In this document: in pieces, positions 1-64,000 of the stretch | Layout of the letters: each line of letters starts with the position of its first letter | How positions within the stretch are numbered: the first letter of the stretch is position 1 | Source of the DNA: Mycolicibacterium sp. MU0053 | Lineage (GTDB): Bacteria; Actinomycetota; Actinomycetes; Mycobacteriales; Mycobacteriaceae | NCBI RefSeq assembly: GCF_963378095.1 | Contig: NZ_OY726397.1 | Span: 1-64,000, forward strand | Reading direction: 5' to 3' | Length of the DNA: 64,000 nucleotides | The notes under the pieces: model-generated | What the model was told of the DNA's origin: nothing | Seen by the model: only the letters and a program-made list of their open reading frames with translations | The model's database searches: none | Program-made: the position numbers and the translations under genes

Positions 1-20
1 CGAAACAGGGGGATCCGTCG

Positions 21-1529
21 TTGAGCGATGATCCCAGTGCCGATTTTGGGACGTTGTGGGCCCAGGTTGTCGCGGAGCTCAACGGCGAATCCGAGGCCGC
101 CCAACACGGTTCCGCGCCGCCGAACGCCGACGGCTTCAACCGACCGCTGACCCCCCAGCAAAGGGCCTGGCTCAAACTCGTCAAACCGCTGACGATCGTC
201 GAGGGCTTTGCTCTGCTGTCGGTACCGAGCAGCTTTGTCCAGAACGAGATCGAACGGCACCTGCGCATCCAGATCACCGACGCGCTGAGTCGTCGCCTCG
301 GACAGCGCGTCGAACTCGGGGTGCGCATCGCTCCCCCGTCCGCCGACGACGCCCCCGACGACACCGACTCCCCCGCGCCGCCCGAATCCGAGGACGTCGA
401 CGAGGTCGACGAGGACAGCGAGGCGTTGGCCAGCGCGCACGAAAGCTGGCCGTCCTACTTCACCGGCCGCCGCCCGGCCGACACCGCGACCACCCAGGCC
501 AACAGCCTCAACCGGCGCTATACCTTCGAGACCTTCGTCATCGGCGCGTCCAACCGGTTTGCGCACGCCGCCGCGCTGGCCATCGCCGAGGCGCCGGCGC
601 GCGCCTACAACCCCTTGTTCATCTGGGGCGAATCCGGTTTGGGTAAAACCCATCTGCTGCATGCGGCCGGCAACTACGCGCAGCGACTGTTCCCCGGCAT
701 GCGGGTCAAGTACGTCTCCACCGAAGAGTTCACCAACGACTTCATCAACTCGCTGCGCGACGACCGCAAGGTCGCGTTCAAGCGCAGCTACCGCGACACC
801 GACGTGCTGCTGGTCGACGACATCCAGTTCATCGAGGGCAAGGAAGGCATCCAGGAGGAGTTCTTCCACACCTTCAACACCCTGCACAACGCCAACAAGC
901 AGATCGTCATCTCCTCGGACCGCCCGCCCAAGCAACTCGCGACGCTCGAGGACCGACTGCGGACCCGCTTCGAATGGGGTCTGATCACCGACGTTCAGCC
1001 ACCCGAACTCGAAACCCGCATCGCGATCCTGCGCAAGAAGGCGCAGATGGAGCGCCTCGATGTGCCGGGCGATGTGCTGGAACTCATCGCGAGCAGCATC
1101 GAGCGCAACATCCGCGAACTCGAGGGGGCGTTGATCCGGGTCACGGCCTTCGCGTCGCTGAACCAGACACCGATCGACAAGGCGTTGGCCGAGATCGTGC
1201 TGCGCGATCTGATCGCCGATGCCAGCACCATGCAGATCAGCGCGGCCGCGATCATGGCCGCCACCGCGGAGTACTTCGACACCACGGTGGAGGAGTTGCG
1301 CGGGCCGGGCAAGACCCGCGCGCTGGCGCAGTCGCGTCAGATCGCGATGTACCTGTGTCGCGAGCTCACCGACCTGTCCCTGCCCAAGATCGGGCAGACG
1401 TTCGGCCGCGACCACACCACGGTGATGTACGCCCAGAAGAAGATCCTCAACGAGATGGCGCACCGCCGCGAGGTCTTCGACCACGTTAAGGAACTCACCA
1501 CCCGCATCCGCCAGCGCTCCAAGCGCTGA
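21..1529 (+). CDS. dnaA: Chromosomal replication initiator protein DnaA
   Basis: AAA+ initiator that binds DnaA boxes in the adjacent oriC and opens the duplex. The protein is 502 residues, close to the roughly 507 of M. tuberculosis. Walker A GESGLGKT is at residues 203-210, the Walker B acidic pair is D266-D267, and the domain IV DNA-binding signature GRDHTTVMY lies at about 462-470. Residues 105-135 form an acidic, low-complexity domain II linker. The start is a TTG preceded by a purine-rich GGGGGA at about 8-13. Only 20 bases lie upstream, so its promoter is outside the window. It is the first gene of the dnaA-dnaN origin block. Confidence 0.98.
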
Positions 1530-2244
1530 CCTGGCAGCCGGGACGGCCGCCGCGACGCACGGTTGGTTGCCCGCGGCCCGGCCTGCGCGTTTCCCCTCAT
1601 CAGGCCCTGGACGGCCCGTGGCGGCCCGCTACGCGCGTGGCCAGCCCCTCACCCCACCCCAAACGCGCAAGTTCGCGTGATTCTCGTCGGCGAGGTCGAC
1701 GAAATGCCGGAAGCCACTCGCACTTTGCGGCCCAAACCCCCCTTTCGGCGGGTGGGGCGGGGAGAAACTTGGGCACCAGCGGCCACAACAGTCCCAGCGC
1801 CGAGATGTGTAGTTCCCTGTGCACAACCTGCCCACCAACGGCGCCCGGCTGCGGGATCTCGTGCACAACCTCGATGTTCTGCACAGCCGGGCCGAGTAGT
1901 CCTCAGGATGCTCCACGGCTGCTCCACAGCGGCGCACCGCCCTGGTCTGCAGCAACCCCGATCCATCCCCAGTGTGCACAGCCCCTATTACTACTACTGC
2001 GTTATCTCCCTAGATTGTTCTTTAGAAGCAGACCGTTGGGGACAGCCGCTCCACAACCCGATGACCTCGGCTCACAGCGCCGATGTCGGGGCGATCGAAT
2101 AGCTTTGAAGTTACGAGCGAAAGCTCTACGGTTGTTCTTCGACGGCGGATAGGGTCGTCCTGCGGGGCACGGTCACCGGACCTCGGCGAAGGACCGCCGC
2201 CGCCAGAAGCTTGTGAATTGATCGTGAAGTGACGAAGGGACGCT
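1530..2244. other. Chromosomal replication origin oriC (dnaA-dnaN intergenic region)
   Basis: This 715-bp gene-free gap sits where mycobacterial oriC is known to lie. It contains a cluster of DnaA-box-like nonamers: TTGTGCACA (reverse, 1818-1826), TTGTGCACG (reverse, 1860-1868), TTCTGCACA (1877-1885), TGCTCCACG (1909-1917), TGCTCCACA (1920-1928), GTGTGCACA (1972-1980) and CGCTCCACA (2047-2055). A short A+T-rich stretch at about 1985-2035 is the best candidate for the unwinding element. Reading frames that cross the region on both strands have no recognisable product. The dnaN promoter must lie in the right-hand part. Confidence 0.9.
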
Positions 2245-3447
2245 ATGGCCGTGCATGGGCCGACGGTGACAGTTGGCACCGACTTGAAGTGCCGTCTGGT
2301 GCGAGACGACTTCGCCGATGCGGTGGCATGGGTGGCGCGAAACCTTCCGAGCAGGCCCACCGTGCCGGTGTTGGCCGGGGTGTTGATCACCGGGACCGAA
2401 GACGGTCTGACGATCTCCGGATTCGACTACGAGACCTCCGCCGAAGTTCAGGTTGCGGCCGAAGTCGCTTCTCCTGGAAGCGTTTTGGTGTCCGGGCGGC
2501 TGTTGTCCGACATCACCCGGGCGTTGCCGAACAAGCCCGTCGAGGTCAACGCTGACGGCACCCGGGTCGCGCTGACCTGCGGCAGCGCCCGGTTCTCGCT
2601 GCCGACGATGGCGGTCGAGGACTATCCGGTGTTGCCGACGTTGCCCGAGGACACCGGCATGGTGCCGGCGGATTTGTTCGCCGAAGCCATCGGTCAGGTC
2701 GCCATCGCCGCCGGCCGCGACGACACGTTGCCGATGTTGACCGGCATTCGGGTGGAGATCTCGGGCGACAGTGTGGTGCTGGCCGCCACCGACCGCTTCC
2801 GTCTCGCCGTTCGCGAACTCACCTGGACGACCTCGACCGCCGACACCGAGGCCGCGATCCTGGTGCCGGCCAAGACGCTGGCCGAAGCCGCCAAAACCGG
2901 CGGTGCGGGCACCGAAGTGCATCTGTCGCTCGGGGCCGGCCCCGATGTCGGCAAGGAAGGCCTGCTGGGCATCCGCAGCGGCGGAAAACGAAGCACCACC
3001 AGGCTGTTGGATGCCGAATTCCCGAAATTTCGGCAGTTGCTGCCGGCCGAGCACACCGCGGTCGCCTCGCTCGGTGTGGCCGAACTCACCGAAGCCATCA
3101 AGCGCGTGGCGCTCGTCGCCGACCGCGGCGCCCAGGTGCGGATGGAATTCAGCGACGGCACGGTGCGGTTGTCGGCCGGCGCCGACGACGTGGGCCGCGC
3201 CGAAGAGGACCTGCCGGTGGAGTTCGCGGGGGAACCGTTGACCATCGCGTTCAACCCGACCTACCTCACCGACGGCCTGGGGTCGCTGCATTCGGATCGG
3301 GTGGCCTTCGGTTTCACAACGCCGAGCAAGCCCGCGGTGCTGCGACCGGGCGGCGAGGAGGGCTCGCTGCCCGAGGGGTCGGGCCCGTTCCCGGCCGCCG
3401 AAACCGATTACGTGTACTTGTTGATGCCGGTACGGCTACCCGGTTAG
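2245..3447 (+). CDS. dnaN: DNA polymerase III beta sliding clamp
   Basis: Ring-shaped processivity clamp that tethers polymerase III to DNA. The 400 residues match the roughly 402 of the M. tuberculosis protein, with the three repeated clamp folds and the conserved C-terminal ending [10 protein letters not shown]. Conserved stretches such as [15 protein letters not shown] are clear. The ATG at 2245 follows GAAGGGA at about 2234-2240, a reasonable ribosome binding site. It lies directly downstream of oriC and 31 bp before gnd, as in rapidly growing mycobacteria. No anomalies were seen. Confidence 0.98.
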
Positions 3448-3478
3448 GTCCTGTCGGACCGACCGGAAAGGGGATTGC

Positions 3479-4372
3479 ATGCAGCTCGGGTTGGTTGGAC
3501 TCGGCAAGATGGGGTTCAACATGCGCGAACGGCTGCGCGCGGGCGGTCACGAGGTGATCGGCTACGACCCACGCCCCGAGGTCACCGACGTCGAAACCCT
3601 CGCCGCGCTCGCCGGCGCCCTCGACGCGCCGCGGGTGGTGTGGGTGATGGTGCCGTCCGGGCCGGTCACCAGCGAGACCGTCGCCGACCTGGCGGCGGTG
3701 CTCAGTGCCGGTGATCTGGTGATCGACGGCGGCAACTCGCGCTACACCGAAGACGGCAAGCACGCAAAACTGTTGGCCGAAAAGGGAATTGGCTTTGTCG
3801 ACGCCGGTGTCTCCGGTGGTATCTGGGGCTTGACGGAGGGGTACGGCCTGATGGTCGGCGGCGCCGACGCGGATGTGGAACGCGTCCTGCCGATCTTCGA
3901 GACACTGCGGCCCGAGGGTCCGCGCGAGGACGGCTTTGTCCACGCCGGGCCGGTCGGCGCCGGGCATTACGCCAAAATGGTGCACAACGGCATCGAGTAC
4001 GGGTTGATGATGGCCTATTCGGAGGGCTACGAGTTGTTGGCCGCCGAGGATTTGATCCAGGATCCGCAGGCGGTCATCCAGGCCTGGACCAACGGCACCG
4101 TGGTGCGGTCCTGGTTGCAGCAGCTGCTGGCCAAGGCGCTGTCCGAGGATCCCGGGCTGGCCGAGATCTCCGGCTACACCGAGGATTCCGGTGAGGGCCG
4201 CTGGACCGTGGAAGAAGCCATCAACCACCGCGTTCCGGTTCCGGTGATCGCTGCCTCGTTGTTCGCCCGGTTCGGGTCGCGGCAGGAGGAGTCCCCCACC
4301 ATGAAGGCCGTCGCCGCGCTGCGCAACCAGTTTGGCGGGCACGCCGTCAAACGGATCGGTCTTTCCGGTTAG
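3479..4372 (+). CDS. gnd: 6-phosphogluconate dehydrogenase, short NAD-type (decarboxylating)
   Basis: Oxidative decarboxylation of 6-phosphogluconate to ribulose 5-phosphate in the pentose phosphate pathway. It is a short-form enzyme of 297 residues with an N-terminal Rossmann motif GLGKMG (8-13), the substrate-loop motif [10 protein letters not shown] and a conserved [14 protein letters not shown] segment holding the catalytic lysine. The ATG follows the good ribosome binding site GAAAGGGG. The gene lies between dnaN and recF. I know that position from M. smegmatis-like genomes but not from M. tuberculosis, so it is a useful lineage marker. Confidence 0.95.
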
Positions 4373-4379
4373 GTCGCGT

Positions 4380-5537
4380 GTGTACGTTCGTCACCTGGCT
4401 CTGCGGGACTTCCGATCGTGGCACTCCATTGACCTCGATCTGGAGCCGGGCCGGACTGTATTCGTCGCTCCCAATGGCTACGGGAAGACCAATCTCATTG
4501 AGGCGCTGTGGTATGCGTCGACCTTGGGCTCACACCGGGTCGCCACCGACGCGCCGCTGATCCGGGCCGGCGCCGAGCGTGCGGTGGTCTCGACGATCGT
4601 CGTCAACGAGGGCCGCGAGATGGCGGTCGACCTCGAGATCACCGCGGGGCGGGCCAACAAGGCCCGACTGAACCGGTCACCGGTGCGTAGCACCCGGGAA
4701 GTGCTCGGCGTCTTGAAGGCGGTGCTGTTCGCCCCCGAGGATCTGTCGCTGGTGCGCGGTGATCCCGGCGATCGACGCCGTTATCTCGACGACCTGGCGG
4801 TGCTGCGTCGGCCCCGAATCGCCGGTGTGCGTGCCGATTACGAGAAGGTGGTGCGGCAGCGGACGGCGTTGTTGAAGTCCGCGGCCGGGGCCCGCTACGG
4901 CGGCCGGGACGCCGGGATCGAGCAGACCCTGGAGGTCTGGGACGGCCATCTGGCCGACCACGGCGCGGAGCTGATGGCGGCCCGGCTGGAACTCGTCAGC
5001 GAGTTGGCCCCCGAGGTGGAGAAGTCCTATCAACTGCTGGCGCCGTCGTCGCGGCCCGCGACCATCTCGTACCGCAGCAGCACCGAGTTCTCCCCCGATG
5101 TCGTCGCCGGCCCGGACGCGGTGGATGCGTTGCGGCTGGCCTTGCTCGACAGCCTGGCCCTGCGGCGGCGCGCCGAACTCGAACGCGGCGTCTGCCTGGT
5201 GGGTCCGCACCGCGACGATCTGGAACTGACACTCGGTGACCAACCCGCGAAAGGCTTTGCCAGCCATGGCGAATCGTGGTCGATCGCCTTGGCGTTGCGG
5301 CTGGGATCCTACGAGCTGTTGCGCGCCGAGGACGCCGAGCCGGTGTTGCTGCTCGACGATGTCTTCGCCGAGCTCGATACCTCGCGGCGCGCGGCGCTGG
5401 CCGGGGTCGCGGCCTCGGCCGAACAGGTGTTGGTGACTGCCGCTGTGTCCGAGGACATTCCGGCCGAGTGGGATGTGCGTCGGGTCATGGTCAACATGAA
5501 AGACACTGAACACGGCCGGGTTTCGGAGCTGGTATGA
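4380..5537 (+). CDS. recF: DNA replication and repair protein RecF
   Basis: SMC-like ABC ATPase that loads RecA at gaps with RecO and RecR. The GTG at 4380 was chosen because the protein then begins [14 protein letters not shown], collinear with M. tuberculosis RecF, and gives 385 residues. Opening the same frame at 4332 would overlap gnd. Walker A is APNGYGKT (30-37), where the usual first Gly is Ala. The signature region and a Walker [12 protein letters not shown] near the C-terminus are intact. It is 7 bp from gnd and overlaps the next gene by 4 nt (ATGA), so these genes are probably translationally coupled. Confidence 0.95.
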
Positions 5538-6103
5538 CCGAATTCGACGACGAACCCGAGGAGACCCCGAAGCCGCCGGCGCATCTGGCGGGCCTGAAGG
5601 GCATGGATCTGGTCCGCCGCACGCTGGAGGAGGCGCGTGGTGCGGCCCGGGAACAGGGCAAGGATGTCGGTCGCGGCGGTCACGGTCCGGTCCGTCGCTC
5701 CCCAGTCGCGGGTCGGCGTCGCCGCTGGTCCGGTCCCGGGCCGGACAGTCGGGACCCGCAGCCCCTCGGCGCGGCCACCAACGACCTGGCCAAGAAGCGG
5801 GGCTGGAACAACAAGGTCTCCGAGGGCGTGGTCCTCGGTCAGTGGGCCGTGGTGGTCGGTGAGCAGATCGCCGAACACGCCCAGCCCACGGTCCTGCGGG
5901 ACGGGGTGCTGAGCGTTTCGGCCGAGAGCACGGCCTGGGCCACTCAACTGCGCATGGTGCAGGCCCAGCTGCTGGCCAAGATCGCCGCGGCGGTCGGCGA
6001 CGGCGTGGTCACTTCGTTGAAGATCACCGGTCCCACCGCGCCGTCGTGGCGCAAGGGCCCGCGGCATATCTCCGGACGGGGACCCCGCGACACCTACGGT
6101 TGA
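5534..6103 (+). CDS. DUF721 family protein (Rv0004-like)
   Basis: 189-residue protein orthologous in position and sequence to M. tuberculosis Rv0004, a DUF721/DciA-like protein. DciA proteins are the ancestral replicative helicase operators that interact with DnaB, so a role in helicase loading is a family-based inference. The N-terminal half (to about residue 75) is charged and Pro/Arg-rich. The conserved domain starts near GWNNKVSEG and contains the [14 protein letters not shown] core. Its ATG overlaps the recF stop by 4 nt. Location in the recF-gyrB interval is conserved across mycobacteria. Confidence 0.9.
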
Positions 6104-6236
6104 GGTGCGCGCTCAGAGCTACCAGGACAGCGCAGTCTCCTCAGGTGGTCCCGATTTGGTGCCGCTTAGCACGAAAATCAGCGCCTGACGCAATCAGATG
6201 CCCAGAAACGCCCATAGAGTATGAGTCCTGACGGGG

Positions 6237-6250
6237 TCTACCGGTAGACT
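6237..6250 (+). promoter_or_regulatory. Palindrome and possible -10 element upstream of gyrB
   Basis: A perfect 12-bp palindrome TCTACCGGTAGA (6237-6248) overlaps a TAGACT hexamer (6245-6250), about 67 bp before the gyrB start. No well spaced -35 is visible. A -10 overlapping a palindrome would suit the supercoiling-responsive transcription known for mycobacterial gyr promoters, but this is inference. Confidence 0.35.
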
Positions 6251-6277
6251 TGGACGATGACCTGCCGCGGTGACTAG

Positions 6278-8344
<2,067 letters not shown>

Positions 8345-8392
8345 CGCGCACAACACCTTTGACTCGAACATGGCAGAACAGATGAGGATCAG

Positions 8393-12169
<3,777 letters not shown>

Positions 12170-12191
12170 CGGTCAAACGGACGGAGTTGGT

Positions 12192-13082
12192 GTGAGTTCA
12201 CCGAACGAACCGGGCCACCCGGGCGCCGGCGAGAATGCCGGCAGCGGCAACGGCACGGTCGACCGGAGCGGGACCCGGCCGACCACGCCGGTGCCCCGGG
12301 TCACCGACTCCGGTGAGGTACCGCCCTGGCAGCGCGGCGCCGGCCGCACCCAGCAGTCGACTCCCCCGCGGCCGGCCGCCGAGCCGCCGGCCCGGGAGCC
12401 GAAGCCGGAGTCGCGGCCCGAGAACCGCGGCGCCCACGCCGCGGCCGGTGCGGACAGCCGGATCAGCCGCTACGTCACCGGTACCGCGGCGCCCGGCGCG
12501 TTGCAGGGCGCCAGCAAGCCGTCGGCCCCCGCCGGCGACTCGGAGGCGCAGGCCCGTCCGGAGTCCGTCCGCAGCAAGGAGTACGCCAGCGAGCTGCCCG
12601 ACCTGTCGGGACCCCAACCGCGGCCGGCGGCACCGCGCCGCGACGCCGACCGGCCCGACGGGGCGGCCGCGCGGACGACGGTCACGAACCGAATCCAGGT
12701 GGGCAGCCGGGCCAAGTCCGGACCGGTGCGGGCCAGCATGCAGATCCGTCGCATCGATCCGTGGAGCACGCTGAAGGTGTCGCTGCTGCTGTCGGTGGCG
12801 CTGTTCTTCGTGTGGATGATCGCCGTGGCGTTCCTCTACCTCGTGCTGGGCGGCATGGGCGTGTGGACCAAGCTGAACAGCAACGTGGGCGATCTGCTGA
12901 CCACCAGCGGCGGCGCCGGCGGCGAGCTGGTGTCCAGCGGCACCATCTTCGGCGGCGCCCTGCTGATCGGTCTGGTCAACATCGTGCTGCTGACCGCGAT
13001 GGCGACCATCGGCGCGTTCATTTACAACCTGTCGACCGACATCGTCGGCGGGGTCGAGGTGACGCTGGCCGACCGGGATTGA
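12192..13082 (+). CDS. DUF3566 membrane protein (Rv0007-like)
   Basis: 296-residue protein corresponding to Rv0007. Residues 1-185 are a disordered Pro/Ala/Arg-rich cytoplasmic region. The conserved DUF3566 domain begins near [18 protein letters not shown] and holds two transmembrane helices ([17 protein letters not shown] and [19 protein letters not shown]). The GTG at 12192 was chosen because GGAG at 12183-12186 precedes it and the protein then starts like its orthologue. It lies 22 bp after gyrA, so it is probably in the gyr operon. The biochemical function is unknown; linkage to gyrase and division genes is conserved. Confidence 0.9.
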
Positions 13083-13147
13083 CCCAGGTCGGGAGGCGCG
13101 TTTTGTTCCCACGGCCGCCGGTGCGGTAATCTCACCGCTCGGTGTAC

Positions 13148-13221
13148 GGGCCTATAGCTCAGGTGGTTAGAGCGCTTCGCTGATAACGAAGAGGTCGGAG
13201 GTTCGAGTCCTCCTAGGCCCA
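13148..13221 (+). tRNA. tRNA-Ile (anticodon GAT)
   Basis: Full cloverleaf of 74 nt. Acceptor GGGCCTA pairs with TAGGCCC at 13214-13220, the T-arm is GGTTCGAGTCC and the anticodon loop is CTGATAA with GAT. The discriminator base is A13221. CCA is not encoded. Its place after gyrA is conserved in mycobacteria. Confidence 0.97.
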
Positions 13222-13223
13222 CT

Positions 13224-13346
13224 ATGAGACTGCTGTTGGGCGTTGTCGCCATGGTCGCCGCGGCCGCCGTGGTGTTACGGTCACGGCAGCGTGCCGAGGT
13301 CTGGCACTCCCTCCCGGAATCAGCGGTCGGCCAGACGCCCGCCTGA
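13224..13346 (+). CDS. Small membrane protein between two tRNAs (DLW-39-like)
   Basis: 40-residue open frame that starts 2 nt after tRNA-Ile and ends 9 nt before tRNA-Ala. It has a single hydrophobic segment (LLLGVVAMVAAAAVVL) followed by a basic stretch and EVWHSLPES. Actinobacteria often carry a tiny DLW-39 family protein at exactly this position. Here the DLW-like site reads EVW, so the family call is tentative. There is no ribosome binding site because the tRNA end abuts the ATG, so translation would depend on tRNA processing leaving a leaderless mRNA. The function is unknown. Confidence 0.5.
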   Translation: MRLLLGVVAMVAAAAVVLRSRQRAEVWHSLPESAVGQTPA

Positions 13347-13355
13347 CTCAGGCAA

Positions 13356-13428
13356 GGGGCCTTAGCTCAGTTGGTAGAGCGCTGCCTTTGCAAGGCAGAT
13401 GTCAGGAGTTCGAATCTCCTAGGCTCCA
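13356..13428 (+). tRNA. tRNA-Ala (anticodon TGC)
   Basis: 73-nt cloverleaf. Acceptor GGGGCCT pairs with AGGCTCC at 13421-13427 with one G-U pair, the D-arm is GCTCAGTTGGTAGAGC, and the anticodon loop is TTTGCAA with TGC. The discriminator is A13428. No CCA is encoded immediately after the discriminator. Confidence 0.97.
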
Positions 13429-13501
13429 CAACGCACTTCCGGCAGTGCCCGCGGTGCGAATGCCGCCGGGCTTTCGCAACCCAACCCCGACGGCGGTTCC
13501 G

Positions 13502-13930
13502 CTACGGCCTGGGATCGATCTGCACGCTCGGCGGCAGCGCCGACGAGGGCTCCGGTTGCTTGGTGCGCCGCACGAACGCGAACGCCGCCCCACCGAGGAC
13601 CAGGGTGCCGGCCACGGCCCCGGCGATAATCCAGGGCCGCTTGCTGTTTCGTCGGTTGGCCCGCGCCTCGCGGAAGGTCTCCGGCAACTCGGCGAGCACC
13701 TCCCCCGCCGTGCTGAGCTCGCGCGTGAGGGCCTCCTGGGCCGCGGCGAGTTCCTTGCGGAGTTGACCGCTGCGGTAGCGCTGCCGGACCGAGGACGCCG
13801 TCGCGGCGACCGCGTTGGCGCTCAGGCCCAACGCTCCCCTGGTGATGTCGACGGGGCCCGCCGCGGTGTGTGCCAGCCCGCGGGTGAGGCGCTGCGCGGG
13901 GGTGGGCCGGGACTCGGTGCTGGAGGTCAT
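13502..13930 (-). CDS. cwsA: Cell wall synthesis protein CwsA (Rv0008c-like)
   Basis: 142-residue protein equivalent to Rv0008c/CwsA, which in mycobacteria interacts with CrgA and Wag31 in pole and septum wall synthesis. It has an N-terminal cytoplasmic part with a predicted helical, charged region (about residues 40-95), one transmembrane helix near the C-terminus (WIIAGAVAGTLVLGGAAFAFV) and a short Pro-rich tail. The ATG at 13930 is preceded by AGAAGGTGG, so an upstream in-frame start at 13978 is less likely. It is convergent with the tRNA genes and close to crgA, its partner. Confidence 0.88.
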   Translation of the reverse strand: MTSSTESRPTPAQRLTRGLAHTAAGPVDITRGALGLSANAVAATASSVRQRYRSGQLRKELAAAQEALTRELSTAGEVLAELPETFREARANRRNSKRPWIIAGAVAGTLVLGGAAFAFVRRTKQPEPSSALPPSVQIDPRP

Positions 13931-14030
13931 GTCCACCTTCTGAAAGTCGAACGAGCAATACCGGTGTGTGGTTCTCACCCTGCCACTGTCGCGGCCCGTT
14001 CGGGGCCAAAGGTAGGTGGGCCATCAAGCC

Positions 14031-14036
14031 GATACT
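14031..14036 (+). promoter_or_regulatory. Candidate -10 for a leaderless ppiA transcript
   Basis: GATACT lies 6 nt before the GTG at 14043. No Shine-Dalgarno sequence precedes that GTG, so transcription would start at the start codon. Confidence 0.45.
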
Positions 14037-14042
14037 GCGATA

Positions 14043-14591
14043 GTGGCACACTGTAAAACCGTGACTACGAGCCCCATTCAGACCGCTACCGCAACCCTGC
14101 ACACCAACCGCGGCGACATCAAGATCGCGCTGTTCGGCAACCACGCCCCCAAGACCGTCGCCAACTTCGTCGGGCTGGCCCAGGGCACCAAGGATTACTC
14201 GACGGAAAACGCGTCCGGTGGCAGCTCGGGCCCGTTCTACGACGGCTCGGTGTTCCACCGGGTCATCGAGGGATTCATGATCCAGGGCGGCGACCCGACC
14301 GGCACCGGCCGCGGCGGACCCGGCTACAAGTTCGCCGACGAGTTCCACCCCGAACTGCAGTTCGACAAGCCCTACCTGCTGGCGATGGCCAACGCCGGGC
14401 CGGGCACCAACGGTTCGCAGTTCTTCGTGACTGTGGGCGCCACGCCGCACCTCAACCGCAAGCACACCATCTTCGGAGAGGTGGTCGACCCCGAGTCGCA
14501 GAAGGTCATCGACGCGATCGCCACCACGGCCACCGACCGCAACGACCGGCCGTCCGAGCCCGTCGTGATCGAGTCGGTCACCATTTCCTGA
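14043..14591 (+). CDS. ppiA: Peptidyl-prolyl cis-trans isomerase A (cyclophilin)
   Basis: Cyclophilin-type proline isomerase, cytosolic, with 182 residues as in M. tuberculosis PpiA. Conserved active-site blocks are FHRVIEGFMIQGGDPTGTG and the substrate-groove segments AMANAGPGTNGSQFF and HLNRKHTIFGEV. The GTG at 14043 aligns with the M. tuberculosis start. An upstream GTG at 14016 also keeps the frame but has no better signal. The -10-like GATACT six bases upstream suggests a leaderless message. No signal peptide is visible. Confidence 0.96.
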   Translation: MAHCKTVTTSPIQTATATLHTNRGDIKIALFGNHAPKTVANFVGLAQGTKDYSTENASGGSSGPFYDGSVFHRVIEGFMIQGGDPTGTGRGGPGYKFADEFHPELQFDKPYLLAMANAGPGTNGSQFFVTVGATPHLNRKHTIFGEVVDPESQKVIDAIATTATDRNDRPSEPVVIESVTIS

Positions 14592-14602
14592 CGCTGCTCG
14601 GC

Positions 14603-14646
14603 TGAGGGCCGGCCGCTCGAGCCTGCATGGGCCGACGGCCGGCCTC
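14603..14646 (+). terminator. Possible hairpin terminator after ppiA
   Basis: GCCGGCCG at about 14608 can pair with CGGCCGGC at about 14636, with further partial pairing of GAGG and CCTC outside, 12 nt after the ppiA stop. There is no T tract. The rest of the gap to 14833 shows nothing recognisable. Confidence 0.35.
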
Positions 14647-14833
14647 GGCGTGCCGAGCGTGCGGTTCGATACGGCGACGCGGCGTGTCGCGGATGGACCT
14701 GCACTGTCGCGTACACCGTCGGCTGGTTTGGGCCCCTAAAGCCGAGCGAGCGTGCGCAGAACACGTGAATGTGGCGGCGTGTCCCCCGGGACACGCCCGC
14801 TCGCGCTATCGGACGCCACCCCCGAGATTCGCG

Positions 14834-15256
14834 CTAGGGGGCGTAGCCGGCGGCGGTGAGGGCATCGAGCACCACGAGCGGGTCGGTGCCCAGGTCCCAC
14901 CGGGTGAAGACGCGCAGCCGGTCGTCGGTGGTGTCGATCTCCAGCATCCGGGACCGCCGCCCCAGGCGTCGGAACTCGGTGATCCGGATGTGCGCGATCT
15001 CCGATTTCGGCAAAGTGGTGACGCCCAGCAATCCCCGGATGGCGAGACCGCCTTCGGTGATTGCTAGTTTCGGCCGGTTCCGCCACGACACGAGTGCAAA
15101 CACCAGCAGGCTCACCGCGGCAACGCCGGTCAGCACCCGCCCCGGGGTGTCTGTGACCAGCATCACACAGGCGACGGCCATCACAATCCCGCCGATTCCG
15201 AGGGCTGCGATACTCCCCGACCGGGGTCCCCAGAAAGTTTGCTGCGAATCATTCAT
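14834..15256 (-). CDS. PH-domain membrane protein (Rv0010c-like)
   Basis: 140-residue protein equivalent to Rv0010c. Two hydrophobic helices (about residues 18-60) are followed by a bacterial PH-like domain containing the KLAITEGGLAIRG strand pair and a C-terminal RWDLGTDPLVVLDALTAAGY, typical of this actinobacterial family. The start at 15256 (MNDSQQ) fits the orthologue. An in-frame ATG lies five codons upstream. The function is unknown. It lies between ppiA and crgA, and its upstream region contains a perfect DnaA box. Confidence 0.85.
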   Translation of the reverse strand: MNDSQQTFWGPRSGSIAALGIGGIVMAVACVMLVTDTPGRVLTGVAAVSLLVFALVSWRNRPKLAITEGGLAIRGLLGVTTLPKSEIAHIRITEFRRLGRRSRMLEIDTTDDRLRVFTRWDLGTDPLVVLDALTAAGYAP

Positions 15257-15282
15257 AGGTGCTCTTACCATTGCAGATGGAG

Positions 15283-15291
15283 TTATCCACA
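15283..15291 (+). promoter_or_regulatory. Consensus DnaA box outside oriC
   Basis: TTATCCACA, the classical DnaA-box consensus, lies in the 148-bp gap between the PH-domain gene and crgA, 27 bp upstream of the start of the former. None of the oriC boxes in this window matches that consensus as exactly. Confidence 0.5.
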
Positions 15292-15404
15292 GGCGCTATC
15301 AACAATGGGGATGAATAACACGCGTGTGATTGGGTTGACAGGACCCGTCGGCATCAGTAGGCGCCGGATCCCCATAATGAATTCATTCTGTCGCCGCGCT
15401 GGGC

Positions 15405-15668
15405 TCAGCGCCAGCGCATCGTCAGTAGCAGTCCGGTGATCATGAAGGCAAACGCGATCGCGTAGTTCCACGGCCCGAGGTCGGCCATCCACGGCAGCGA
15501 CGAGGATGCGAGCTGGAAAACCAACAGCCAGAACAATCCAATCAACATCAAACCCACGAAAAGTACGACAAACCACACACTCGACGGTCCGGCTTTCACC
15601 TTGACCGGGGTGCGGCTGACCGGGTTGATGGTGAAGTCGTTCTTCTTGCGAACCTTGGACTTGGGCAT
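15405..15668 (-). CDS. crgA: Cell division protein CrgA
   Basis: 87-residue inner-membrane septation protein that, in mycobacteria, connects FtsZ, FtsQ, FtsI and CwsA at the divisome. The N-terminus is strongly basic ([12 protein letters not shown]), with a cytoplasmic [10 protein letters not shown] motif. Two transmembrane helices follow ([20 protein letters not shown] and [17 protein letters not shown]). The length is close to the 93 residues of M. tuberculosis CrgA. It is monocistronic and divergent from the DUF881 gene. Confidence 0.95.
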
Positions 15669-15774
15669 GGTTACCTTCGTAGAAAGTTGAACAGGTGCGA
15701 CGATGAACGTCGCGACAGGAGTCTCCCGAGCCTAACGCAGCGCCCGGGTCTCCTCAGAACACGCAGGAGTGGTG

Positions 15775-16524
15775 ATGGCCGATCCGCCGCCCCGCCGGAC
15801 CTGGTGGCGATTCGGGGTGCCGGTGGTGTGTCTGCTGGCCGGCCTGCTGCTGGCCGCCACCCACGGCGTCGCCGGTGGCGACGAGATCCGCCGCAGCGAC
15901 GCGCCCCGGCTCGTCGACCTGGTGCGCGAGGCCCAGCAGTCCGTCGAGCGGGTCGCCGCCGAACGCGACGACCTGGCCGGGCGGCTGGACTCCACGCACG
16001 GCAGGTCCGGTGGTGCGGCGCTGGCCGCCATGCAGGCCCGGGCCGACGAGATCGCCGCGGAGGCCGGCCTGGACCCGGTCCGGGGCCCCGGGCTGGTGGT
16101 CACCCTCACCGATGCGCAGCGGGACGCCCAGGGTCGTTTCCCGCGCGATGCCCGCCCCGATGACCTGGTGGTGCACCAGCAGGACATCCAGGGCGTGCTC
16201 AACGCGCTGTGGAGCGCGGGCGCGGAGGCCGTCCAGATGCAGGATCAGCGCCTGATCGCGACCTCGGCCCCGCGCTGCGTGGGCAACACGCTGTTACTCA
16301 ACGGGCGGACCTACAGCCCGCCCTACCGGATCACCGCCGTCGGCGATCCGGTGGCGATGCAGGCCGCGCTCACCGAGGCGCCCCTGGTGTCGCTCTACAA
16401 GCAGTACGTGGTGCGCTTCGGCCTCGGCTACACCGAGGAGGTCCACGACGACCTTCAGGTGGTCGGCCATTCCGACCCGGTCCGGATGCGCCACGCCCGC
16501 CCGATCGGGCCGTTGGGGTACTGA
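15775..16524 (+). CDS. DUF881 membrane-anchored protein (Rv0012-like)
   Basis: 249-residue protein corresponding to Rv0012. A short cytoplasmic N-terminus is followed by one transmembrane helix (VPVVCLLAGLLLAATHGVAG), a predicted coiled coil with LVREAQQSVERVAAERDDLAGRL in two parts (about residues 40-75), then the extracytoplasmic DUF881 domain. The ATG at 15775 sits 5 nt after GGAG. Two in-frame GTG codons just upstream are too close to that site. DUF881 proteins are often linked to division genes. The biochemical role is unknown. Confidence 0.88.
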   Translation: MADPPPRRTWWRFGVPVVCLLAGLLLAATHGVAGGDEIRRSDAPRLVDLVREAQQSVERVAAERDDLAGRLDSTHGRSGGAALAAMQARADEIAAEAGLDPVRGPGLVVTLTDAQRDAQGRFPRDARPDDLVVHQQDIQGVLNALWSAGAEAVQMQDQRLIATSAPRCVGNTLLLNGRTYSPPYRITAVGDPVAMQAALTEAPLVSLYKQYVVRFGLGYTEEVHDDLQVVGHSDPVRMRHARPIGPLGY

Positions 16525-16545
16525 GCCGCATCCCGCCGACCCCGG

Positions 16546-16551
16546 TAACCT
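16546..16551 (+). promoter_or_regulatory. Candidate -10 for a leaderless trpG transcript
   Basis: TAACCT fits TANNNT and ends 6 nt before the ATG at 16558, with no ribosome binding site between. Confidence 0.5.
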
Positions 16552-16557
16552 GTGACG

Positions 16558-17256
16558 ATGCAGGTCTTGGTCGTCGACAACTACGACAGCTTCGTGTTCA
16601 ACCTCGTGCAGTACCTCGGGCAACTCGGGGTGACGGCACAGGTGTGGCGCCACGACGACCCCCGACTGGCCACCGCCGACGCCGTCGGCGCGGTCGCCGC
16701 CGAGTTCGACGGCGTTTTGCTGAGTCCCGGTCCGGGCACCCCGGAGCGGGCCGGCGCCTCGATTCCGCTGGTGCACGCCTGCGCCCAAAGCGCCACCCCG
16801 CTGCTGGGAGTGTGCCTGGGACACCAGGCCATCGGCGTGGCCTTCGGCGCCACCGTCGACCGTGCGCCCGAGCTGCTGCACGGCAAGACCAGCACCGTGT
16901 TTCACCGCAATTCCGGTGTCCTGCAAGGGCTTCCGGACCCCTTCACGGCAACGCGGTACCACTCGTTGACGATCCTGCCGGAGACGCTGCCCGAGGTGCT
17001 GCAGGTCACCGCGCAGACCCGCAGCGGCGTCATCATGGGCGTCCGGCACGCCGAGTTGCCGATCCACGGCGTGCAATTTCACCCGGAGTCGATCCTGACT
17101 GAGGGCGGTCATCGGTTGCTCGCCAACTGGCTCGGGTACTGCGGTGCCGCGCCCGAGGAGGGTCTGGTGCGGCGCCTCGAGACCGAGGTCGCCGACGCCC
17201 TGGCCGGGTCTCCGGCGGCGCGGACGGCGGGGGCTACGAGCCGAACGACAGCGTGA
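16558..17256 (+). CDS. trpG: Glutamine amidotransferase, anthranilate/aminodeoxychorismate synthase component II
   Basis: Class I glutamine amidotransferase that supplies ammonia for anthranilate or 4-amino-4-deoxychorismate synthesis. The nucleophile lies in GVCLGHQAIG and the His-Glu pair in HGVQFHPES, and the oxyanion motif is LLSPGPGTPE. The 232 residues match Rv0013, which is annotated trpG although the gene may equally serve folate as pabA. ATG 16558 was chosen over GTG 16552 because TAACCT is spaced for a leaderless start. The last 23 bp overlap the 3' end of pknB tail to tail. Confidence 0.93.
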   Translation: MQVLVVDNYDSFVFNLVQYLGQLGVTAQVWRHDDPRLATADAVGAVAAEFDGVLLSPGPGTPERAGASIPLVHACAQSATPLLGVCLGHQAIGVAFGATVDRAPELLHGKTSTVFHRNSGVLQGLPDPFTATRYHSLTILPETLPEVLQVTAQTRSGVIMGVRHAELPIHGVQFHPESILTEGGHRLLANWLGYCGAAPEEGLVRRLETEVADALAGSPAARTAGATSRTTA

Positions 17257-19101
17257 TCGTCCCGCTGTAGTTGACGCCCTGGCCCGACTGCGGCGCCTGC
17301 GACATCACCCGGTTGCGGTTCTGATCGCCGGCGTTGGGTACGTCGGGGCCCTTGTTGAGCACCCCGGTCCAGCCCAGCGCGCGCAGTGTGGGTTCGGCGT
17401 CGGTCCAGAACTGGCCGACCAGGTTCGGCATGGTGAACTGATTGCCGCGCGAGACCCGCAGTTCGATCACCGAGTCCAGCGGAACGTTCTGTCCGGTCGG
17501 GGGATTGGTGCCGATCACGGTGCCCACCGGCTGGGTGCCGTCGACGTCGGCCCGGGCCACCTTGGTGAAGCCGTACACGCCGAGATTGCGCTGCGCGACG
17601 TCGACGGTCTGGCCGCTGACATCGGGCACATCGCGGGTTTCGGGGCCGGCGCCCACGATCACGGTGATCTCGTTGGTGATCGCCGAGGTCTGGTTGGCCG
17701 GGGGACTGGTGCCGATCACCCGGTCCTTGAGTTCGGGGGTCGACGGCGAATTCGCCTGTTTGAACACCGTGAAGCCGGCGGCCTTGAGCTTCTGCACCGC
17801 ATCGCCGTAGCTCAGCCGTGCGACGTCGGGCACCTCGCGCTGCTCGGGACCCGTCGATACGTAGACGGTGATCTCGTCGCCCGCGCCGACGGAGGTGTCG
17901 GCTGCGGGTTCGGTCTCGATCACGTGGTCGGGCGGGACGCTGGAGTCGGGCCGCTGCTGGGTGCGGGTCTGGAAGCCGCGGTTCTGCAGGGTCGCCACCG
18001 CATCCGCCGACGTCACGCCGGTCACGTCGGGCACCGCGACATCGCGGGTGTCGCCGCCGAAGACGTTGATGGAAATCGTGACGATCACCGTCAGCACCGC
18101 CAGCACCGCCACGGCCACCAGCCAGCGCGCCACCGATCCGCCGCCGCGGCCGTCGCCGTAGGGCACCGGCGCCGCGATCTGCTGCGTCTGATCACCCCGG
18201 TATCCCGGCGGCGCGGTCAGCATCGAGGTGCGTTCGGCGTCGGTGAGGACCTTCGGGGCCTCCGGGTTCTCGCCGTTGTGCACACGGACCAGGTCGGCGC
18301 GCATCTCGGCGGCCGTCTGGTAGCGGTTGTCGGGATTCTTGGCCAAGGCCTTGAGCACCACCGCGTCGAGTTCGGCGGGAATGCCGGCGTGCCGTTGCGA
18401 GGGCGGCACCGGATCCTCCCGGACGTGCTGGTACGCCACGGCCACCGGGGAGTCACCGACGAAAGGTGCTTCGCCGGTGAGCATTTCGTACAGCACGCAG
18501 CCCAGGGAGTAGACGTCGGAGCGGGCGTCGACGGACTCGCCGCGGGCCTGCTCGGGAGACAGGTACTGGGCGGTGCCGATCACCGCGGCCGTCTGGGTGA
18601 CGCTGTGGGTCTCGGCCAGCGCGCGGGCGATGCCGAAGTCCATCACCTTCACCGCACCGGCCCTGCTGATCATGATGTTGGCCGGTTTGACGTCGCGGTG
18701 GATGATGCCGTGGGTGTGGCTGAAGTTCAGGGCCTGACACGCATCCGCGATGACCTCGATGGCGCGCTTCGGCGGCATCGGCCCGTCGTTGTGCACGATG
18801 TCGCGCAGCGTCACGCCTTCGACGTACTCCATGACGATGTAGGGCAGCGGACCGGTGGGCGTCTCGGCCTCACCGGTGTCGTAGACCGCGACGATCGCCG
18901 GGTGGTTCAGCGCGGCGGCGTTCTGCGCCTCCCGACGGAACCTCAGATAGAAGCTGGGGTCGCGGGCCAGGTCGGCGCGCAGCACCTTGACCGCGACGTC
19001 CCGGTGCAACCGGGTGTCGCGGGCCAGATGGACCTCCGACATTCCGCCGAACCCGAGGATTTCACCGAGTTCGTAGCGGCCGGAGAGCAGCTCAGGGGTC
19101 G

Positions 19102-19105
<4 letters not shown>
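17234..19105 (-). CDS. pknB: Serine/threonine protein kinase PknB with PASTA sensor
   Basis: Essential receptor kinase that senses peptidoglycan fragments and controls cell-wall synthesis. It has 623 residues. The kinase domain (about 11-275) shows GFGGMS, K40 in [12 protein letters not shown] and DFG, plus the activation-loop threonines in [11 protein letters not shown] transmembrane helix follows at about 333-352, then four PASTA repeats outside the cell, each opening with a PDV- or PNL-like motif. The GTG-independent ATG overlaps the pknA stop by 4 nt, so translation is coupled within the operon. Confidence 0.97.
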
Positions 19106-20438
<1,333 letters not shown>

Positions 20439-20442
<4 letters not shown>

Positions 20443-21914
20443 GATCCTCCCTGAAGTGCCGTGGCCATCACAGCCCGGCCGATCGGTGCCGCGATCGCGC
20501 CGCCGGTGGCCGCGAGGCGGTCACCGCCGTTCTCGACCACCACCGCGATGGCGACCTTCGGGTCTTTGGCGGGCGCGAAAGCGATGTACCACGCGTGGGG
20601 CGGCGTGTTACGCGGGTCGGTTCCATGTTCGGCGGTACCTGTCTTGGACGCGATCTGGACGCCGGGGATGGACCCAGCCTGCTGGGTGGACTGTTCGGCG
20701 TCGATCATCAAATCCGTTAGTTTAGCGGCGACCTGCGGAGACACCGCACGCTCCTGCTCGTAGGGGACGGTGCTGGAAATGTTTGCCAGGTCGGGGCCTT
20801 TAAGGCTGTTCACCAGGTACGGCTGCATGGCGACGCCGTTGTTGGCGATGGTGGCCGCCACGAGGGCGTTCTGCAGCGGGGTCATCGCGACGTCGCGCTG
20901 ACCGATGGCCGTCATCCCCAGCGCCGCCCGGTCGGAGATGGGGCCCACGGTGGACTCGGCGACCTGCAACGGGATCGGCTCCGGAGGCGTGTCGAGGCCG
21001 AAGGCCGCCGCGGTGTCGCGCAGCCGGTCGGCGCCGATGCGCAGCCCCATCTGGACGAACGCGGTGTTGCAGGACCGCGCGAAGGCTTCCTGCAGCGAGG
21101 CCGTCTGGCCGGACCCGCACGGCGCCCCGCCGTAGTTCTCCAGCGCCGCGGTGCTGTCCGGCAGCGGGATCGAGGGCAGTGCGGTGAACCGATCGTCCAC
21201 GTCGATGCCGGCCTCCAACGCCGCGGCAGTGGTGATGACCTTGAACGTCGAGCCCGGGGGGTAGCGCTCGGAGATGGCCCGGTTGGTCAGCGGGCTGGTG
21301 GGGTCGTCGCGCAGGTTCTCCCACGCCGCCGATTGCGCGGCGGTGTCGTGGGTGGCCAGCCGGTTGGGGTCATACGACGGCGAGGACACCATCGCGAGGA
21401 TCCGCCCGGTGGACGGGTCCAGCGCGACGACGGCACCCTTGCAGGGTCCGCTGCACCCGCGCTGCAGGCCGTCCCACGCGGCCCGCTGCACGCGCGGCAC
21501 GATCGTGGTGTCCACGCTGCCGCCGCGCGGGTCGCGGCCGGTGAAGAAGTCGGCCAACCGGCGGCCGAACAGGCGCTGATCGGATCCGTTGAGGATGCTG
21601 TCCTCGGCCCGCTCCAACCCGGTGCTCGAATAGCTGAGCGAGTAGAAGCCGGTGATCGGCGCGTAGACCAGGGGATCCGGATACACCCGGAGATAGCGGT
21701 AGCGGCCCTCGGTGGACACCGAGTAGGCCAGCAGCTGGCCCTCGGCCGAGATCTGGCCGCGTTGCCGCGAGTACTCGTCGAGCAGCACGCGCTGGTTGCG
21801 CGGGTCGGCACGCAGACCATCGGCGGTGAACACCTGGGTCAGCGTCGCGTTGCCGAGCAGCAGCACGATCAGGGCCATCAGCGTCATCGAGACGCGGCGC
21901 AGGGAGGTGTTCAT
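20439..21914 (-). CDS. pbpA: Penicillin-binding protein PbpA (class B transpeptidase)
   Basis: Membrane-anchored D,D-transpeptidase working with the SEDS glycosyltransferase RodA in peptidoglycan synthesis. The ATG at 21914 gives 491 residues, as in M. tuberculosis, and overlaps the rodA stop by 4 nt. The N-terminal anchor helix is at about 8-28. The catalytic serine is S222 in GSTFK, with SCN and KTG ([10 protein letters not shown]) motifs downstream. An upstream in-frame extension to 22073 lies inside rodA and is rejected. It is a beta-lactam target. Confidence 0.96.
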
Positions 21915-23323
21915 ACCTTCTCGATCACCTCGGTGCTGGCGACGGCGATGGGCGGTTGCACGGCCGGCTGCGGCCCGGTGTTGATGGGCCGGCGCGCGTT
22001 GTGCGAGATCCGGATAAGGATCGCCAGGAGCAGATAGTTGGCCACCAGCGACGAGCCGCCGTAGGACATCCACGGCGTGGTGAGGCCGGTCAGCGGGATC
22101 AGGTTGGTGACGCCGCCGACGACGATGAACAACTGGATGCCCAACGTGCCCGCCAGCCCGGCCGCCAGCAGCTTGCCGAAGCTGTCCCGCACGGCGATCG
22201 CGGTACGCAGGCCCCGGATGATCACGATGGTGTAGAGCATGAGTACGCCGGCGAGGCCGACGAGGCCGAGTTCCTCACCGATCGCGGCGATGATGAAGTC
22301 CGTCGAGGCGGCGGGCACCGTGCCGGGTTGCCCGTTGCCCAGGCCGGTGCCGAAGATGCCGCCGGTGGCGAAGCTGAACAGCGACTGGATGGTCTGGTAG
22401 CCGGCGCCGTCGGGATCGGCGAACGGGTCCAGCCAGTTCTGTACCCGCACGCGGACGTGGGCGAAGAGGTAGTAGGCGGCGATGCTGCCGGCGGCGAACA
22501 GGCCCAGCCCGATCAGCACCCAACTGAGCCGCTCGGTGGCGATGTAGACCATCAGCAGGAACGAGGCGTACAGCAGCAGCGAGGTGCCGAGGTCCTTCTC
22601 GAAGATCATCACGCCGATCGAGGCGACCCAGGCGGCCAGCAGCGGAGCCAGGTCGCGGGGCCGGGGCAGATCCAGGCCCAGCACATGCTTGCCGGCGCTG
22701 GTGAACAGCGTGCGCTTGGACACCAGCACGGAGGCGAAGAAGATCAGCAGCAGAATCTTGGAGAACTCGGCGGGCTGTATCGAGAAGCCCTCGAAGCGAA
22801 TCCAGATCTTGGCGCCGTACTCCTCGGAGTACTTCGCGGGCAGCAGCGCCGGGATGACCAGCAGGACCAGCCCGGCCAGGCCGCAGACGTAGCCGTAGCG
22901 CGACAGCTGCCGGTGATCCTTGAGCGCGACGACCACCGCGATGAAGCCGAGCACACCCACCAGGGTCCACAGCAATTGCTGGTTGGCACTGGGGGTTTCG
23001 TCGGCGATTGCCACCCGCACCAAATCCAGGCGGTGGATCATCACCAGGCCCAGACCGTTGAGCAACGCGACGACCGGCAGCAGCAGCGGGTCGGCGTAGG
23101 GCGCGAAGCGCCGGATCGCCAGGTGCGCGCCGCCGAAGAGCGCGAGAAAACCGGCGGTGTAGGCCAACAGGTCGGCCGAGAGGGCCTGCTCCTGGTTGAT
23201 CTCGACGAGCAGCAGGGCCGCGGTGGTGATCGCCGCGGCGAAACACAACAGCAACAGCTCGGCATTGCGGCGATTCGGCAGTGGCGGTTTGACCGCCACC
23301 GGGGACTGCGGTGCCGTGGTCAT
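21911..23323 (-). CDS. rodA: SEDS peptidoglycan glycosyltransferase RodA
   Basis: Polytopic FtsW/RodA/SpoVE family enzyme that polymerises lipid II together with PbpA. It has 470 residues from ATG 23323 (MTTAPQ), almost the 469 of M. tuberculosis. Conserved blocks include PAEFSKI, EKDLGTSLLLY, FATGGIFGTGLGNG and the last-loop GLTTPWMSYGGSS. In this sequence its frame is continuous with the pstP frame upstream because of an apparent one-base shift in pstP, so a naive reading gives one 995-residue fusion (21911-24898). The 28-bp pstP-rodA gap has only a weak ribosome binding site. Confidence 0.93.
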   Translation of the reverse strand: MTTAPQSPVAVKPPLPNRRNAELLLLCFAAAITTAALLLVEINQEQALSADLLAYTAGFLALFGGAHLAIRRFAPYADPLLLPVVALLNGLGLVMIHRLDLVRVAIADETPSANQQLLWTLVGVLGFIAVVVALKDHRQLSRYGYVCGLAGLVLLVIPALLPAKYSEEYGAKIWIRFEGFSIQPAEFSKILLLIFFASVLVSKRTLFTSAGKHVLGLDLPRPRDLAPLLAAWVASIGVMIFEKDLGTSLLLYASFLLMVYIATERLSWVLIGLGLFAAGSIAAYYLFAHVRVRVQNWLDPFADPDGAGYQTIQSLFSFATGGIFGTGLGNGQPGTVPAASTDFIIAAIGEELGLVGLAGVLMLYTIVIIRGLRTAIAVRDSFGKLLAAGLAGTLGIQLFIVVGGVTNLIPLTGLTTPWMSYGGSSLVANYLLLAILIRISHNARRPINTGPQPAVQPPIAVASTEVIEKV

Positions 23324-23351
23324 GGGCCTGAGCTCGCTACTCGCCGACTGC

Positions 23352-24898
23352 TCATGCGGCCGTCCGGCAGTCCGTACCCGGCTTCTGCGGCGCCGGGGGC
23401 AGCGTCGTCCTGGTGGGTGGCGGTGCCGGGGTCGCGGCGGGCGGCGGCGCCGGCGGGGAGCGGATTCGGTTGGGGCAGCGTCGGTTCGGGTGGGCTGCTC
23501 GGTCGCGGGGAGCTCGGTCTCGGAGGTGGGCGTGGCGGTGGGCGGTGCCGGGGCGGGACCGGGCCGGCTCGACGGACCCGGGGAGTGCGTGCGGGGTTCC
23601 GGTGCCGGCCGCGGAGTCGGGGCGGTCGCCGGCGGTTCGCACACCGGCAGCAGCGAGGTTTCGGCGAGCCGACGCAGTTGGGCGATCGCGTCATCGAGCG
23701 ATCCACCCGGCAGGCCGGCGGCGACCTGGGCGCGCTCAGATGGCCGCAGGTCGCCCAATTGCATGAGACGGCAGGCGAATTGCTGCTCGCCGTAGCTGAT
23801 CTGGGACAGCTCGTTGCGCTCGTTGAGGCACCCGAGCAGGAACGGCTCGGACATCGAAAGACCCAGCAGCGAGCCCTGGACGCCGCGCATGATGGACACG
23901 GTGCCGTCGTGCTCGGTGACGTAGTAGTTGTTCCGGACAATCTGGCGACCGATCGCCAGGCCGGCCAGCACCACCAGCACGACCAGCACCGCGGCGATCG
24001 CCATGCGGCGGCGCGACCGGGGCTTGCGCACCGGTTCATCGGCCTCGGCCACAACGCGTTTGGCGGCGGGCTTGCGCGGATTGATCGCCGAGGCGCGCCC
24101 GGCGGCGGTGTTCGGGGGAGCGGTGCCTTCGCCGTCGTCGCCGGAGACCGCCCCGGCCAGGATCGGCTGGGTCTGGCCGTAGTCGTAGTCGACCACGTCG
24201 GCGACCACCACGGTCACGTTGTCCGGGCCGCCGCCGCGCAGCGCGAGTTCGATGAGACGGTCGGCGCTTTCGACGACGTCCTCGATCTGCAGCGCCTCCA
24301 GGATGGTCTCCTGGCTGACCGGGTCCGACAGGCCGTCGGAGCACAACAGGTAACGGTCACCGACGCGCGCCTCGCGCATGATCAGCGTGGGTTCGACCTC
24401 GTGCCCGGTCAGCGCGCGCATGATCAGCGAGCGCTGCGGGTGGCTGTGCGCCTCTTCGGCGGTGATCCGGCCCTCGTCGACGAGGGTCTGCACGAACGTG
24501 TCGTCCTTGGTGATCTGGTTCAGCTCGCCGTCGCGCAGCAGATAGCCGCGGGAATCGCCGATGTGGATCAGGCCAAGGCGGTTGCCGGCGAACAGGATGG
24601 CCGTCAGCGTGGTGCCCATGCCCTCGAGATCGGGGTCCGCCTCGACATGGGCAGCAATCGCCGAGTTGCCCTGATGGACGGCCTCGTTGAGCTTGCTGAG
24701 CAGGTCGCCGCCGGGTTCGTCGTCGTCGAGATGGGCCAGGGCGGCGATCACCAACTGGGAGGCGACCTCGCCGGCGGCGTGGCCACCCATGCCGTCGGCG
24801 AGAGCGAGCAACCGGGCGCCGGCGTACACCGAATCTTCGTTGTTGGCGCGTACCAGGCCGCGGTCGCTGCGCGCGGCGTAGCGCAGACCTAGGGTCAC
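23352..24898 (-). CDS. pstP: PP2C Ser/Thr phosphatase PstP, frameshifted in its C-terminal tail
   Basis: Sole PP2C-type phosphatase reversing PknA/PknB phosphorylation. The catalytic domain (about 1-235) has metal-binding motifs RANNEDS, ADGMGGHAAG, CSDGLSD and GGPDNVTVV. One transmembrane helix (about 301-320) and an extracellular domain ending in a Pro-rich tail follow. The start is GTG 24898, overlapping fhaB. In the tail the frame runs into an Arg-rich stretch and on into rodA. One extra G in the run 23455-23458 would restore the normal ending, with Pro-rich repeats and PGTDCRTAA then stop at 23352, for 515 residues. Either a sequence error or a real frameshift. Confidence 0.9.
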
Positions 24899-25362
24899 GG
24901 ACGTAACTCGATTGCTGTCTTGCCGATTCGCACCGGCGTGCCTACGGGGACCTTTACGGCGGTCGTCACCTTTGACCTATCAAGGTATGTGCCGTTGGTT
25001 GATCCTAGATCCTCGACATACCAATCCGAACCTCGTGGTGACAGCCGCGCGTGGCGCGTCGAGGCGTAGTCGTCGGTGAGGACCAGCGTGGAGTCGTCCG
25101 CGCGGCCGATCAGCACCGGTTGGGCGCCCAACGTGATCCGGGTGCCGGCCAGCGAGCCGGCGGTGACCACCAGGTAGCGCGGCGTGGTCCGGTTCTGCCG
25201 GGCCGGCAGCAGGGTGCCGCGCAACGCCAGGCCGCGACGGACCATCACCGCGCCGGTGGGCGCGTAGATGTCGGTGCGCAGGATCCGCAGCACCGACCAG
25301 ATGAACAACCAGAGCATCAACAGGAAACCGGCGCGCGTCAGCTGCAGCACTAAACCCTGCAT
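24895..25362 (-). CDS. fhaB: FHA-domain protein FhaB (FipA)
   Basis: 155-residue protein that in M. tuberculosis (Rv0019c) binds phosphorylated FtsZ/FtsQ and links PknA signalling to division. An N-terminal membrane helix (FLLMLWLFIWSVLRIL) is followed by a C-terminal FHA domain (about 85-150) with the phosphothreonine-binding residues in IGRADDS, STRHARL and DLGSTNGTY. The start at 25362 is ATG. Its TGA overlaps the GTG start of pstP. It is part of the reverse-strand wall-signalling operon. Confidence 0.95.
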   Translation of the reverse strand: MQGLVLQLTRAGFLLMLWLFIWSVLRILRTDIYAPTGAVMVRRGLALRGTLLPARQNRTTPRYLVVTAGSLAGTRITLGAQPVLIGRADDSTLVLTDDYASTRHARLSPRGSDWYVEDLGSTNGTYLDRSKVTTAVKVPVGTPVRIGKTAIELRP

Positions 25363-25469
25363 CTGGCGTCCTTCCCGTCATCGATCGGCAACGTCACGAT
25401 ACTTGTGCAGTCACCGGCGTGAGGGCGAAGCTCGTGCGCGTCGCCTGAGTTGGCGTTGTGAGGCCGGGC

Positions 25470-26855
25470 TCAGTGCACGCGAACGACGATCTCAGAGTGA
25501 CCCAGACGGATGACGTCGCCGTCGGCCAGCTGCCACTCCTGGACCGGCGCGTTGTTGACCGTGGTGCCGTTGGTGGAGTTCAGATCGGACAGCAGCGCGA
25601 CCTGCCCGTCCCACCGGATCTCCAGGTGCCGGCGCGAGACCCCGGTGTCGGGCAGCCGGAACTGCGCGTCCTGACCGCGGCCGACGACGTTGGCGCCCTC
25701 CCGCAGCTGGTAGGTGCGGCCGCTGCCGTCGTCGAGCTGCAGGGTCACCGTGGCGGCGCCGGGGTAATCACCGGCGGGCGCGGGCTGGCCGTAGTCGGCG
25801 TAGCCACCCTGGGCGGGCGGCTGACCGTAGTCGTAGTCGCCACGCGGCGGTTCGCCGTAGCCACCCTCATAGCCACGGCCGGGGCCGGGCTCGGGCTGGC
25901 CGTAGTCGGGCCGACCGTAGTTCGGTGCGCCCTGGTAACCCTGCTCGTAGCCACCCTGATCCGGGTAGCCGCCGCGCGGGTCGGGCCGGCCTTCGGGGCG
26001 CCCGTAGTCCGGGGCCGGGGGACGGCCGTAGTTGTAGTCGCCACGCGGCGGTTCGCCGTAGCCACCGGCGGGGGGACCGTACGGCTGGCGGTAGCCCTGG
26101 TCGTAGCCGCCCGAGGGCGGCGGCGGGCCGTACCCACCGGCGGGCGGGCGCTGCTCATAGGACGGGGCGTAGCCACCCTGGTCCGGGTAGCCACCCTGGC
26201 GTGGGGGGTAGTTGGGCTCACCCTGCGGGGGGTAGTGGCCGCCCGACTCCGGCGGGGGCGGCGGGGCCTGCGGGGCGTAGCCGGCGCGGGGGTCGGGAGC
26301 GTCCTCCGGGCGACCGTAACGGTCGTCGTAGTACTCGTCCCCCGGTCGTCCCTGCCCTGGGCCGCCGCGGTGGCTCGGATTGTCGCTCATCGGTGGTACT
26401 CCTGGTTCTGCGTTCGACGCACGGTCTGATTGTGGCGCGGCGGGTGGTGCGGGTTCTGGAATATCGGCACCGCCCACCGTGGCGTCGGGGTTGACGACAC
26501 CGCGGGCGCGGACCTGGCCGCTGTGCAAACTCGGCGACTGTTCGAAACGGACAACAACATCACCATACGTTTGCCACCCCTGTTCGCCGATGTATCCCCC
26601 GAGATGTTTGGCAAAAGTATCCGACGTGATGTCCGGATCGGCGAGGACCTTCCGATGGTCGGGGGCGCTGAGAGTGATGACGTACTCATTGGGGGCCAGC
26701 AGCCGCCCGCCCTGCAGCGCGCGGACACCGTCGGCGGCCGCGCGGCGCAGCATGCCCTCAACTTCCTCGGGAACGACCGCTCCGCCGAACACCCGGGCGA
26801 ACGCGTCGCCGACGGTAGATTCGAGCTTGCGGTCAAAACGCTCCACAAGTCCCAT
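25470..26855 (-). CDS. fhaA: FHA-domain protein FhaA
   Basis: 461-residue regulator of peptidoglycan synthesis (Rv0020c-like), a PknB substrate that binds the phosphorylated MviN/FhaA complex. The N-terminal FhaA_N (DUF3662) domain covers about 1-125. A long low-complexity Gly/Tyr/Pro-rich middle (about 160-370) carries GGYP- and RGDY-type repeats. The FHA domain is at about 385-455 with VGRGQDAQ, SRRHLEI and NSTNGT. The ATG at 26855 lies 5 nt after AGGCGG. A GTG two codons upstream overlaps that site. It is the first gene of the reverse-strand operon. Confidence 0.95.
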   Translation of the reverse strand: MGLVERFDRKLESTVGDAFARVFGGAVVPEEVEGMLRRAAADGVRALQGGRLLAPNEYVITLSAPDHRKVLADPDITSDTFAKHLGGYIGEQGWQTYGDVVVRFEQSPSLHSGQVRARGVVNPDATVGGADIPEPAPPAAPQSDRASNAEPGVPPMSDNPSHRGGPGQGRPGDEYYDDRYGRPEDAPDPRAGYAPQAPPPPPESGGHYPPQGEPNYPPRQGGYPDQGGYAPSYEQRPPAGGYGPPPPSGGYDQGYRQPYGPPAGGYGEPPRGDYNYGRPPAPDYGRPEGRPDPRGGYPDQGGYEQGYQGAPNYGRPDYGQPEPGPGRGYEGGYGEPPRGDYDYGQPPAQGGYADYGQPAPAGDYPGAATVTLQLDDGSGRTYQLREGANVVGRGQDAQFRLPDTGVSRRHLEIRWDGQVALLSDLNSTNGTTVNNAPVQEWQLADGDVIRLGHSEIVVRVH

Positions 26856-27094
26856 CTTCACCGCCTGTCTCAGGTGTTCGTCGTACCGATCGGCACAGGC
26901 GCGCGGGCTACCGCGTGTCGCGCCCCTGTGTTATTTCCGCACCATGGTATCGGTCTATGCAGGTCGGGCGTCACCATAAGAACTCTGAGAATCGTGTTAC
27001 CCCAGGTCAGCTTGGTTCCGGGCGGGTGCGATTGGGGCGCGAACAGCGGTTGGAAGATGGGTCATGGACCGTGATACGCTGCCCCGGTTGTCAT

Positions 27095-27177
27095 GGGCGA
27101 GTGGCGGAATGGCAGACGCGCTGGCTTCAGGTGCCAGTGTCCTTCGGGACGTGGGGGTTCAAGTCCCCCTTCGCCCA
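27095..27177 (+). tRNA. tRNA-Leu (anticodon CAG)
   Basis: 83-nt class II tRNA. Acceptor GGGCGAG pairs with TTCGCCC (27170-27176) with one G-U pair, the anticodon stem CTGGC/GCCAG encloses loop TTCAGGT, there is an extended variable arm (TGTCCTTCGGGACG), and the T-arm is GGGGGTTCAAGTCCCCC. The discriminator is A27177. It marks the left edge of the accessory island. Confidence 0.96.
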
Positions 27178-27209
27178 CAAGTGAGCGGTTCGTTTGAGCC
27201 GCGGCGCAG

Positions 27210-27239
27210 AGGTCACGAACCAGGAATGGTTCGTGACCT
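27210..27239 (+). terminator. Hairpin terminator after tRNA-Leu
   Basis: A perfect 12-bp stem (AGGTCACGAACC, 27210-27221, with its complement at 27228-27239) encloses the 6-nt loop AGGAAT. The T-rich TTGTGTTTTGTGG follows. It should end the tRNA-Leu transcript. The remaining gap to 27430 holds a TATATA at 27380 that may belong to the hsd promoter. Confidence 0.7.
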
Positions 27240-27430
27240 TTGTGTTTTGTGGACAAGCTGTGAGTGAACCGCCCTGCGCGGGGCCGCGGGATATCCAGCT
27301 CCAAGTCCCCATGTGGATCGTTGCATGATGCGACGTCGTCCTGACCCTCAGTGTTGCGCGCTACTTGTCGGCCAGGTCCTATATACAGTTCCGTTCAGTT
27401 CATGACGATGAAGTTGAGGGGGCCTCGACC

Positions 27431-28885
27431 GTGATCACCGGTGAGTTGAAGAGCAAGGTCGACCGGGTCTGGGACGCATTCTGGTCCGGCGGCATCTCCA
27501 ACCCGCTGGAGGTCATCGAGCAGATCACTTACCTGCTTTTCATCCGACGCCTCGATGACCTGGAGACTCTGGAGGAGCGCAAAGCGCGCCTCGGCGCAGC
27601 CGGTTTGCTCCGTTTCGGTTCAGACCAGCAAGAGCTCCGGTGGTCGCGCTTCAAGAATGAGGAGCCGGCTGTCATGTTCGCGACGGTCGGGGAAAAGGTC
27701 TTCCCGTTCCTGCGGACCCTCGGTGGCGACGGCTCGACCTACGGCGAACACATGAAGGACGCCCGGTTCACTATCCCGACGCCGCAGCTGTTGTCCCGGG
27801 TGGTCGACTTGCTTGACGACATTCCGATGAACGATCGCGATACCAACGGCGACCTCTATGAGTACTTGCTGTCGAAGATCGCGAGCGCCGGCGTCAACGG
27901 CCAGTTCCGTACGCCGCGGCACATCATCAAGTTGATGGTCGACATGATGGCGCCGAAGCCGACCGACGAGATCTGCGACCCGGCATCCGGTACGGCAGGC
28001 TTCCTCGTTGCCGCGTCCGAGTACATCCGCGGGCAGCACCCGTCAGTACTCACCGATGCCGCACAGCGCAAGCACTTCCACGCCAGCATGTTTCACGGCT
28101 ACGACTTCGACAACACCATGCTCCGGATCGCTAGCATGAATATGCTGATGCACGGCATCGAATCTCCGGACATTCGCTACCGGGACTCGTTGTCGGAGGG
28201 TGCTTCTGAGGACGCCGAAAAGTACACGCTGATTCTCGCCAATCCGCCGTTTGCTGGCTCGCTCGACTACGAGTCGACATCGAAAGATCTACAGCGGGTA
28301 GTAAAGACGAAAAAAACAGAGTTGCTGTTCGTGGCTTTGTTCCTCAAGTTGTTGAAACCTGGTGGGCGCGCGGCCGTGGTCGTGCCAGATGGCGTGTTGT
28401 TCCAGTCTTCGAAGGCGCACAAAGAACTTCGGCAAAGTCTGGTTGAAGATCAGAAGCTGGATGGGGTTGTGAAACTTCCGTCAGGGGTGTTCAAGCCTTA
28501 CTCGGGGGTCTCGACGGCAATCCTGCTGTTTACGAAGACAAACTCGGGTGGCACCGACAGTGTGTGGTTCTACGAAGTGGCTGCCGACGGGTACTCGCTC
28601 GACGATAAACGGAATGCGGTGGAGGCAAATGACCTCCCTGACGTGTTGGCTCGGTGGAGCGCACGCGCAGGGTCCGAACGTGAGCGAGCTCGCACGGACC
28701 GGTCGTTCTGCGTCTCAAAGAAGGACATCGTCGCCCAGGGTTATGACTTATCGCTCAACAGGTACAGGGAAAGTGTTCATGACGCAATCCAGCACCGACC
28801 GCCACTGGAGATCGTCGCCGAGATCGAGAAATTAGAGCGGGAAATTGCCGCGGGCTTAGTCGAGTTGAAGGCAATGCTGACATGA
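27431..28885 (+). CDS. hsdM: Type I restriction-modification methyltransferase subunit HsdM
   Basis: N6-adenine DNA methyltransferase subunit of a type I restriction system. It has an N-terminal HsdM_N helical domain (about 5-135), the AdoMet motif DPASGTAGF starting at D183, and the catalytic NPPF at N271-F274. The GTG at 27431 lies 8 nt after GAGGGGG, so it is preferred to an in-frame upstream start at 27365; it gives 484 residues. It overlaps hsdS by 4 nt. Codon use is visibly more A/T-rich than in the core genes, consistent with transfer. Confidence 0.95.
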   Translation: MITGELKSKVDRVWDAFWSGGISNPLEVIEQITYLLFIRRLDDLETLEERKARLGAAGLLRFGSDQQELRWSRFKNEEPAVMFATVGEKVFPFLRTLGGDGSTYGEHMKDARFTIPTPQLLSRVVDLLDDIPMNDRDTNGDLYEYLLSKIASAGVNGQFRTPRHIIKLMVDMMAPKPTDEICDPASGTAGFLVAASEYIRGQHPSVLTDAAQRKHFHASMFHGYDFDNTMLRIASMNMLMHGIESPDIRYRDSLSEGASEDAEKYTLILANPPFAGSLDYESTSKDLQRVVKTKKTELLFVALFLKLLKPGGRAAVVVPDGVLFQSSKAHKELRQSLVEDQKLDGVVKLPSGVFKPYSGVSTAILLFTKTNSGGTDSVWFYEVAADGYSLDDKRNAVEANDLPDVLARWSARAGSERERARTDRSFCVSKKDIVAQGYDLSLNRYRESVHDAIQHRPPLEIVAEIEKLEREIAAGLVELKAMLT

Positions 28886-30072
28886 CGTGGCCGACCGTGT
28901 CGTTAGGTGACTGCGGCGAGATCCAAGGCGGACTCCAGGTAACAAGCAAGCGCGATTCTTTACCGCTATCTAGGCCGTATCTTCGGGTAGCAAATGTTTA
29001 TCGCGGTCGCCTCGATTTAACCGAGATCAAGACAATCTGCGCAACTCAGACCGAAATCGACCGGACTCGGCTCGAACCCGGAGACCTACTCTTCGTGGAG
29101 GGGCACGGTAACCCCGAAGAAGTAGGCCGAGTGGCCATGTGGAACGGCTCAGTTCCAGACTGCGTGCACCAAAATCACCTAATTCGCGTCCGACTGGATC
29201 GCAACGTTCTGATACCCGAGTTCGCGGCCAGGTGGTTTAATTCCCCGGCCGGGGCCAGTCATTTCCGACGGGCTGGAAAGACAACATCCGGCCTTAATAC
29301 CATCAGCACCCATACAGTTCGATCCGCCGTCACTCCGCTGCCACCACTTGACGAGCAGCGCCGTATCGCCGCGATCCTCGACCGGGTCGATGAATTGGAC
29401 CTGTCGCGTCGGGCAGTCGACGAGCGGATCGACGAAGTGCCTACCGCCATATTTTTCGAAATGTTTGGCGACCCAGCCGCCGCGTCGGCTCGCGATACCG
29501 AGCCACTGGGTGAACTTGTGACTCTCCGTGGTGGCGGGACTCCGTCAAAGGCGAACCCCGCTAATTGGAAGGGCGAACTTCCCTGGTTCAGTCCTAAAGA
29601 CCTCAAGCGCAAGTTTCTATTCGATTCAATAGACCACGTATCAGAAACGGTCCTCGACTCGACCTCGTTGAAGGCAATCCCGCGCGACACGATACTGATC
29701 GTTGTACGCGGCATGATCCTTGCTCACACTGTCCCCATCTCGATTGTCAAGACGAGGTGCACGATCAACCAAGATCTAAAGGCGCTGATCCCACGTGTCG
29801 AAATCGACCCGCTATTCCTCCATACCGCGCTTGCTATACAACACGCGCGGATCCTTGACAGCGTAAGCACGGCAGCGCACGGTACGAAACGCCTCGACGT
29901 TGAGGACCTGAAAGCCGTCCGTATCCCCCGACCTACCGCTGGTGCACAGACGGAGTTCATCGAACGGGTCAATCAGGTTGAGGACATCGCGCGCGCCGCT
30001 GCATCTCAAGCCAAAACTATCAACGAGCTCTTCAGGTCCCTCCAATCCCGCGCGTTCTCCGGTCAGCTGTGA
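28882..30072 (+). CDS. hsdS: Type I restriction-modification specificity subunit HsdS
   Basis: Target-recognition subunit that sets the bipartite DNA sequence for HsdM and HsdR. The 396 residues contain two target-recognition domains, about 1-150 and 206-350. The central conserved helix region starts near LPPLDEQRRIAAILDRVDEL. The C-terminal conserved helix region includes AQTEFIERVNQVEDIARA. The ATG overlaps the hsdM stop (ATGA). G+C is lower than in the flanks, as is usual for target-recognition domains. Specificity cannot be predicted from sequence alone. Confidence 0.94.
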   Translation: MTWPTVSLGDCGEIQGGLQVTSKRDSLPLSRPYLRVANVYRGRLDLTEIKTICATQTEIDRTRLEPGDLLFVEGHGNPEEVGRVAMWNGSVPDCVHQNHLIRVRLDRNVLIPEFAARWFNSPAGASHFRRAGKTTSGLNTISTHTVRSAVTPLPPLDEQRRIAAILDRVDELDLSRRAVDERIDEVPTAIFFEMFGDPAAASARDTEPLGELVTLRGGGTPSKANPANWKGELPWFSPKDLKRKFLFDSIDHVSETVLDSTSLKAIPRDTILIVVRGMILAHTVPISIVKTRCTINQDLKALIPRVEIDPLFLHTALAIQHARILDSVSTAAHGTKRLDVEDLKAVRIPRPTAGAQTEFIERVNQVEDIARAAASQAKTINELFRSLQSRAFSGQL

Positions 30073-30081
30073 GGTAACGGC

Positions 30082-33000
30082 ATGTCGAACTTCGCCTTCC
30101 TGCGCACGGTCAATTGGTCGGAGATGTACTCCGACTGCGCGCGAGCAGAGAGTTATGCCACCACCGACCCACGTTCGGCATGCTTCTACAGCCGCCGGAC
30201 CGTGGAGCTATTGGTGGACTATCTCTATGACGTTTTGGCGCTGACGATTCCGTACAAGAACGATCTCGCCGCCAAGATCAATGACCCGGCGTTTAAGTCG
30301 AAAGTCGGTCTGGGGATCGCTAACAAGCTCAATCTGATTCGTAAGCTCGGAAATACTGCTGTCCACGAGGCACAGCCGATACCGCCCAGGGCCGCCCTCG
30401 ATACGCTGCGTGAACTGCACCACGTGATGCTGTGGGCTGCCTTCCGGTATTCGACCAACCCGCAACCGGTTCCGATGAAGGCCGCCTTCGATCCAAAGAT
30501 GGCGGTCAAGGCTGCACCGCTGACCCGGCAGGAAGTCGCTCAGCTCGCGGCGAAGTTCGCCGCTCAGGACGAAGCGCATGCCAAGGCGCTGGCGGAGAAG
30601 GACGAACTTGCCGCGACGCAGGCCACTGAGATCAAAGCGTTGCGCGAGGCGGTCGAGCAGGCCCAGGCGGCCAACCAGCAGCCCGATGACCGCGATTACA
30701 ACGAGGCCGAGACCCGAGATCGGTTCATCGACGTTATGCTCGCCGAAGCCGGCTGGCCCCTGACAGACACCAAGGACCGCGAGTACCCGGTCACCGGCAT
30801 GCCCAATGGCGACGGCAAGGGGTTCGTCGACTACGTCCTGTGGGGTGCAGACGGTCTCCCGTTGGCGATCGTGGAGGCCAAACGAACGGCTAAAAGCCCG
30901 CAGGTCGGCCAGCAGCAGGCCAAGCTGTACGCGGACTGCCTTGAGAAGATGACAGGGCGTCGGCCGGTAATCATCTACACCAACGGTTTCGAGCACTGGA
31001 TCTGGGATGACACCGGCGGCTACCCTCCGCGGGATATCCAGGGTTTCTACACCCGGGACGAGCTGGAGCTCCTAATCCAACGCCGCGACACCCGCAAGCC
31101 GTTGATCGACATGCCGATCGACTCGGCCATCGTAGAACGGCACTATCAACACCGTGCGATCCGCGCGATCGACGACGCATTCACCGAAAAGCAGCGGGAG
31201 GCCCTGCTGGTGATGGCAACAGGCTCGGGGAAGACCCGTACCGTGATCGCGTTGGTGAAGCAGCTGATGGAGGCCAACTGGGTCAAACGGGTCCTTTTCC
31301 TCGCCGACCGCACTGCACTGGTGACCCAAGCCGCCAACGCGTTCAAGGCACACCTGCCCGATGCCACCACTGTGAACCTAGTGACCGAGAAGATCACCGA
31401 CGGCCGGGTGTATGTGTGCACCTACCCGACGATGATGAACCTCATCAACGAGACCGACTCTGGCATTAGGAAATTCGGACCCGGCTACTTTGACCTCGTC
31501 GTCATTGACGAAGCCCACCGGTCGGTCTACCAGAAGTATGGTGCCATCTTCGACTGGTACGACTCTCTGCTCGTCGGCCTGACCGCCACCCCCAAAGACG
31601 AAGTCGACCACAACACCTACCGACTGTTCCACCTCGAAGACGGCGTACCCACGGATGCTTACAGCCTCGACGACGCCGTCAGGGAAGGCTTCCTGGTACC
31701 TGCTGTCGGGATCTCCGTGGGCACCAAATTCCTGCGCCAGGGCATCCGCTACGCCGATCTCTCCGAAGAGGAGAAGGACGACTGGGACGCCCTGGACTGG
31801 GGCGAGGGTGACCCGCCGGATGAGGTGGGCGCCGAGGAGATCAACCGGTTCCTATTCAACGAGGACACCGTCGACAAGGTGCTCGCCGAACTGATGAGCA
31901 AGGGCCACCGTGTAGCTGAAGGCGACCGGCTCGCCAAGACCATCATCTTCGCCAAGAACCAGGCGCACGCTGAGTTCATCGCGCGACGCTTTGACGTCCA
32001 ATATCCGCAATACGCAGGAACATTCGCCCGCGTCATCACCCACAGCACTGCCTATGCCCAATCGCTGATCGACGACTTCTCCGTCACCGACAAGGTCCCA
32101 CACATCGCCATATCGGTCGACATGCTCGACACCGGAATCGATGTCCCCGACGTCGTCAACCTCGTGTTCTTCAAGCTGGTCCGGTCCAAGACCAAGTTCT
32201 GGCAGATGATCGGCCGCGGTACCCGCCTACGGCCCGATCTATTCGGACCCGGCAAGGACAAGCAGAACTTCTACGTCTTCGACTTCTGCGGCAACCTCGA
32301 GTTCTTCAGCCAGGATTTGCCGGGATCGGAAGGCTCGTTCCAGAAGTCCTTGAACCAGCGGCTTTTCGAAACGCGCCTCGGGCTGATCACCGCGATCGAC
32401 CACGCCTGGCCGCCCTCGGAGCCAGAACCCGAAGAGGGGCAGGGCAGCGAGACCGAACGAGGATTGCGGGTCGATGTCGCGTGGTCGCTCCATCGGGCCG
32501 TCACGGGGATGAACCTGGACAACTTCCTGGTGCGACCACACCGCAGGCTGGTCGAGCAATACTCGCAATGGCCGGCGTGGAGATCGCTGACGCCCGACGT
32601 CGCCGGAGATGTGGCCGAACACCTGGCCGGGCTGCCGTCAGCCCACAAGGACGACGACGAGGACGCCAAGCGCTTCGACATGCTCGTCTTGCGCCGTCAA
32701 CTCGCCCAACTCGAAGGCGACGCCGTCGCGGCCGAACGGCTACGCGAACAGATCCAGAACATCGCGACCGGCCTGCTGAGCCAGACAGCGATCCCGTCGG
32801 TGAAGGCACAGGAGCGGACTCTCGAAGAGGTCGGCGGGGATGAGTGGTGGGTCGACGTCACTCTGCCGATGCTCGAATCCGCGCGGCGCAAGCTACGCGG
32901 TTTGCTCCGGTTCCTGGAGAAGGTGAAACGGAACCAGGTCTACACCGACTTCGCCGACGAACTCAGCGAAGCCACCCTCGTTGATCTTCCAGGGATCACG

Positions 33001-33495
33001 CCCGGCACCAACTGGGAACGCTTCCAGGCCAAGGCCCGCGCGTATCTCAGACAGCACCAGGATCACGTTGCGCTGCAACGGTTACGACGCAATAAGCCCT
33101 TAACCCCCGATGATCTCGCTTCGTTGGAGCAGATGCTTATCGAGAGCGGTACGGGAGAGCAAGCCGACATTGAACTGGCGAAGGAGCAGTCGCATGGCCT
33201 GGGGTTGTTCGTGCGGTCACTAGTCGGGCTGGACCGCGAAGCCGCCGCCGAAGCCTTCGGCGCATACCTGGACGGCACGAAGTTCAATACCGACCAGATC
33301 CGCTTCGTGAACCTCATTGTCACCGAACTGACAGCCAACGGCTTCATGGAACCCGTGCGGCTCTACGAGTCGCCATACATCGACCACGCACCTACAGGCC
33401 CCGACGACGTGTTCGGCGAGGCCGATGTCGACACGATTGTTTCGATTCTGAATATGGTGCGGGATAACGCCGTGCCCGACGACGGAGCAGCATGA
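30082..33495 (+). CDS. hsdR: Type I restriction endonuclease subunit HsdR
   Basis: ATP-dependent translocase and nuclease of the type I system, 1137 residues. The N-terminus (about 15-115) resembles the DUF4145/HEPN-like domain often fused to HsdR, followed by a coiled coil (about 150-205). The PD-(D/E)XK nuclease has D250 and E265-A-K267. Superfamily 2 helicase motifs are Walker A ATGSGKT with K384, DEAH at 476-479, TATP and the motif VI segment QMIGRGTRLR. All catalytic residues look intact. It is 9 bp after hsdS with GAGG before ATG 30082, and its stop overlaps a micro-ORF. Confidence 0.95.
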   Translation: MSNFAFLRTVNWSEMYSDCARAESYATTDPRSACFYSRRTVELLVDYLYDVLALTIPYKNDLAAKINDPAFKSKVGLGIANKLNLIRKLGNTAVHEAQPIPPRAALDTLRELHHVMLWAAFRYSTNPQPVPMKAAFDPKMAVKAAPLTRQEVAQLAAKFAAQDEAHAKALAEKDELAATQATEIKALREAVEQAQAANQQPDDRDYNEAETRDRFIDVMLAEAGWPLTDTKDREYPVTGMPNGDGKGFVDYVLWGADGLPLAIVEAKRTAKSPQVGQQQAKLYADCLEKMTGRRPVIIYTNGFEHWIWDDTGGYPPRDIQGFYTRDELELLIQRRDTRKPLIDMPIDSAIVERHYQHRAIRAIDDAFTEKQREALLVMATGSGKTRTVIALVKQLMEANWVKRVLFLADRTALVTQAANAFKAHLPDATTVNLVTEKITDGRVYVCTYPTMMNLINETDSGIRKFGPGYFDLVVIDEAHRSVYQKYGAIFDWYDSLLVGLTATPKDEVDHNTYRLFHLEDGVPTDAYSLDDAVREGFLVPAVGISVGTKFLRQGIRYADLSEEEKDDWDALDWGEGDPPDEVGAEEINRFLFNEDTVDKVLAELMSKGHRVAEGDRLAKTIIFAKNQAHAEFIARRFDVQYPQYAGTFARVITHSTAYAQSLIDDFSVTDKVPHIAISVDMLDTGIDVPDVVNLVFFKLVRSKTKFWQMIGRGTRLRPDLFGPGKDKQNFYVFDFCGNLEFFSQDLPGSEGSFQKSLNQRLFETRLGLITAIDHAWPPSEPEPEEGQGSETERGLRVDVAWSLHRAVTGMNLDNFLVRPHRRLVEQYSQWPAWRSLTPDVAGDVAEHLAGLPSAHKDDDEDAKRFDMLVLRRQLAQLEGDAVAAERLREQIQNIATGLLSQTAIPSVKAQERTLEEVGGDEWWVDVTLPMLESARRKLRGLLRFLEKVKRNQVYTDFADELSEATLVDLPGITPGTNWERFQAKARAYLRQHQDHVALQRLRRNKPLTPDDLASLEQMLIESGTGEQADIELAKEQSHGLGLFVRSLVGLDREAAAEAFGAYLDGTKFNTDQIRFVNLIVTELTANGFMEPVRLYESPYIDHAPTGPDDVFGEADVDTIVSILNMVRDNAVPDDGAA

Positions 33496-33575
33496 ATTCC
33501 GACCGGCCGGCTGACGCCGACATCGCCCACAGCGACCAAAGTCATGAGGTCGTAGACGAGAGTGCTGATGTCTGA
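33492..33575 (+). CDS. Putative 27-residue micro-ORF coupled to hsdR
   Basis: Its ATG overlaps the hsdR stop (ATGA) and its TGA lies 8 bp inside the next gene, so it bridges the two by translational coupling. The peptide is acidic (DADIAHSDQSHEVVDESADV at the C-terminus). I do not recognise it. It may be a real small protein or only a reinitiation bridge that couples translation of the 784-residue protein to hsdR. Confidence 0.3.
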   Translation: MNSDRPADADIAHSDQSHEVVDESADV

Positions 33576-35922
33576 TCAAAGCGCGTACTTCAACGAGGTG
33601 GCTCATATGCAGCTTCGTGCACCACGCGTTGTCCTCGTCGTGCCGGTCACCGACGACTGGCACCGATTAGCAATGCAAGGGCTTCACCTAGTGACTACAT
33701 CTTGGGCTGGTGCCGGGTTCGTAGTCGTGCCGACAGAGCGAGGTGTCGTACACCCGGCGATTCTTGCTTCTCTTCGGGAGTACGACCCCGACTGTGTCCT
33801 TGCGCCTCCAGCTGAAGCGCTTCCCGCCGACTTGGCGGACGGTGTGACGCGCGCACAGGAAGCAATTTCGGCAATCTGCTCCAACTATCGATCACCTCTG
33901 CTGAACCCGCTGGAAGTCGCGAATCCTCGGTTCTCCGCGCTCTGGAACATTTGGTTCTCAACCGCTGGTCACCCGAGCTCCGGTGATCCTGTGGACGTCT
34001 CAACTGTCAGTGACGTTCACGACGGCGAGACCTCGATCGGTGCCAATCCAGCTCTTGAAGGCGCCCTTGGCCTAGCGGCAGCAAGTCGCTGGGGGTTAAG
34101 TGAAACGCCGAACGACGACACTGCAGACGTCGAAGACTCCGTCAAGAAGGCAGCAGTGCGGCGGCTCTCGTCACACGAATACCAAGCTGGGGGTCTTCCA
34201 GGCATTGGCACAGCGGCCACTTTCGAGGGTAGGTACGAGACCTATCTTTCGCGTACGCTCGTCGGTTTGGATGGAGCCCAATCGTACGGTCCTCGACGGT
34301 CCGACGCGCTGATCGTCATGGGTGACAAACCGTCGGACTTCGCTCTGGCTATGGTTTGGGACCGCACCTACCGATACGGAATCTGGGTCCCCGAAGAGTG
34401 GTGGGCGGACACCGAACTCCGTCCCCACGTCATAGCGGGAATCGACGAACTGGTGCGGCACGCATCGACACAGTTGAAAAGAGTTCTGTTCACATCCACC
34501 ACTCTCGAAGAGAGCGAAATCGCAGCCCGCGCAAAACAATGGCGCGACCGCACGAGCCTGATCCTCGAAAAGGACCTAGATGACAAGTGGATGGTGGTGG
34601 GTGCCGACGCCCTAGCGCCTTCGCGGTACTGGAAGGTCCACTACGTCCTGAAGGAGAACATCTCTCACGAATGGTCGACTGCTGTCACGACAGAGGCTGG
34701 CACTGCGAATCTCTCAATGCTCCCGCCCCTTCCTCGGATCGGGGTGCCGGGTCTTGAGCCGCTCGAGCAGTCAACATGCTGGCACGTGGACGTTTCTCTC
34801 CGCGGTTACGACCTTCCCGTCTCGACCGCTTTGCCTGAAGATGCGTTGCTGGTCGAAACAACGGAGGCCCAGGCCACTCGTGTTCGTGCGGGCAGAGGGG
34901 GGATTTCATACCAGGCGCATCGAACCGACTTCATTCCATCAGGAGCTTCACTTTCGCAATCACTCGCTCGTCCGTTGCTCAGCTTCCCGTCGTTGATCGA
35001 CTGGGCGAACTCACGCGCAAGTACTCACGCGATGTCCGTTCGGCTTTCGACTGCAGGCACGCAGGCGAACGTGCTGGCTTCAATGATGGGCAGCCGAGAG
35101 GCGTTGACTGATCTCGTTGCCAGTGATTTCTTGGCTGCTCTCCTCGCATTCAATCGGTCGCGATCTACGAAAGACGATTACCCCGGGGGCGAGGGATGCG
35201 TAGTCAATTCGGAGGGATATTTGCACTTTTCGGGCATATGCGCGATTGCGGGTGTCACGGACACTGCCGAAGCCAGAGACAGGGTAGATGGGTTACTCAA
35301 AGCGGGCGTTCTCAGGCGAGGACTGCTTACAAAGTGCCTCTTGTGCCAACATTCTGCATTTGTCCATGTGGACGACCTGGCTTCGATGATCCGATGCGAC
35401 CGCTGCCTTGGAGTAAACGCCCTCGAGCGTCAACTGTGGCTACATCCGGTCGAAGAACCCACCTGGTATTACGATCTTCATCCCATTGCCCGAAAGCTGC
35501 TCCAGGACAATGGAGACGTTCCATTGCTACTTTCTAAGTACCTACGGTCTACTTCTCAGCGCAGTTACACCGACGCAGCCGAGTTTGAGCTATTGGGACC
35601 GGAGGGAGACCCCGTATGCGAGACCGATCTACTCGCGCTTACCGATCGGAGGCTATCAATGGCGGAAGCGAAGTCTAGCAACACATTTGGGAGTCGAAAA
35701 CAACGTATGAGCGGTGCCCGAAAAAGAGTTACCGCCGCGCACGCATTGCATGTCGATGAGATTGTCCTTGCGACTACGGCCGCTCAGTGGGAGGGGGCCA
35801 CGATCGAAGCGATGAAGACGGCAATGTTTGAACGTGATTGGCGAATGGGGCGAACACCCGATCTGCGAATAGTCTGTAGCCTTGGCGGAGCGGTAACTGA
35901 CGACACACAACGAGTGCGTTGA
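33568..35922 (+). CDS. Hypothetical zinc-ribbon protein with putative PD-(D/E)XK nuclease domain, hsd-linked
   Basis: 784-residue protein that I do not recognise as a named family. The C-terminal third carries a zinc-ribbon-like pair C590-x2-C593 and C610-x2-C613, followed by a segment with D687 in ETDLLAL and E700-A-K702 in MAEAK, which has the spacing of a PD-(D/E)XK nuclease core. The N-terminal 550 residues show no motif that I can name. ATG 33568 lies 5 nt after GAGAG; a GTG at 33562 is the alternative. It is coupled to hsdR through the micro-ORF, and base use is A/T-rich for this genome, so a defence role is an inference from context. Confidence 0.75.
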   Translation: MSDQSAYFNEVAHMQLRAPRVVLVVPVTDDWHRLAMQGLHLVTTSWAGAGFVVVPTERGVVHPAILASLREYDPDCVLAPPAEALPADLADGVTRAQEAISAICSNYRSPLLNPLEVANPRFSALWNIWFSTAGHPSSGDPVDVSTVSDVHDGETSIGANPALEGALGLAAASRWGLSETPNDDTADVEDSVKKAAVRRLSSHEYQAGGLPGIGTAATFEGRYETYLSRTLVGLDGAQSYGPRRSDALIVMGDKPSDFALAMVWDRTYRYGIWVPEEWWADTELRPHVIAGIDELVRHASTQLKRVLFTSTTLEESEIAARAKQWRDRTSLILEKDLDDKWMVVGADALAPSRYWKVHYVLKENISHEWSTAVTTEAGTANLSMLPPLPRIGVPGLEPLEQSTCWHVDVSLRGYDLPVSTALPEDALLVETTEAQATRVRAGRGGISYQAHRTDFIPSGASLSQSLARPLLSFPSLIDWANSRASTHAMSVRLSTAGTQANVLASMMGSREALTDLVASDFLAALLAFNRSRSTKDDYPGGEGCVVNSEGYLHFSGICAIAGVTDTAEARDRVDGLLKAGVLRRGLLTKCLLCQHSAFVHVDDLASMIRCDRCLGVNALERQLWLHPVEEPTWYYDLHPIARKLLQDNGDVPLLLSKYLRSTSQRSYTDAAEFELLGPEGDPVCETDLLALTDRRLSMAEAKSSNTFGSRKQRMSGARKRVTAAHALHVDEIVLATTAAQWEGATIEAMKTAMFERDWRMGRTPDLRIVCSLGGAVTDDTQRVR

Positions 35923-35930
35923 AGTTCCGC

Positions 35931-36241
35931 TGAGGTGAGCCCCTCGTAGTGGTCCAGTCGCTATGCGACTTGGGGGTTGATGGGTCGTGGTCCACTGTAG
36001 AGCGAACTCGGCTGGGGTGAGTTCGCCGTGGGCGGAGTGGGGCCCGTTGGCGTTGTAGTCACAGCGCCAGCCTTCGATGAGCACGCGGGCTTCCAGTAGC
36101 GAGTCGAAGCGCCACGAGTTGAGCAGCTCATCACGGAACCGGCCGTTGAACGACTCGACCCATGCGTTCTGCCACGGCGATCCGGGATCGATGAAAAGTG
36201 AACCAGCACTGTTGAATCGGCACCAATCACTGCTCACCTCA
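35931..36241 (-). mobile_element. 311-bp internally deleted IS3-family element (MITE-like)
   Basis: Bounded by perfect 10-bp terminal inverted repeats TGAGGTGAGC (35931-35940) and GCTCACCTCA (36232-36241), with weaker similarity continuing inward. The interior encodes only the C-terminal end of an IS3-type transposase on the reverse strand, so most of orfA/orfB has been deleted. No clear direct repeat flanks it. It lies 8 bp after the stop of the 784-residue gene. Confidence 0.7.
35961..36198 (-). pseudogene. IS3-family transposase C-terminal remnant
   Basis: The reverse-strand reading gives FIDPGSPWQNAWVESFNGR and then the rve_3-like stretch up to LTPAEFALQWTTTHQP, the typical end of an IS3-family orfB integrase. 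The catalytic DD region upstream is missing. In the main frame translation runs on past HQP. Removing one base from the G run 35972-35976 would give HQPQVA and stop at 35961, the usual ending. It is therefore both truncated and frameshifted, and non-functional by itself. Confidence 0.8.
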
Positions 36242-36337
36242 TCCGGGCACCCGCGAACCCGACTGCGCCAAGCTAAGCTTACTTAGCGCATATGAGGTGG
36301 AGCAGAACTGGGAAAGTGTCGAAGCTCGACGCAAACG

Positions 36338-37297
36338 TTACCGAAACGCAGTGGCGCCACCAACCGCTTGGAACGCTTGCCGAAACTTGTCCAATCGGTT
36401 GATGATCCAGTCCTGCATGGCTGGCCACTGGTCAGTGTCTTCGACCGAAGTGAAAGTAGACGTGGTGAAGATAGCGGCGCCTTTCTTGCCGGGTTTATCA
36501 TCCCATTCGGCGCTTTCGCCTAACGCGGCCTCAAAGAGTTCCTTTTGTGCGGAGATCCGGTCGAAATTTCGTTCGTTGACCTCCGGTTTGGGACTGTTGA
36601 AGTAGAGCTGGGCCCGAAGTCCCGTCGTGGCGAACGAAACGTTGTACACGATAGCGCCGTAACCCGTGGAGAAGTCATACCAGGAACTGGGCGTAGTGGC
36701 TTTGGCCCGTGTCCAGGTGGGATGTTCGGAAGCGATGCGGGACAGGAGCAACTCCCAAAACTCCCAGTACAGCTTTGAGCGCTTGGACATTTCGGATGCG
36801 CCCGTCGTCGCCGCTCTGACACGTTTTCCCCAATCATTGGGCTGAGCAACCAGTTTGAAGTTGGGAGCTGGTTCGGAGTCGCCGATCTTGACCACCTGGA
36901 TCTCTACTCCGAAGAACCGCACGTCGGGACCGGTGTGCTCATTGAGCCAGTCCAACGCTGCTCGGTGCTCGGCACGGAACCCCGTCGTGATCCAGACGAC
37001 TGTCCGCGGTTCGGTGCCCGCCGCGTACGTCAAGATCTGACCGAGGTGACCATGGTCGGATTGGTCGAGTTGATTCTCTACGATCACCACACTGTCATCA
37101 GCGAGGTCGCGACCTAAAAGGTCGAGCGAGAATCCCCCCACCGGATGTTCAGCCACCTCGAGTTCCAGCTCCATCCCGAGCAAGTCTGAGAGGACGTCGA
37201 CATTGCCGAGAAGCCAGGGCGTGAACGCGTGAGCTTCGTGTGGCCAGACGTCGCGTGGATGCACTTCGGCGAGCCGACCGAGTCGCAGTTCGGACAT
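36338..37297 (-). CDS. DUF4268 family putative nuclease
   Basis: 319-residue protein. The N-terminal half has a nuclease-like core with D59 in GGFSLDLLGRD and E74-N-Q76 in VIVENQ, an ExQ variant of PD-(D/E)XK seen in several repair and defence nucleases. The C-terminal half (about 165-300) matches the DUF4268 pattern, with KLYWEFWELLL and a GYGAIVYNVSF strand. The ATG follows AAAGGG. It is oriented against the hsd operon on the far side of the IS remnant. An antiphage or DNA-degradation role is inferred from fold and neighbourhood. Confidence 0.75.
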   Translation of the reverse strand: MSELRLGRLAEVHPRDVWPHEAHAFTPWLLGNVDVLSDLLGMELELEVAEHPVGGFSLDLLGRDLADDSVVIVENQLDQSDHGHLGQILTYAAGTEPRTVVWITTGFRAEHRAALDWLNEHTGPDVRFFGVEIQVVKIGDSEPAPNFKLVAQPNDWGKRVRAATTGASEMSKRSKLYWEFWELLLSRIASEHPTWTRAKATTPSSWYDFSTGYGAIVYNVSFATTGLRAQLYFNSPKPEVNERNFDRISAQKELFEAALGESAEWDDKPGKKGAAIFTTSTFTSVEDTDQWPAMQDWIINRLDKFRQAFQAVGGATAFR

Positions 37298-37683
37298 GGT
37301 GCCCTTTCGGTGCCTTGTTTGGGACGAAGGCAGTTTGGTCGTACGTTACCCAACGCGCAACGGCTGAAGAGCTTGCCTTCAAGGAGTACGTTTTTCGGCA
37401 ACACGATGGATGGTGCGTAGCCCAGCCTCAGAAGGCTGCCCATTTGTGAGACGTCGAGGTGACCCCGGTTCGATATCACCTGGATCGACACTGACCGATG
37501 GGTGACCTCGCCCTGTGGGGCTCGTTTCCCAAGCCCACACGTGAACTCACAGCACACACAGCCGCCGTTGGGTACCGTGGTCATCGAGGTTGAGTTCACA
37601 GCTTCGTCATCTGAGGTCCGCGCGGGGGTCCGCCGGTGTCACCGCAGGGAAATCCGCCACCCCGCCGATTGACGAGGAAAAGT
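37298..37683. other. Gene-poor gap at the right edge of the island
   Basis: 386 bp without a convincing gene. The left part must contain the promoter of the reverse-strand DUF4268 gene. A short forward frame at 37240-37449 ending QPQKAAHL has no start signal and overlaps the DUF4268 gene, so it is not called. The right part leads into the phosphatase gene. I see no tRNA repeat or attachment-site copy here. Confidence 0.5.
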
Positions 37684-38934
37684 TTGACCATCGATCCCGA
37701 ACTTGACCGCGCCCCACCCACCCAGACCGGTGATCAGCTGGCCCACGAGGTGGCGACGGTGCTGGGCGGTTCCCTCAATCCGCGGCGCGCCGCGCTGCAA
37801 CTGGTCAACCTGATCCAACTAAACATGGCTGACTGGGCCATGGTCGTGATTCCGGACCGGCAGACCGGCGCGATGATGCTGGTGGGGGACGCGGCGCCGA
37901 CCGGCGTCCGGATTGGTCGCGCTGGACTGACGGGACGCCCACTGGACCGGGTGCTGAGTGCCGGCGGCTATGAACACATCGAGGGCAGCGATCTATCCGG
38001 CCTGGTGCCGGCGGAGCCATTCCTGCAGGCGGCGGTCGCGTTGGCCCCGGCCGAGGCGGTGGGCGTCGCGCTGACGGCGCGGGGCGTCACATTCGGTGCG
38101 CTGGTGCTGCTGCGGCAGGCAGACGCCGGATTCACCGCTGCGGAGATCGGCGCAGCGCAGCGCGTTGCCGACCGGGCGGCGCTGGCCCTGGACTCGGCGC
38201 GGATGTATCAGCAGCAAACGCACGTCGCGGCGGTGCTGCAGCAGAGCCTGCGGCCGCCGACCCTGCCCAGCATTCCCGGGCTGCGGCTGGCCGCCTGCTA
38301 CCGGCCCGCGGCCGAGAACCTCGACATCGGTGGCGACTTCTACGACGTCCTCGGCGGCGACGACGACTGGCTGGTCGCGATCGGCGACGTGTGCGGCAAG
38401 GGCGTCGAAGCCGCGGCCCTGACTGGGCAGGCGCGCCAAAGTATCCGCACCGCAGCACATTTCGATCGGGATCCAGCGGCGGTTCTGCGCGTGACCAACT
38501 CGGTGTTGTACAACCCGGCGTCGACGCAGTTTGTGACGATGTTGTGTGCGAGACTGCGCCCCGACGGCACCGAGGTCCGGGTGGACCTCGCCACTGCGGG
38601 ACATCCGCCGCCGCTGGTCTTGCGCGCCGACGGCCGCGTGGAGCAGCTCGCGGTGTATGGCACAGCAGCCGCTCTGGTCGCCGAAGTCCAATACGGCGCA
38701 ATAACTTTCCGCCTCAGCCGCGGCGACACCATGCTCATGTTCACCGACGGTGTCGACGAGGCCTGGGGAAGCGAAGGCCAGTACGGGCTCGAGCGACTGC
38801 AGAAGATGCTGCCCGCCTACGCCGGGGCGTCTCCCGAGGTGGTCTGCGAGGCCGTGGAGCAGGACGTGATGGAGTACCTCGACGGCACTGCCCACGACGA
38901 CATCGCTTTGCTGGCGGTGACGTGCGGATCTTAG
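37684..38934 (+). CDS. GAF-domain PP2C/SpoIIE (RsbU-like) protein phosphatase
   Basis: 416-residue soluble phosphatase. A GAF-like sensor domain (about 15-175) precedes a SpoIIE/PP2C domain (about 190-412) with metal-binding motifs GGDFYDV, GDVCGKG, MFTDGVDE and the terminal HDDIALLAV. Family members dephosphorylate anti-sigma-factor antagonists in partner-switching stress pathways. The TTG at 37684 is preferred because GAGG lies 6 nt upstream; a GTG at 37636 would add 16 residues. Its 3' end overlaps the cobalamin-binding gene by 13 nt. No anti-sigma or antagonist gene is nearby. Confidence 0.88.
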   Translation: MTIDPELDRAPPTQTGDQLAHEVATVLGGSLNPRRAALQLVNLIQLNMADWAMVVIPDRQTGAMMLVGDAAPTGVRIGRAGLTGRPLDRVLSAGGYEHIEGSDLSGLVPAEPFLQAAVALAPAEAVGVALTARGVTFGALVLLRQADAGFTAAEIGAAQRVADRAALALDSARMYQQQTHVAAVLQQSLRPPTLPSIPGLRLAACYRPAAENLDIGGDFYDVLGGDDDWLVAIGDVCGKGVEAAALTGQARQSIRTAAHFDRDPAAVLRVTNSVLYNPASTQFVTMLCARLRPDGTEVRVDLATAGHPPPLVLRADGRVEQLAVYGTAAALVAEVQYGAITFRLSRGDTMLMFTDGVDEAWGSEGQYGLERLQKMLPAYAGASPEVVCEAVEQDVMEYLDGTAHDDIALLAVTCGS

Positions 38935-39947
38935 CGGCGGCACCGGTGCTGCGCGAGTACGAGGCGGCCCTGGCCGAATCGGATCGGCCCAGAATCGTTG
39001 CGCTCGTGCAGGACCTCCTTGACGATGGGGTCGCGCCGGCGACCGTGCTGACCGACGTCGTGGCGGCCTCGCAACGCGCCATCGGCCAGCGGTGGCAGCG
39101 TGGCGAATGGACCGTCGCGCAGGAGCACGCGGCGACGGCAATGGCCATGGCCGCTACCGAAGCGGTCACTCAGCGCGTCGCAGACGTGCCGCTGACCCGC
39201 GGCCACGTCCTGGTCACCTGCGCCGAACGGGAGTGGCATTGGTTGCCCGCCGCCATCATCGGCTGTGTCCTGCGCGCTGCGGGCTGGCGGGTCACATCGT
39301 TGGGACCGGCGACGTCCCCGCTGCGGCTCAGCCAATACATCCAGGACATCGGGCCCGAGGCGGTCGCGGTCAGCTGTTCGGTGCTGGGAGCACTGCCGAC
39401 GACACGGAGATTCATCGAGGCGAGCACGTCTGCCGGCGTGCCCGTGGTGGTCGGCGGCCCGGCTTTCGGCTCGGACGCGGTGCGCGCGCAGGCGCTCGGA
39501 GCAACCGCGTGGGCCCCGGATGCCTCGGGCGCGCTCACGGCGATGGAAACCCTGCCGGTGGTGGCCTCGGCGGTGCCGCCACTGCCGCGGGCCCCCGCCC
39601 AGGAACAGCGTGCCCTCGAGCTGGCGCATGCCGACCTCGTCGCGCGTGTCGTGCGGCGGTGGAGCGTAACATCCAGTGCTGCAACAGATCCCGCCCAGAC
39701 CGCCCTGCGTGCAGTGGCGCGCGATGCGGCACCTCAAACCCTGCATGCGGTGGGAGCCGCACTGTTGACGGGCGACGTGCGACCGGTGTCCGAGACCGCA
39801 CTGTGGATGGGCGAGCTGTTGGCTCACCGCAAGGTGGACTCCCAGGCGGCCGTACACGAACTTGCCGCGGTGATCGGTACGACGCTGACGGACTATCCGC
39901 TCAGCGTAGAGCTCGTGCGAGCGAACTTCCGGCTGGACCAGGGCTGA
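38922..39947 (+). CDS. Cobalamin-binding protein, CarH/LitR-like sensor without DNA-binding domain
   Basis: 341 residues. Residues 1-90 form a B12-binding_2 helical module with W58-x9-E68-H69, the Wx9EH signature of adenosylcobalamin photoreceptors. A B12-binding Rossmann domain follows (about 94-215). Its axial-ligand motif reads E104-W-H106-W-L-P109, keeping Glu and His of E-x-H-x-x-G but with Pro for Gly. The C-terminal 120 residues are helical and unassigned. No MerR domain is present. The GTG start lies inside the phosphatase gene, so the two are translationally coupled and probably one signalling unit. Confidence 0.85.
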   Translation: MRILAAAPVLREYEAALAESDRPRIVALVQDLLDDGVAPATVLTDVVAASQRAIGQRWQRGEWTVAQEHAATAMAMAATEAVTQRVADVPLTRGHVLVTCAEREWHWLPAAIIGCVLRAAGWRVTSLGPATSPLRLSQYIQDIGPEAVAVSCSVLGALPTTRRFIEASTSAGVPVVVGGPAFGSDAVRAQALGATAWAPDASGALTAMETLPVVASAVPPLPRAPAQEQRALELAHADLVARVVRRWSVTSSAATDPAQTALRAVARDAAPQTLHAVGAALLTGDVRPVSETALWMGELLAHRKVDSQAAVHELAAVIGTTLTDYPLSVELVRANFRLDQG

Positions 39948-39954
39948 TTTCGCA

Positions 39955-40701
39955 TCACCGCGCTGTGCTCCCACCGGGTTGACTCTCCACCCACTGGCGA
40001 GCCTGCTCGGCGGCCCGGCCCAGCGCGCACCCTTCGCCGAAGTACGACGCCACAGCACCCACCGCGGGCAACATCGCGAGATAGCGGAAGGGCGTGCGCG
40101 GATGCGGACGCTTGGCGAGCACGTCGCTGATGGCGTCGAACAACCCCACCAGGCGCCACAGCGCCTTCGCGATGCCCAGCGGCGTGCGGGAGATCGGCTC
40201 CGCCTCCTGCGGCTCGCTGACCTCCGTGTCGGTCAGATCGCGGTCGCACAACACCTCGGCCAGCATCCGAGCCTGGGTATCGGGGTCGGTGACGCCGAGT
40301 TCGCGGGCCACCGCGCACAGCACGATGGCTTGGTTGACGAAACCCAGCAGGTCCTGAATCGGCAGGCCGCGCGCCACGGCCCCGAGCACGCCCGGGAACG
40401 CGACCACCACGGTGTTCAGCGCACCGATGCGCCGAACCCACCAGCGGATACGGGCGTCGACGTCGAGATCTTCCCATCCGCGCGTGCCCGGCACGTCTGC
40501 CGCGTTGAGTACCCAAGAGAGCCCGTCGGCCACCTTGTCCAGCGGCCCGGCGTCAGGGTCGACATCGCGTTGCTTCAGTCCCAACGGGTCGGTGCCCCAC
40601 AGGATGTCGAGCAGCGGGTTGATGATCCGAACCGCGCGCCGCAACGCGTCTTCGACGTCGGAGTCGCTGATCGTCACCGTGGGGCCAGGCAAGAGATTCA
40701 C
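39955..40701 (-). CDS. Hypothetical protein, function unknown
   Basis: 248 residues from GTG 40701, or 268 if the upstream GTG at 40761 is used; neither has a clear ribosome binding site. The sequence has several amphipathic or hydrophobic stretches (NTVVVAFPGVLGAVARG and a C-terminal YLAMLPAVGAVASYFGEG), so a membrane-associated protein is possible. I do not recognise a family. It ends 8 bp from the convergent cobalamin-binding gene and may share an operon with the small reverse-strand gene upstream. Confidence 0.65.
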   Translation of the reverse strand: MNLLPGPTVTISDSDVEDALRRAVRIINPLLDILWGTDPLGLKQRDVDPDAGPLDKVADGLSWVLNAADVPGTRGWEDLDVDARIRWWVRRIGALNTVVVAFPGVLGAVARGLPIQDLLGFVNQAIVLCAVARELGVTDPDTQARMLAEVLCDRDLTDTEVSEPQEAEPISRTPLGIAKALWRLVGLFDAISDVLAKRPHPRTPFRYLAMLPAVGAVASYFGEGCALGRAAEQARQWVESQPGGSTAR

Positions 40702-40771
40702 CGTTCCATGATGTCCCCATTGCACCGTGCTCAAACCGCGGGGGCGATTCGCTCGCGGCACAGCGTGGCCG

Positions 40772-40969
40772 TCAGAGCCGGTACATCTCCCGCGCCATCG
40801 CCGCGTTCTCGATGAACGCGTCGCGCTGCGGTTGGTAGAAGCGCTTCTCGCGCCGTGCTGCCGGGGTGGCTATTTCTTCCAGCGTCGGCGAATCGGGTGG
40901 CCTGAGCAGTTGCAGCAGCCAGGACCGACTCCATCGGGGCCAGGAGCGTAAGCCTGCGATCGATGCCAT
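40772..40969 (-). CDS. Small hypothetical protein
   Basis: 65-residue frame on the reverse strand with an acceptable AGAGAGG about 8 nt before the ATG. It is Trp/Arg-rich at the start, with a charged C-terminal half ending in AAMAREMYRL. I recognise no domain. It lies just upstream of the hypothetical gene in the same direction and divergent from the HxlR regulator, which could control it. The call is tentative. Confidence 0.45.
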   Translation of the reverse strand: MASIAGLRSWPRWSRSWLLQLLRPPDSPTLEEIATPAARREKRFYQPQRDAFIENAAMAREMYRL

Positions 40970-41153
40970 GTCGTGAACCTCTCTGTGCTGTCGGTGATCG
41001 ATCGGAAATGCGTCGCCGCGGAGCTTGATTCAGCGATGACCAGTTGCCGCGCCCCTTCGTCCGAGTGAGGCCTTGCACTTCCTGCTCGAAAAAGTAACAT
41101 AAGATTTAGAAGTGAACAACAGAAAAGTGAGTCGAAGTAGGAATGCGGAGTGA

Positions 41154-41840
41154 ATGAGTACGATGACTGACGTGTCGCGACGGACGTACGGACAGTTCTG
41201 CGGGCTCGCCCATGCGCTTGACGTAGTCGGCGAGCGCTGGACCCTGTTGATCGTCAGGGAGCTGGCTTCGGGTCCGAAGCGCTACAGCGAGCTGGCCGAT
41301 TCACTGGCCGGCATCGGAACCAGCTTGCTGGCGAACCGGGTCCGGCAACTGGAAACGGACGGCGTCGTGCACCGCCGGCTCGCGCTCGATCAACCCGGAT
41401 CGGCGGTCGTTTACGAATTGTCCGACGCCGGACGGGAACTGGCGTCCGCGTTGGTGCCATTGGCGACGTGGGGCGCACGCCATCAGATGACCGATGCCGA
41501 CGCCGATACGGAAACTTTCCGGGCCGAATGGGTGCTGGGTTTCCTGGCCGCCGACGTCCGCCGGGCGGGGCCGCATGACCTCGACGCGGTCTTCGAGTTC
41601 CACATCGATGACAGCACGGCCCACCTGCGGATGCTCGACGGCAGCGTGACCGTCACCTCCGGGCCCAGCTCGACGCCCGGCGATGTCACCGTCCGCTGCC
41701 AGGCCGCCACCATCGCGGCGATCGTGGGCGGCCAGCTGTCCATCGAGGACGCGCTGGACGACGGCCGGCTAGATGTCTCCGGGGATCCGTCGACCGTCAC
41801 GACCCTGCTCGGCGTCCTCGAGAGGATGCTCGGACGCTGA
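41154..41840 (+). CDS. HxlR-family transcriptional regulator with C-terminal SCP2-like domain
   Basis: 228 residues. The N-terminal HxlR winged helix (about 10-105) includes the family cysteine in GQFCGLAHALDVVGERW and the recognition-helix region ISTSLLANRVRQLE-like. The C-terminal half (about 120-225) resembles an SCP2 sterol-carrier fold, ending in GQLSIEDALDDGRLDVSGD, so binding of a hydrophobic ligand is plausible. ATG 41154 follows GGAG closely; a second ATG lies three codons on. A TAAGAT hexamer at 41100-41105 may be its -10. It probably regulates the divergent small genes. Confidence 0.88.
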   Translation: MSTMTDVSRRTYGQFCGLAHALDVVGERWTLLIVRELASGPKRYSELADSLAGIGTSLLANRVRQLETDGVVHRRLALDQPGSAVVYELSDAGRELASALVPLATWGARHQMTDADADTETFRAEWVLGFLAADVRRAGPHDLDAVFEFHIDDSTAHLRMLDGSVTVTSGPSSTPGDVTVRCQAATIAAIVGGQLSIEDALDDGRLDVSGDPSTVTTLLGVLERMLGR

Positions 41841-41924
41841 GGTCCGCGGCACCGATTCGCCACGCGCGTTTTCTTACAGAATTCTTATCTTCCCCCGCGT
41901 CTACGGGCCATTCTTGTCAGTAGG

Positions 41925-41940
41925 TCGAACTAATGTTCGA
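41925..41940 (+). promoter_or_regulatory. LexA (SOS) box
   Basis: TCGAAC-TAAT-GTTCGA is a perfect match to the mycobacterial LexA operator TCGAAC(N4)GTTCGA. It ends 3 bp before the ATG of the HNH nuclease gene, so repressor bound here would block transcription until DNA damage. Confidence 0.88.
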
Positions 41941-41943
41941 GTC

Positions 41944-43686
41944 ATGAGTAGGAACGCACTCTTGGACCGGGCCACGGTCTTGGGGTGCCTGGAGGCGATC
42001 GAAGCGGCCTGCACCGATCTCGAACAGTGCGGCTTCGACGGCTTCACGGCCGAGGAATTGGTGACGGTGCTGCAGCGTCGCGAAACCGTGGCCTGGCGGG
42101 CACCGGTCATCGACCATCGGATCCTGGCCCGGCTGGTCGCCGACGGCAACCCGGGCGAGCTGGGCGCCACGACGCTGGCCGGGGTGTTCGCCGAGCGGTT
42201 GCGGATCAGCCTGGGGGCGGCCCGGCAACGCGTCAAGGAGGCCGCGGACCTGGGCCCGCGGGTGAGCGTGACCGGTGCGCCGCTGGAACCGGTGCTGCCG
42301 AATCTGGCCGCGGCTCAAGCCGCCGGGCGGATCGGGCCCGAGCATGTCGAGATCGCCCGCAAGGCCTACGCGAAAATCCCGGCCGCGGTGGACGCCGCGG
42401 CGCGTGAGCGCGCCGAGCGGGATCTGGCGCAGATGGGCGGGCAGTTCGGCCCGCAGGCCTTCCAGAAACTCGCCGACCACCTGGTCGCCGTGCTCGACCC
42501 CGATGGAGATTTCGCCGACCGGGACCGCCAGGCTCGCCGCGGTCTTCGGATGAGCCGTCAACGCGCCGACGGGATGAGCACGATCAGCGCCACCATCACC
42601 CCCGAACTGCGCGCCACCCTCGAACCCCTCTTCGCCAAACTGGCTGCCCCCGGCATGTGCAACGCCGCCGACGAGCACCCTTGCATCAGCGGCACCCCCA
42701 CCGAAGCCCAAATCCTCAACGACGACCGCACCGTCGCCCAACGCCACCACGACGCCCTCCAAGCCCTCGGCCGCGCCGTGCTCGCCAGCGGCGACCTCGG
42801 CCAACTCAACGGCCTACCCGTCACCGTCATCGTCACCACCACCCTCGCCGAACTCCACGCCGCCGCCGGACTGCCCGAGCCCGCCGCGCCTGAACCCGAA
42901 CCCGAGCCCGCAGACCCCGGCAAGGTCGATCCCGACTCCGAGCCCGAGGCGGCAGCTGAACCCCAGGCCGAGGCGCCACCCGAAACCCCGTCCGAGCCAC
43001 AACCCGCACCCACACCGGACCCAAAACCCTTGACCGGCAAAGCCATCACCGCCGGCGGCACCCTGCTGCCCATGGCCGACCTGATCCGCATGGCCAGCCA
43101 CGCCTACCACTACCTGAGCATCTTCGACGGCCAAGGCCGCCCCCTATGGCTGGGCCGCACCAAACGCCTGGCCTCCGCCGACCAACGCATCGTGCTGCAC
43201 GCCCGCGACCGCGGCTGCACCCGACCCGGCTGCACCGTCTCCGGCTACCACACCCAAGTCCACCACCTCGCCGAATGGACCAGACACAGCGGAGCCACCG
43301 AAATCAACAACCTCGCCCTGGCCTGCCCCGCCGACAACCGCATGGCCACCGACCAGAACTGGAACACCGAAATCAACACCCACGGCCGCGTCGAATGGAT
43401 CCCCCCACCCGAACTCCAACACGGCCAACCAACCACCAACCCCTACCACTTCATCGAAGACCTCATCGACTACTACCGCACACCCGCCGGCACCGACCCC
43501 GACCCACCCGACAAGCCCGACGACAGCGCGGACCTCAGGCCCGGGGACCGACCACCCGACGACGGCCTTTACCCGTGGTTCGAGCCACCACTGCCCGGCG
43601 AACCCGGGTACGACGAAGCCGCAGCGGAATTCGCAGCGGACACCAGTTGGTACCTGGTCGACGAGGGCGCCGAGGCCCAGTTCTGA
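41944..43686 (+). CDS. 13E12-repeat family HNH endonuclease (DUF222)
   Basis: 580-residue member of the REP13E12/DUF222 family. The N-terminal DUF222 helical domain (about 30-300) is followed by a Glu/Pro-rich linker (about 315-360) and a C-terminal HNH nuclease with GCTRPGC, HHLAEW and NNLALACPADN. ATG 41944 is directly behind the LexA box, so expression is predicted to be DNA-damage inducible, as known for other 13E12 genes. The second half of the gene, from about 42,560, uses strikingly C-ending codons (CTC, CAA, CCC), unlike the first half, suggesting recombination between family copies. Confidence 0.92.
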   Translation: MSRNALLDRATVLGCLEAIEAACTDLEQCGFDGFTAEELVTVLQRRETVAWRAPVIDHRILARLVADGNPGELGATTLAGVFAERLRISLGAARQRVKEAADLGPRVSVTGAPLEPVLPNLAAAQAAGRIGPEHVEIARKAYAKIPAAVDAAARERAERDLAQMGGQFGPQAFQKLADHLVAVLDPDGDFADRDRQARRGLRMSRQRADGMSTISATITPELRATLEPLFAKLAAPGMCNAADEHPCISGTPTEAQILNDDRTVAQRHHDALQALGRAVLASGDLGQLNGLPVTVIVTTTLAELHAAAGLPEPAAPEPEPEPADPGKVDPDSEPEAAAEPQAEAPPETPSEPQPAPTPDPKPLTGKAITAGGTLLPMADLIRMASHAYHYLSIFDGQGRPLWLGRTKRLASADQRIVLHARDRGCTRPGCTVSGYHTQVHHLAEWTRHSGATEINNLALACPADNRMATDQNWNTEINTHGRVEWIPPPELQHGQPTTNPYHFIEDLIDYYRTPAGTDPDPPDKPDDSADLRPGDRPPDDGLYPWFEPPLPGEPGYDEAAAEFAADTSWYLVDEGAEAQF

Positions 43687-43788
43687 CCAATCGGGGCGGA
43701 TGGTCTTGCGCTAGCGGCGAATTCAGATTCTGCCCGCTGCAGCGGAGAGGCCGCCGGAGCCGCTACCGACGCGGACCAAGTGGCGCGC

Positions 43789-45846
43789 TCACCACCAACC
43801 GGTGGCCTCCGAGATCTGGCGCGCCAACTCGTCGCTCAACGTCTGCACGTAGGTGGAGGTCAGGTGGTGTGCGTCGTGATACACCAGCACGTTGCCTTCG
43901 ACCGACCGGCAGAAGTCGGGTCGGCACACGGCGTCGCTGAGGTCCAGCGGTGCAATGCCGGGATATCGGTCGAGGTAATCCAACGTGGGGTTGTAGCTGG
44001 CCAGCACTTCGGAGCGGGGAAGTCCGCAGCTTTCCGGGTCGCCACCTTCAGCCAGGCAGTCGACCGGTGAGAACACCATGCCGTTCTGGTACATCCACGG
44101 CGTATCCCGGATGCCCAGGATCGGAATTTCATTGGCGGCCAGGACATCCCAGATCCCCAGGTAGCTGTCCGGCACGAAGTCCCCCGGCGCATGCGGACGC
44201 GGCCGGGTGGTGGTCATGAACACGAAGTCCGGTCGGTCCTCCACCAGGCTGGCCATTGTTTCTTCCACCCAGTCCCGGCAACCCGGGTAGGGATTGTTGG
44301 ACACGCTCACCCGGGGAACCTCGTCGGTGTTGAGTGGACAACCCATCTTCAAGTACGTCACCACTTGGAACCCGTGCTGCTGACCGATCTTGTTCAGCGC
44401 GGTCAGCCAGTGTTCGGAATGCGAACCGCCGGCAACGGCGATCGTGCGCTGCGCCTTTCGGTTGCCGTAGGTGCACTTGATCAACGCGGCGTTGCCGAAG
44501 TCGCTGATGCACTCGTCGACAATGGAGGCCGGCAGATCATCGGAGGCCTCGAGCACGGTCGGCCGGAAGGGCAGTGCCGGCGCCTTCAGACCGTCGAGCA
44601 AGGCGCGCGCACCGGGATAGTCGACCGGCGAAAGATGCAGCAGATCGGCACCGTTGGCGCGAATCGTGTTCGTGTACTGGCGCCAACCCGCCGCGCCGAG
44701 GGAAACCACCAGCGCGACCGCGACCAGCAGACTGGTCAGAATCAGCGGCGTCGCCGGTGCGGGCGCATGTCGCGCCGAATGCGCCGCGCGCAGCGGGCGC
44801 TCGATGAGCCAATGCGTCAGACCGGCCAGCGCAACTGCCCCGATGACGACCACGGTCCCGTCGGTCAGGCCTGCGCTGTCCGCGTCGGTATGCGTGAGCC
44901 AGAAGATCAACACCGGCCAGTGCCACAGGTAGAGCGCATACGCTATGGCGCCCAGCGCAACCAGCGGGGTCGCACCCAGCAGGCGGTTCGGCCACGGGAA
45001 CACGCCGTTGAGATTCGCGGCGCTGCAGAGAATCAGAACGGTCGCCGCCACGGGAATCAGGGCCAGCGGCCCCGGGTACTGCGCCACGCCGTCGACGAGA
45101 AACCCGACCGTCACGATCGTCGCCACCCCGACCACCGCCGCGCCGGCCCGGAGCCACCGGGGCCAGCGCAGGTACGGCACCGCCGCCGCCGCCAGTACTC
45201 CGAGCAGTGGCTCCCACGCCCGCGCGAGACTGTCGTAGTACGCCAGCGCCTGATCGGTGCGATGGCTGACCACGGCGTAGACGAACGAGGCGACGGCGGC
45301 GACGGCGACCACGGCGGTGAAGGCGGCCCGCCTGCGATGCGGCGCTAACACTGCGGCGATGAGCCAGGCGACCACCAATCCCGCGAGGAAGAACTGACCC
45401 AGCACCGACACCGCCCACAGGTGCTGCAGCGGACTGACGGCCTCCCCGGCCTTCGCGTACTCGCCCGCGGACTGGGACAGCTGCCAATTCTGGGTGAAGC
45501 CGAACGTGGAAAGGCTGTGGTCGGCGAAGGTCTCCCACCGGGTTCGTGGCTGAAGTAACAGCGTCAGTACGCCGGTGGCCGCCACCATCACGACGAGCGC
45601 GGGCAGCAGCCGGCGTGCGAGCCACCCGAACTCGCGTCGCAACACCGCCGCGGAGCAGTCCTGCGCCGAGACGCGAAGGAGTCGTCCACCGCAGTAGAAA
45701 CCGAAGAGCACAAAGAGGACGTCGACGCCGGCGGAGCCGTGACCAGACCAAACGTGGAACAGGACGACCAGCGCGACCGCAAGACCGCGAAGTCCGGTGA
45801 GGTCGTCGCGCACCGTCGGGGCCGGGCTTTGCGTCGCGGAGGCCAT
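43789..45846 (-). CDS. OafA-type membrane acyltransferase with SGNH domain
   Basis: 685 residues from ATG 45846; a GTG at 45900 would give 703. The N-terminal acyltransferase-3 domain (about 15-370) has about ten membrane helices and the conserved early RGLAVALVVLFH motif. The C-terminal extracytoplasmic SGNH hydrolase-like domain (about 430-685) has GGSHSEHW as the nucleophile region and YHDAHHLT as the Asp-His pair. Such proteins O-acylate cell-wall or envelope glycans. The length equals the M. tuberculosis Rv0111-type proteins I recall. The substrate is unknown. Confidence 0.9.
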   Translation of the reverse strand: MASATQSPAPTVRDDLTGLRGLAVALVVLFHVWSGHGSAGVDVLFVLFGFYCGGRLLRVSAQDCSAAVLRREFGWLARRLLPALVVMVAATGVLTLLLQPRTRWETFADHSLSTFGFTQNWQLSQSAGEYAKAGEAVSPLQHLWAVSVLGQFFLAGLVVAWLIAAVLAPHRRRAAFTAVVAVAAVASFVYAVVSHRTDQALAYYDSLARAWEPLLGVLAAAAVPYLRWPRWLRAGAAVVGVATIVTVGFLVDGVAQYPGPLALIPVAATVLILCSAANLNGVFPWPNRLLGATPLVALGAIAYALYLWHWPVLIFWLTHTDADSAGLTDGTVVVIGAVALAGLTHWLIERPLRAAHSARHAPAPATPLILTSLLVAVALVVSLGAAGWRQYTNTIRANGADLLHLSPVDYPGARALLDGLKAPALPFRPTVLEASDDLPASIVDECISDFGNAALIKCTYGNRKAQRTIAVAGGSHSEHWLTALNKIGQQHGFQVVTYLKMGCPLNTDEVPRVSVSNNPYPGCRDWVEETMASLVEDRPDFVFMTTTRPRPHAPGDFVPDSYLGIWDVLAANEIPILGIRDTPWMYQNGMVFSPVDCLAEGGDPESCGLPRSEVLASYNPTLDYLDRYPGIAPLDLSDAVCRPDFCRSVEGNVLVYHDAHHLTSTYVQTLSDELARQISEATGWW

Positions 45847-46023
45847 CGCCTGTGGGGCCAGCACGGTCTGCACGATCACTGTCCAAAATTGGGGGGGCAC
45901 CGAGTGCCGCTACGGCGCCGGCTCTCGCATTTCGTCCCGCAGCATAACGGCGTCAGGGCGGGGCGGCTCAATCCGGGATCCGGTGCCCGGCTACCTGCTC
46001 CGTCGCGCCGAACCCGCCGAGAA

Positions 46024-46596
46024 CTACGCGGCCGGGGCCGGTCGGTGCATCGAGTACACGACCGGACCGTCCGGGATCGCGGTGGTGGCGAAGGTGGCGA
46101 ATCCGAGGCGCCGGTACAGGCGCACATTGCGGTCGTCCGAGGTTTCGAGAGCGACGGGTTCACCGCGCTGATCGAGCAGGACCAGACCGGCGGTGATCGC
46201 GGCCGTTCCCAACCCCGTTCCCTGCCGATCCGGAGCGACGCCCACCGTCGCCAGGGTCCAGGACCCCGCCGGTGGGTCGGGCAGCGCGAGTTCGGCCAGT
46301 GCGGTCAGACGCGGTCCGTGCAGCTCCGCCAGCCGTCGCCGCATGTCCTCGCCGGGCGAAGCGACGTTCGGTGGAACAAACGCGGCCACCGCGCGCACCG
46401 GTTGCTCGGCCACCAGCACGACGCCGTGTTCCAGGGCATGGGTGAGGTACAGGTGTTGGATTTGTTCGAGGCGCTCCCGGTAACCGTCGGCGGGAATCGT
46501 CCAGCGCGTCCAGTCCGAGTCGTCGAATGCTGCGGCCAGGAGCTGTGCAGCCGACGCCAGGTCGGCGGAAACCGCGGCGCGGATGGCGGTACTCAC
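46024..46596 (-). CDS. GNAT-family N-acetyltransferase
   Basis: 190-residue acetyl-CoA-dependent transferase. The acetyl-CoA-binding motif A is VGVAPDRQGTGLGTAA, with a following NVRLYRRLGF motif B typical of the fold. The GTG at 46596 follows AGGAGA by 8 nt, which rules out the long upstream extension of the frame. The substrate cannot be inferred. It is monocistronic, next to the acyltransferase and divergent from mgtE. Confidence 0.88.
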   Translation of the reverse strand: MSTAIRAAVSADLASAAQLLAAAFDDSDWTRWTIPADGYRERLEQIQHLYLTHALEHGVVLVAEQPVRAVAAFVPPNVASPGEDMRRRLAELHGPRLTALAELALPDPPAGSWTLATVGVAPDRQGTGLGTAAITAGLVLLDQRGEPVALETSDDRNVRLYRRLGFATFATTAIPDGPVVYSMHRPAPAA

Positions 46597-46864
46597 GGAC
46601 GTTCTCCTGTGGTGCACGGACGGTCCCCAGCTCGCTGCCGGGCCGGCGTTCCAGCATAGGGCCCACGCCTTTCCGGCGGTGCCGCCCTTCATCAAAAGCG
46701 CTCGGTAGCAACACCGTCGACGCAACCGGACACAACGGCGCCCGCGTGCCGCGACGGCCGTGTTCGACCCGCGCATTCGGCTGGTGAACAATCAGTTCGA
46801 AGGATTCGGAATTGCCAGGGTTACTCCGCTACGCCCACGCCACACCGAGATGAGATGAGTGACC

Positions 46865-48241
46865 ATGTCTGAAACGCCGATGAAATTCGTCGAGGGAACC
46901 GATCGCGATGCGGCGACCCGCGCGATCGAAGCCATCATGGCCGACGAGCTGGACCTGGCGAGGCTGACCGCGGGGGTACGCTCGCTGACGCCGGGACAGG
47001 TGGTCGACGTCCTGGACCGCGTCACCTCCAAACGGCGCGCGGTGCTCTACCGACTGTTGACCAAAGATCAGGCCATCGAGGTCTTCGAGATCCTGGACCC
47101 GAGCCTGCAAAGTGACCTCGTCGGTGCCTTGCAGGACGACGACGTCGCGGCACTGTTCGCGAATCTGGATCCCGAGGACCGGGTCGAACTGCTCGACGAA
47201 CTGCCCGCCAAGGTCGCCCACCGGTTACTCCAAGGCTTGCCGGCCCGGGAGCGGGAGCTGACCGCGGTCATCCTCGGCTATCCGCAGGGTTCGATCGGCC
47301 GGCGGATGAGCCCGAAGACGGTCGCGTTGCGTCCGACCATGACGACGACGGAGGCGTTGGCCCGAATCGATGAGCGTCTGCACGACGCCGAGACGGTTTA
47401 CACGCTGCCGGTCACCGACGGCCACCGGGTGCTTCTCGGCGTGGTCAGCCTGCGCAACCTGATGGGTTCCGCGCCGGAGGTGACGGTTCAGGAGATCATG
47501 CAGCAGCCCTACAGCGTGCGTGCCACCGACGACGAGGAAGAGGCGGCCCGTCGCTGCGCGGACCTCAAGCTGCTGGCGCTTCCCGTCGTCGACAACGAAA
47601 GCCGGCTGGTGGGAATCCTGACCGTCGATGACGCGCTGTGGATCCTCGAACACGCGGATTCCGAGGACCAGGCGCGCATCAGTGGTGTGGAGCCGCTGCG
47701 CCGGCCCTACCTGACCGCACCGGTGTCGGGACTGGTTCGCTCCCGGGTGGTCTGGCTGCTGGTGCTGGCCATCGGGGCCACCTTGACCGTCCAGGTGCTG
47801 GAGGTATTCGAGGCCACCTTGGAGCAGGTGGTCACGCTGGCGCTGTTCATACCGCTGCTGATCGGCACCGGCGGAAACACCGGTAATCAGGCCGCCACCA
47901 CCGTGACTCGTGCGCTGGCGCTGGGGGACGTGGTGCCCCGAGACCTCGGCAGGGTGCTGTTCCGGGAGTTCAAGGTGGGCCTGTCGTTGGGTGTCCTGCT
48001 GGGCGCGGTGGCCTTCGTGGTGACCGGCATCGTCTATGGGCGCGACATCGGCATGGTCATCGGGCTGACCTTCGTCAGCGTGTGCACCATGGCCGCGGCG
48101 GTGGGCGGTGCGATGCCGCTGTTGGCCCGCACCCTGCGGGCCGACCCGGCCGTGTTCTCCAACCCGTTCATCTCGACCTTCGTCGACGCGACGGGGCTGC
48201 TGATCTACTTCGGCATCGCCAAGGTAGTGCTCGGGATCTGA
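46865..48241 (+). CDS. mgtE: Magnesium transporter MgtE
   Basis: 458-residue Mg2+ channel. The N-terminal MgtE_N superhelical domain (about 20-125) and a tandem CBS pair (about 130-255) form the cytoplasmic Mg2+ sensor. The C-terminal transmembrane domain has five helices with the pore-lining stretch LLIGTGGNTGNQAATTV. ATG 46865 is preferred to a GTG two codons earlier; the ribosome binding site is weak in either case. M. tuberculosis MgtE is of the same length. The 268 bp upstream shows no recognisable riboswitch. Confidence 0.95.
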   Translation: MSETPMKFVEGTDRDAATRAIEAIMADELDLARLTAGVRSLTPGQVVDVLDRVTSKRRAVLYRLLTKDQAIEVFEILDPSLQSDLVGALQDDDVAALFANLDPEDRVELLDELPAKVAHRLLQGLPARERELTAVILGYPQGSIGRRMSPKTVALRPTMTTTEALARIDERLHDAETVYTLPVTDGHRVLLGVVSLRNLMGSAPEVTVQEIMQQPYSVRATDDEEEAARRCADLKLLALPVVDNESRLVGILTVDDALWILEHADSEDQARISGVEPLRRPYLTAPVSGLVRSRVVWLLVLAIGATLTVQVLEVFEATLEQVVTLALFIPLLIGTGGNTGNQAATTVTRALALGDVVPRDLGRVLFREFKVGLSLGVLLGAVAFVVTGIVYGRDIGMVIGLTFVSVCTMAAAVGGAMPLLARTLRADPAVFSNPFISTFVDATGLLIYFGIAKVVLGI

Positions 48242-48254
48242 TACCGCCCCAACA

Positions 48255-48289
48255 TATTCCTTGACAGGAATACGTCGTGCGTTTTACGT
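48255..48289 (+). promoter_or_regulatory. Promoter with embedded operator for the ArsR-SRPBCC operon
   Basis: TTGACA (48261-48266), a 17-bp spacer and TTACGT (48284-48289) form a good sigma-A-type promoter. The -35 is framed by the inverted repeat TATTCC (48255-48260) and GGAATA (48267-48272), a likely ArsR autoregulatory site. The regulator starts at 48297. Confidence 0.7.
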
Positions 48290-48296
48290 TGGGGTT

Positions 48297-48644
48297 ATGC
48301 AGGCGACGGTGTTCGGGGCTCTTGCCGAGCCCAGCCGGTTGAGGATCGTCGAACTGCTGAGAGCTGGACCGATGTCGGTGGGTGAGATTGCCGAGGCGCT
48401 CGACATCCGCCAACCGCAGGTGAGCAAACACCTTCGGGTGCTTGGTGATTCGGGTGTTGTTGCCGGCGCGGCACAGGCGCGACGACGAATCTACCGGCTG
48501 GAACCGGAGCCGTTCGAGGAGATCGGCCGCTGGGCCGAATCGTTCGAACGGCTCTGGGAGGCCCGGCTTGACTCGCTGGGCAGTTTTCTCGAGGCCATCA
48601 GCGGCGAACACCCGTCCGATGGCGACAGCCAGCGCGCCGAGTAG
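48297..48644 (+). CDS. ArsR-family transcriptional repressor
   Basis: 115-residue winged-helix repressor. It starts at ATG 48297 (MQATVFGALAEPSRLR), the normal beginning of this subgroup. The HTH region includes MSVGEIAEALDIRQPQVSKHL in two adjacent helices. No Cys pair for metal binding is present, so it belongs to the metal-independent ArsR type usually paired with an SRPBCC (AHSA1) gene, which follows 32 bp downstream. An embedded inverted repeat in its promoter suggests autorepression. Confidence 0.9.
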   Translation: MQATVFGALAEPSRLRIVELLRAGPMSVGEIAEALDIRQPQVSKHLRVLGDSGVVAGAAQARRRIYRLEPEPFEEIGRWAESFERLWEARLDSLGSFLEAISGEHPSDGDSQRAE

Positions 48645-48676
48645 CCGCGCTGAACAAACCAAACAGGAGCCGAACC

Positions 48677-49168
48677 ATGATTCTGCAGCTGTTCAAGAAG
48701 ACCAAGGAACTCGATTTCGAACGCACCTACGGCGCGCCGATCGCGACGGTCTGGGACGCCTGGACCAAGCCCGAGATGCTGCGGCAGTGGTGGGGCCCGC
48801 CAAAAACCCTGGTGCCCGAATGCCGCCTCGAGTTGAGCGTGGGCGGGGAGATTCACATCGTCACCGAGGCCGGCGAGGCCATGGGTAAATACCAGGGCAC
48901 CCGGTGGCCAATGTCCGGCACTTTCACCGCCGTCGAGGCGCCGTCGCGGCTGACCTACGACGCCCGCTCGTGGACCGAGGGCGAAGAGGAAGGGTCGATG
49001 ATCCATCACACCAACGACATCGCCCTGACCGAGAGCGACGGCGCCACCACGGTCAAACTGCACGTCACGATCACCCAGATCGGGCCGAAGGCCAAGCTGG
49101 CCGCGTTCGGCATGAAGTGGGGTTACAAGGCGCAACTCGACAAGCTCGAGGCGCTGCTGTCGGCGTGA
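48677..49168 (+). CDS. SRPBCC/AHSA1-family protein
   Basis: 163-residue START/AHSA1-like protein with a hydrophobic-cavity fold. Characteristic elements are the FERTYGAPIATVWDAWT start and the WWGPP motif. ATG 48677 follows AGGAG. It is the second gene of the ArsR operon, a common pairing in actinobacteria whose ligand is generally unknown. A strong hairpin follows 13 bp after the stop. Confidence 0.88.
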   Translation: MILQLFKKTKELDFERTYGAPIATVWDAWTKPEMLRQWWGPPKTLVPECRLELSVGGEIHIVTEAGEAMGKYQGTRWPMSGTFTAVEAPSRLTYDARSWTEGEEEGSMIHHTNDIALTESDGATTVKLHVTITQIGPKAKLAAFGMKWGYKAQLDKLEALLSA

Positions 49169-49181
49169 GCCCAACGCGCCA

Positions 49182-49210
49182 AGGCCCTCCCCGAATCCCG
49201 GGGAGGGCCT
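49182..49210. terminator. Strong convergent hairpin terminator
   Basis: A perfect 11-bp GC-rich stem (AGGCCCTCCCC at 49182-49192 and its complement at 49200-49210) with a 7-nt loop lies between two convergent genes. There is no T tract, which is common for mycobacterial terminators, and it could act in both directions. Confidence 0.7.
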
Positions 49211-49237
49211 ATCTGGCGGCAGTTGCGGTGTCGGTAC

Positions 49238-49708
49238 TTACGCCCGGGTCGCCTTGCGCCCCTGGGCGGCGTCACCGGCGGAGGCCTTCTTGCCGGCGGG
49301 GTCCTGCACCGAGGCCTTCGGCTTGACCGACGCGAGGTCGCCGGAGGCCTTCGGCTTGACCGACGCCAGCGCGGCCTCGGGCATCAGTGAGGCCAGTGCG
49401 GGGTCCTGGACCGAGGCGAGCTTGGCCTTGGGCATGAGGGAGGCCAGTTCCGGGCTCTGCACCGAGGCGAGCGCGGGGTCCTGGACGGACGCCAGCGCCG
49501 GGTCCTGCACGGAAGCCAGCTTGGCCCTGGGCATCACCGAGGCCAGCTCCGGGCTCTGCACCGAGGCCAGCGCACCGCCGTCGTGGGCCGGCTCGGTGCT
49601 CGCGTTGGCGATGCCGCTCAGGCCGACCGCGGCCGCGCCGAGGATTCCGGCGGAGACGACGGGGACGGCGATGTAGCTGGTGAAGCGGCGGATGATCTGA
49701 GTGCTCAT
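49238..49708 (-). CDS. Secreted protein with tandem LAS(V/L) repeats
   Basis: 156-residue exported protein that I do not recognise. The N-terminus has RR, a hydrophobic core and an ANA-S cleavage site after residue 36, a good Sec signal peptide. The mature part is almost entirely an 8- to 11-residue repeat beginning LASV or LASL, in ten copies from about residue 45 (variants LASVQDPA, LASVQSPE, LASLMPKAK), ending in a Lys/Gly-rich tail. ATG 49708 follows AGGAGA; the longer upstream frame is rejected. No catalytic residues are visible, so a surface or structural role is possible. Confidence 0.82.
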   Translation of the reverse strand: MSTQIIRRFTSYIAVPVVSAGILGAAAVGLSGIANASTEPAHDGGALASVQSPELASVMPRAKLASVQDPALASVQDPALASVQSPELASLMPKAKLASVQDPALASLMPEAALASVKPKASGDLASVKPKASVQDPAGKKASAGDAAQGRKATRA

Positions 49709-49884
49709 GTCAATTCTCCTGTGTGAGTGTTGATTTGGTTTGCTGTTCCGGTGTGCTCCGGTACAACACAAACTGTGCCGTGTCCGAGGTTCGGTGTCTG
49801 TCGGGCGAATGGCCGTTGCGGGGGATGAATCCCGTGTCCGCCGATCGGGGGACACCCGGCGATTGCTTTGGAAAGCTATGCAGC

Positions 49885-50538
49885 ATGGTTGGCGCGGAAT
49901 TCAGCGAGAAGGTACGCGTCGTGGTGGCAGACGATCATCCCCTGTTCCGCGAAGGCGTGGTGCGAGCGCTCACTTCGAGCGGCACGGTGGACGTGGTGGC
50001 CGAGGCCGACGACGGGCCCTCCGCGTTGGAGATGATCAGGATCCATCTGCCGGCGGTGGCGCTGCTCGACTACCGGATGCCCGGCATGGACGGTGCGCAG
50101 GTCGCTGCCGCGGTCCGGCGCGACGATCTGCCGACCCGGGTGCTGCTGGTGTCGGCGCACGATGAGTCGCCGATCGTCTACCAGGCGTTGGAACAAGGCG
50201 CCGCCGGATTCCTGTCGAAGGAATCGACTCGGGCCGAGATCGTCGACGCGGTGCACAACTGCGCGAAGGGCCGCGACGTGCTGACATCGGGCCTGGCCAC
50301 GGGTCTGGCCGGGGAGATCCGTCGGCGCAGTGAACCGGCGGGTCCGACGCTGAGTCCGCGGGAACGTGAGGTGCTCGGGCTCATCGCGGCGGGCCGCAGC
50401 ATTCCGGCGATGGCCGAGGAACTATATCTGGCACCCTCAACGGTCAAGACGCACGTACAGCGGCTCTACGAAAAGCTCGGCGTCGGCGACCGTGCGGCCG
50501 CCGTCGCCGAGGCCATGCGGCGCAGGCTGCTGGAATAG
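49885..50538 (+). CDS. NarL/FixJ-family response regulator
   Basis: 217 residues. The receiver domain (about 10-125) has the acidic pair DD in ADDHPLF, phosphoacceptor D62 in LLDYRMPGMD and a conserved Lys near FLSKES. The LuxR-type HTH (about 150-215) has LSPREREVLGLIAAG and APSTVKTHVQRLYEKLGV. ATG 49885 follows GGAAAG. It is 2 bp before the histidine kinase gene, with which it forms a two-component pair. Target genes are unknown; the divergent repeat-protein gene is a candidate. Confidence 0.92.
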   Translation: MVGAEFSEKVRVVVADDHPLFREGVVRALTSSGTVDVVAEADDGPSALEMIRIHLPAVALLDYRMPGMDGAQVAAAVRRDDLPTRVLLVSAHDESPIVYQALEQGAAGFLSKESTRAEIVDAVHNCAKGRDVLTSGLATGLAGEIRRRSEPAGPTLSPREREVLGLIAAGRSIPAMAEELYLAPSTVKTHVQRLYEKLGVGDRAAAVAEAMRRRLLE

Positions 50539-50540
50539 CG

Positions 50541-51737
50541 GTGCTGGACTCCCCGGCGCGCGTCGTCGAACACCTGGCGGCCGAACCGGTCCGGGTATGG
50601 GCGTGTCTGCGGCTGCCGTTGATCGGCCTGATGATCCTGCGGATCTACCTCGCGGGCGTCGAGCACTGGCTGCCGGTGGTGTACGGCGTGGTGCTCGCGG
50701 CATATTGCGGAGCGGCGCTGGCGTGGTTGGTGTTCGTGCTGCGTGCCCCGGTGCCGCGGTGGGGCCCGTGGGTGTCGGCGGCCATCGACGTGCTCGCGGT
50801 GCTGGCGCTGTGTGTGGCCTCCGGTGGTGCCACCGCGGAGTTGCTGCCGCTGTTTCTGGTGCTGCCCATCTCGGTGGCGTTCCAGGACCGTCCGGCGCTC
50901 ACCGCAGCCCTCGGAATCAGCACCGCCGTCGGCTATCTGGTGGTGTGGCTGGTGTTCTCCCTGCGCGACGACACCGTCGAGATGACGCGGGTGGTGTATG
51001 TCCAGTTCGGCTTCCTGTTGTGGCTGGCCGCCGCGACCAGCGCGCTGTGCTTCGTGTTGACGCGCCGGTCGAATCGTGTCGTCGCGCTGTTGGAGGTGCG
51101 ACGCCGGCTGGTCTCGGAATCCGCGCGCGCCGAGGAGCGACAGAACCGGGAACTGGCCGAACATCTGCACGACGGCCCACTGCAGACCCTGTTGGCCGCC
51201 CGGCTCGAAATCGACGACCTGCGCGAGCGGATCCCGGACCCCGCGCTGGACATGGTGCACACCGCGCTGCAGGAGACCGCGGCGGGCATGCGCTCGACGG
51301 TCACGGCCTTGCATCCGCAGGTACTGGCGCAGCTGGGCCTCACCGAGGCGATTCGAGAGCTGGTGCGCCAGTACGACAGTCGCGGCGACTTCATCGCCGA
51401 GGCCGAACTGGAGGACGTCGGACGCCCGGGATGTCAGGCAGTGTTGTACCGGGCGGCACGCGAATTGCTGAACAACATCAGCAAGCATGCGTCGGCCACC
51501 ATGGTGCGGGTGCAGCTGCTGCGCCGCGGCGACCGCATCGTGCTGTCGATCAGCGACGACGGCACCGGGTTCGATCCGGCGATCCTCGAACAACGCGTGG
51601 CCCAAGGTCACATCGGGTTGGCCTCGCTGATCGTGCGGATCGACGCCATGGGTGGGTCCATGGACGTCGACTCGGTGATCGGCCGCGGCACCACAATCAC
51701 CGTGACCTCTCCCGCGGAGGTCTTAGTCAACCAGTAG
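50541..51737 (+). CDS. NarX/DesK-type sensor histidine kinase
   Basis: 398-residue membrane kinase. It has about six N-terminal transmembrane helices (25-175) with little extracellular sequence, then a HisKA_3 domain with phosphoacceptor H210 in EHLHDGPLQ and a HATPase_c domain with RELLNNISKHA and SDDGTGFD. The start is GTG 50541, 2 bp after the response regulator stop, so they are co-translated. The many helices suggest sensing of a membrane or intramembrane signal. It ends with a short VLVNQ tail. Confidence 0.92.
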   Translation: MLDSPARVVEHLAAEPVRVWACLRLPLIGLMILRIYLAGVEHWLPVVYGVVLAAYCGAALAWLVFVLRAPVPRWGPWVSAAIDVLAVLALCVASGGATAELLPLFLVLPISVAFQDRPALTAALGISTAVGYLVVWLVFSLRDDTVEMTRVVYVQFGFLLWLAAATSALCFVLTRRSNRVVALLEVRRRLVSESARAEERQNRELAEHLHDGPLQTLLAARLEIDDLRERIPDPALDMVHTALQETAAGMRSTVTALHPQVLAQLGLTEAIRELVRQYDSRGDFIAEAELEDVGRPGCQAVLYRAARELLNNISKHASATMVRVQLLRRGDRIVLSISDDGTGFDPAILEQRVAQGHIGLASLIVRIDAMGGSMDVDSVIGRGTTITVTSPAEVLVNQ

Positions 51738-51800
51738 CTCAAAAGAACTGAGCCTCGGGTGAACCCGCACGGACGAATTTTCTGAAAGACGAGTCCGGCT

Positions 51801-52184
51801 TCAGCCCTCCGAGTAGCTCCAGGCCCGTAACTGCTCGGCGATATCGTCGAGGGCGGGTTCGGCGCCCGTGGCAACCCGGATCACGAAGTCGAAGCGGTCG
51901 TCCTCCGGCGCGCTGATCCACTGGCCGTTGATCGCCAGGAACGTTCGACACGCCGTCCACGCCAGCCGCTTGTTTCCGTCCACCAGCGCATCGTTGCGGG
52001 CCAGCGAGTGCATCAGCGCCGCGGCCTTGAGATGAAGATCAGGATAGGCGTCCCGTCCGAACACCGAAGCGCGCGGACGCGCTTGCGCGGACTCGAGCAA
52101 ACCGTAGTCGCGGACCGTGGCCTCTTCGCCGGTGGCGTGGCGGGCGATCTTCAACAGGTCGGCGACATCCAGGTACTCGATCAT
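51801..52184 (-). CDS. doc: Doc-type (Fic fold) toxin, altered catalytic motif
   Basis: 127-residue protein of the death-on-curing family; family members phosphorylate EF-Tu and stop translation. The usual HxFx(D/E)(A/G)NKR motif reads D65-A-L-V-D-G-N-K-R73, so the motif His is Asp (codon GAT). In phage P1 Doc the equivalent His66 is needed for toxicity. ATG 52184 overlaps the antitoxin stop by 4 nt. The surrounding fold, including the N-terminal DYGLLESA helix and R/A-rich middle, looks normal. It may be an attenuated or inactive toxin. Confidence 0.85.
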   Translation of the reverse strand: MIEYLDVADLLKIARHATGEEATVRDYGLLESAQARPRASVFGRDAYPDLHLKAAALMHSLARNDALVDGNKRLAWTACRTFLAINGQWISAPEDDRFDFVIRVATGAEPALDDIAEQLRAWSYSEG

Positions 52185-52387
52185 GCGTCCTTGAGACGGT
52201 CCAGAACGCCGGCCTCCTCCGTCACCACCCGCTGCATCGCGGAGTCGACCTTGCTCTCGTGTGCGCGTCGGGCGATGTACTCGTCGATCGCTGACAAAGC
52301 GACAGCCTGCATGGACCGGCCCTCGGCGGCGGCCTGCCGGCGCAACGCTTCGGTCTGCTCGTCATTGGTGCGCAGAGTCATAGCCAT
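52181..52387 (-). CDS. Antitoxin partner of the Doc toxin
   Basis: 68-residue ribbon-helix-helix-like antitoxin. The N-terminus MTLRTNDEQTEALRRQAAAEG is typical of this group, and the C-terminal part should thread onto the toxin. ATG 52387 is preferred; ATG 52381 is two codons later. No ribosome binding site is present, but TACCAT on the reverse strand lies about 7 nt upstream, which suggests a leaderless mRNA. A TGGTA-N9-TACCA inverted repeat at 52396-52414 covers this region and could be the autoregulatory operator. Confidence 0.82.
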   Translation of the reverse strand: MAMTLRTNDEQTEALRRQAAAEGRSMQAVALSAIDEYIARRAHESKVDSAMQRVVTEEAGVLDRLKDA

Positions 52388-52485
52388 GACAGTGATGGTA
52401 CCGAAGTGATACCACCGAGGAGTTGGCGCAGCCAGCCGCCGGCCGAGGGCCGCGGCGGTCCGCGATGTAGACGCCCGACGCCCGC

Positions 52486-52491
52486 TATCTT
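52486..52491 (+). promoter_or_regulatory. Candidate -10 for a leaderless uORF before a kinase gene
   Basis: TATCTT (TANNNT) ends 6 nt before a GTG at 52498 that opens a short frame ending on the kinase start codon. A -35 is not evident. Confidence 0.45.
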
Positions 52492-52497
52492 TGCCCT

Positions 52498-52533
52498 GTG
52501 ACAGTTCGCACCGCACCCGGCGCCGTCGCCTGA
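52498..52533 (+). CDS. Possible leaderless 11-codon uORF coupled to the kinase
   Basis: GTG at 52498 begins [11 protein letters not shown] and ends with TGA at 52531-52533, which overlaps the kinase ATG as TGATG. The kinase ATG itself has no clear ribosome binding site, so ribosomes that start on the leaderless uORF and reinitiate could translate it. The peptide itself is unlikely to have a conserved function. Confidence 0.35.
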
Positions 52534-54266
52534 TGCTCTCGCCCGGGGATCTGGTGGCGGGGTACCGGGTCGAACGCGTGCTCGGCACCGGCGGCATGGG
52601 TGTGGTGTACCTGGTGGCCAACCCGGAGTTGCCGCGTCGCGACGCGCTCAAGGTGCTCTCCGCGGAGCTGTCCCAGGATCCGGATTTCCGGGCGCGTTTC
52701 ACCCGCGAGGCCGACGTCGCCTCGCGGTTGGACCACCCCAACATCACCTCGATCTACCGCCGCGGCACCACCGAGGACGGCCAGCTGTGGATCGCGATGC
52801 AGTTTGTCGACGGCACCGACGCGGACGCCGCTTTGCGCTCGGGCACCATGACCACGCACCGGGCCGTGCACATCATCGCCGAGGTCGGCAAGGCGCTCGA
52901 CTACGCCCACGCGCACCACGTCGTTCATCGCGACGTCAAACCCGCCAACTTCCTGCTGACCGGTCCGGTGGGGCCGGACGAACGAGTGCTGTTGTGTGAC
53001 TTCGGTATCGCGCGTGCCCTCGACGACGCCGGCATCACCGTCACCGGGTCGGTGACCGCGACCGTGGCCTATGCCGCGCCCGAGGTGCTCTCCGGTCGGC
53101 CCATCGACGGGCGTGCGGACATCTACTCGCTGGGCTGCGCGTTGTTCCGGCTGCTCACCGGCAAGCCGCCCTACCACGACGCGGTCAGCGCGGCGGCGGT
53201 GATGACGGCGCATTTGCAGCGGCCGCCACCGCGGGTTACCGATCTGGCGCCGGGGCTACCGAGCGCTCTCGACGGCGTGATCGCCCGCGCGATGGCCAAG
53301 GATCCCGCCCAGCGATACCGCACCGCGGCGGACTTTTCGGGCGCCGCGGCCGCCGCCCTCGACGAGCGGACCGTCCCGGCACCGCAACGCCGGTTCGCGC
53401 CGCCCGCGCCGCCGCAGCCATCCCTGCCGCCGGCCGCGCCGCCCGCCGGTTGGGCACCGACCTACCCGCAGTACCCGCCGCACCCGGCGGCACCGGTGCG
53501 CCGCGGCCGGGTGCTGGGCGTCATCGCGGCGGTGATCGTGCTGGTGGCCGCCGGCATCGTTGGCATCACGGCGCTGTCGAATCGCGGTGGGGGACAAGCC
53601 GACACCGCGGCGCCGCCCACCACCACGACCACCACCACCACGACCACCACGACGACGACCACGCCGACGCGCCCGCCCGGCCCGCCGGTGTCCGCGTCCG
53701 CGTTGGCCGGACTGCTCAGCGCACCCGAGGAACTCGCGAACCTGGCCGGCGCGGCGGCCGTCACCATCACCGGCAGCGGCCCGGTGCTCTCCGACGATTC
53801 CGCGGCGGTGGACATCCAGGAGTGCGTGGGGGCATGGGTTCCGGTGCAGCGCAGCGTCTACGGCGATCAGGGTTGGAGCGCCGCGCAGCAGCAGATGTCC
53901 CGCAGCGCCAACGACGGCCCGCCCAGCCACACCATCACGCAGGCGGTGATCTCGTTCGCCGACGCGGCCGCGGCCGGCGCCTCGGTGCAGCGGCAATCCG
54001 AGCAGTGGGCCCAGTGCGCGGGACGGGTCATCACGGCCACCATGCCGGACTCGTCGGCGACGGTGCGCTACACGTTCGGCTCGCCGAGCACCGAGGACGG
54101 GGTGCTGTCGATGCGCGAGGCCCGCGAGGACGGCAACGGCTGGGGCTGTGAACGCGCGGTCGGCGCGCGCAACAACGTCGTCGCCGACACCATGGTGTGC
54201 CGGTACGACCCGGCCGGGCAGGCGGTCGCCGTCGCGCGGGCCATTCTCGACCGGGTGCCGACCTGA
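52533..54266 (+). CDS. Transmembrane Ser/Thr protein kinase with PknH-like sensor domain
   Basis: 577 residues. The kinase domain (about 8-270) has GTGGMG, K40 in [15 protein letters not shown] and APE. A Pro-rich juxtamembrane region precedes one transmembrane helix ([19 protein letters not shown]). A stalk of about sixteen consecutive threonines follows, then an extracellular domain with Cys residues resembling PknH_C ([16 protein letters not shown]). ATG 52533 matches the kinase-family start; it lacks a ribosome binding site and overlaps the stop of a leaderless uORF. The ligand is unknown. Confidence 0.9.
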
Positions 54267-54513
54267 CACAACCGGTCGCCGCCGAGCGATATCTCACGTT
54301 TGAATCCGAACGGACCGTCGGGCGTCCGGTGGTCATCGCGCGCGGGGCCGGCCACAGCAAATAAACGCCGGTGCTGGCGCTAACGGTGCGCCACCACAAC
54401 AACTCTCGGCTGATTTTCGGTTTGTAAGGTGGAGGGTCGAGGCCGGGCTGCCACGCCCGCCGCGGGGGCCGATGGGCTCCCGCGATCCACACCGAAGTGA
54501 AAGGACTCTCCGC

Positions 54514-56085
54514 ATGTCTTCCGCCAACGGTGGCGCCCGAGTGGGGACCCGGTTCGGGCCCTACGAGCTGCGGTCGCTGATCGGCGTGGGCGGCATGGGT
54601 GAGGTGTACCGCGCGTATGACACGGTCCGGGAGCGGATGGTCGCGGTCAAGCTGTTGCGCGCCGAACTGGCCGCCGACCCCAACTTCCAGGAACGCTTCC
54701 GCCGCGAGTCGCGGGTCGCGGCGCGGCTGCAGGAACCGCACGTGATCCCGGTGCACGATTTCGGCGACATCGACGGTGTGCTCTACATCGACATGCGCCT
54801 GGTCGAGGGTGCCAGCCTGAAGGAGGTGCTCAACCGCAGCGGCCCGCTGGAGCCGAAACGCGCGGCGTCGATCATCGCGCAGGTGGCGGCCGCGCTGGAT
54901 GCCGCGCATGCCGACGGCCTGGTGCACCGCGACATCAAGCCCGAGAATGTGCTGCTCACCCGCGACGACTTCGCCTATCTCGTCGACTTCGGCATCGCCC
55001 ACACCGGCGGCGATCCGGGCATGACGATGACGGGCATGGTGATCGGCTCCTGTGCCTACATGGCCGCGGAGCGGTTCAGCGGCAGCGGCCCCGTCGGCCC
55101 GCCGGCCGACATCTACTCGCTGACCTGCCTGCTCTACGAAACGCTGACCGGTCGGGCGCCGTTCGAGGACAAGGACCTGCGGCAGCTGATGAGCGCGCAC
55201 ATGTTCGCGCCGCCGCCGCGCCCCAGCCTGCAGCGCCGCGGGATCGCCCCCGCCTTCGACGACGTGATCGCAAAGGGCCTGGCCAAACAACCCGGCGACC
55301 GGTACTTCTCGGCCGGCGAGCTGGCCCGGGCGGCCACCACCGCGGCCGCGGCGCCGCCGGCGGAGCTCCCGATCGGGCCGCCGGCGCCCCCGCCCGCCCG
55401 TCCGACCAGCACCCGACAGTTCTCCACGCTGTATGAGAACCCGGCCGCGACGGGTTACACGCCCTATCCGCCGCCGCCGGCCGAACCGGCACCGGCGCCG
55501 CCGATCGCGCACAAGTCGCGGTTCAGCCGCACCCAGGTGGTGCTGGGGGCGGTGACAATAGTGCTGCTGGGGACCGCGGCGATCCTGGCCGCGCTGCTGA
55601 TCAGCGGCGGCGGGGGCGCCCCGGAGCCGACCCGGTTGGCGGTGCCGCCTGCCCCCAGCACCACGACGACCAGCACCCCGACCACCCCGACCACCACGAC
55701 CACCACCACGACCTCGCCGACCACGACCACGCCGACCACGACCACCTCCGCCGGGGCAGCGACGATGGCCGGGGCGGACACGCAGGGCTTCGTCGGCCAT
55801 TCGGCCCGCTGCGACGCCGGGAGCTCGCCCGCGGCGATGATCCGCACGCCGCACTCCCTGGCCGTGATCTGCCAGACCGGTCCGAACGACTTCTACTACC
55901 GCGGCGAACGCCTGCGCGACGGCGCCAACCTCGAGCTGGCCGGCGCGACGCGCGCCGGGGGTGGATTCGACGCCGTCAACCCCGCCGACGGCGCGCGCTA
56001 TCAGGTGCGGCCCGACGGGCTCACCATCATCAGCAGGGGTGGCGTCGATTCCGCGGAGCCGGCGCTGCAGTACGCCGGGGACTGA
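54514..56085 (+). CDS. Transmembrane Ser/Thr protein kinase with Thr-rich stalk
   Basis: 523 residues. The N-terminal kinase domain (about 15-275) has GVGGMGEV, K46, HRDIKPEN and DFG; the APE-like site reads AAE. A Pro-rich linker, one membrane helix (VVLGAVTIVLLGTAAILAALL) and a Thr/Ser/Pro stalk of about 40 residues follow, then a small extracellular domain of about 100 residues with two Cys. It is of the PknE/PknF type. ATG 54514 follows AAAGGA. The 247-bp gap to the preceding kinase holds no visible gene, so it may have its own promoter. Confidence 0.9.
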   Translation: MSSANGGARVGTRFGPYELRSLIGVGGMGEVYRAYDTVRERMVAVKLLRAELAADPNFQERFRRESRVAARLQEPHVIPVHDFGDIDGVLYIDMRLVEGASLKEVLNRSGPLEPKRAASIIAQVAAALDAAHADGLVHRDIKPENVLLTRDDFAYLVDFGIAHTGGDPGMTMTGMVIGSCAYMAAERFSGSGPVGPPADIYSLTCLLYETLTGRAPFEDKDLRQLMSAHMFAPPPRPSLQRRGIAPAFDDVIAKGLAKQPGDRYFSAGELARAATTAAAAPPAELPIGPPAPPPARPTSTRQFSTLYENPAATGYTPYPPPPAEPAPAPPIAHKSRFSRTQVVLGAVTIVLLGTAAILAALLISGGGGAPEPTRLAVPPAPSTTTTSTPTTPTTTTTTTTSPTTTTPTTTTSAGAATMAGADTQGFVGHSARCDAGSSPAAMIRTPHSLAVICQTGPNDFYYRGERLRDGANLELAGATRAGGGFDAVNPADGARYQVRPDGLTIISRGGVDSAEPALQYAGD

Positions 56086-56091
56086 CCGCGG

Positions 56092-56841
56092 CTATTCGGT
56101 CGCACCGGCGGCGCCGACGAACGCGCGGATCCGAGGCACCACCTGGGACGGAACGGCGGCCGCGCCGTTGCGGATCTCCCACATCTGCTCGACGGACAGC
56201 CCCAGCAGGTCGGCGACGACGGGCTCGGGCAGCCCGGCGGCGGCGCAGGCCCGGTCGAGTCGGGCACCGAGGCTGTCGCCCAGCCGCGCGAGCAGTGCCC
56301 GCCGGGTGGCCTCCAACGACCGCACATGTCGGAGCAGTCCGTCGCCCGGGTCGGCTCCGGAACCGACCGCGACCCGCCAGGAGTTCGCGGCCAGCAACTC
56401 GGCCTTGAGGCACTGCGCGATCACGGACCGGACCACGTTTTCGTATGCGGAATCGGAGGGCGGCGGGAGCCGGTCGATGACCGCGTGCAGCGCCTCGAGT
56501 TGCGCCTCGGCGTACTGCTCGAACACCGCGGCGTCGGTGCCCCGATCCACCACCACCGGCGCGGTCTCGCGCCGCGGAATCGTCGGCGTCGCCTCGGTGA
56601 GCCACTGCGCGATCTCGGCCTGCGGGTCCGCGGCGCCCAGGAGTCGCGCGTAGGTGCCCGGCGGCAGACCTAAACCGTTCTCAACCTTCTGAACTGTGCC
56701 TTTGTGGGGCTTTCGGGCGCCGCGCTCGAGATAACTCAGGCCCATGACGCTCACCCCGGTGGCCTCGGCGAGGTCGGCCAGCGACCAGTCCCGGGCTTCG
56801 CGGAGCGTCCGCAGCGCCGCGCCGGCGGCCACGCGGCTCAC
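56092..56841 (-). CDS. XRE-family regulator (Rv0023-like)
   Basis: 249-residue protein with an N-terminal Cro/C1 HTH (about 9-62; LREARDWSLADLAEATGVS and GLSYLERGARKPHKGTVQK) followed by a helical region of unknown function. It is collinear with Rv0023. It ends 6 bp from the convergent kinase and is divergent from whiB5, with a 139-bp shared promoter region containing four similar motifs. Relative to M. tuberculosis, where I recall whiB5 reversed and this regulator forward, the pair appears inverted here. Confidence 0.88.
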   Translation of the reverse strand: MSRVAAGAALRTLREARDWSLADLAEATGVSVMGLSYLERGARKPHKGTVQKVENGLGLPPGTYARLLGAADPQAEIAQWLTEATPTIPRRETAPVVVDRGTDAAVFEQYAEAQLEALHAVIDRLPPPSDSAYENVVRSVIAQCLKAELLAANSWRVAVGSGADPGDGLLRHVRSLEATRRALLARLGDSLGARLDRACAAAGLPEPVVADLLGLSVEQMWEIRNGAAAVPSQVVPRIRAFVGAAGATE

Positions 56842-56894
56842 CAGAACGCTCCCGCCATGACGTGAATGCTACACAGCCACCATCCCCGAATGTA

Positions 56895-56962
56895 TATACG
56901 TTTCCATCTACGTTTCTCTTGTCAGGATGCCCGTGTCGGTATACGCTTCCGTCACGTTTTCC
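56895..56962. promoter_or_regulatory. Four-copy repeat in the XRE-whiB5 divergent promoter
   Basis: TATACGTTTCC (56895), CTACGTTTCTC (56908), TATACGCTTCC (56940) and CACGTTTTCC (56953) share the core ACGYTTYC. They form two pairs with 13-bp internal spacing, about 45 bp apart. They are probable binding sites for the XRE regulator or for WhiB5, whose gene starts at 56981. Confidence 0.55.
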
Positions 56963-56980
56963 ATCGAGAGGAGCCGAACC

Positions 56981-57397
56981 ATGACCGGAAACCCGTGTGC
57001 CGCCGACCCCGACCTGTGGTTCGGCTACTCGGACGACGACGAGGGCGCCGGCGCGGCCAAGGCGCGCAGCTACGAATCGGCGGCCCTGGAGGCCCGCGCG
57101 CTGTGCCTGCGCCGCTGCCCGCTGGCCCAGCAGCGCCAATGCGCGCGTCGGGCCGTCGAACACGGCGTGGAGTTCGGCGTCTGGGCCGGCATCAAGCTGC
57201 CCGGCAATCAGTACCGCAAACGCGGCGAACTCGCGCGTGCCCACGCCGTCCTGCGCCGGATCGCCGCCGGTGAGATCAGCGCCCGTCAGCTACCCGAAAA
57301 CGCCGCCCTGTTGGAGCGCCGACAACACGCGGTGATCCCCGAGGTCGCCACCGTCTTTCACCTGACCCGCGCCGCCAGTGCGGTGTCTGCGGCCTGA
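56981..57397 (+). CDS. whiB5: WhiB-family iron-sulfur regulator WhiB5
   Basis: 138-residue regulator, one residue shorter than M. tuberculosis WhiB5. The four cluster-ligand cysteines are C6, C42, C46 and C54, giving the unusual C-x3-C-x7-C spacing of the WhiB5 branch rather than C-x2-C-x5-C. The turn motif is GVWAG (66-70), followed by basic KLPGNQYRKR. ATG 56981 is preceded by GAGAGGAG. WhiB5 controls type VII secretion genes in M. tuberculosis, and here it is 9 bp upstream of the NlpC/P60 gene of such a cluster. Confidence 0.92.
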   Translation: MTGNPCAADPDLWFGYSDDDEGAGAAKARSYESAALEARALCLRRCPLAQQRQCARRAVEHGVEFGVWAGIKLPGNQYRKRGELARAHAVLRRIAAGEISARQLPENAALLERRQHAVIPEVATVFHLTRAASAVSAA

Positions 57398-57406
57398 GTC
57401 CCGACC

Positions 57407-58237
57407 ATGACGGAGGTGGACGCCCTGGCGCGCGCGCACCAACTCTTCGCGGCCGCCACGGTGTCGACGGGCCCCGAACTCACCGCGCCTCGCGGTGCCG
57501 GCCCGGCCGGCGGCGCCTCCGCCCTGGGGACGGGCCGCAGCCTCGACCGGTACGGCCAGCAGGCCGGTTCCTCGGTCGCGGCGCTGCGGGCCGCGGCTCA
57601 CACCGACCGGACGCTGGCCGCGGTGATCGCCGATGCCCGCCGCGACCATGCCGACGGCTACACCCGCACCGGGCGGGTCCTCGAGGCCGCGCGCGCCGAT
57701 ACCCGGATGCCGGCGGACTCCCCCGTCGCACAGCGAGAAGCGTTGCTCCGGAGGATCGCTCGGTTGCGGGCGCAGCACGGCCACGTCAGCGCCGCGCGCC
57801 GACGCGCGGCTTTGCGGATGGCCCTGCTGCGGGCATTGCGCTACCGGTTGCTACGCCGCGGGCTCAGAGCGGGCGGACCCAAGCTGGCCCCGACCAGCGG
57901 CCGCGCCGCGCTGGCCGTGCGCGCCGCGCTGTCCCGGCTCGGCCGCCCCTACGTGTGGGGCGCGACCGGGCCGGACCGGTTCGACTGTTCGGGGCTCATG
58001 CAGTGGTCCTACCGGCAGGCCGGAGTGGGGATCGGGCGCACCACCTACGACCAGATCGACGACGGGGTGGCGGTGCCGCGATCGCAGATCCGCCCGGGGG
58101 ATCTGGTGTTCCCGCATTCCGGCCACGTGCAGATGGCGATCGGCAACGGCATGGTCGTGGAGGCCCCGCACGCCGGCGCGACGGTCAAGATCAGCCCGCT
58201 GCCGAACGATGTGGTGATCCGCCGACCGCTGCCGTGA
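57407..58237 (+). CDS. NlpC/P60 hydrolase (Rv0024-like)
   Basis: 276 residues. An N-terminal helical region (about 1-150, DUF4226-like) lacks a signal peptide, fitting type VII-linked export or cytosolic retention rather than Sec. The C-terminal NlpC/P60 peptidase domain (about 165-276) has catalytic C194 in RFDCSGLMQW and H240 in GHVQMAIG. The enzyme is expected to cleave peptidoglycan stem peptides. ATG 57407 has only a weak ribosome binding site and lies 9 bp after whiB5, suggesting co-transcription. Confidence 0.88.
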   Translation: MTEVDALARAHQLFAAATVSTGPELTAPRGAGPAGGASALGTGRSLDRYGQQAGSSVAALRAAAHTDRTLAAVIADARRDHADGYTRTGRVLEAARADTRMPADSPVAQREALLRRIARLRAQHGHVSAARRRAALRMALLRALRYRLLRRGLRAGGPKLAPTSGRAALAVRAALSRLGRPYVWGATGPDRFDCSGLMQWSYRQAGVGIGRTTYDQIDDGVAVPRSQIRPGDLVFPHSGHVQMAIGNGMVVEAPHAGATVKISPLPNDVVIRRPLP

Positions 58238-58276
58238 AGGTCTCGGCGGTGAATTGTTGGCGACGTGGCACCCGAG

Positions 58277-58282
58277 TAACTT
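58277..58282 (+). promoter_or_regulatory. Candidate -10 before the DUF4226 gene
   Basis: TAACTT ends 6 nt before ATG 58289, the spacing of a leaderless start. The intervening GAGGGC could also serve as a very close ribosome binding site. Confidence 0.45.
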
Positions 58283-58288
58283 GAGGGC

Positions 58289-58654
58289 ATGGCCGAGCCC
58301 GGAGGTAAAGCGGCGTCCGCGTTGGACGCCCGCCAGGCCGCCCTGCTGGCCCGCCACAACAGCGTGGCCAATGCCGATCGAGCGCTGGCCGCGATCGTCG
58401 CCGACGCGCATCAGGCCACCGTCGCCGCGCGAAAGCGGTTGGACGACATCGAGGCTGAGGTTGAGGCGCTGGTGAGCCAGCAGGACGAGTTCGCGCTGGA
58501 CACCCCCGCCGGGATGCGCGCGGCCCACCGACTGTTGGCGACCAAACTGCGCGAGATCCACACGGTGGTCGCCGACGCCGCGACCGACGCCGCGGCGAAG
58601 ACCGCGGTCCTCGACGAGTTGCTGACGCACTACACGGCCGAGCGCACCGAATAG
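58289..58654 (+). CDS. DUF4226 protein (Rv0025-like)
   Basis: 121-residue, almost entirely helical cytosolic protein corresponding to Rv0025 (120 residues). Conserved features of the DUF4226 family are LDDIEAEVEALV, a DTPAGMRAAHRLLATKLREI turn-helix and alternating Ala/Leu heptads. Family members are confined to mycobacterial type VII secretion neighbourhoods, so a role as a secretion-associated or chaperone-like factor is inferred. The same fold recurs in the next, larger protein. Confidence 0.85.
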   Translation: MAEPGGKAASALDARQAALLARHNSVANADRALAAIVADAHQATVAARKRLDDIEAEVEALVSQQDEFALDTPAGMRAAHRLLATKLREIHTVVADAATDAAAKTAVLDELLTHYTAERTE

Positions 58655-58727
58655 TCCACCGGCGCAGCCAAGGTGAATTGTCGGCCCCGGTGACCCTGCG
58701 TACTGTCCGCGACATGGAGGCAGTCCG

Positions 58728-60206
58728 GTGACGACCCAGCGCGAGTTCCAGGACATCGTCTCGCGTCTGCACGCCGGCACCGGCGACCCGAACGCGTGGA
58801 TGACGGGGCTGTCCCCGGCCGAGGTCCAGTCGGCGTTGTTCTACAGCATCGGGACCGACGAACCGGCCCTGAACCCGATTCTCGCCAAGATCCGCGCCAA
58901 CCACCCGGGGTGGTTCGACGGGGCCGCCGCGGCGCCGACCCCGCCCGGCCCGACGGCCGGGGGCCAGCCCCAGACCGGGGCGGCCGCCACCGCCGTCAAG
59001 AAGGCCGAAAGCGATCTGGCCCAGCAGAACTCGGCCACCGCCACGTTGGATCTGATGGTGATCTCGGCCGTGCTGAACGCGCACGCGACCAGCACCGAGG
59101 GCGCCGAGACCCTGCGGGCCCTGCAACGCGAGATCGATGACGCGGTCCGGACCAGAACCGACCTCGACACCCCGGCCGGCGCCCGCGACTTCCAGCGGTT
59201 CCTGGTGGGCAAGCTGCGTCACATCGGCCGGGTGGTGGAGGAGGCCGGCCTCGACGACCGCTCGAAGGCGGCGTTGGCCACGGCGTGGACCGCGCTCTAC
59301 GAATCCACCAAACGGGTCGACGACGCACCGCCCGCGCCGCCGCCCGACGAACAGGCCCCGGCACCGACCAAACCGGCCGCCGCGGCCGCACCGGCGCCCG
59401 AACTGCCGCCCTACGGGGCGGAGCTGCCGATGGACCTGATGGCGGACCCCTTCGCGGGCCTGCTGCCGCCCCCGAGCGCGCAGCCGGCCGTCCCGGCCGC
59501 CGCGAGCGTCCCGCCGTCCCCGCCCGCGGTGCCGGCACCGGCGCTGCCGTCGCTGCTGCCGCCGGCGCCCGGTGGCGGTCTACCGGGGGCCGCACCGCCG
59601 GGTCTGCCGTTGCCGCGGGGCGAGGATGCCGTCGGCGCGCTGCGCCCGCCGGGGCCGCAGGAGCCGAGTCTGGAGGCGCTCGAAGAGCTTTTGGCAGCGG
59701 AGGAGGCCGCGTTGGCGGCGGAGGAATCCGACGCCGAGCCGGACCGAGACGAGCCCGTCGAGGACGAGCAGGCCGAATCCGCGGTCGACGAACCAGAATC
59801 CAGTGTCGTCAAACTGCCCGACGGGGAACTGATCAGTGCTCCCACCCCCGCGTTGGCCAGGGTGCTGCGGGCCGCACTTGCCGGCACCGCCATCGTGGAC
59901 GCGTTTCACCAGCAGGGGCTCGCCATCGCGCCGCCGGGCACGCCCGTGCCGGATCCGGTCGACCCGGCCAGGATCGGTACCGGGGACGTCGCGATGTTCA
60001 CCGATCGCCAGGGACTCGCGTTGGACCGGCACCGGGCACTGCTCGACGGGCAGATTCGCCCGGTCGACGCCGTCAGCGGCCCCAGTTTCCTAGGCTGGCT
60101 GCATCCCCCGGCCGCCGACGACCCCGCGCCGCCGGCCACGACCCCGAACAGTTCGACCGCACCAGCACCGACCCGGCCGGCTGCCACGGCCCAACCCGCA
60201 CGATAG
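58728..60206 (+). CDS. DUF4226 protein with Pro-rich linker (Rv0026-like)
   Basis: 492 residues, Rv0026-like (about 448). Residues 85-200 repeat the DUF4226 helical domain seen in the preceding gene (LDTPAGARDFQRFLVGKL). Residues 205-320 are a Pro/Ala linker, followed by an acidic segment and a C-terminal domain (about 360-465) with SAPTPALARVLRAALAGT and a GTGDVAMF-D strand. The last part resembles a degenerate NlpC/P60 fold without the catalytic Cys, an inference only. GTG 58728 follows GGAGG by 8 nt. Confidence 0.85.
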   Translation: MTTQREFQDIVSRLHAGTGDPNAWMTGLSPAEVQSALFYSIGTDEPALNPILAKIRANHPGWFDGAAAAPTPPGPTAGGQPQTGAAATAVKKAESDLAQQNSATATLDLMVISAVLNAHATSTEGAETLRALQREIDDAVRTRTDLDTPAGARDFQRFLVGKLRHIGRVVEEAGLDDRSKAALATAWTALYESTKRVDDAPPAPPPDEQAPAPTKPAAAAAPAPELPPYGAELPMDLMADPFAGLLPPPSAQPAVPAAASVPPSPPAVPAPALPSLLPPAPGGGLPGAAPPGLPLPRGEDAVGALRPPGPQEPSLEALEELLAAEEAALAAEESDAEPDRDEPVEDEQAESAVDEPESSVVKLPDGELISAPTPALARVLRAALAGTAIVDAFHQQGLAIAPPGTPVPDPVDPARIGTGDVAMFTDRQGLALDRHRALLDGQIRPVDAVSGPSFLGWLHPPAADDPAPPATTPNSSTAPAPTRPAATAQPAR

Positions 60207-60216
60207 GAAGAAGCTG

Positions 60217-60525
60217 ATGGAGATCAACGTCGACCTGGAGAACCTGCGTGCGGCCGCCACTCACCACGCGCAGGCCGCCGAGCAGTTGCGCGTCGTGCCG
60301 CAGAACCACCCCGGGATCCAGGAAAGCCTGGACTCGCTGGGCCCGATATTCGCCGAACTGCGGGAGGCGGGCCGGGCGCTGCTGGAGCAGCGCCGCGCCT
60401 GCTACGAGCAGCAGGCCGACGACCACGTGGACATGGCCCGCTTCCTCGAGCACGCCGCGGCCAGCTGGGAGGCCCACGAGCGGGACGCCGCCGCGCAGAT
60501 TCAGGCGGTCCGGGAAGATCGATGA
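60217..60525 (+). CDS. EspC-like (DUF2580) secretion-associated protein (Rv0027-like)
   Basis: 102-residue helical-hairpin protein. The overall pattern, MEINVDLENLRAAATHHA at the start and a Trp near the C-terminus (ASWEAHERDAA), is that of the ESX secretion-associated DUF2580/EspC family, small WXG100-like substrates. ATG 60217 follows GGAAGAAG. It lies 10 bp after the Rv0026-like gene and overlaps the next by 4 nt, so all are in one operon. The partner may be the DUF2694 protein downstream. Confidence 0.85.
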   Translation: MEINVDLENLRAAATHHAQAAEQLRVVPQNHPGIQESLDSLGPIFAELREAGRALLEQRRACYEQQADDHVDMARFLEHAAASWEAHERDAAAQIQAVREDR

Positions 60526-60824
60526 CCGAGCCGAATCCCGACTTCGATGCCGTACACCCCAGCGGGCACATCCTGTTCCGCAGCTGCCGCGGCGGCTATC
60601 TGCACAGTGTCGTGCTGACCGAACCGGCGATGTCCACCGACGCGGACACCCTGGCCGAGGCCATCCTGCGGACCGCCGAGGTGTCCTACCTCAAGGCGCT
60701 GATGGAGGTGCGGGCCGAGATCATCGCCGCCGGCCACACGCCCTCGGACGAGGTTGCGGGACCGGCGGAACTGGTGCAGGCCATCGAGCAACTGCGCGAG
60801 CATCGACTCAGCGCCGAGCGGTGA
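60522..60824 (+). CDS. DUF2694 protein (Rv0028-like)
   Basis: 100-residue protein corresponding to Rv0028. It begins with a short beta-rich region (HILFRSCRGGYLHSVVL) and ends with helices (LAEAILRTAEVSYLKALMEVR in two parts). The family occurs next to EspC-like genes in type VII loci and may bind such substrates. ATG overlaps the preceding stop (ATGA). It is convergent with a tiny reverse-strand frame. Confidence 0.85.
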   Translation: MTEPNPDFDAVHPSGHILFRSCRGGYLHSVVLTEPAMSTDADTLAEAILRTAEVSYLKALMEVRAEIIAAGHTPSDEVAGPAELVQAIEQLREHRLSAER

Positions 60825-60828
60825 CGAC

Positions 60829-60972
60829 TCAACGCACCCAGGTGTCGACGGTGCCGGCCGGCGGAACGATGGCGGCTGGCGGTTCGACGGGATTGGCGCC
60901 GAACAGTTCCCGCGCCCGGGCGAGCAGGGCGCGAACCTCGTCCAGCTGTTGCTGCAGCACCGAATCTGCCAT
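60829..60972 (-). CDS. Small reverse-strand frame, possible remnant of a T7SS NlpC/P60 gene
   Basis: 47 residues beginning MADSVLQQQLDEVRALL and continuing ARARELFGANPVEPP. The N-terminal helix resembles the start of the NlpC/P60 protein at 57407 (ALARAHQLF), and the frame stops after a Pro-rich stretch. It may be a genuine small protein or the truncated start of a second NlpC/P60 gene like Rv3896c. There is no strong ribosome binding site. Confidence 0.45.
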   Translation of the reverse strand: MADSVLQQQLDEVRALLARARELFGANPVEPPAAIVPPAGTVDTWVR

Positions 60973-61053
60973 GGTTGCGACGGTACTCAGACCGGCAACG
61001 GCGCACAATTCAGCGCGCAGAAATGTGTGAAGTGACCTGCACAGCAACCCCAG

Positions 61054-61059
61054 TACGAT
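61054..61059 (+). promoter_or_regulatory. Candidate -10 for a leaderless DUF5631/5632 transcript
   Basis: TACGAT (TANNNT) ends 6 nt before GTG 61066, with no ribosome binding site between them. Confidence 0.55.
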
Positions 61060-61065
61060 TGCCCA

Positions 61066-62394
61066 GTGGCGATCTTCGGTAGGAGGACGGCGCGCCAGCG
61101 CATGCGCAGGGCATCTCAGCAGGCCCTGTCGATTCCTGCGTTCCGGACGCCGGTGGACTGCACGCCGTGGGTACTCGGTGGACTGTGGCCCGTTGAACTC
61201 AACCAGGTGAGCCCCGAAACCGCTTCGCTTGCAGAGTATCTCCGCAAGGATCTGCAGCGCATCGCGGATTCGGCGAATCAGAAGCTGCGGGAGATCAGCG
61301 AGGCACCACTGGAGGAGCCGGTGCGCCAGGCCGAGGAGGCCAGGGTCATCAACGTGGCCCGGGCGTTCGCGGTGCTGCGGGTGGAATCGACGATCCGGCA
61401 CCTGCGCAAAGAGCCCCTCGGGTTTCAGCCCGAATACCTGAGTCTGGGGGTGGCACCCGAGGAGCCCACCCAGGTGGTCCGGCGCGCCGCGGCGCCTCCG
61501 GTGGAGACGACGATCGTGCTCGAGCAGCACGACCAACCGCCGGACCGCACCCCCGAGGCCGCGCCGGTTTCCGAGGCACCGGCAGCCGAGCCCACCCCGG
61601 CGCGCGTCGACCCCGAGCCGGTTCCCGACCCCGAACCGCCACCGCCGGTGCCGGTCCCGACGGCCGCGCCCACGCCTCGGCCGCGGCCGGCGCCCGTATC
61701 CGTACCGGCCCCGCCGCGGCCCGCCCCCCGGCCCGAGCGGAGCCCGGCCTCGCAGGTCGAGTCCGCTGAGGCGCGGCTGCGGCGGCTGATCGCCCACGTC
61801 GCCCGTCAGGAACCGGGACTGGCCTGGGCGGTCGGCGATCGCGCCGATGGTTCCACGGTGTTGGTGACGGATCTGGCGCACGGCTGGATTCCGTCCGGCA
61901 TCGCCGTGCCCGCGGGGGTGGAACTGCTACCGCCACAACGCCGCCGCGGAAACCCCACCGCTCTCATGGGTCCCACCGAGCGCAACGTCACCTACCGTCC
62001 CGGCGACGCATTCCGGCCGATCACCGAGCTGGATGTGACGGCGTCGGACCCCCACGTGCGCGCCGCCGAACCGGTGCCGGACCTCGGCTGGCAGCTCACC
62101 GAGGCCACGCATTGGCGCGACGGGCTGCCGCGAATGGTGCACACCATGGCCAAGGCCGGTGCGGCCGGCACCGGGGTTGTCGACGCGGAATTGGACGTGC
62201 TGCGGGTGCACCTCGATACCGCCCGCTACCAGTTGTTTGCGCAATATCCGGACGTGACCGACCGGCTGTTCTGTAATTGTCTGCTGCTGGCCGCGACCGA
62301 GGCGATCGCCGGTGGGGATCCGGTGGCGGCGAACTACCATTTTGCCTGGTTCCTCGCGGTGACGGCCGCCGACGGGAGCGGTTGGGCCCAATAG
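61066..62394 (+). CDS. DUF5632/DUF5631 protein (Rv0029/Rv3899c-like)
   Basis: 442 residues. An N-terminal helical domain (about 1-140; TPVDCTPWVLGGLWPVELNQ) is followed by a long Pro/Ala/Glu-rich linker (about 150-225), a mixed alpha/beta domain (about 230-325; LAWAVGDRADGSTVLVTDLA) and a C-terminal helical domain with LFCNCLLLAATEAIAGGDP. This matches the DUF5632-DUF5631 proteins Rv0029, Rv2082 and Rv3899c; Rv3899c lies upstream of ESX-2. GTG 61066 appears leaderless. The function is unknown, presumably secretion-associated. Confidence 0.85.
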   Translation: MAIFGRRTARQRMRRASQQALSIPAFRTPVDCTPWVLGGLWPVELNQVSPETASLAEYLRKDLQRIADSANQKLREISEAPLEEPVRQAEEARVINVARAFAVLRVESTIRHLRKEPLGFQPEYLSLGVAPEEPTQVVRRAAAPPVETTIVLEQHDQPPDRTPEAAPVSEAPAAEPTPARVDPEPVPDPEPPPPVPVPTAAPTPRPRPAPVSVPAPPRPAPRPERSPASQVESAEARLRRLIAHVARQEPGLAWAVGDRADGSTVLVTDLAHGWIPSGIAVPAGVELLPPQRRRGNPTALMGPTERNVTYRPGDAFRPITELDVTASDPHVRAAEPVPDLGWQLTEATHWRDGLPRMVHTMAKAGAAGTGVVDAELDVLRVHLDTARYQLFAQYPDVTDRLFCNCLLLAATEAIAGGDPVAANYHFAWFLAVTAADGSGWAQ

Positions 62395-62470
62395 CCCTAA
62401 TCCTGGGGTTATTGGTGACTCCTGAGGTTTGGGTCCGCGAAGTGAATTGACGTTGCTGGGTGGCGCTCTC

Positions 62471-62476
62471 CATACT
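62471..62476 (+). promoter_or_regulatory. Candidate -10 before the DUF2710 gene
   Basis: CATACT ends 6 nt before GTG 62483, consistent with a leaderless start, though the first base departs from TANNNT. Confidence 0.35.
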
Positions 62477-62482
62477 GTGTCG

Positions 62483-62797
62483 GTGTCGGGGCCCCAGGGT
62501 GCGGAGGAACGTGCCGACAAGGCTCTGGTCGACGCGGTTCTCCGCGAGTTGAGTGAAGCGGCTGACAAATGGGAAGCGCTCGTGGAAGAGGCCGAGCGGA
62601 TAACTTTCACGGTGGATTTGGGGGATATTCATGCGGTTGCCAACGCCGACGGAAAGCTCGTGCAGTTGAACCTGCATCCGCGAGCCACCGAATACTCGCA
62701 TGTCGAACTCGCCGACCGACTCAACCTGGCATTTGCCGCGCTTCGCGACGAAGCGGAGGCCGATAACAGTGCCAGGTACGGCGGCAGCCTGCGCTGA
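62483..62797 (+). CDS. DUF2710 protein (Rv0030/Rv3898c-like)
   Basis: 104 residues from GTG 62483; GTG 62477 and a TTG at 62429 are alternatives. The pattern is helix-strand-strand-helix, with an N-terminal ALVDAVLRELSEAADKWEAL helix and a strand pair around FTVDLGDIHAVANADGKL, resembling YbaB-like folds. It corresponds to the DUF2710 proteins Rv0030 and Rv3898c, the latter lying upstream of eccB2 in M. tuberculosis. Here eccB starts 182 bp later. The function is unknown. Confidence 0.8.
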   Translation: MSGPQGAEERADKALVDAVLRELSEAADKWEALVEEAERITFTVDLGDIHAVANADGKLVQLNLHPRATEYSHVELADRLNLAFAALRDEAEADNSARYGGSLR

Positions 62798-62978
62798 TGG
62801 GGACGCAGCGCGCCGTGTGCCGCACTGGTGCCCATTCCCGGGCCGGGTCCTGCCCGGCCCGAATTTTGGTGTCACGGGGGGTGTTCGGGCGCGGATATCG
62901 TAAGCAGGCAGCCGATGCGCGACCGTTGCGCAGTTCGGTGGCAGGGCATGCGGACGATCCGCCGGAAGGACTTCAACC

Positions 62979-64000
62979 GTGCCGCTGAATTTGTCGAACC
63001 GGGACCAGAACTCAGGTCACCTCTTCTACAACCGCAGGTTGAAGGCGGCGATCACCCGGTTCTCCGTGCGGATGAAGCACGACGATCGCAAACAGCATGC
63101 CGCGCTGGCGTTGTCGATCGTGTTCGTCCTGATCGGCGTCGGCTGGATGGCGCTGCTGCACTTCCTGAAGCCGGCCGGACTCGTCGGCGAGTCCAGCATC
63201 ATCGGGGACCGGGAGACCGGTGCGGTCTACGCCAAGATCGACGGCCGGCTCTACCCCGCGCTTAATCTCACCTCGGCGCGGTTGGCCACCGGTTCCAACG
63301 CGGCCCCGACATGGGTGAAATCCGCTGAGATACGGAAGTTTCCGACCGGTCCGCGCATCGGGATCCCCGGCGCCCCGGACGACCTGGCGGTGACCGGCGG
63401 CGGCGTGTCGGCGTGGTCGGTGTGTGACACCGCGGCGGCCCGCGGTTCCGCGGCCGGACCGGTGGTGACCTCGATCGCGGGGCAGCTGTCCCGCTACGGG
63501 CGCGCCGCGGCGATGGAACCGAATCAGGCCGTGCTGGCCACCCACGGCGGCGCGACCTACCTGGTGTGGAACGGGCAGCGCTCCCGGATCGACCCCCGCG
63601 ATCGGTCGCTGACGTTCAACCTGGGTCTGGATCCGGGCCAAACCTCCCCCATCGCGATGTCCAATGCCCTGTTCGACGCGCTGCCGGCCACCGAACCCCT
63701 GGTGGTCCCGGCCATTCCCGAGTTGGGCCGGCCGTCGCGCTGGCTGCCCGAGGTTCCGGTGGGCACCGTTCTGCAGAGCAAGGACGCCGCGGGCACGGTC
63801 AGCGGCTTCTACGTGCTGTTGCCGGGCGGCGTGCAGAAGATCAGCGCGTTCGTCGCCGACCTGTTGCGCACCGCGGTGTCTCAGACGTCGGCCGCGCCGC
63901 TGCTGGTGACCCCGGACAAGCTGGTGGGCATTCCCGATGTCAGCGAACTCAACATCGGCTTCTACCCGAGTGCGCGCCTGAACTTCATTGACACCGACGC
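62979..64000 (+). CDS. eccB2: Type VII secretion core protein EccB, ESX-2 type (3' end beyond window)
   Basis: Partial, 340 codons visible. EccB is a membrane-anchored ATPase-like subunit of the ESX core complex with EccC, EccD and EccE. The N-terminus MPLNLSNRDQNSGHLFYNRR is, by my recall, nearly identical to EccB2 (Rv3895c) and unlike EccB1. A single transmembrane helix at about 41-63 precedes the periplasmic repeat domains, with YPALNLTSARLATG and FDALPATEPL. GTG 62979 lies 8 nt after GGAAGGA. No stop occurs before 64000. The rest of the ESX locus should follow. Confidence 0.9.
   Translation, partial: MPLNLSNRDQNSGHLFYNRRLKAAITRFSVRMKHDDRKQHAALALSIVFVLIGVGWMALLHFLKPAGLVGESSIIGDRETGAVYAKIDGRLYPALNLTSARLATGSNAAPTWVKSAEIRKFPTGPRIGIPGAPDDLAVTGGGVSAWSVCDTAAARGSAAGPVVTSIAGQLSRYGRAAAMEPNQAVLATHGGATYLVWNGQRSRIDPRDRSLTFNLGLDPGQTSPIAMSNALFDALPATEPLVVPAIPELGRPSRWLPEVPVGTVLQSKDAAGTVSGFYVLLPGGVQKISAFVADLLRTAVSQTSAAPLLVTPDKLVGIPDVSELNIGFYPSARLNFIDTD

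Follow-up and report, generated by a model that had tools for sequence, protein, structure and literature searches.

In RsbU/RsbP–RsbV–RsbW–SigB/SigF partner switching, inputs are RsbT, PAS or RsbQ. In photocobilins, a CarH-type adenosylcobalamin (AdoCbl) module precedes a photoglobin domain able to hold biliverdin; in the photocobilin–diguanylate cyclase fusion AbDPcob, light activates the cyclase, on which the photocobilin domain also acts in trans (PMC10979010). Zhang et al. call the function of stand-alone photocobilins 'less clear'; for SasPcob from Saccharothrix syringae, interaction with STAS, SpoIIE and PP2C proteins was proposed on the basis of interaction-network and neighbourhood analysis (PMC10979010). 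In M. smegmatis, RsbW holds SigF, RsfA and RsfB bind RsbW, and loss of sigF removes the carotenoid pigment (PMC4694148). A term search of the main text of a light study in M. kansasii returned no photoreceptor, B12, cobalamin, phosphatase or SpoIIE (PMC9861118).

Here we describe overlapping genes for a SpoIIE/PP2C phosphatase and a predicted stand-alone photocobilin in the window, the stretch of DNA comprising bases 1–64,000 of a 5.45-Mb single-contig genome. SasPcob (8J2W/8J2X) shares with the window protein its domain order, length, AdoCbl-pocket residues, Trp296, the proline replacing the motif glycine and the stand-alone arrangement; the window protein differs by Ala at Asp270, Arg at His137 and His at Asp276, and its binding of biliverdin is uncertain. 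AbDPcob (8J2Y) has a similar core that also lacks Asp270 and exemplifies light control of an enzyme, but this enzyme is a fused cyclase, whereas the putative partner in the window is a separate phosphatase gene. CarH/LitR have in common with it the AdoCbl-binding light-sensor core with Wx9EH and ExH, whereas the window protein lacks the MerR DNA-binding domain and carries an extra photoglobin domain. The SpoIIE-type catalytic domain is shared with the RsbU/RsbP systems and with the phosphatase domain of Rv1364c (3KE6), and loci related to the window's contain STAS, kinase and sigma genes as those systems do; the window's input, however, would be a separate photocobilin, and the partners are unlinked in its genome.

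A first-pass annotation of the window had considered a cobalamin photoreceptor acting through a SpoIIE-type phosphatase to be new. The idea of this pairing is not new, as the STAS/SpoIIE/PP2C link had been put forward for SasPcob (Zhang et al. 2024, PMC10979010). Near-invariance of the pairing, the sigma-factor cassettes and the clade lacking Asp270 were not found in the literature searched.

Overlapping genes for a SpoIIE-type phosphatase and a predicted photocobilin

The features of the locus are collected in Table 1. The phosphatase frame opens with TTG at 37684, which, by eye, agrees with where the two nearest relatives begin in the alignment, and closes with TAG at 38932–38934; an alternative in-frame GTG lies upstream at 37636. 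Since the frame of the B12 protein opens with GTG at 38922, the 13-nt overlap of the first-pass annotation is confirmed, and the two genes may be translationally coupled through it. The motifs that it had listed, W58-x9-E68-H69 and E104-x-H106 with Pro for the last Gly, are likewise present (E104-W-H106-W-L-P109), and this observation of motifs and overlap is real and far beyond chance.

Table 1 Features of the phosphatase–photocobilin locus in window coordinates
Feature	Position	Strand	Basis
Conserved upstream block, GGGTA then GAGGTTGAGTTCACAGCTTCGTCATC	37570..37611	+	Five-way alignment
GAF-SpoIIE/PP2C phosphatase gene, 416 aa	37684..38934	+	ORF; Pfam SpoIIE E 3.2e-42
GAF-like domain, phosphatase residues 45-169	37816..38190	+	PF01590 E 2.5e-4, 22.0 bits vs cut-off 22.4
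SpoIIE/PP2C catalytic domain with D218, D235, D355, D406	38359..38922	+	Pfam and alignment
Photocobilin-family B12 protein gene, 341 aa	38922..39947	+	phmmer to 8J2W/8J2X (residues 10-327) and 8J2Y (17-311)
13-nt overlap of PP2C and B12 genes	38922..38934	+	Read directly from sequence
Four-helix B12-binding_2 domain with W58, E68, H69 (adenosyl pocket)	38949..39164	+	Pfam and alignments
Rossmann B12-binding domain: E104, H106 (lower Co ligand by homology), R135 (SasPcob H137 position)	39201..39521	+	
C-terminal photoglobin-type domain: D268, A269 (SasPcob D270), H275 (D276), W295 (W296)	39603..39929	+	Alignments

The SpoIIE match of the phosphatase is strong and its GAF match falls just under the Pfam cut-off. 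The catalytic aspartates, which we take to be metal-site residues, are kept in 78–79 of 79 aligned rows, the window included, and the protein combines the catalytic domain and the conserved aspartates of SpoIIE/RsbU-type PP2C phosphatases.

Pfam assigns two domains to the B12 protein, B12-binding_2 (residues 10–81, whole-protein E = 5.6e-14) and B12-binding (residues 94–200, E = 4.2e-16), and no MerR domain, as the first-pass annotation had stated. In phmmer comparisons with the PDB, photocobilins match over nearly the full length (SasPcob 8J2X, E = 5.9e-48, and 8J2W, E = 6.6e-48; AbPcob 8J2Y, E = 5.6e-36), with CarH far behind (E = 1e-6). The protein contains the four-helix and Rossmann B12 module of photocobilins with W..EH and E/DxH, its alignment crosses the photoglobin domain in 8J2W/8J2X and, less completely, in 8J2Y, and W295 corresponds to Trp296, which contacts both corrin and bilin. 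Asp270 is replaced by Ala269 in the 183-row alignment; the pairwise phmmer alignment would pair D268 with Asp270 via a one-residue gap, but the multiple alignment does not. Because Asp270 is absent from AbPcob too, it is not strictly defining. Judged by its sequence, the B12 protein belongs to the photocobilin family, in its stand-alone form.

The label 'CarH-like', taken narrowly, is not supported: the earlier domain reading recognised the B12 motifs but missed the photoglobin-type domain at residues about 228–338, and membership of CarH was rejected because the MerR domain is absent (52 bits for the NCBIfam CarH model against a cut-off of 400). The proline in E-x-H-x-x-P, which looked like a broken motif, is shared with SasPcob and typical of the photocobilin family (149 of 158 distinct sequences). 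The best named matches of the protein are from Mycobacterium and Mycolicibacterium. The source names of several photocobilin proteins ('methanogenic corrinoid protein MtbC1', 'light-induced MerR regulator') are misleading.

Conservation of the pairing in actinobacteria

The conserved co-occurrence that had been proposed as a check was examined in two overlapping sets of loci. In the first, comprising 114 loci given to tblastn and excluding the window itself, a PP2C gene was scored when it had the same orientation and lay no more than 500 bases upstream of the matched part; this was the case in 106 of 114. Of the eight loci scored as misses, L037 and L041 are contig ends, L038 and L039 hold other B12 proteins, and L163–L166 contain no member of the family. 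In all 106 paired loci the type of PP2C matches the photocobilin clade (see below), and two of them (G158, G308) have a photocobilin match that is broken into two parts. The second set comprises the best 80 of at least 505 confirmed relatives, and here 79 of 80 loci have the PP2C gene upstream, 78 by profile and one (L207, with a truncated photocobilin missed by the profile) by reading; the sole exception, L221, begins at a contig edge. Genera represented include Mycobacterium, Umezawaea, Actinokineospora, Amycolatopsis, Kribbella, Micromonospora, Pseudonocardia, Streptomyces and Nocardiopsis.

Among these best 80 of at least 505 relatives, a start codon overlapping the PP2C stop by 4 nt is found in 24 of 29 clade I loci, and one giving exactly the 13-nt overlap exists in 25 of 40 clade II loci; a PP2C–photocobilin fusion was sought and not found. 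The pairing is near-invariant across many actinobacteria. The suggested tie between an AdoCbl-photoreceptor-type protein and a SpoIIE-type phosphatase is supported.

Two photocobilin clades differ at the biliverdin site

Asp270 holds biliverdin in SasPcob, and AbPcob, which lacks it, shows about 20% biliverdin occupancy and keeps its red-light response (PMC10979010). To match that paper, SasPcob residue numbers are given as chain numbering plus 5, checked on seven residues. Removal of AbPcob from the 183-row alignment leaves 182 rows with 158 distinct sequences, some genes being present in two collections. The positions W61, E71, H72, E106, H108 and W296 are identical in all 158; AbPcob, left out of this count, has Asp at position 106. 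Position 270 is Asp in 85 sequences, Glu in 1 and another residue (Val, Ala, Thr and others) in 72. The 86 sequences with Asp or Glu mostly have His at position 137 (80) and Asp or Glu at 276 (84), and the other 72 mostly have Arg at 137 (59), His at 276 (60) and Asp at 269 (58). The window protein sits in the latter set (A269, R135, H275, D268).

In an unrooted 95-row tree, a branch with support of 88/85 separates the rows with Asp270 (Glu in one case) from the rest, and the window's clade of 39 rows has support of 100/100. Such a clade, with an intact AdoCbl core, no Asp270 and conserved Arg and His nearby, was not found in the literature searched. Photocobilins of neither main clade occur, paired with PP2C, in six Micromonospora loci (L211, L213, L216, L217, L223, L226) and in Nocardioides and kin (L210, L212, L236). 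Their residue at position 270 is Gly, Ala, His or Tyr, and these loci have no STAS or kinase matches nearby.

STAS, kinase and sigma-factor genes in related loci

Neighbouring genes were counted in stretches mostly extending 6 kb to each side of the pair, for the best 80 of at least 505 relatives. STAS genes are found nearby in 23 of 29 clade I, 28 of 40 clade II and 1 of 10 neither-clade loci; the corresponding counts for HATPase genes are 6/29, 17/40 and 0/10. Seven loci of the window's clade, six from Actinokineospora (L192, L194, L195, L198, L203, L206) and one from Amycolatopsis (L197), carry in one direction the series RsbW-type kinase, sigma factor, STAS, HATPase kinase, PP2C, photocobilin and STAS. 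Pfam finds sigma regions 2, 3 and 4 in all seven and confirms the leading RsbW-type kinase in three. The sigma factor of L198 shares 51% identity over 239 residues with the SigF-like factor of the window genome, the gene of which follows an RsbW-type gene and is unlinked to the PP2C–photocobilin pair. With both sigma factors as tblastn queries, matches were obtained in 8 of 81 loci (the best-80 set plus a plasmid locus), namely the seven cassettes and Streptomyces L244, and in 1 of 114 loci of the other set. The L244 match (L244:8790-9503) is 44% identical to the window genome's sigma factor and lies downstream of a clade I PP2C–photocobilin–STAS series.

By annotation, confirmed with Pfam, an S. 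xanthophaeus plasmid carries STAS–ATPase–STAS beside PP2C–photocobilin–STAS, and four mycobacterial loci (L172, L173, L180, L201) have a divergent STAS–HATPase–STAS set near the pair. The window's pair has no STAS, kinase or sigma gene beside it and no STAS or HATPase gene within about 6 kb. Given the STAS, RsbW-type and sometimes sigma-factor genes of related loci, the possible partner-switching module of the first-pass annotation is a natural interpretation. In five loci (L169, L176, L179, L184, L187), the PP2C–photocobilin pair is directly followed by an approximately 1375-aa open frame (about 7033–11190) with PP2C-like and RsbW-type kinase parts, and then by a STAS gene.

Unlinked partner candidates and cofactor supply

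The window genome has two SpoIIE genes, a STAS–kinase pair near 4.882 Mb and a kinase–sigma pair near 3.803 Mb. By homology, we presume these STAS, kinase and sigma proteins to be RsbV, RsbW and SigF. The STAS and kinase proteins of the mycobacterial cassettes match best the unlinked STAS–kinase pair, with up to 55% and 53% identity, in a comparison limited to three STAS and two kinase proteins from the window genome; for 13 of the 20 kinase matches the STAS-linked kinase was the best fit, and for 7 it was the sigma-linked kinase. Within the genus, the RsbW-type kinase family occurs in 205 of 297 genomes, that is, in 87 of 90 with a photocobilin and in 118 of 207 others, where the statistics ignore kinship and the co-occurrence is partly built in wherever the genes are neighbours. 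Because 118 genomes have kinase homologues and no photocobilin, the partner assignment is not specific.

A CobO-type adenosyltransferase is present in the window genome. Haem oxygenase of the PF01126 family was not found in it, and an MhuD-like protein was (best E = 4.6e-53 to MhuD PDB chains and 5.1e-52 to a mycobilin-producing haem oxygenase chain; the ABM family was searched in the window genome only), so that the bilin to be expected there is mycobilin rather than biliverdin. PF01126 occurs in 100 of 297 genomes of the genus. It is present in 6 of the 46 genomes with clade II, 18 of the 57 with clade I and 79 of the 207 that have neither; the 13 genomes holding both clades are entered in both counts, and the weak matches G122, G191, G207 and G280 had been dropped beforehand. 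The window's clade could conceivably be a second photocobilin class, its bilin pocket rebuilt (no Asp270, Arg and His instead) for another chromophore, here maybe mycobilin, with light coupled through PP2C and RsbV/RsbW to a SigF-type factor. We regard this as doubtful. Since 39 of the 57 clade I genomes also have no PF01126, the bilin argument is weak and a change of chromophore is not proven.

Proposed mechanism and alternatives

Our preferred reading, to which we assign a probability of about 0.65, is that an AdoCbl photosensor gates an RsbU-like phosphatase by contact in partner switching on a SigF-type sigma factor. In the dark, a photocobilin dimer would bind AdoCbl with His106 to the cobalt and the adenosyl group packed by Trp58, Glu68 and His69. 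Light, mainly green, would break the Co–C bond and change the photocobilin assembly, and direct contact would relay this change to the GAF-PP2C phosphatase, much as RsbT acts on RsbU. The phosphatase would then dephosphorylate an RsbV-type STAS protein, which would bind the RsbW-type kinase, releasing the SigF-type sigma factor. In this reading we infer cofactor binding, light response, phosphatase contact and phosphatase target. The sigma factors found in the cassettes raised our estimate from 0.60 and slightly lowered two of the alternatives; light or B12 state probably controls a sigma-factor switch through the pair.

That the B12 protein instead senses AdoCbl supply or the cobalamin redox state, rather than light, and reports to the phosphatase is rather unlikely. 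The cobalamin-pocket residues are indeed invariant, and red-light coupling is doubtful because Asp270, which binds biliverdin, is missing from the window's clade; the Trp/Glu-His and Trp296 residues of light-responsive photocobilins are nevertheless all retained, and AdoCbl held in this way is photolabile in known relatives. We also consider it unlikely that the photocobilin's target is a STAS protein, in a stressosome-like scaffold, and that the phosphatase is co-transcribed as part of the same switch without being targeted directly. In favour of this, the gene immediately downstream of the photocobilin encodes a STAS protein in 22 of 29 clade I loci and 9 of 40 clade II loci (best 80 of at least 505), but the near-invariant neighbour is the phosphatase, and no STAS gene adjoins the pair in the window. 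A mere relic of gene neighbourhood, with no shared function, would agree with the lack of fusions in the best-80 set but is very improbable for a pair kept in 106/114 and 79/80 loci, in two deep clades and many genera, with frames that often overlap; the three other B12-binding genes of the window genome, moreover, are not near either of its two SpoIIE genes. A corrinoid shuttle for methyl transfer, suggested by the MtbC1 source names and by NCBIfam corrinoid matches (MtbC/MtaC) that all score far below cut-off, is scarcely credible and was rejected, as photocobilins match far better, the photoglobin domain is extra and the constant neighbour is PP2C.

If gating of the phosphatase by the photocobilin is true, many mycobacteria and other actinobacteria would have a light (or B12) input to sigma-factor partner switching with a phosphatase output, and PP2C would be the naturally paired effector of stand-alone photocobilins. 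The Actinokineospora run, which joins the sensor and the phosphatase to antagonists, kinases and a sigma factor, would be a compact system. The pigment loss of M. smegmatis without sigF (PMC4694148) makes a light-to-SigF route directly testable.

Upstream sequence and flanking genes

Allowing up to 3 mismatches, a 26-mer of the conserved upstream block has a single occurrence in the genome. A SigF-type promoter in 37301–37690 was rejected, as GGGTA at 37570 has no −35 element at the right distance from it; the consensus used also appears in PMC4694148. No sigma-70 promoter-like site was found in 37300–40200, and a riboswitch or other Rfam element in 37200–40300 was rejected, the one match being sub-threshold and on the other strand. 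Upstream lies a type I restriction-modification set at 27365–33495 (hsdM 27365–28885, hsdS 28882–30072, hsdR 30082–33495), adjoined by a gene for a 786-aa protein (33562–35922, +) that neither Pfam nor PADLOC matches. A DUF4268 protein (36338–37297, −), encoded between the restriction and phosphatase genes, matches the candidate defence family PDC-S11 with E = 4e-113.
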